17,509 nucleotides of DNA from Candidatus Woesearchaeota archaeon (GTDB lineage: Archaea > Nanobdellota > Nanobdellia > Woesearchaeales > 21-14-0-10-32-9). The position numbers and the translations under genes were made by a program. The notes beneath the pieces are model-generated. The model had not been told where the DNA came from. It worked only from the letters and a program-made list of their open reading frames with translations, and ran no database searches. Positions 1-17,509 of this stretch are shown piece by piece (position 1 is the first letter of the stretch; every line of letters begins with the position of its first letter). The stretch spans positions 1-17,509 of the forward strand of contig SKHC01000095.1 in assembly GCA_007117145.1 (NCBI GenBank), in the 5' to 3' direction.

Positions 1-114
1 GTGTCTGATTTTGAGTTGGATTATACTTTGGCTAGTAATAAGTTGAAGGAGGGTCGTTTTAAGATGGCTGAGTTGTATGTTCAGAGTTTGGAGGATAGTT
101 TGGGTAAAAAATGA
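1..114 (+). CDS. C-terminal end of an unidentified protein (partial, 5' end outside window)
   Basis: Frame 1 is open from the first base to a TGA at 112-114, giving 37 residues that end in ...EDSLGKK. The sequence is charged and helical, with a pattern (FKMAELYVQSLEDSL) like one helix pair of a TPR-type repeat; no function can be assigned. The stop overlaps the next start as ATGA (111-114), so the two genes are probably translationally coupled and the lost gene may belong with the surface protein. Codon use is odd: 35 of 37 sense codons end in G or T, all six leucines are TTG, and only the last two (AAA) end in A. The neighbouring genes are rich in A-ending codons. Confidence 0.7.
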   Translation: MSDFELDYTLASNKLKEGRFKMAELYVQSLEDSLGKK

Positions 115-3100
115 TTAGAAAGCTGTTTTTCTCATTGCTAATTATTAGCTTGGTTTTATTTAGTGTGCAAGCTCAAACACTCTATTCTCCTGTTTTCAAC
201 AGTTACAACACTCTTGGCTCGGATTTTCTTGGCTCTGTTTACTTAAATGAATCTAGTAATCCAAAAATCGAAGTACGGTTTATGAATGAGTCTATTATTG
301 ATTTTGTTATTAGTGAGCAGGGAACATTTAATATAAGTAAAGATTACTTTAAGTTACAAGGAACATACTATGTTAGATTTGTTGATGAATCTAATATCTT
401 TCCTCAAGAGTCTTGGATACCTATATATTTGAATAGAAATCAGAGTTTTTATGATGATTACTATAGTTTTAGAACAAACAGTACTTCAGAAACTTTTTAT
501 TGTGTCCCTTTCAGCGGGAGCTATACTTGTAGACTGGAGCACTTTCAAGCATATGAAATAAGAAGATTTTCCAAGCTTTACTATCAGACCAATGATGAGC
601 AATACAAAGAAATAATGAATAATTTAATCAATAGTTCTTGGGTGTCTGAAGAAATTGTAGACCCTGCTTTTTGTGATCCTAGGATAGGTTTTAACTGTGA
701 CGAGATAATTGAAGACGAATTGTCCTTTGAGTCATATGCTGGAGCAAAAAGACAAGGTACAGTGATTAGAGAGCTATGGACAGCATATAGTTACACTAGA
801 GAAGACACATTATATGAATTGGCAATGAATTTCAGTTATGGAACTGCCGGAGAGTGCAATGTTCACAATCAAGAGTTTAATTGCCAAAATAGTAGAAATC
901 AAGGTTTGATGATACAAGGTTACACTAATGCATTTAAGCATTCAGCAGATCCTTATTTTTTAGATATACTAGAATCTTTGGTTGAAGAGTCCTATAGTAT
1001 GAATAATGATTACGAGTTGATAAGAGGACTTATAACTGCCAGCTTATTTATTGCCAATCTAGAAGAAATAATAATTGATAGAGTCAATGAAAGTCTAAAC
1101 GAGGGATGTGAGACTTGTAGTGAAGAAGATATAGTTAGCAAACAGCTTATGCTGTTAGATGCTTACAAAAACACAGACATTCTTAATTCACTTGAAGAAA
1201 GTATTGATTCTTACACAATATACAGAGCATTATATGATTCTTTATTCTATGATAATATTACTTGTGATCATACGTCCGAAAACTATAATTGTCCAACCCC
1301 TCAGCTCCAAGTTCTAAAAATGGATTTATATAAAGGGTTAACATTTAACCTCTTCAGTGCTGAAAAAGGTTTTTTTGATGCACGGATACCTGCTTTAAAA
1401 ACCAACCAATCCGGATTTATATCTGTTAAATTTTTGGGTGAGATAGCAAGTCCGCATATACATATTAGAAATCATTTAAACCAAGCAGATCCTTTTGACA
1501 ACTACTCTTTAAACAGCACAGACATATTCAATCTAGATAGTTCAGTGATTGTAAGTGGAGAATCTTTAACTGATATAGACAGTACATTCATAGAAGTATA
1601 TTTTTCTGATGGACCAGTAAGGTATCCTGAAGACAAATACTTTATAATTCCTATTTCAGTTGTCTCTCCAAGCAACTTGGTGTACAATGAGTCTATCACT
1701 ACAAATCCTTTAGAATTTTGTGAGCCTTTCGCGCAGTCACCTGATTATTCTTGTAGGTATGAATATATGCAAGGAGATTATTTAGCAGGACTTAGTAGAT
1801 CCATATACCAAGAAAATGAAGCTGAGTTATTATCTGCTTTATCAGAATTATCAAATGCGGAAATAGATGACAGCGTCGAAGGAGTTTTTTCTACTTGTGA
1901 TCCTAACATCAAAGATTATTTATGCCAATTAGAAGGTCCAGATCCATTCGTGCCCCTAAAAAAACCTGGAGTTTACAGAGCTTCATCCTTAGCAATTGGC
2001 TATCTTGAAGCCTACAAGGCTTTAAATGAAAAAAGACTTTTAACCGATGCAAAACTATTATTGCATGAAAGTTGGGATGAGTGCTCTTTAATTGAGGAAG
2101 TCTTTGACTGTGGCGATGATAATCAAGGAAAAATTATACGGGCAGTGACGCTTCTATATGAATTAACAGGGGACCTTTTATTCAAACAATGGCTTGAAGA
2201 GCTAATAAATTATGCTACTGGTGATACAATAGATCAAGTTCTCGGGATTACTTTTGCCTATCCTCACATGAATAATTCTGGGTTGGATACAATTATTGAT
2301 CAAGGTATTAATAATTTAATTGAGCCATGCTCAATTAGTGGGGCATGCACTCCTTTAGATTTTTACGGTTCTTTACATGCTGTTTGGAACTCTTACAAAT
2401 TAACTTATAATGAAGATTACTTTGATTTGGCAAATGATTTCTTAAGGTCTAGGCCTTCTGGAAGCGTATATTGTATGCCTTTTGAAGAAACATTACCAGA
2501 AAACCATGTTTGCACTTATCCAAACGAACAAGGCGTTATGCTTTCATCTCTCAGATCTACAGAGGATAACTATGTTATATCTTCAGTGCCAAATTTAGAA
2601 GTAAATATATCAAGTGTCAATGAGGCCGATTTTGGCACGGTTATGGAAGTGAACTGTACTGTGACAAATGTTGATAGTCTAATAACGCTTAGCAGAGCAA
2701 CCCTAGGACTTTCAACCTCTCAACAAATAATATCTCCTGAACCTTCTACGATAGAGATTACGAATTTAGAGCCAGGGCAAAATTACTCAGTAACCTACTC
2801 GTTGAATTTGACAACAGGAGGAGGAAGGATAAACAGATGCCAGATACTTAATTATGAAGCATCAAAGCAACTAAATGTTACTAACATAGGAGAAATCCTA
2901 AGTATTACATATAATGAAATAGCAAATATTTTTTCAGATAATGTTCTGCAAATAAATTTATCAAATATTCATAATTTTTTCTTAGAAAATGTACATATAA
3001 ACATATCAAGAAAAGTTAATTCAACTCATTCAAATCAAAAATTTTCTAATGTAACAAGCATTTTACCAGGTAACCAAACACTGATTTTTTTCTATGAATT

Positions 3101-5612
3101 CGATAATTTAAGTGATGGAGTCTACACTTTTTTCTATAATGCTTCTTCTGATTTTCAAGGACAGTCAAATGGCACATTAGACACTATCTTTATCACCAAT
3201 AATTTATCTATTAACATAACGTACCCTGAGAAAGTATACCTGTATGAGCCCTATAATATAACTGTAGATGTATTTAATGACAAGCCATTTGATATAAACA
3301 ATTTAACAATTAATCTTTCATTAGCAAACGGGGTTCAACTACTAAACTCGAACAATTTCACATTAAACCTATCTTCTAATCAAAGTGATGAAATACATTT
3401 TACGTTAGTTAGTCAAATACCTCAAAGCAATGATTTACCAATAACTTTCTTTGCAAGTCAAGGTATTAATATAACTAAATTTGCGCAGTTAAACATCTCT
3501 GATGAAATATTATCATTGACTGCTAACAACCAAGCAGTCTCGCTTAACCAACCATTCTCATTTCCTTTAAGACTTAATAATACAGGCAGTATAAATCAGA
3601 CTAATATAAGCCTTGAATTTTCAAGTTCTGAAAATATCAACATAACCAATATTACTGTTATTGATAAAGTAACTTACTCAAATGAGACGCATGAGATTAT
3701 TAATGTTACTGGAGAAAATATTAACTCAACCGAGGCCCTAATAAATCTTACAGATCCTAATCTAAATTTTACTGTCAATTATACTAATCAGACCAATTTT
3801 ACTATTTTCACAAGTCTAAATTATACAATTAATACTTCTTATCTAGTTATTAATTATTCTATGTCGGATGGACAAAGCACAATTCTCACTATTCAAAACA
3901 ATAATACCTTGCAAACAAATTGTAACCTAACTGAAAATTCTAGCATCACTACTTGCAACTTAGAAATAATAGATGGAAATTTAGACTTGTTATTTTTATT
4001 TAATGAAACAGGGCAAATAAATATCAGCTACTTAGAGATCGATAACAATGTTTCAATACCTTTAGAAAGAACAAGTATTAATTTTTCAGAGCAATTAATA
4101 ATGATTGATTATCTAGATAATGGCAGTGAGATACTTTTTTCTATAAATGCCATTATCAACAGTTCTGATCAATACATCTATTGGGATGCAAACAGTTATG
4201 AAAATGGGTCTGCTCAGCTTAATATCTCAATTAAAGAGCCAGATACTCCGCCTCCCTCAAGTTCTGGATCTCAAGGTGGAGGCAGTGATAGTGGATCTGC
4301 AGGTCCTCCTCTAAGAGAACAAGAAGATAATGAAACAACTATTAACTGGTCTTACAGCGAGGTATACAGTTTTGCTAATATTTCAAGTGAAGACAAAGAG
4401 TCATTTGCATCATACACAAACTTTTCAGACATACATTTCGAAAAATACGAAGAATACAGAACATGTTTTACTGGTTCAAGGCAATACAATATGGAAACTG
4501 GCAGAATGATTATATCTTTAACCAACAGATGCCAGACTCGTATAGAAGAATTATACGTTTTCGAGCCAATAAACATTACTGGTTTGTTGCAAGATTCAAC
4601 CGTTCACAGTGTTTATGCTTACTCAGGCTATATACTGTTTTTTGATAACTTGTTATCGAATGAAACAAAAAGAGTTGAATACTTTGTTTATAACCTGACT
4701 GAAGAACAACTAGAAAGATTCGAGACTTTAAATATTCATATTCAATCATTATTAATTGCTGATCAAACAAACAATCTGACAGAAGATGGAGTAGATGATG
4801 AAGTGAGTGAACCAAGAGAAGTGAACATACCTGCGAGTATATTATTGCAATCTGCTTTTGTTTTGCTAGTGTTATTAGTATTAGTTAAAATGATTTCTAA
4901 CAATCCTTACAAATATCTAGCCAAATTGCTTCGTGCATATTATGGTTTAAAGCATAAAAAAGTTAGCAAATCTAAAGTATCTATGTCACAGGCCGATATA
5001 ATAATTAATGACATATATTTAAGAGTTCTATACATAGACAAACTTGTTAGAACAAACGAACTAAAAGAGGCTAAACAACTATTTACGGTATTACTTCACG
5101 ATTATAAGTCTAATATTGAGAAAATAAACGAATCTAAAGATTCAGCGGTATTAAATAAGTTGCATTTCGTGGAATCGAAGATAATAAGTTTAACCGATAC
5201 AATATTCTCAATGAATAAACACGAAGACCGGTTCATACTAGATAAGTTTGCGGTTGATGAGATTACAACCAAAAAAGATAAAAACAAATCAGAAAATATT
5301 GACACTTCTGCAGAAAGTTCTAAGGAGGATGTGAAAGAGGATAATAAAGCCATTGATCTATTTATGATTGCTCTAAATATACAGGTATTGATTAAAGATA
5401 AAAAAATTGATTTAGCTGAACAATCACTTCAAAAACTAAAGAAAAAAATAGATGATTTGGAAGAGTTAGATAAAGAAAAAGAGTTTCTCACAAAGAAAGC
5501 TGCTTCACTTGCTTCATCTATTGACCAACTGAAGAAAACAAGTAAAACATACAAATACAAAAAATATTTCAATAATTTGACTTCGAAAGTTAGTGGGATA
5601 TTTAAGAAATAG
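111..5612 (+). CDS. Giant membrane-anchored surface protein with duplicated cysteine-pair helical blocks and N-glycan-rich stalk
   Basis: 1833 aa; I do not recognise a named family. Residues 1-21 are a signal peptide (MIRK, hydrophobic run, VQAQ). Ten closely spaced cysteine pairs start at C131, C188, C249, C333, C385 and again at C537, C596, C658, C740, C788; many are followed by Q-G and a helix with an A-Y-x-x-T-x-D-x-x-Y flavour. The matching spacing shows a ~406-residue tandem duplication, each block preceded by a beta-rich domain. Residues ~830-1375 are beta-type repeats with dozens of N-x-S/T sequons, likely a glycosylated stalk. A Pro/Ser/Gly linker (~1377-1405), a small domain with C1452 and C1474, a membrane helix (~1575-1595) and a ~238-residue Lys/Glu-rich helical cytoplasmic tail follow. 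An S-layer, adhesion or host-contact role is inference only. The start overlaps the upstream stop (ATGA). Confidence 0.85.
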   Translation: MIRKLFFSLLIISLVLFSVQAQTLYSPVFNSYNTLGSDFLGSVYLNESSNPKIEVRFMNESIIDFVISEQGTFNISKDYFKLQGTYYVRFVDESNIFPQESWIPIYLNRNQSFYDDYYSFRTNSTSETFYCVPFSGSYTCRLEHFQAYEIRRFSKLYYQTNDEQYKEIMNNLINSSWVSEEIVDPAFCDPRIGFNCDEIIEDELSFESYAGAKRQGTVIRELWTAYSYTREDTLYELAMNFSYGTAGECNVHNQEFNCQNSRNQGLMIQGYTNAFKHSADPYFLDILESLVEESYSMNNDYELIRGLITASLFIANLEEIIIDRVNESLNEGCETCSEEDIVSKQLMLLDAYKNTDILNSLEESIDSYTIYRALYDSLFYDNITCDHTSENYNCPTPQLQVLKMDLYKGLTFNLFSAEKGFFDARIPALKTNQSGFISVKFLGEIASPHIHIRNHLNQADPFDNYSLNSTDIFNLDSSVIVSGESLTDIDSTFIEVYFSDGPVRYPEDKYFIIPISVVSPSNLVYNESITTNPLEFCEPFAQSPDYSCRYEYMQGDYLAGLSRSIYQENEAELLSALSELSNAEIDDSVEGVFSTCDPNIKDYLCQLEGPDPFVPLKKPGVYRASSLAIGYLEAYKALNEKRLLTDAKLLLHESWDECSLIEEVFDCGDDNQGKIIRAVTLLYELTGDLLFKQWLEELINYATGDTIDQVLGITFAYPHMNNSGLDTIIDQGINNLIEPCSISGACTPLDFYGSLHAVWNSYKLTYNEDYFDLANDFLRSRPSGSVYCMPFEETLPENHVCTYPNEQGVMLSSLRSTEDNYVISSVPNLEVNISSVNEADFGTVMEVNCTVTNVDSLITLSRATLGLSTSQQIISPEPSTIEITNLEPGQNYSVTYSLNLTTGGGRINRCQILNYEASKQLNVTNIGEILSITYNEIANIFSDNVLQINLSNIHNFFLENVHINISRKVNSTHSNQKFSNVTSILPGNQTLIFFYEFDNLSDGVYTFFYNASSDFQGQSNGTLDTIFITNNLSINITYPEKVYLYEPYNITVDVFNDKPFDINNLTINLSLANGVQLLNSNNFTLNLSSNQSDEIHFTLVSQIPQSNDLPITFFASQGINITKFAQLNISDEILSLTANNQAVSLNQPFSFPLRLNNTGSINQTNISLEFSSSENINITNITVIDKVTYSNETHEIINVTGENINSTEALINLTDPNLNFTVNYTNQTNFTIFTSLNYTINTSYLVINYSMSDGQSTILTIQNNNTLQTNCNLTENSSITTCNLEIIDGNLDLLFLFNETGQINISYLEIDNNVSIPLERTSINFSEQLIMIDYLDNGSEILFSINAIINSSDQYIYWDANSYENGSAQLNISIKEPDTPPPSSSGSQGGGSDSGSAGPPLREQEDNETTINWSYSEVYSFANISSEDKESFASYTNFSDIHFEKYEEYRTCFTGSRQYNMETGRMIISLTNRCQTRIEELYVFEPINITGLLQDSTVHSVYAYSGYILFFDNLLSNETKRVEYFVYNLTEEQLERFETLNIHIQSLLIADQTNNLTEDGVDDEVSEPREVNIPASILLQSAFVLLVLLVLVKMISNNPYKYLAKLLRAYYGLKHKKVSKSKVSMSQADIIINDIYLRVLYIDKLVRTNELKEAKQLFTVLLHDYKSNIEKINESKDSAVLNKLHFVESKIISLTDTIFSMNKHEDRFILDKFAVDEITTKKDKNKSENIDTSAESSKEDVKEDNKAIDLFMIALNIQVLIKDKKIDLAEQSLQKLKKKIDDLEELDKEKEFLTKKAASLASSIDQLKKTSKTYKYKKYFNNLTSKVSGIFKK

Positions 5613-5613
5613 T

Positions 5614-6816
5614 CTAGTTTTTAAAGTCTTTTTCAAACAATGTTCTTTTTATTACTTGTACGTCATTTTTTATATTTTCAAACTCTTCTTTTTTCACCAA
5701 GAATTCCATTTTTGATTCAATTTTTGACAGAGTTACAGATATGTCCTTTATACTATTTTGATTACTTTGGCTAGTTTCTGAGGTCTTATTTATTTTGCTT
5801 ACACTTTCACTAATATTTTGTATCATTACCTCTGTTCTAGAGGTATCTCTTTGTATTTGTGTTTTTAATTGTTTAATGGTTTCTTCGGTTTTCTTAATTC
5901 TTTCCAGTTTTTCAATAACATTATCAAAACTTTGAATCTTTTGCATCATATCTGAATATTTCTTCAGTTTTTCTTCATTTAGTTTTGTTTGAGTATCTAA
6001 CTTTTCTAGCTTGCTTTCTATTCTTAAAACATCTGCATCTACACTATTAAATCGTTTATCAAGATTGTCTGGTTTAAATGCATTTACTGTGTATTTTACC
6101 ACTGAAAAATCTTCTTCTAGTTTGTTAAACATTCTTTCTCTTCCAAGAACTGTGCTTCTCAATTCACCAATTTTTTCAAGAAGGTTTTGAATTTGCTCAT
6201 TAGTATCTGCATTTTTTTGATTGAGTAGCTCAATTTTTCCTCCCAACTTTGCAGAATTTATGTTTTCATCTTCAATTGCTTTATTGAGTTTCGCTATTTG
6301 TTTACTTATTTGTCTTTGATTTAATAACTCGACAGGCTCTTCTTTTTCAGTATCATCTTGCTTTGTTTCTTTCTTGTCTTTGAATTTATCTATTATTTTG
6401 GAGAATATTCCTTGCTCGCTCTTTTCAAGCTTTTCAAATTCTTCCGGTTTAAACGTATCTTCTTCTCTTGTGAGTTCTTTTTTTTCATCCTTTTTTGGTT
6501 CAGGTGTTTCTGTTGTTGGTTTGTTACTTTTTTCTTCTTGTTGGGGTTCGTTTTCCTCATCTTTAGATTCTTGAGTATCACTACTAGTTATTTCTTCTTC
6601 AGGTGTATCTGGAACATTTTTTTCGTCTGTAATGTCAAATTTTTCTAATTCAAATGTATCTTCAGGTTCTAATTCCAATTCTTTAAAGACTTTATTAATT
6701 GTTTCTTCAGGTATACTGGATTTCAATAGAATTTCTTTGATAGTTTTATCTGGTTTATTGTTCTTTTTAAACTTCATAACTATCTCTTTTAGCTTAACTA
6801 GCTGTTCTTCCCGCAA
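5614..6816 (-). CDS. Coiled-coil protein with acidic low-complexity linker
   Basis: 400 aa, starting with TTG at 6816. The start is chosen because a GAGGTG Shine-Dalgarno (6825-6830) lies 8 nt before it. Residues 1-50 form a small helical domain (K-T-I-K-E-I-L-L..P-E-E-T-I-N-K-V-F) like the short helical N-terminal modules of many archaeal proteins. Residues ~51-163 are Glu/Lys/Pro/Thr-rich and probably disordered. Residues ~164-390 are heptad-like coiled coil. No signal peptide or membrane segment is seen, so it is probably cytoplasmic and structural. It converges with the surface-protein gene, one base separating the two stops. A cytoskeletal or envelope-linked role is a guess; archaellum FlaC/D/E-like coiled coils are an alternative I cannot exclude, but no archaellum neighbours are present. 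Confidence 0.8.
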   Translation of the reverse strand: MREEQLVKLKEIVMKFKKNNKPDKTIKEILLKSSIPEETINKVFKELELEPEDTFELEKFDITDEKNVPDTPEEEITSSDTQESKDEENEPQQEEKSNKPTTETPEPKKDEKKELTREEDTFKPEEFEKLEKSEQGIFSKIIDKFKDKKETKQDDTEKEEPVELLNQRQISKQIAKLNKAIEDENINSAKLGGKIELLNQKNADTNEQIQNLLEKIGELRSTVLGRERMFNKLEEDFSVVKYTVNAFKPDNLDKRFNSVDADVLRIESKLEKLDTQTKLNEEKLKKYSDMMQKIQSFDNVIEKLERIKKTEETIKQLKTQIQRDTSRTEVMIQNISESVSKINKTSETSQSNQNSIKDISVTLSKIESKMEFLVKKEEFENIKNDVQVIKRTLFEKDFKN

Positions 6817-6824
6817 AAAATAAA

Positions 6825-6830
6825 CACCTC
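6825..6830 (-). promoter_or_regulatory. Shine-Dalgarno GAGGTG fixing a TTG start
   Basis: GAGGTG on the minus strand matches the archaeal anti-Shine-Dalgarno (CACCTC on plus) and sits 8 nt upstream of the TTG at 6816. It supports a non-ATG start for the coiled-coil gene and shows that a leadered mRNA is used here, unlike several other promoters in the window. Confidence 0.7.
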
Positions 6831-6866
6831 TTTTCTTTTTTTATTATTATATTGTTTATACGTCGA

Positions 6867-6877
6867 TTTATATATTT
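6867..6877 (-). promoter_or_regulatory. TATA box (box A) of the coiled-coil gene
   Basis: The minus strand carries an ATATATAAAT element here, the best TATA match between the tRNA gene and the coiled-coil gene. A start about 25 bases downstream (near 6845) would give a leader of roughly 30 nt carrying the GAGGTG site. Confidence 0.5.
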
Positions 6878-6903
6878 TATGTAATAATTAGAGTTATAAT
6901 TCT

Positions 6904-6913
6904 TTACATGTAA
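6904..6913. repeat. Perfect 10-bp palindrome TTACATGTAA
   Basis: A perfect inverted repeat lies between the tRNA 3' end and the TATA box of the coiled-coil gene, about 25-35 bp upstream of that box. It could be an operator or activator site, but a 10-bp palindrome in AT-rich DNA can occur by chance. Confidence 0.25.
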
Positions 6914-6930
6914 TTCTTACATTGGTTTTT

Positions 6931-6938
6931 AGAAAAAA
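6931..6938 (-). terminator. Oligo-T terminator of tRNA-Ser
   Basis: Three nucleotides after the discriminator base of the minus-strand tRNA the transcript runs through six T residues (6933-6938). Short T runs are the usual archaeal intrinsic terminators. CCA is not encoded; the bases after G73 are T-C-C. Confidence 0.55.
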
Positions 6939-6985
6939 GGACGCCCAGGGTGGGATTTGAACCCACGATCCCAAAGGGACAGGAT

Positions 6986-7027
6986 GTCTGCGGTATTGTC
7001 GGCTATCGACGCACTTTATGTGGTACG
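6986..7027 (-). other. tRNA intron 2 (42 nt, canonical position 37/38)
   Basis: Exon bases TTGC before the 5' bulge (TA^C) pair with intron bases GCAG before the 3' bulge (AC^A), one G-U included, giving the 4-bp central helix. The outer helix is the anticodon stem CAGGA/TCCTG itself, complete only once intron 1 is gone. Inside the intron a GTCG-ATAGC-CGAC hairpin can form. Confidence 0.82.
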
Positions 7028-7035
7028 TAGCAATC

Positions 7036-7067
7036 TTACGCGTACACTAGTTTTTCCTAATTATACT
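7036..7067 (-). other. tRNA intron 1 (32 nt, non-canonical position 29/30)
   Basis: The exon ends GCGC-AG and the intron ends GCGT-AA. With two bases left in each bulge, GCGC pairs with GCGT (one G-U) as the 4-bp central helix, and intron bases GTATA pair with TGTAC as the inner helix. The outer helix is weak, so this is a relaxed form of the motif cut by the archaeal splicing endonuclease. The position is fixed because only G29|G30 gives a fully paired anticodon stem. Confidence 0.8.
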
Positions 7068-7121
7068 CTGCGCAATACCAGACTATGCGACCTGGGCAGG
7101 TAACATTGAGACTATGATTTT

Positions 7122-7132
7122 GTTTTTAAATA
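7122..7132 (-). promoter_or_regulatory. TATA box of tRNA-Ser
   Basis: On the minus strand TATTTAAAAAC is centred about 30 bases upstream of tRNA nucleotide 1, at the right distance for a transcript starting a few bases before the mature 5' end. It lies directly after the stop codon of the homing-endonuclease relic. Confidence 0.55.
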
Positions 7133-7138
7133 TTCCTA

Positions 7139-7775
7139 TTATTTGAGTTTATTATTGATTCTCAATATATGTTTTGGATTTATTAATCCAATTTCCTCCT
7201 GAAATTTTTTACGTTGTGTAACGCCAGTAATTCTGATGTGGGATTGATCACCATATTTATTTTTATAATTCCAAGTATAGGTTCTTATATTGTGTTCTTC
7301 TAATAGTTTTTGTATTTGTTTAATTAATTCTTTTGATTTTGAAGAGTATGCTATTATGGGATATAGTTTCTCTTTCTTATTATTTATTTTAGCAAGATAA
7401 GCTGTTCCATCTGATGCAAAAAGTCCTCGTATAATTTATTTTTTCTTTATTTTTGATAGCGCCATTAACGAATTTGAGATAATTACTGTTTCGGTTTCTT
7501 TACCTGGCTTAAATCCTGTATCTAGTATTCTTAAGATGAATTCCTTATTACAGGTTCTGATACCATAACAACCATTTTTACCACCCGAACGAAAGCCAAT
7601 AGTCACTTTTTCTATGTATTTGTTGAATAAATTCAAGATGTAACTATCATAAAATTGTTTTTCATTCAAATTGCTCCCGGAGTTCAAAAACTAAATGATT
7701 ACCAGTCTTATAGATGCTTCCATCTCCTATCTATAATCCAATTATTTCTAAGAATTCTTCATCATAGTTGTTCAT
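7139..7775 (-). pseudogene. Decayed LAGLIDADG homing endonuclease
   Basis: From ATG at 7775 the frame reads MNNYDEEFLEIIGL-stop-IGDGSIYKTG, the first LAGLIDADG helix broken by TAG (7731-7733). After ...LVFEL near 7685 the frame shifts by one base, possibly in a T run, and continues GSNLNEKQFYDSYILNLF, GFRSGG, FILRILDTG. An in-frame TAA at 7436-7438 then interrupts just before the second motif IIRGLFASDG; the C-terminal domain (ITGVTQRKKFQEEIGL) runs to TAA at 7139-7141. Restored, it would be ~211 aa with two motifs, the usual single-chain layout of such enzymes. The active-site acidic residues of both motifs remain (IGDG, ASDG), so decay may be fairly recent. It ends 42 bases before the doubly interrupted tRNA-Ser, on the same strand. 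Such enzymes spread introns, inteins or themselves. Confidence 0.82.
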
Positions 7776-7842
7776 GTAACTGATTTATTTTGGTTGTTAT
7801 TATGATTTACGGTGATAAGTGTCCAGTGTGTTTTCAAAAATG

Positions 7843-7852
7843 TTTTAAATAC
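7843..7852 (+). promoter_or_regulatory. TATA box, leaderless promoter of the transglutaminase-like gene
   Basis: TTTTAAATAC is centred about 26 bases before the ATG at 7873, so transcription should start at or next to the start codon. No Shine-Dalgarno lies between. The core TTAAATACG recurs upstream of rtcB. Confidence 0.65.
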
Positions 7853-7872
7853 GCGTTGTTTTATTTATCCCC

Positions 7873-9792
7873 ATGAGGCTCTTATTTTTATCTATTGTTG
7901 TATTGTTATCTGTAGCGTTAGTTCAGGCTGATTCGTTGCATTACGTAGATTGGCTCGAAGTTAAAACAACTGTTAAGAATCCTGTGAATTTCACTACCAC
8001 TGCTAGTTTTGAGCTTGATTATCTAACTGTGAATTTTTCATGGATTCCAATGACTAGTTATAGGCAGTCAATAGAAGAGCTTTATTTAAGTCAGGAAGGA
8101 TACTTAGAAGGTTCTAATTACGTAATAGAGATAGTTAAGCCTGAAGATTTCGTAGTGGAAATAGTATCAGTTACAAACACAACTTCGAATCCAGTTGAAG
8201 TACCAACAAAAATACCCTTTCCAATACAATCATTAAGCCAAGACTTAATGCAATACACATTGCCAACAGAGCTTATTGACATAGATGAAGATATTCGAAT
8301 AAAAGCATCAATGATAGCTGGAGACACGGATGACTTGTATAGGGTTGTATTTGACATAGCTACGTGGGTGAATACGAACGTTGAATACAATTTAAGCACA
8401 TTAACTGCGCAGGCTACACTTCCAAGCTCTTGGGTTTTAGAACACAGGCAAGGTGTTTGTGATGAGATTAGTAATTTGTTTATATCTATGCTTAGAAGTC
8501 TTGGCATTCCTGCAAGGTATGTAAGTGGAATGAGTTACACAGAGTCTGAGTTGTTTGATGAGAATTGGGGGGCGCATGGTTGGGCAGAAGTTTATTTTCC
8601 AACAGTTGGATGGATTCCTTTTGATCCGACGTACAACCAGTTAGGTTTCGTTGATGCAACACACGTAAAATTTAATCATGGTGTTGACAGTTCAAAGTAC
8701 GCCAATACGTTTACTTGGAGAGCTAGAAACGTTGATGTTTCGCCAGGATCTTTGTCTTTAGTAAGTGAAGTTTTAAGTTCTGGAAGTAAAAGAGATGATG
8801 ACGTTTCAATCAAAGTATTTTTCGAATCGGAGCAGATAGGATTTAATTCTTATAACGTTGTAACTGCGCAAATACAAAATAAGAGGCCTTACTACGTTGC
8901 AAGGTCTTTCAACACAGCATTAGTTCGTGAGTTAAACCTATTAAGTCCTGCAAGGGTTGATGTTTTACTAGAACCTAATCAAGTAAAAACTATTAGTTGG
9001 CTAGTGTATGTTAGTGAGTTGGATAGGAGTTTGATTTACACTTTTCCCACAACTGTTTATTCTAGTATGGGGGAGAGAACAACTCAAAGTTTCGAAGTAG
9101 TTCAATCAGGCCTTGTTTTATCTAATACGTATGTGCAAGCTGACAAGGATTTGTCTGATTTGGATTTTTCTTGCAAGATAATATCTTCTGGTTACATTCA
9201 TGATTCAGCTATTGCTAACTGTCAAGTCACACTGCCAAGTGAGGAAGTGGCTTTAGTTTGCTTTGAGGAAGAGTGCAGTGCATTTGAGTTAACTGAAGGT
9301 TTCAATGAGTTTAATTTCGATATAAATTTATCTATTGGTTACAGAACTTATGTGTTCTCTTACAAAGGATTTGATTCTGCCGTGAGCTTTGTTCCATTTA
9401 ACACGATTGATGATGCAAAAATCATCGTTGAAATCTTAGACTTTAAGAAAGTGTCAGATTATTCAGATCAACGCTTCGATGTCATTTTGACAAGAGATAG
9501 TTTTGCCACACCTCAAAACGTAAGAGTTACTTTTGGCAACAATTTACATCAACAGTTTTATAAAATTGACAGAGTCCACACAACAAATACTTTACCATTA
9601 GGTTTACCTTCTAATTATTTTACTTTGAAAAATACTGATTTACATCTAACTGTGGTTTACGAAGATGTTCACGGCAAAGAGTATGAAATTAAAAAGAGTT
9701 TAAGTTTTGATTTTGAAAATATTAGTTTATTTGATAGATTAAAGTTGTTTGTTAATTCAGTTAACAGCGCGTTAATTGGCTTGTTTAATTAA
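7873..9792 (+). CDS. Secreted transglutaminase-like (papain-fold) protein
   Basis: 639 aa. Residues 1-19 are a signal peptide (MRLLF..ALVQA), so the protein is exported. Residues ~140-260 form a transglutaminase core with all three catalytic residues visible: C196 in QGVCDE, H235 in AHGWAEVYF and D251 in PFDPTY. The family comprises cysteine proteases, peptidoglycan or isopeptide hydrolases and cross-linkers. The rest of the protein is beta-rich, suggesting adhesion or substrate-binding domains, with a cysteine-containing part near residues 435-475. No clear membrane anchor is seen; the C-terminus is a short amphipathic helix ending in G-L-F-N. It stands alone with its own leaderless promoter. 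A cell-surface protease or cross-linking role is inference; the actual substrate is not predictable. Confidence 0.87.
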   Translation: MRLLFLSIVVLLSVALVQADSLHYVDWLEVKTTVKNPVNFTTTASFELDYLTVNFSWIPMTSYRQSIEELYLSQEGYLEGSNYVIEIVKPEDFVVEIVSVTNTTSNPVEVPTKIPFPIQSLSQDLMQYTLPTELIDIDEDIRIKASMIAGDTDDLYRVVFDIATWVNTNVEYNLSTLTAQATLPSSWVLEHRQGVCDEISNLFISMLRSLGIPARYVSGMSYTESELFDENWGAHGWAEVYFPTVGWIPFDPTYNQLGFVDATHVKFNHGVDSSKYANTFTWRARNVDVSPGSLSLVSEVLSSGSKRDDDVSIKVFFESEQIGFNSYNVVTAQIQNKRPYYVARSFNTALVRELNLLSPARVDVLLEPNQVKTISWLVYVSELDRSLIYTFPTTVYSSMGERTTQSFEVVQSGLVLSNTYVQADKDLSDLDFSCKIISSGYIHDSAIANCQVTLPSEEVALVCFEEECSAFELTEGFNEFNFDINLSIGYRTYVFSYKGFDSAVSFVPFNTIDDAKIIVEILDFKKVSDYSDQRFDVILTRDSFATPQNVRVTFGNNLHQQFYKIDRVHTTNTLPLGLPSNYFTLKNTDLHLTVVYEDVHGKEYEIKKSLSFDFENISLFDRLKLFVNSVNSALIGLFN

Positions 9793-9827
9793 AAGAAGAA
9801 AATTAAAAAAATAATTATTTTATGCTG

Positions 9828-9849
9828 CAATGTAGTTACTATTACATTG
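9828..9849. repeat. Inverted repeat, 7-bp perfect arms (CAATGTA/TACATTG)
   Basis: CAATGTA (9828-9834) and TACATTG (9843-9849) flank an 8-base spacer; a G-U and a U-A pair outside and a G-U inside extend the stem to about 10 bp. It lies 36 bases after the transglutaminase-like stop and follows an A/T-rich run. It may be a 3' stem of that mRNA, an operator, or the 5' hairpin of an unrecognised RNA. Confidence 0.35.
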
Positions 9850-9996
9850 TATACTCGATACTGGAACTTTCGTTTGAGTCTTCAGCCTAAAATTGTTGAA
9901 CCGATTCGATTGGGTTCTAGAAAAAATGCTTTGTGTATATATGTATCCCCTCAGCTTAACTCACCAGACTTATTATGTATATTAGTAAGTCATAAC

Positions 9997-10008
9997 TTAT
10001 ATATAAAC
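9997..10008 (+). promoter_or_regulatory. Upstream TATA-like box before serS
   Basis: TTATATATAAAC is a strong TATA match whose predicted start (~10028) is about 80 bases before the serS start and falls inside the 10021-10038 hairpin. It may be a second, leadered serS promoter or the promoter of a small RNA. Confidence 0.4.
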
Positions 10009-10078
10009 TTTTCTATGTTTTGGGTCGATAAAGACCTATTTAACTTCCATAATGAAAATAAATGCGTTACCAAAACCT

Positions 10079-10088
10079 TTATATTTAG
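10079..10088 (+). promoter_or_regulatory. TATA box, leaderless promoter of serS
   Basis: TTTATATTTA is centred about 26 bases before the ATG at 10109, the same geometry as the other leaderless promoters in the window. It supports starting SerRS at 10109 rather than at an in-frame ATG at 10052. Confidence 0.6.
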
Positions 10089-10108
10089 GGTTTTGTTTAA
10101 AGGAAAGT

Positions 10109-11377
10109 ATGATTGATATAAAAATTTTAAGGGAAAATCCCAATTTAATTATTGAAGATTTGAAAAAAAGAAAGGATAAAGATAAAGTAAAGCTTGTAAG
10201 AACTCTAAAAGCTAAAGATGAGCTTTGGAGAAAGCTAAAATTTGAAGAAGATAATCTTAGAAGCCAAAGAAATAAACTAAGTAAAGAAGTATCAGAGCTT
10301 AAAAAACAAAACAAAGACGCTTCAAAAATATTAGCTAAAGTTAAAACGATACCAGATAAAATAAAAGATAATCAAGAAAAAAGATTAATCTTGGAAAAAG
10401 AAATCGATGTAGGTCTTAAAAGCATTCCAAACATAACTCACGAGTCTGTTCCCTTTGGAAAGGATGATTCTGAGAACGTTCCAGTTAAACATTGGGGCTC
10501 TCCCAAAACATTTAGTTTTGAGCTTAAACCTCACCAAGAAGTAGCAGAGTTAATTGAGGGTGCTGATTTTGATAGAAGTTCGAAAATTTCAGGTTCTGGT
10601 TTTTACGTGTTAAAAGGTAAATTAGCTTTGTTAAATCAAGCTCTAATCCGATTTGCCATAGATTCATTGGTTAGAAAAAATTATACTTATATGGAAATGC
10701 CTTTAATTATGAATAAAGAAGCATATGAAACAGGAGTTAGTTTTGAAGATTTCGAGAATGTTATGTATAAAATAGATGGTGAAGATAAATACTTAATCGC
10801 AACATCTGAGCATCCATTACTTGCTCAGTTTAAAGATGATGTGTTTAACTTAGATGATCTCCCAGTTAGGCTTTGTAGTTATTCTATGTGTTTTAGAAAG
10901 GAAGTTGGCAGTCATGGCCTTGACACAAAAGGATTTTTTAGAACTCATCAATTCAACAAGGTTGAGCAAGTAATTATTTGCAAGCCTGAAGATAGCTACA
11001 ATCTTCATGAAGAGCTTCAAAAAAACTCAGAGGAGCTATATGAAAAATTAGAATTACCATACAGAGTTGTAAATATTTGTACTGGTGATCTTGGCGGTTT
11101 TGCTGCGAAAAAGTATGACATCGAGACTTGGATGCCAAGGCAAAAATCATACAAGGAAACAGGTAGCAATTCAAATTACACTGATTATCAGGCAAGAAGA
11201 GCTAACATAAGATACAAAGATAAAAACCAGAAAGTCTTCGTTCACACTTTAAACAATACAGCTATTGCTACAAGTAGATTGTTAGTTGCTATACTCGAGA
11301 ATTATCAAAATAAAGATGGCTCTGTTACAATACCTAAAGTATTAAGGCCTTACATGTATGGGATGAGCAAAATATGA
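10109..11377 (+). CDS. serS: Seryl-tRNA synthetase
   Basis: 422 aa from ATG 10109. Charges tRNA-Ser with serine using ATP in the cytoplasm. The N-terminal ~105 residues are the long coiled-coil arm that grips the serine tRNA variable arm. The class II core follows: LIATSEHPL (~229-237), motif 2 FRKEVGSHG...FFRTHQFNKVEQ (~262-287) with the ATP-binding arginines, the serine-site region CTGDLGGFAAKKYD and SNSNYTDYQARR, and motif 3 with SRLLVAILENYQ (~389-400). Length and motifs fit the common (non-methanogen) SerRS type. An in-frame ATG at 10052 would add 19 residues the family does not need, and the TATA box at 10079-10088 falls inside that extension. The downstream gene overlaps the stop (ATGA), forming an operon. 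Its substrate, tRNA-Ser(GCU), is encoded about 3 kb away. Confidence 0.96.
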   Translation: MIDIKILRENPNLIIEDLKKRKDKDKVKLVRTLKAKDELWRKLKFEEDNLRSQRNKLSKEVSELKKQNKDASKILAKVKTIPDKIKDNQEKRLILEKEIDVGLKSIPNITHESVPFGKDDSENVPVKHWGSPKTFSFELKPHQEVAELIEGADFDRSSKISGSGFYVLKGKLALLNQALIRFAIDSLVRKNYTYMEMPLIMNKEAYETGVSFEDFENVMYKIDGEDKYLIATSEHPLLAQFKDDVFNLDDLPVRLCSYSMCFRKEVGSHGLDTKGFFRTHQFNKVEQVIICKPEDSYNLHEELQKNSEELYEKLELPYRVVNICTGDLGGFAAKKYDIETWMPRQKSYKETGSNSNYTDYQARRANIRYKDKNQKVFVHTLNNTAIATSRLLVAILENYQNKDGSVTIPKVLRPYMYGMSKI

Positions 11378-11685
11378 AGATACCTAGCTTAGTTTTCATT
11401 ATAATTGGGTTCGTGATGGCTTACTTTTCTAATTTTATAAATTCAAGAGTTGATGGATCTAACATAAAAATATTTTTTTACGTAGGATTAGGATTTATAA
11501 TATGGGGGTTTTTCAAAATACTCACAGCATTTATTTTAAGAGATAAACCAATAAGAGCAAAAACTTCAATTCCCCCTCACAGAATACCAACTGAGAGAAC
11601 AATAATAAAATGCCCAATTTGTATGGCGAAGCATTATTCAAATAGTAATTATTGCCATTTATGTGGGGCAAAGCTTAATAAATAA
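11374..11685 (+). CDS. Small membrane protein with C-terminal zinc ribbon
   Basis: 103 aa. Two hydrophobic helices (about residues 4-20 and 33-56) form a membrane hairpin, and a short basic linker leads to a zinc ribbon with C80, C83, C94 and C97 (CPICMAKHYSNSNYCHLCG). The two CxxC knuckles predict zinc binding on the cytoplasmic side, since the hairpin returns the C-terminus to the N-terminal side. Function is unknown; such small proteins are often assembly factors or membrane adaptors. The start overlaps the serS stop as ATGA, so it is co-translated with SerRS, but nothing ties it to aminoacylation. Confidence 0.8.
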   Translation: MKIPSLVFIIIGFVMAYFSNFINSRVDGSNIKIFFYVGLGFIIWGFFKILTAFILRDKPIRAKTSIPPHRIPTERTIIKCPICMAKHYSNSNYCHLCGAKLNK

Positions 11686-11696
11686 TAAAAATAATT

Positions 11697-11701
11697 AGGT
11701 G
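11697..11701 (+). promoter_or_regulatory. Ribosome binding site AGGTG of the nitroreductase gene
   Basis: AGGTG sits 5 nt before the ATG at 11707, within the 21-base gap after the zinc-ribbon gene. It supports internal translation initiation in a serS-led operon. Confidence 0.5.
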
Positions 11702-11706
11702 TTATC

Positions 11707-12354
11707 ATGGACGTGTTTCAAGCAATAACTCAAAGAAGAAGTGTGAGAAGTTTTAATTCTAAACCTGTCGAGTTTGAAAAGATAACCAAATTATTAGATT
11801 CCGCTTCACATGCTCCAAGTGCTGGGGATTTAAAAGATTACAAATTCATAGTTGTCACAGATAAAGCTTTGCTAAGTGAAGTAGCTGAGTGTGCTCAAGA
11901 ACAGTACTGGATTAGGCAAGCTCCTGTGTTAATAGTTGTTGTCAGTGATTTTCATCACACAAAAGAATTATACAAGGAAAGAGGAGAGAGGCTTTACTCA
12001 GTTCAAAGTTGTGCTGCTGCAACTCAAAACATTTTACTTACTGCTCACAGTTTGGGTCTTGCCGGTTGTTGGGTTGGAGCTTTTGATGAAAACAAGCTTA
12101 ACACCTTACTTTCAATTTCAGGTGAAAGAAGGCCTCAAGTGATAATTCCTATTGGTTACACAGATGAAGGAGCAGCAGAAAATAAAGAACCCGAACTTGA
12201 AACAATGGTTTATTTTAACAGTTATGGTTCAAAAGTTAAAAACATGAATTTGTTAACAAAAGAATACAGTAAAGAAATTGAAAAAATAACTGAGCAAGGC
12301 TCGAGTTTGTTTGAAAGACTTTCCGAAAAAGTAGCTGGTTTTTTTAAAAAGTAG
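11707..12354 (+). CDS. Nitroreductase-family FMN oxidoreductase
   Basis: 215 aa. The family uses FMN and NAD(P)H to reduce nitro compounds, quinones or flavins; the physiological substrate cannot be told from sequence. The FMN-phosphate motif QRRSVRSF (residues 9-16) and SHAPSAGD (~34-41) are present, with the core helix QSCAAATQNILLTAHSLGLAGCWVGAF and the PIGYTDE end of the fold. After the core (~residue 165) comes a lysine-rich amphipathic extension ending FERLSEKVAGFFKK, not typical of the family, which may target a membrane. That tail resembles the C-terminus of the giant surface protein. It is probably co-transcribed with serS and the zinc-ribbon gene. Confidence 0.88.
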   Translation: MDVFQAITQRRSVRSFNSKPVEFEKITKLLDSASHAPSAGDLKDYKFIVVTDKALLSEVAECAQEQYWIRQAPVLIVVVSDFHHTKELYKERGERLYSVQSCAAATQNILLTAHSLGLAGCWVGAFDENKLNTLLSISGERRPQVIIPIGYTDEGAAENKEPELETMVYFNSYGSKVKNMNLLTKEYSKEIEKITEQGSSLFERLSEKVAGFFKK

Positions 12355-12375
12355 CCGGGCGGGTTTACATAAGTA

Positions 12376-12385
12376 TTTTATATTA
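12376..12385 (+). promoter_or_regulatory. TATA box, leaderless promoter of the helicase operon
   Basis: TTTTATATTA is centred about 26 bases before the ATG at 12406 with no Shine-Dalgarno between, matching the leaderless pattern. It would drive the helicase and the three genes overlapping behind it. Confidence 0.55.
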
Positions 12386-12405
12386 GTTGCTATTGTCTTA
12401 AACTT

Positions 12406-14262
12406 ATGACTTTATTATTTCCTTATGACTTGGTGAGACCAATACAAGATGTGCTAGTTGAAAAGATAGACAAAGCAGTAAAAGAAGGCTCTAACTTAGT
12501 TGTTCACGCTCCAACAGGCCTTGGTAAAACAAGTGCTAGTCTTGCAGCGACTCTATCAAACACAATAGACACAAAGAAAACAATATTCTTCTTGACAAGC
12601 ATGCACACACAGCACGACTTAGCGTTAGATACTTTAAAGAGGATTAGAAAAAAGCACAATATAAAATTAGTTGGAGTAGATATAATAGGAAAAAAACATT
12701 TGTGTTTGCAACCAGGAGTTAAGGAGTTGTCAAATCGTGACTTCATTGAATATTGTAAAACACTTAGAAGTGAGGGGAAGTGCAGTTATTATTATAATCT
12801 AAAAACAAAAGATCAGTTAAGCTTTAAGGCTAAATTAGCAGTAAATCAGTTGAAAGCTAAAAGTCCTGCAAATACAAATGATGCATTAGTTGCAGGTGAA
12901 GAGCATAGCGTTTGTCCATACGAGGTAAGTTTAATCGTTGGAAAAGACAGTAACGTTATCGTGACAGATTACTTTTACTTATTCAATCCAAGCATAAATG
13001 AGAATTTCTTAGCTAAGTTAGATAAAAACTTAAGTGATTGCATACTAATAATAGATGAAGCTCATAATCTTCCTTCAAGAGTTAAGGATTTGGCAAGCAG
13101 TAAGATTACAAATATAGCCTTGAAGCGAGCGTTAAGTGAAGCAGCAGAGTTTGATGAAGTAGTAATAACCAAAGTGATAAATTCTATTCTAGAGTTGTTA
13201 GAAGAATACAATCAAGGTGTTAGAGAAGAAGCATACATCGATGTTAATGATTTACTTGACACAGTTAATGCGATACATCCCTATGATAAATTCACGAAGA
13301 TGTTACATGATAAAGCAGATGTAATAAGAGAAAAACAAAAAAGCAGTTATCTTGGTAGCTTAGCAACTTTTTTAGATAGTTGGATTAGAGAAGATGAAGG
13401 ATTCATCAGAGTATTCCAAAAACGAGATGGGTTCAAAGAAAAAATACTTCAATTAAGTTATCTTTGTTTAGATCCAAGTGTTATCACAAGAGATATAATA
13501 GGTAATGCTCACAGCACCATAGTTATGAGTGGAACTCTCACTCCGCCAAGTATGTACAGAGAAGTGCTTGGAATGACTAACACAGAAGAATTAGTGCTTA
13601 AAAGCCCGTTTCCTGACAAAAACAGGTTGAACATAGTAATTCCAAAAACAAGTACGAAGTTCACTTCAAGAAACGAAGCTCAATACAAAGATATAGCGAT
13701 GCACGTTAGAAACATAGTCAAACTCGTACCTGGAAACACAGCGGTTTTCTTTCCAAGTTACAAGTTAAGAGATGAAGTCTACGTTCACTTAAAAAACATT
13801 GAGAAAACAGTTTTCTTAGAAAGACAAGGATTGTCAAAACCAGAGAAACTTGATTTGCTAAAGAGATTTAAAGATTACAAGAATTCAGGAGCAGTACTTC
13901 TTGGTATTAGCAGCGGTAGCTTTGCTGAAGGAATTGACTTGCCAGGTGATTTGCTTAAATGCGTTGTCATAGTTGGTTTGCCTTTGCAAGTTCCCGATTT
14001 AGAAACAAAAGCTTTAATAAAATATTATGATTTAAAATTTAATAAAGGTTGGGACTATGGGTATTTGTATCCTGGTTTTAATAGGACACTGCAAAGCGCA
14101 GGGAGATGTATAAGATCAGAAAAGGATAGAGGTGTAATAGTGTTTTTAGATGAGAGATATGCGTGGCCAAACTACGTTAAATGTTTCCCAGAAGGTTGGG
14201 ATATAAAAACAACTTTGCTTTATTCAAGTCTTATAAAGACATTTTTTGAAGAAGGAAAATGA
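12406..14262 (+). CDS. XPD/Rad3-family iron-sulfur DNA helicase
   Basis: 618 aa. A superfamily 2 helicase that unwinds DNA 5' to 3' in repair or replication-fork processing. Motif I is APTGLGKT with K41; motif II is DEAH at 217-220; later motifs are SGTLTPPSMYREVLG (~374), FFPSYKLRDEV, GSFAEGIDLPGD and QSAGRCIRS (~563-571). Four cysteines, C100, C117, C126 and C170 (last one in VCPYE), sit between motifs I and II as in the 4Fe-4S domain of XPD. It is somewhat longer than typical archaeal XPD (~550 aa). The stop overlaps the next start (ATGA), so it leads an operon with an unknown protein, adenylate kinase and a TatD hydrolase. DinG-like helicases of the same superfamily are the alternative. 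Confidence 0.93.
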   Translation: MTLLFPYDLVRPIQDVLVEKIDKAVKEGSNLVVHAPTGLGKTSASLAATLSNTIDTKKTIFFLTSMHTQHDLALDTLKRIRKKHNIKLVGVDIIGKKHLCLQPGVKELSNRDFIEYCKTLRSEGKCSYYYNLKTKDQLSFKAKLAVNQLKAKSPANTNDALVAGEEHSVCPYEVSLIVGKDSNVIVTDYFYLFNPSINENFLAKLDKNLSDCILIIDEAHNLPSRVKDLASSKITNIALKRALSEAAEFDEVVITKVINSILELLEEYNQGVREEAYIDVNDLLDTVNAIHPYDKFTKMLHDKADVIREKQKSSYLGSLATFLDSWIREDEGFIRVFQKRDGFKEKILQLSYLCLDPSVITRDIIGNAHSTIVMSGTLTPPSMYREVLGMTNTEELVLKSPFPDKNRLNIVIPKTSTKFTSRNEAQYKDIAMHVRNIVKLVPGNTAVFFPSYKLRDEVYVHLKNIEKTVFLERQGLSKPEKLDLLKRFKDYKNSGAVLLGISSGSFAEGIDLPGDLLKCVVIVGLPLQVPDLETKALIKYYDLKFNKGWDYGYLYPGFNRTLQSAGRCIRSEKDRGVIVFLDERYAWPNYVKCFPEGWDIKTTLLYSSLIKTFFEEGK

Positions 14263-14684
14263 AGAAGTCAGATTTTAAAAAATATGGATTAGATTATGCA
14301 GTTTTATCTGAAGAGTTTGATTTGGAGAAAATAGATTCTTTGAGAGATTTGCTAGATAAAATGGTTCATAGAACTTACACATATGCAGGTCTAATCGAAG
14401 ACTTATTGCAACCAGATAACGTAGCAAGCATGCATGAAGCAAATTTCTTAAGAATACATCACACAGTGAAAATTAATGATGTGTACAAGGAGCTTATGAA
14501 ATTAAACAGACAATTACTATTATTTAGATTAAATTTTTCTGAAGATAAATTCAAAGAAGTTTCAAAAACTTACATGTTGCAATGGGGCAAGATAAAGCCG
14601 GAGTTGCAAATAATACTAACAGAGATGTCAGATAGCTGGAATAAAACAGTTATACACAAACAAGATGGAGGTTACCTAGGATGA
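14259..14684 (+). CDS. Unknown helical protein between helicase and adenylate kinase
   Basis: 141 aa, not recognised. It is predicted almost entirely helical, with alternating charged and hydrophobic residues, no cysteines, no signal peptide and no membrane segment. Landmarks are SLRDLLDKMVHRTYTYAGLIEDLL (~residues 27-50, split here by reading only), MHEANFLRIHHT and LNRQLLLFRLNFSEDKF. Two histidines in the HH pair and one at ~37 could bind a ligand but no motif is evident. It overlaps the helicase stop by ATGA and is itself overlapped by adk by ATGA, so stoichiometric co-translation with the helicase is likely. A helicase partner subunit is a reasonable guess, nothing more. Confidence 0.72.
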   Translation: MKKSDFKKYGLDYAVLSEEFDLEKIDSLRDLLDKMVHRTYTYAGLIEDLLQPDNVASMHEANFLRIHHTVKINDVYKELMKLNRQLLLFRLNFSEDKFKEVSKTYMLQWGKIKPELQIILTEMSDSWNKTVIHKQDGGYLG

Positions 14685-15307
14685 ACATAGTAATAATGGG
14701 ACCGCAAGGATGCGGAAAAGGAACACAGGCAACACTGATAAGCAAAGAGCTAGACATAAAACACGTGTCTATGGGAGACGTTTTAAGAGATATAGTCAAA
14801 AACGAAGGTGAAAACCACGAGTTAATCAGAAGCGCTATGAAGAAAGGAGATTTAATACCAGATGAGATAAACAATAAAGCAGTAAAAGACGTGTTAGAAA
14901 AAAACAAAGGTGGTGTTATCCTTGATGGCTATCCAAGAAACACAGACCAAGCACAATTCTTAGTTGAAAACACAAAGATAGATTTAGTTTTAGCGTTAAA
15001 CATAAGCGATGATGAATCCGTAAAAAGAATTGGAAAAAGAAGAATATGTACAGCTAATAACAAGATATTCATAGATGATAAAATTACACAAAAAGACATA
15101 GATGAGTGTGAAAAACTTGGTGGTAAGATAATTAAAAGAGAAGATGATGAGCCAAAGAGCGTTTTGAAAAGACTAAACATTTACCATGAAAAAACTACTC
15201 CTGTCTTAGATGTGTTTAAGCAAAAAGGAGTTAGAGTTGAAGAAATTCCAGCTGAAGGCTCAATACAAGAAGTTTTCATAAAAATAAACGATGTGATTTC
15301 AAATTGA
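14681..15307 (+). CDS. adk: Adenylate kinase (bacterial-type, with LID domain)
   Basis: 208 aa. Converts ATP + AMP to 2 ADP in the cytoplasm. The P-loop is GPQGCGKGT (residues 7-15), the AMP-binding region is SMGDVLRD, DGYPRNTDQA spans 82-91, and the LID (~121-157) ends in KREDDEP. The long LID is characteristic of bacterial adenylate kinases rather than the short trimeric archaeal AdkA type, suggesting ancient lateral acquisition, as known in several archaeal groups. The LID keeps only C123 and C143 of the usual four-cysteine zinc site. Start overlaps the upstream stop (ATGA) and the stop overlaps the TTG start of the next gene (TTGA). Confidence 0.94.
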   Translation: MNIVIMGPQGCGKGTQATLISKELDIKHVSMGDVLRDIVKNEGENHELIRSAMKKGDLIPDEINNKAVKDVLEKNKGGVILDGYPRNTDQAQFLVENTKIDLVLALNISDDESVKRIGKRRICTANNKIFIDDKITQKDIDECEKLGGKIIKREDDEPKSVLKRLNIYHEKTTPVLDVFKQKGVRVEEIPAEGSIQEVFIKINDVISN

Positions 15308-16071
15308 GATTAGTAGACGTTCATATCCACTTGGATTTCCCAGAATACAAAAAAGACATAGATAATTTGATAAAAGTTCAAGAGGAAAACAACGTAAAAG
15401 CAATAATTGCTAATGGGGTGAATTCTAAAAGTAATCGAGAAGTTTTAAAACTCCAAGAGAAATTTAAAGTTGTGAAACCTGCTCTGGGGTTGTACCCTAC
15501 AGACGTTCACAACATGTCATTTGAAGAAATAGATGAAGAAATAGATTTTATAAGAAAAGCAAAACCCATAGCTCTTGGAGAAGTAGGACTTGATAACAAG
15601 TACTTAGATGAAGGAAAAACGGCGATTCAAAAGAAAAAGCAATTATATGCCTTTGAAAAATTTATAAGTTTGAGTGAGAAGACAAAACTGCCTTTAATCA
15701 TTCATTCAAGGAAAGCAGAGTTAGAAATTCATGACTTATTAGAGTCAAGCAAATTAAAAAACCCTGTTCTTCACTGTTTTATGGGTAAGAAAAAGCTAAT
15801 GCAAAAACTAAGTGACAAAGGCTACAATTTTTCAATTCTTCCAATAATAAATAAAAGCCAGCAACTTCAAGAAATAGTTAACTACACTAATCTAAGACAA
15901 TTACTTACAGAAACAGACGGTCCATACATGTCTCCAGTTCAGGGGAAAGTGAGTGAGCCCAGATATGTCGAGTTTGCAATTAAAAAAATTGCTGAGTTAA
16001 AAAAAATCACAGTTGAGGAAGCATCCAACATAGTTTTTATGAATTATCAATCCACGTTTAAAAATCAATAA
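15304..16071 (+). CDS. TatD-family metal-dependent hydrolase
   Basis: 255 aa from TTG 15304, which overlaps the adk stop as TTGA; the sequence from this codon (VDVHIHLDF) gives the family's conserved N-terminus, so the TTG start is well supported. TIM-barrel hydrolase with the full metal set visible: H7 and H9 in VHIH, E93 in GEVGLD, H134 in IIHSR, H157 in LHCF and D205 in TETDGPY. Members are 3'-5' exonucleases or DNA/RNA-processing phosphoesterases, and some archaeal relatives are D-aminoacyl-tRNA deacylase-like, so the substrate is open. Its place at the end of a helicase-led operon fits nucleic-acid repair or turnover. Confidence 0.9.
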   Translation: MRLVDVHIHLDFPEYKKDIDNLIKVQEENNVKAIIANGVNSKSNREVLKLQEKFKVVKPALGLYPTDVHNMSFEEIDEEIDFIRKAKPIALGEVGLDNKYLDEGKTAIQKKKQLYAFEKFISLSEKTKLPLIIHSRKAELEIHDLLESSKLKNPVLHCFMGKKKLMQKLSDKGYNFSILPIINKSQQLQEIVNYTNLRQLLTETDGPYMSPVQGKVSEPRYVEFAIKKIAELKKITVEEASNIVFMNYQSTFKNQ

Positions 16072-16080
16072 TTATAAAAA
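16070..16080 (+). promoter_or_regulatory. TATA box, leaderless promoter of the acidic-protein/archease pair
   Basis: AATTATAAAAA directly follows the TatD stop and is centred 27 bases before ATG 16103. It favours 16103 over an in-frame TTG at 16097 as the start of the small gene. Confidence 0.55.
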
Positions 16081-16102
16081 CTCGTGAGTCTTAAATTTGT
16101 CA

Positions 16103-16327
16103 ATGGAAATAAAAATTGATACTTCAAAAGATTCAAAGGAAGATATAAAAAAAACTATTGCTTTTCTACAAAAACTAGTGGATGATGACAGTTACACTCC
16201 TTCAAGCACAAGTTCTGATGGCTCAGTTTTTGACATGTTTGGTGATGATGACAAAAAAGAAGATGATGAGCCAAAAGAAAAGCCAGATGATGAGCGTCCT
16301 CCAAGAGTTGAAGTAATAGAGTGGTAG
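16103..16327 (+). CDS. Small acidic protein of unknown function upstream of archease
   Basis: 74 aa from ATG 16103. The N-terminal ~28 residues (EIKIDTSKDSKEDIKKTI) are a beta strand plus amphipathic helix. The rest is disordered: a Ser/Thr-rich stretch, an Asp/Glu/Lys-rich run around FGDDDKKEDDE, and a conserved-looking end PPRVEVIEW. No enzyme motif is present. The layout (short folded head, acidic tail, aromatic terminal peptide) resembles a peptide-binding adaptor. It precedes archease by 6 nt with no room for a promoter, so the two are co-transcribed. The TatD stop precedes it, but its own TATA box suggests a separate unit. Confidence 0.72.
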   Translation: MEIKIDTSKDSKEDIKKTIAFLQKLVDDDSYTPSSTSSDGSVFDMFGDDDKKEDDEPKEKPDDERPPRVEVIEW

Positions 16328-16333
16328 CTTAAC

Positions 16334-16747
16334 ATGCCTAAATTCGAGTTTTTTGAGCACACAGCCGATGTTAAGTTTAAAGCATATGGTAAAACATTAG
16401 CTGAAGCTTTCGAGAATTCGGCGAAAGCCACTTTTAAAGTAATGACAGACATAGAGAAAGTGAGTAAAAGCAGTGAGTTAACAATTGAAGTTTCTGCTGT
16501 GAGTGTTGAGAGTTTGGTTTTTAATTTTTTAGATGAGTTAATTTTTATAATGGATTCAGAAGCATTTCTTCTAAATGACATCAAAGTTGAAATTAAAGAT
16601 TTAACTCTTAAAGCTACGATTGTTGGAGATTACCAGCAAGAATTCAAGTACGATGTTCATACATACGTAAAAGCAGTGACACTAAACGAGTTAAAAGTAG
16701 AGAAATCTGCAAGTAAATACACAATTCAAGTAGTACTTGACATCTAA
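16334..16747 (+). CDS. Archease, RtcB activator
   Basis: 137 aa, normal length for the family. Archease speeds guanylylation of the RNA ligase RtcB and allows multiple turnover in tRNA splicing. The family signature is present: FFEHTADVKFKAYGKTLAEAFENSA at the N-terminus with H9 and D12, LDELIFIMD in the middle, and YVKAVTLNEL near the C-terminus; these acidic and histidine residues form the metal site that faces RtcB. RtcB is the next gene, beginning 49 bases downstream from its own promoter. This is the conserved archaeal archease-RtcB neighbourhood. Confidence 0.93.
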   Translation: MPKFEFFEHTADVKFKAYGKTLAEAFENSAKATFKVMTDIEKVSKSSELTIEVSAVSVESLVFNFLDELIFIMDSEAFLLNDIKVEIKDLTLKATIVGDYQQEFKYDVHTYVKAVTLNELKVEKSASKYTIQVVLDI

Positions 16748-16764
16748 TTACTTTAAAAAGAAAA

Positions 16765-16774
16765 CATTAAATAC
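16765..16774 (+). promoter_or_regulatory. TATA box, leaderless promoter of rtcB
   Basis: CATTAAATAC is centred about 27 bases before ATG 16797. It shares TTAAATACG with the promoter at 7843-7852, suggesting the local box A consensus. Confidence 0.6.
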
Positions 16775-16796
16775 GTACAAGGTTTTCATTCGTGTT

Positions 16797-17509
16797 ATGA
16801 AAAAGTTAAACGAGTATTCTTTCCTGGTTGAAAAGAAAGGAGATATGAAAGTTCCTCTAAAAATATTTGCTTCAGATAAACTCATGGAGAAGATGGAGCA
16901 AGATAGTTGCATTCAGCAAGGTATTAATGTGGCTGGGCTTCCAGGTATTAAAGGCTATAGTATAATGATGCCTGATGCTCATCAAGGCTATGGTTTTAGC
17001 ATAGGAGGCGTTGCTGCCACAGGTGAGAAAGACGGATGTTTGAGCCCTGGAGGCGTTGGTTTTGATGTGAATTGCGGAGTGCGTTTGCTCACCACGAATT
17101 TAACCGTTGAAGATGTTGAAGGTAAAATAGAAGAATTATTAGAAGTCTTGTTTAAGAATATTCCTCCAGGTATGGGTGGTAAATCCAAGTTTCAATTAGA
17201 TAATGATGAGTTAGACAAAGTCTTAGTTCAAGGACCAAAGTACATGGTTGATAGAGGTTTTGGGATACAAGAAGATATTGATAATTGCGAGAGTAATGGT
17301 GAAATGCCAGATGCGGATCCAACAAAGATTTCTGATAAGGCAAAGAAGAGAGGTAGAAATCAACTGGGAACTCTTGGCAGTGGGAATCATTTCTTAGAAA
17401 TTCAACGAATAGGGGAGATTTTCGATAAAGATATTGCTAAACAATTTGGTATTTTAAATGAGGGTCAAATAGTTGTTTTAATACATACTGGAAGCAGAGG
17501 TCTAGGTCA
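16797..17509 (+). CDS. rtcB: RtcB, 3'-phosphate RNA ligase / tRNA splicing ligase (partial, 3' end outside window)
   Basis: 237 codons are visible and the frame is open to the window end; the family is about 480 aa, so roughly half is present. RtcB joins a 2',3'-cyclic phosphate or 3'-phosphate end to a 5'-OH using GTP and Mn2+, sealing tRNA exons after splicing endonuclease cleavage. Visible: MPDAHQGYGFSIGGVAA, the metal-binding cysteine C93 in FDVNCGVR, H198 in GSGNHFLE and H230 in IHTGSRG. There is no intein after the FDVNCGVR motif, a known insertion site in some archaeal RtcBs. The leaderless promoter fixes the start; archease lies just upstream. The tRNA-Ser with two introns in this window is a predicted substrate. 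Confidence 0.95.
   Translation, partial: MKKLNEYSFLVEKKGDMKVPLKIFASDKLMEKMEQDSCIQQGINVAGLPGIKGYSIMMPDAHQGYGFSIGGVAATGEKDGCLSPGGVGFDVNCGVRLLTTNLTVEDVEGKIEELLEVLFKNIPPGMGGKSKFQLDNDELDKVLVQGPKYMVDRGFGIQEDIDNCESNGEMPDADPTKISDKAKKRGRNQLGTLGSGNHFLEIQRIGEIFDKDIAKQFGILNEGQIVVLIHTGSRGLG

Follow-up and report, generated by a model that had tools for sequence, protein, structure and literature searches.

Archaeal tRNA genes can carry several bulge-helix-bulge (BHB) introns at once, combining introns at noncanonical sites with one at the canonical site 37/38 (PMC8450103, PMC4090602), and some introns are spaced so closely that one must leave before the motif of the second can form (PMC8450103). Two models have been put forward for introns at odd positions, namely, that they protect the tRNA gene against integration or that integrating plasmids delivered them (Sugahara 2012, PMC3293823). 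In that paper, the tRNA-Thr(GGU) locus of Caldiarchaeum subterraneum comprises a 5' tRNA fragment and then an inserted 813-bp open reading frame (ORF) that directly adjoins a full tRNA and shares its strand. An intron (24/25) is part of the insertion, which ends at nucleotide 27, a few nucleotides past the intron site. SVMProt was the sole basis for classifying the ORF (DNA binding or recombination), and a pNOB8-type integrase was proposed (PMC3293823). A different kind of intron mobility has been described as collaborative homing, in which a nuclease gene outside an intron mobilizes the adjacent, nuclease-less intron (PMC2814812).

Here we describe a tRNA-Ser(GCU) gene that is interrupted twice and has a decayed homing endonuclease beside it. 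The first-pass annotation did not mention the nuclease, which we judge to be the more important part: the remnant and its relatives beside other tRNA genes suggest how such introns spread.

Results

The window, that is, the whole stretch of 17,509 nucleotides that was analyzed, is contig 31 of a 640-kb genome that is about 80% complete. Its tRNA-Ser(GCU) gene (positions 6942 to 7097) lies on the minus strand, as do all of its parts, and consists of three exons and two BHB introns. Exon 1 (7068 to 7097; nucleotides 1 to 29 in tRNA numbering) is followed by the 32-nt intron 1 (7036 to 7067) at 29/30, which is missing from many relatives; the 8-nt micro-exon GATTGCTA (7028 to 7035; nucleotides 30 to 37) holds the anticodon GCU; and the 42-nt intron 2 (6986 to 7027) at 37/38 separates it from exon 3 (6942 to 6985; nucleotides 38 to 73). 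Read from 7097 to 6942, the gene begins with GCCCAGG and ends with CCTGGGC G. It encodes a class II tRNA with a 7-bp acceptor stem, a 3-bp D stem, a long variable arm, and a T arm, in which 32 + 8 + 42 extra or exonic bases stand between the D arm and the variable arm. The mature tRNA has 82 nt and folds into a cloverleaf whose variable arm is long and whose anticodon arm reads CAGGA-UUGCUAA-UCCUG; by fold and by comparison, this cloverleaf equals that of intron-less relatives. Each intron has the 4-bp helix between two 3-nt bulges that defines a BHB, with the cores GCGC/GCGU (intron 1) and UUGC/GCAG (intron 2) and the cut after the second bulge base.

We fitted cloverleaves over zero, one, or two BHB introns with a scoring script (the splice parser). 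Its optimum for the window, at a score of 21.3, was Ser GCU interrupted by 32 nt at 29/30 and by 42 nt at 37/38; the runner-up (18.1) was also Ser GCU, with the first cut moved by one, and one-intron or wrong-isotype versions scored lower. The three-exon reading given in the first-pass annotation is thus the best parser fit, and intron-less relatives have the exons joined as it predicted, which fixes the exon junctions. The two BHB cores and their splice sites were likewise found as described, in the parser and in the relatives. The first intron sits at the noncanonical 29/30; a correction concerns the second, which sits at the canonical 37/38. The caution that automatic annotation might fail here was well placed, as both ARAGORN, which called 0 tRNAs in the window, and Rfam, which found no tRNA there at E <= 1, miss the gene. 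At the tRNA-Ser(GCU), no group I intron match exceeded the Rfam gathering score; one weak match elsewhere (5505 to 5636; 21.1 bits against a cutoff of 50) lies within protein-coding sequence and was rejected. The twice-interrupted tRNA-Ser(GCU) is real and confirmed.

No second Ser(GCU) gene was seen in the approximately 80%-complete genome, either among 21 Rfam tRNA matches read with the ARAGORN isotypes called nearby (none was called in L020, and some matches stayed unnamed) or with a D-arm pattern, which gave two matches, one of them the window gene. The strict form of the parser missed relatives with 3-bp cores (L061, L030) and was therefore relaxed to three pairs; assignments in the relaxed form are doubtful for L082, L103, and L104, intron positions in other isotypes are proposals, and at a few loci the parser gives only a rough length for intron 2 (for L154, 4 nt in one run and 43 in another).

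When the window gene was used as a query against the genomes of 99 relatives, intron 1 was absent from the same tRNA in G001, G005, G008, G009, G096, G007, G004, and G078, both introns were absent in G050, G081, and G093, and both were present in G006, G010, and G077. Where intron 1 is absent, exon 1 joins the micro-exon directly, in the very comparison with intron-less relatives that had been proposed as a check. A pattern scan of named species genomes (exon 1, then 18 to 48 nt, then the micro-exon) returned 16 stretches, 15 of them archaeal (Woesearchaeota, Nanoarchaeota, one "archaeon," and one Nanoarchaeia) and one from Pseudoalteromonas, which is taken as a chance match. Two of the stretches are the G006 and G010 loci, which come from the same family as the window and bear Woesearchaeota titles, in agreement with the earlier guess of a DPANN genome.

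We gathered 69 distinct Ser(GCU) loci, of which 21 have both introns, 2 only intron 1, 28 only intron 2 (37/38), and 18 neither (intron 1 in 23 of 69). Without 4 loci that were fetched through the nuclease described below, 65 remain, with intron 1 in 20 and both introns in 18; without 3 more that came from the intron-demanding pattern only, 62 remain, with intron 1 in 17 and both in 15. These counts are not population frequencies, because gathering was nonrandom: the D-arm pattern allowed two mismatches, and only places with a match ending like Ser(GCU) were fetched. Two introns this close had been expected to be unusual in such a genome, and they are not: 15 of the 62 loci gathered regardless of intron or nuclease have both, and the parser also proposes pairs at 30/31 and 37/38 in other isotypes.

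In the cell, the splicing endonuclease would remove both BHB introns from the precursor, and RtcB with archease would join the exons. The window's genome has one PF01974 splicing endonuclease gene (183 amino acids; G000:C37, L265). Archease, the partner of the RtcB ligase, lies in the window (16334 to 16747, plus strand; PF01951, E 1.2e-38), as does RtcB RNA ligase, cut by the window end (16920 to 17507, plus strand; PF01139, E 3.5e-71, positions 2 to 193 of 426). Both genes and a seryl-tRNA synthetase gene (10052 to 11377) share 17.5 kb with the spliced tRNA-Ser, possibly by coincidence. Ten relatives also have one PF01974 gene each, although introns occupy many noncanonical sites; G046 has a pair of partial matches, each at the end of a contig, that are probably one gene. 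The single gene suggested a homotetramer acting on odd sites, an idea that we set aside: a diverged second subunit may be missed, and among the solved structures most like it is a catalytic subunit from an enzyme with two different subunits.

Folding gave a mixed picture. It is compatible with the motif of intron 1, which when forced in the full precursor gives -53.3 kcal/mol versus a minimum of -54.5 kcal/mol. The motif of intron 2 is not favored (forced, -42.4 kcal/mol in the full precursor, whose minimum is -54.5, and -39.2 versus -48.6 kcal/mol once intron 1 is taken out); pairing of intron 2 with the D arm is part of the reason. Intron 2 (7027 to 6986) contains CAATACC, complementary to GGTATTG of the exon 1 D arm, and AATACC occurs in 18 of 38 Ser 37/38 introns of at least 25 nt versus 14 of 760 shuffles; it may act as a guide carried by the intron or may help the RNA to fold.

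Directly upstream of the tRNA, on the same minus strand and ending 41 nt before it, lies a decayed LAGLIDADG homing endonuclease (7139 to 7775). It is a pseudogene, its frame broken by an in-frame TAG in the first motif (7733 to 7731), a frameshift, and an in-frame TAA (7438 to 7436), so that the remnant reads MNNYDEEFLEIIGL-stop-IGDGS, frameshift, middle piece, in-frame stop, and then IIRGLFASDGT... to the end. The C-terminal piece (98 amino acids; 7435 to 7142) matches Pfam PF14528 (E 3.8e-13); the middle piece (83 amino acids) matched no Pfam family. The first seven matches of the middle piece are all relatives from the Ser clade described below, while the C-terminal piece does not discriminate in this way and matches Met, Ile, and unlabeled rows best. 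A transglutaminase gene flanks the remnant, and in several relatives without intron 1 such a gene stands near the tRNA with no nuclease in between; in G077, which belongs to another family, a homologue of the nuclease occupies the same place beside a Ser(GCU) gene with intron 1.

Upstream of most relatives of the nuclease stands the element CACTGGACA (in the window, 7820 to 7828, minus strand), and a TATA-like stretch usually comes after it. When no more than one mismatch was allowed, it was found at 72 of 99 relatives and at 0 of 99 mid-ORF controls, and it is a candidate for a promoter or operator element shared by the family. Between this element and the start, a conserved hairpin (GAAAAAGAGAACACGCAAAACTGCCAAATTA...) was seen at 10 of 99 nuclease loci (L095, L174, L178, L183, L184, L190, L248, L257, L258, and L261) and at 0 of 99 mid-ORF controls. 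For two examples, the folding z scores are -6.7 and -7.1, and the arms of the outer stem seem to covary; the hairpin is a candidate new structured RNA.

In an alignment of 11 frames from relatives (A1; best matches of the window piece and frames from the intron scan, some picked after their surroundings had been seen), the GDG and TDG columns of the two LAGLIDADG motifs are invariant. An AlphaFold2 model of an intact relative (pLDDT 88.8) has as its best solved Foldseek match I-Tsp061I (2dch; E 7.4e-12, TM 0.71 by query), titled an intron-encoded endonuclease. A profile search also finds I-DmoI (E 1.3e-7), an rRNA-intron-encoded endonuclease. The model fits a two-domain LAGLIDADG fold for the intact relatives, which are predicted to cleave DNA. 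The family is large: at E <= 1e-10, matches occur in 227 of the order's 352 genomes; 152 of 371 genomes of a phylum sample, including some outside the order, have one at E <= 1e-25; and 1569 proteins match at E <= 1e-8. One of these proteins, P0090, is an intact nuclease of 219 amino acids, in contrast to the broken one of the window, and is encoded on a contig that is likewise 17,509 bases long.

We collected 105 nuclease loci (the first 30 matches listed, the 40 ranked after them, 20 that stood lowest among those listed, and 15 from other orders). An automatic detector placed a tRNA at the nuclease edge in 71 of the 105, versus 8 of 210 shuffled-flank controls; Rfam added 8 loci (L094, L102, L106, L108, L179, L183, L201, and L208), and reading of the printed flanks by eye, which was unblinded, added 21, for a total of about 100. 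As far as was seen, no complete tRNA adjoins the nuclease at L099 and L204 (which have fragments), L216, L250, and L261. The tRNA mostly lies at the 3' end of the nuclease, on the same strand in 26 of 48 cases and on the opposite strand in 22, and the nuclease frame runs into it in 32 of 48; at L061 and L075, the nuclease stop codon is the TAG within the tRNA's GCATAG. Nuclease-adjacent tRNAs exceed 93 nt in 37 of 48 cases, versus 43 of the 113 tRNAs that Rfam matched in five genomes (the two counts come from different programs); the other 11 of 48 have at most 93 nt, and several of these are without an intron. By eye, an apparent extra T-loop intron was seen in the tRNAs of L052, L066, L075, L080, L186, L202, and L255, and some of these genes appear to have three interruptions.

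The nucleases group by the isotype of the neighboring tRNA. On a tree of 56 nucleases, labeled by the splice parser or, for Gln, by eye, the isotype changes 12 times, versus a mean of 38.0 in shuffles, none of 200 of which was as low. Clades were found for Ser (10 rows, support 99), Gln (9 rows, support 100), and Met (9 of 10 rows, support 100); Asn nucleases form no clade (3 changes for 4 rows), and L218 is labeled Asn by the parser, yet the tree places it in the Ile clade. The tRNA-Gln(UUG) genes of L182, L183, L186, L190, L191, L194, and L201, whose nucleases fall in one clade, have an apparent intron near the D stem. The ten Ser-clade rows represent ten host families (G213, G155, G082, G351, G046, G343, G104, G349, G385, and G370), and eight of these nucleases adjoin a gene with a 29/30 intron. 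The exceptions are L176, in which the nuclease is present, intron 1 is not, and the site reads GCGAGG, and L180, in which the nuclease stands beside an intron-less Ser gene. Such isotype clades could also reflect inheritance at fixed loci.

The nuclease also appears to be associated with intron 1 itself. In 62 Ser(GCU) loci whose upstream flank spans 700 nt or more, 4 of which were fetched through the nuclease, it was found in 8 of 20 with intron 1 and in 1 of 42 without (P = 0.00027). Among the loci ascertained through the tRNA, it precedes the gene in 5 of 17 that carry intron 1 and in 0 of 41 that lack it (Fisher P = 0.0014), and with the window left out as the index case, in 4 of 16 with intron 1 (Fisher P = 0.0046), kinship being ignored in both tests. 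The nuclease-fetched L176 and L180, unlike those 41 loci, have the nuclease without intron 1. In 12 of the 17 intron-1 loci, no nuclease was found within 1.1 kb upstream, and its later loss must therefore be assumed for these; downstream flanks mostly span about 350 nt, too little to reveal a nuclease there.

These numbers bear on one alternative, an ordinary multi-intron tRNA gene that arose by unrelated intron events, with the nuclease an unrelated parasite at tRNA genes, which are common insertion sites. Introns are frequent anyway, as the share of long tRNAs in the five genomes indicates, and the 12 nuclease-less intron-1 loci and the intron-less tRNAs beside some nucleases are what such an alternative would lead one to expect. 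Against it stand a nuclease upstream in 5 of 17 versus 0 of 41 loci, nuclease clades that are isotype specific, and a remnant at one further locus that is broken close to the site of intron 1, and we regard it as unlikely, though not to be neglected.

That locus, L211 (G370, from another order), has upstream of its nuclease a tRNA-Ser exon 1, identical at 29 of its 30 nt, followed by GATTG and then by unrelated sequence; after the nuclease comes a full tRNA-Ser with intron 1. By its sequence, the remnant is a gene without intron 1 that breaks off 5 nt beyond the point where the intron would sit. Displaced tRNA fragments were found in the nuclease units of 3 of 48 loci versus 0 of 240 controls and are sharp only in L211. 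Shorter or decayed 5' fragments occur in L106, L108, L245, and L088 and a 3' fragment in L080, and a BLAST scan gave more weak direct repeats in L091, L101, L103, L106, L185, L211, and L222; no general rule for the break point emerged from the fragment and BLAST scans of the units.

L211 also speaks to the possibility that the nuclease attacks tRNA genes and that host selection keeps the introns as protection, without their being nuclease cargo. Intron 1 does interrupt the region where L211 broke, L176, which lacks the intron, has the nuclease next to a tRNA whose site is altered, and intron protection of tRNA genes from integration has been discussed before (Sugahara 2012, PMC3293823). Yet in L211, a single case, it is the new copy, adjacent to the nuclease, that carries the intron, whereas the old remnant does not; this favors joint arrival, and we consider selection for resistance alone quite improbable. 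Integrase-type insertion, as proposed for the Caldiarchaeum tRNA-Thr, in which a plasmid or virus brought the intron with the nuclease as cargo, would explain why the tandem tRNA fragments beside the unit (L211, L106, L108, and L080) resemble an integration duplication, but it is hardly credible given units of about 650 to 900 nt that, where read, have no gene but the nuclease between fragment and tRNA, and no recombinase among nine window proteins scanned with Pfam.

Discussion

Our preferred explanation, which we hold to be probable, is that a free-standing homing nuclease spreads the neighboring tRNA intron by collaborative homing. Intron 1 would have come to 29/30 with a mobile unit in which a free-standing LAGLIDADG homing endonuclease lies directly 5' of the tRNA. 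The nuclease would cut intron-1-less tRNA-Ser(GCU) genes at or near 29/30, and repair off the donor would then copy the nuclease gene, the 5' half of the tRNA, and the intron as one. In the new copy, the intron would hide the cut site and so protect it, and the window nuclease would have decayed later, as expected after fixation. This explanation draws together what the loci display: the structure of the gene, the presence and absence of its introns, the adjacency of nuclease and tRNA, the isotype clades, and the one remnant at L211.

We also lean, with some reserve, toward a wider reading in which a large family of free-standing LAGLIDADG endonucleases, found in Woesearchaeota and other orders of the class and with each clade serving one isotype and mostly one intron position, both creates and spreads tRNA introns there, with the Caldiarchaeum tRNA-Thr insertion probably included. 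The positions proposed for the clades are 29/30 for Ser, 30/31 for Met and Ile(GAU), 37/38 for Arg(UCG), and the D arm for Gln.

The origin and spread of archaeal tRNA introns at odd positions have been a long-standing question, and a nuclease-driven model, if true, would be directly testable. It would also extend collaborative homing to introns that are spliced by proteins and would provide a family of natural enzymes aimed at conserved tRNA genes. In the open-access literature, we found no report of linked, isotype-specific tRNA homing nucleases.

Among known systems, the window tRNA itself belongs to the multi-intron archaeal BHB tRNA genes. It shares with those described before the pairing of a noncanonical site with 37/38; here the host is a member of the Woesearchaeota, and intron 1 is linked to a neighboring family of homing endonucleases. 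The layout of L211 is like that of the Caldiarchaeum tRNA-Thr(GGU) insertion as set out in PMC3293823, and by analogy we would guess that the ORF there, "b," might be a LAGLIDADG enzyme. I-Tsp061I and I-DmoI have the same LAGLIDADG fold, and the present family differs in sitting outside the intron, at the edge of the tRNA. With collaborative homing (PMC2814812), the window has in common a free-standing nuclease next to a nuclease-less intron; the introns in that system are group I introns, whereas those here are BHB tRNA introns excised by proteins. We accordingly rate the tRNA-linked, isotype-specific nucleases as a variant of collaborative homing.
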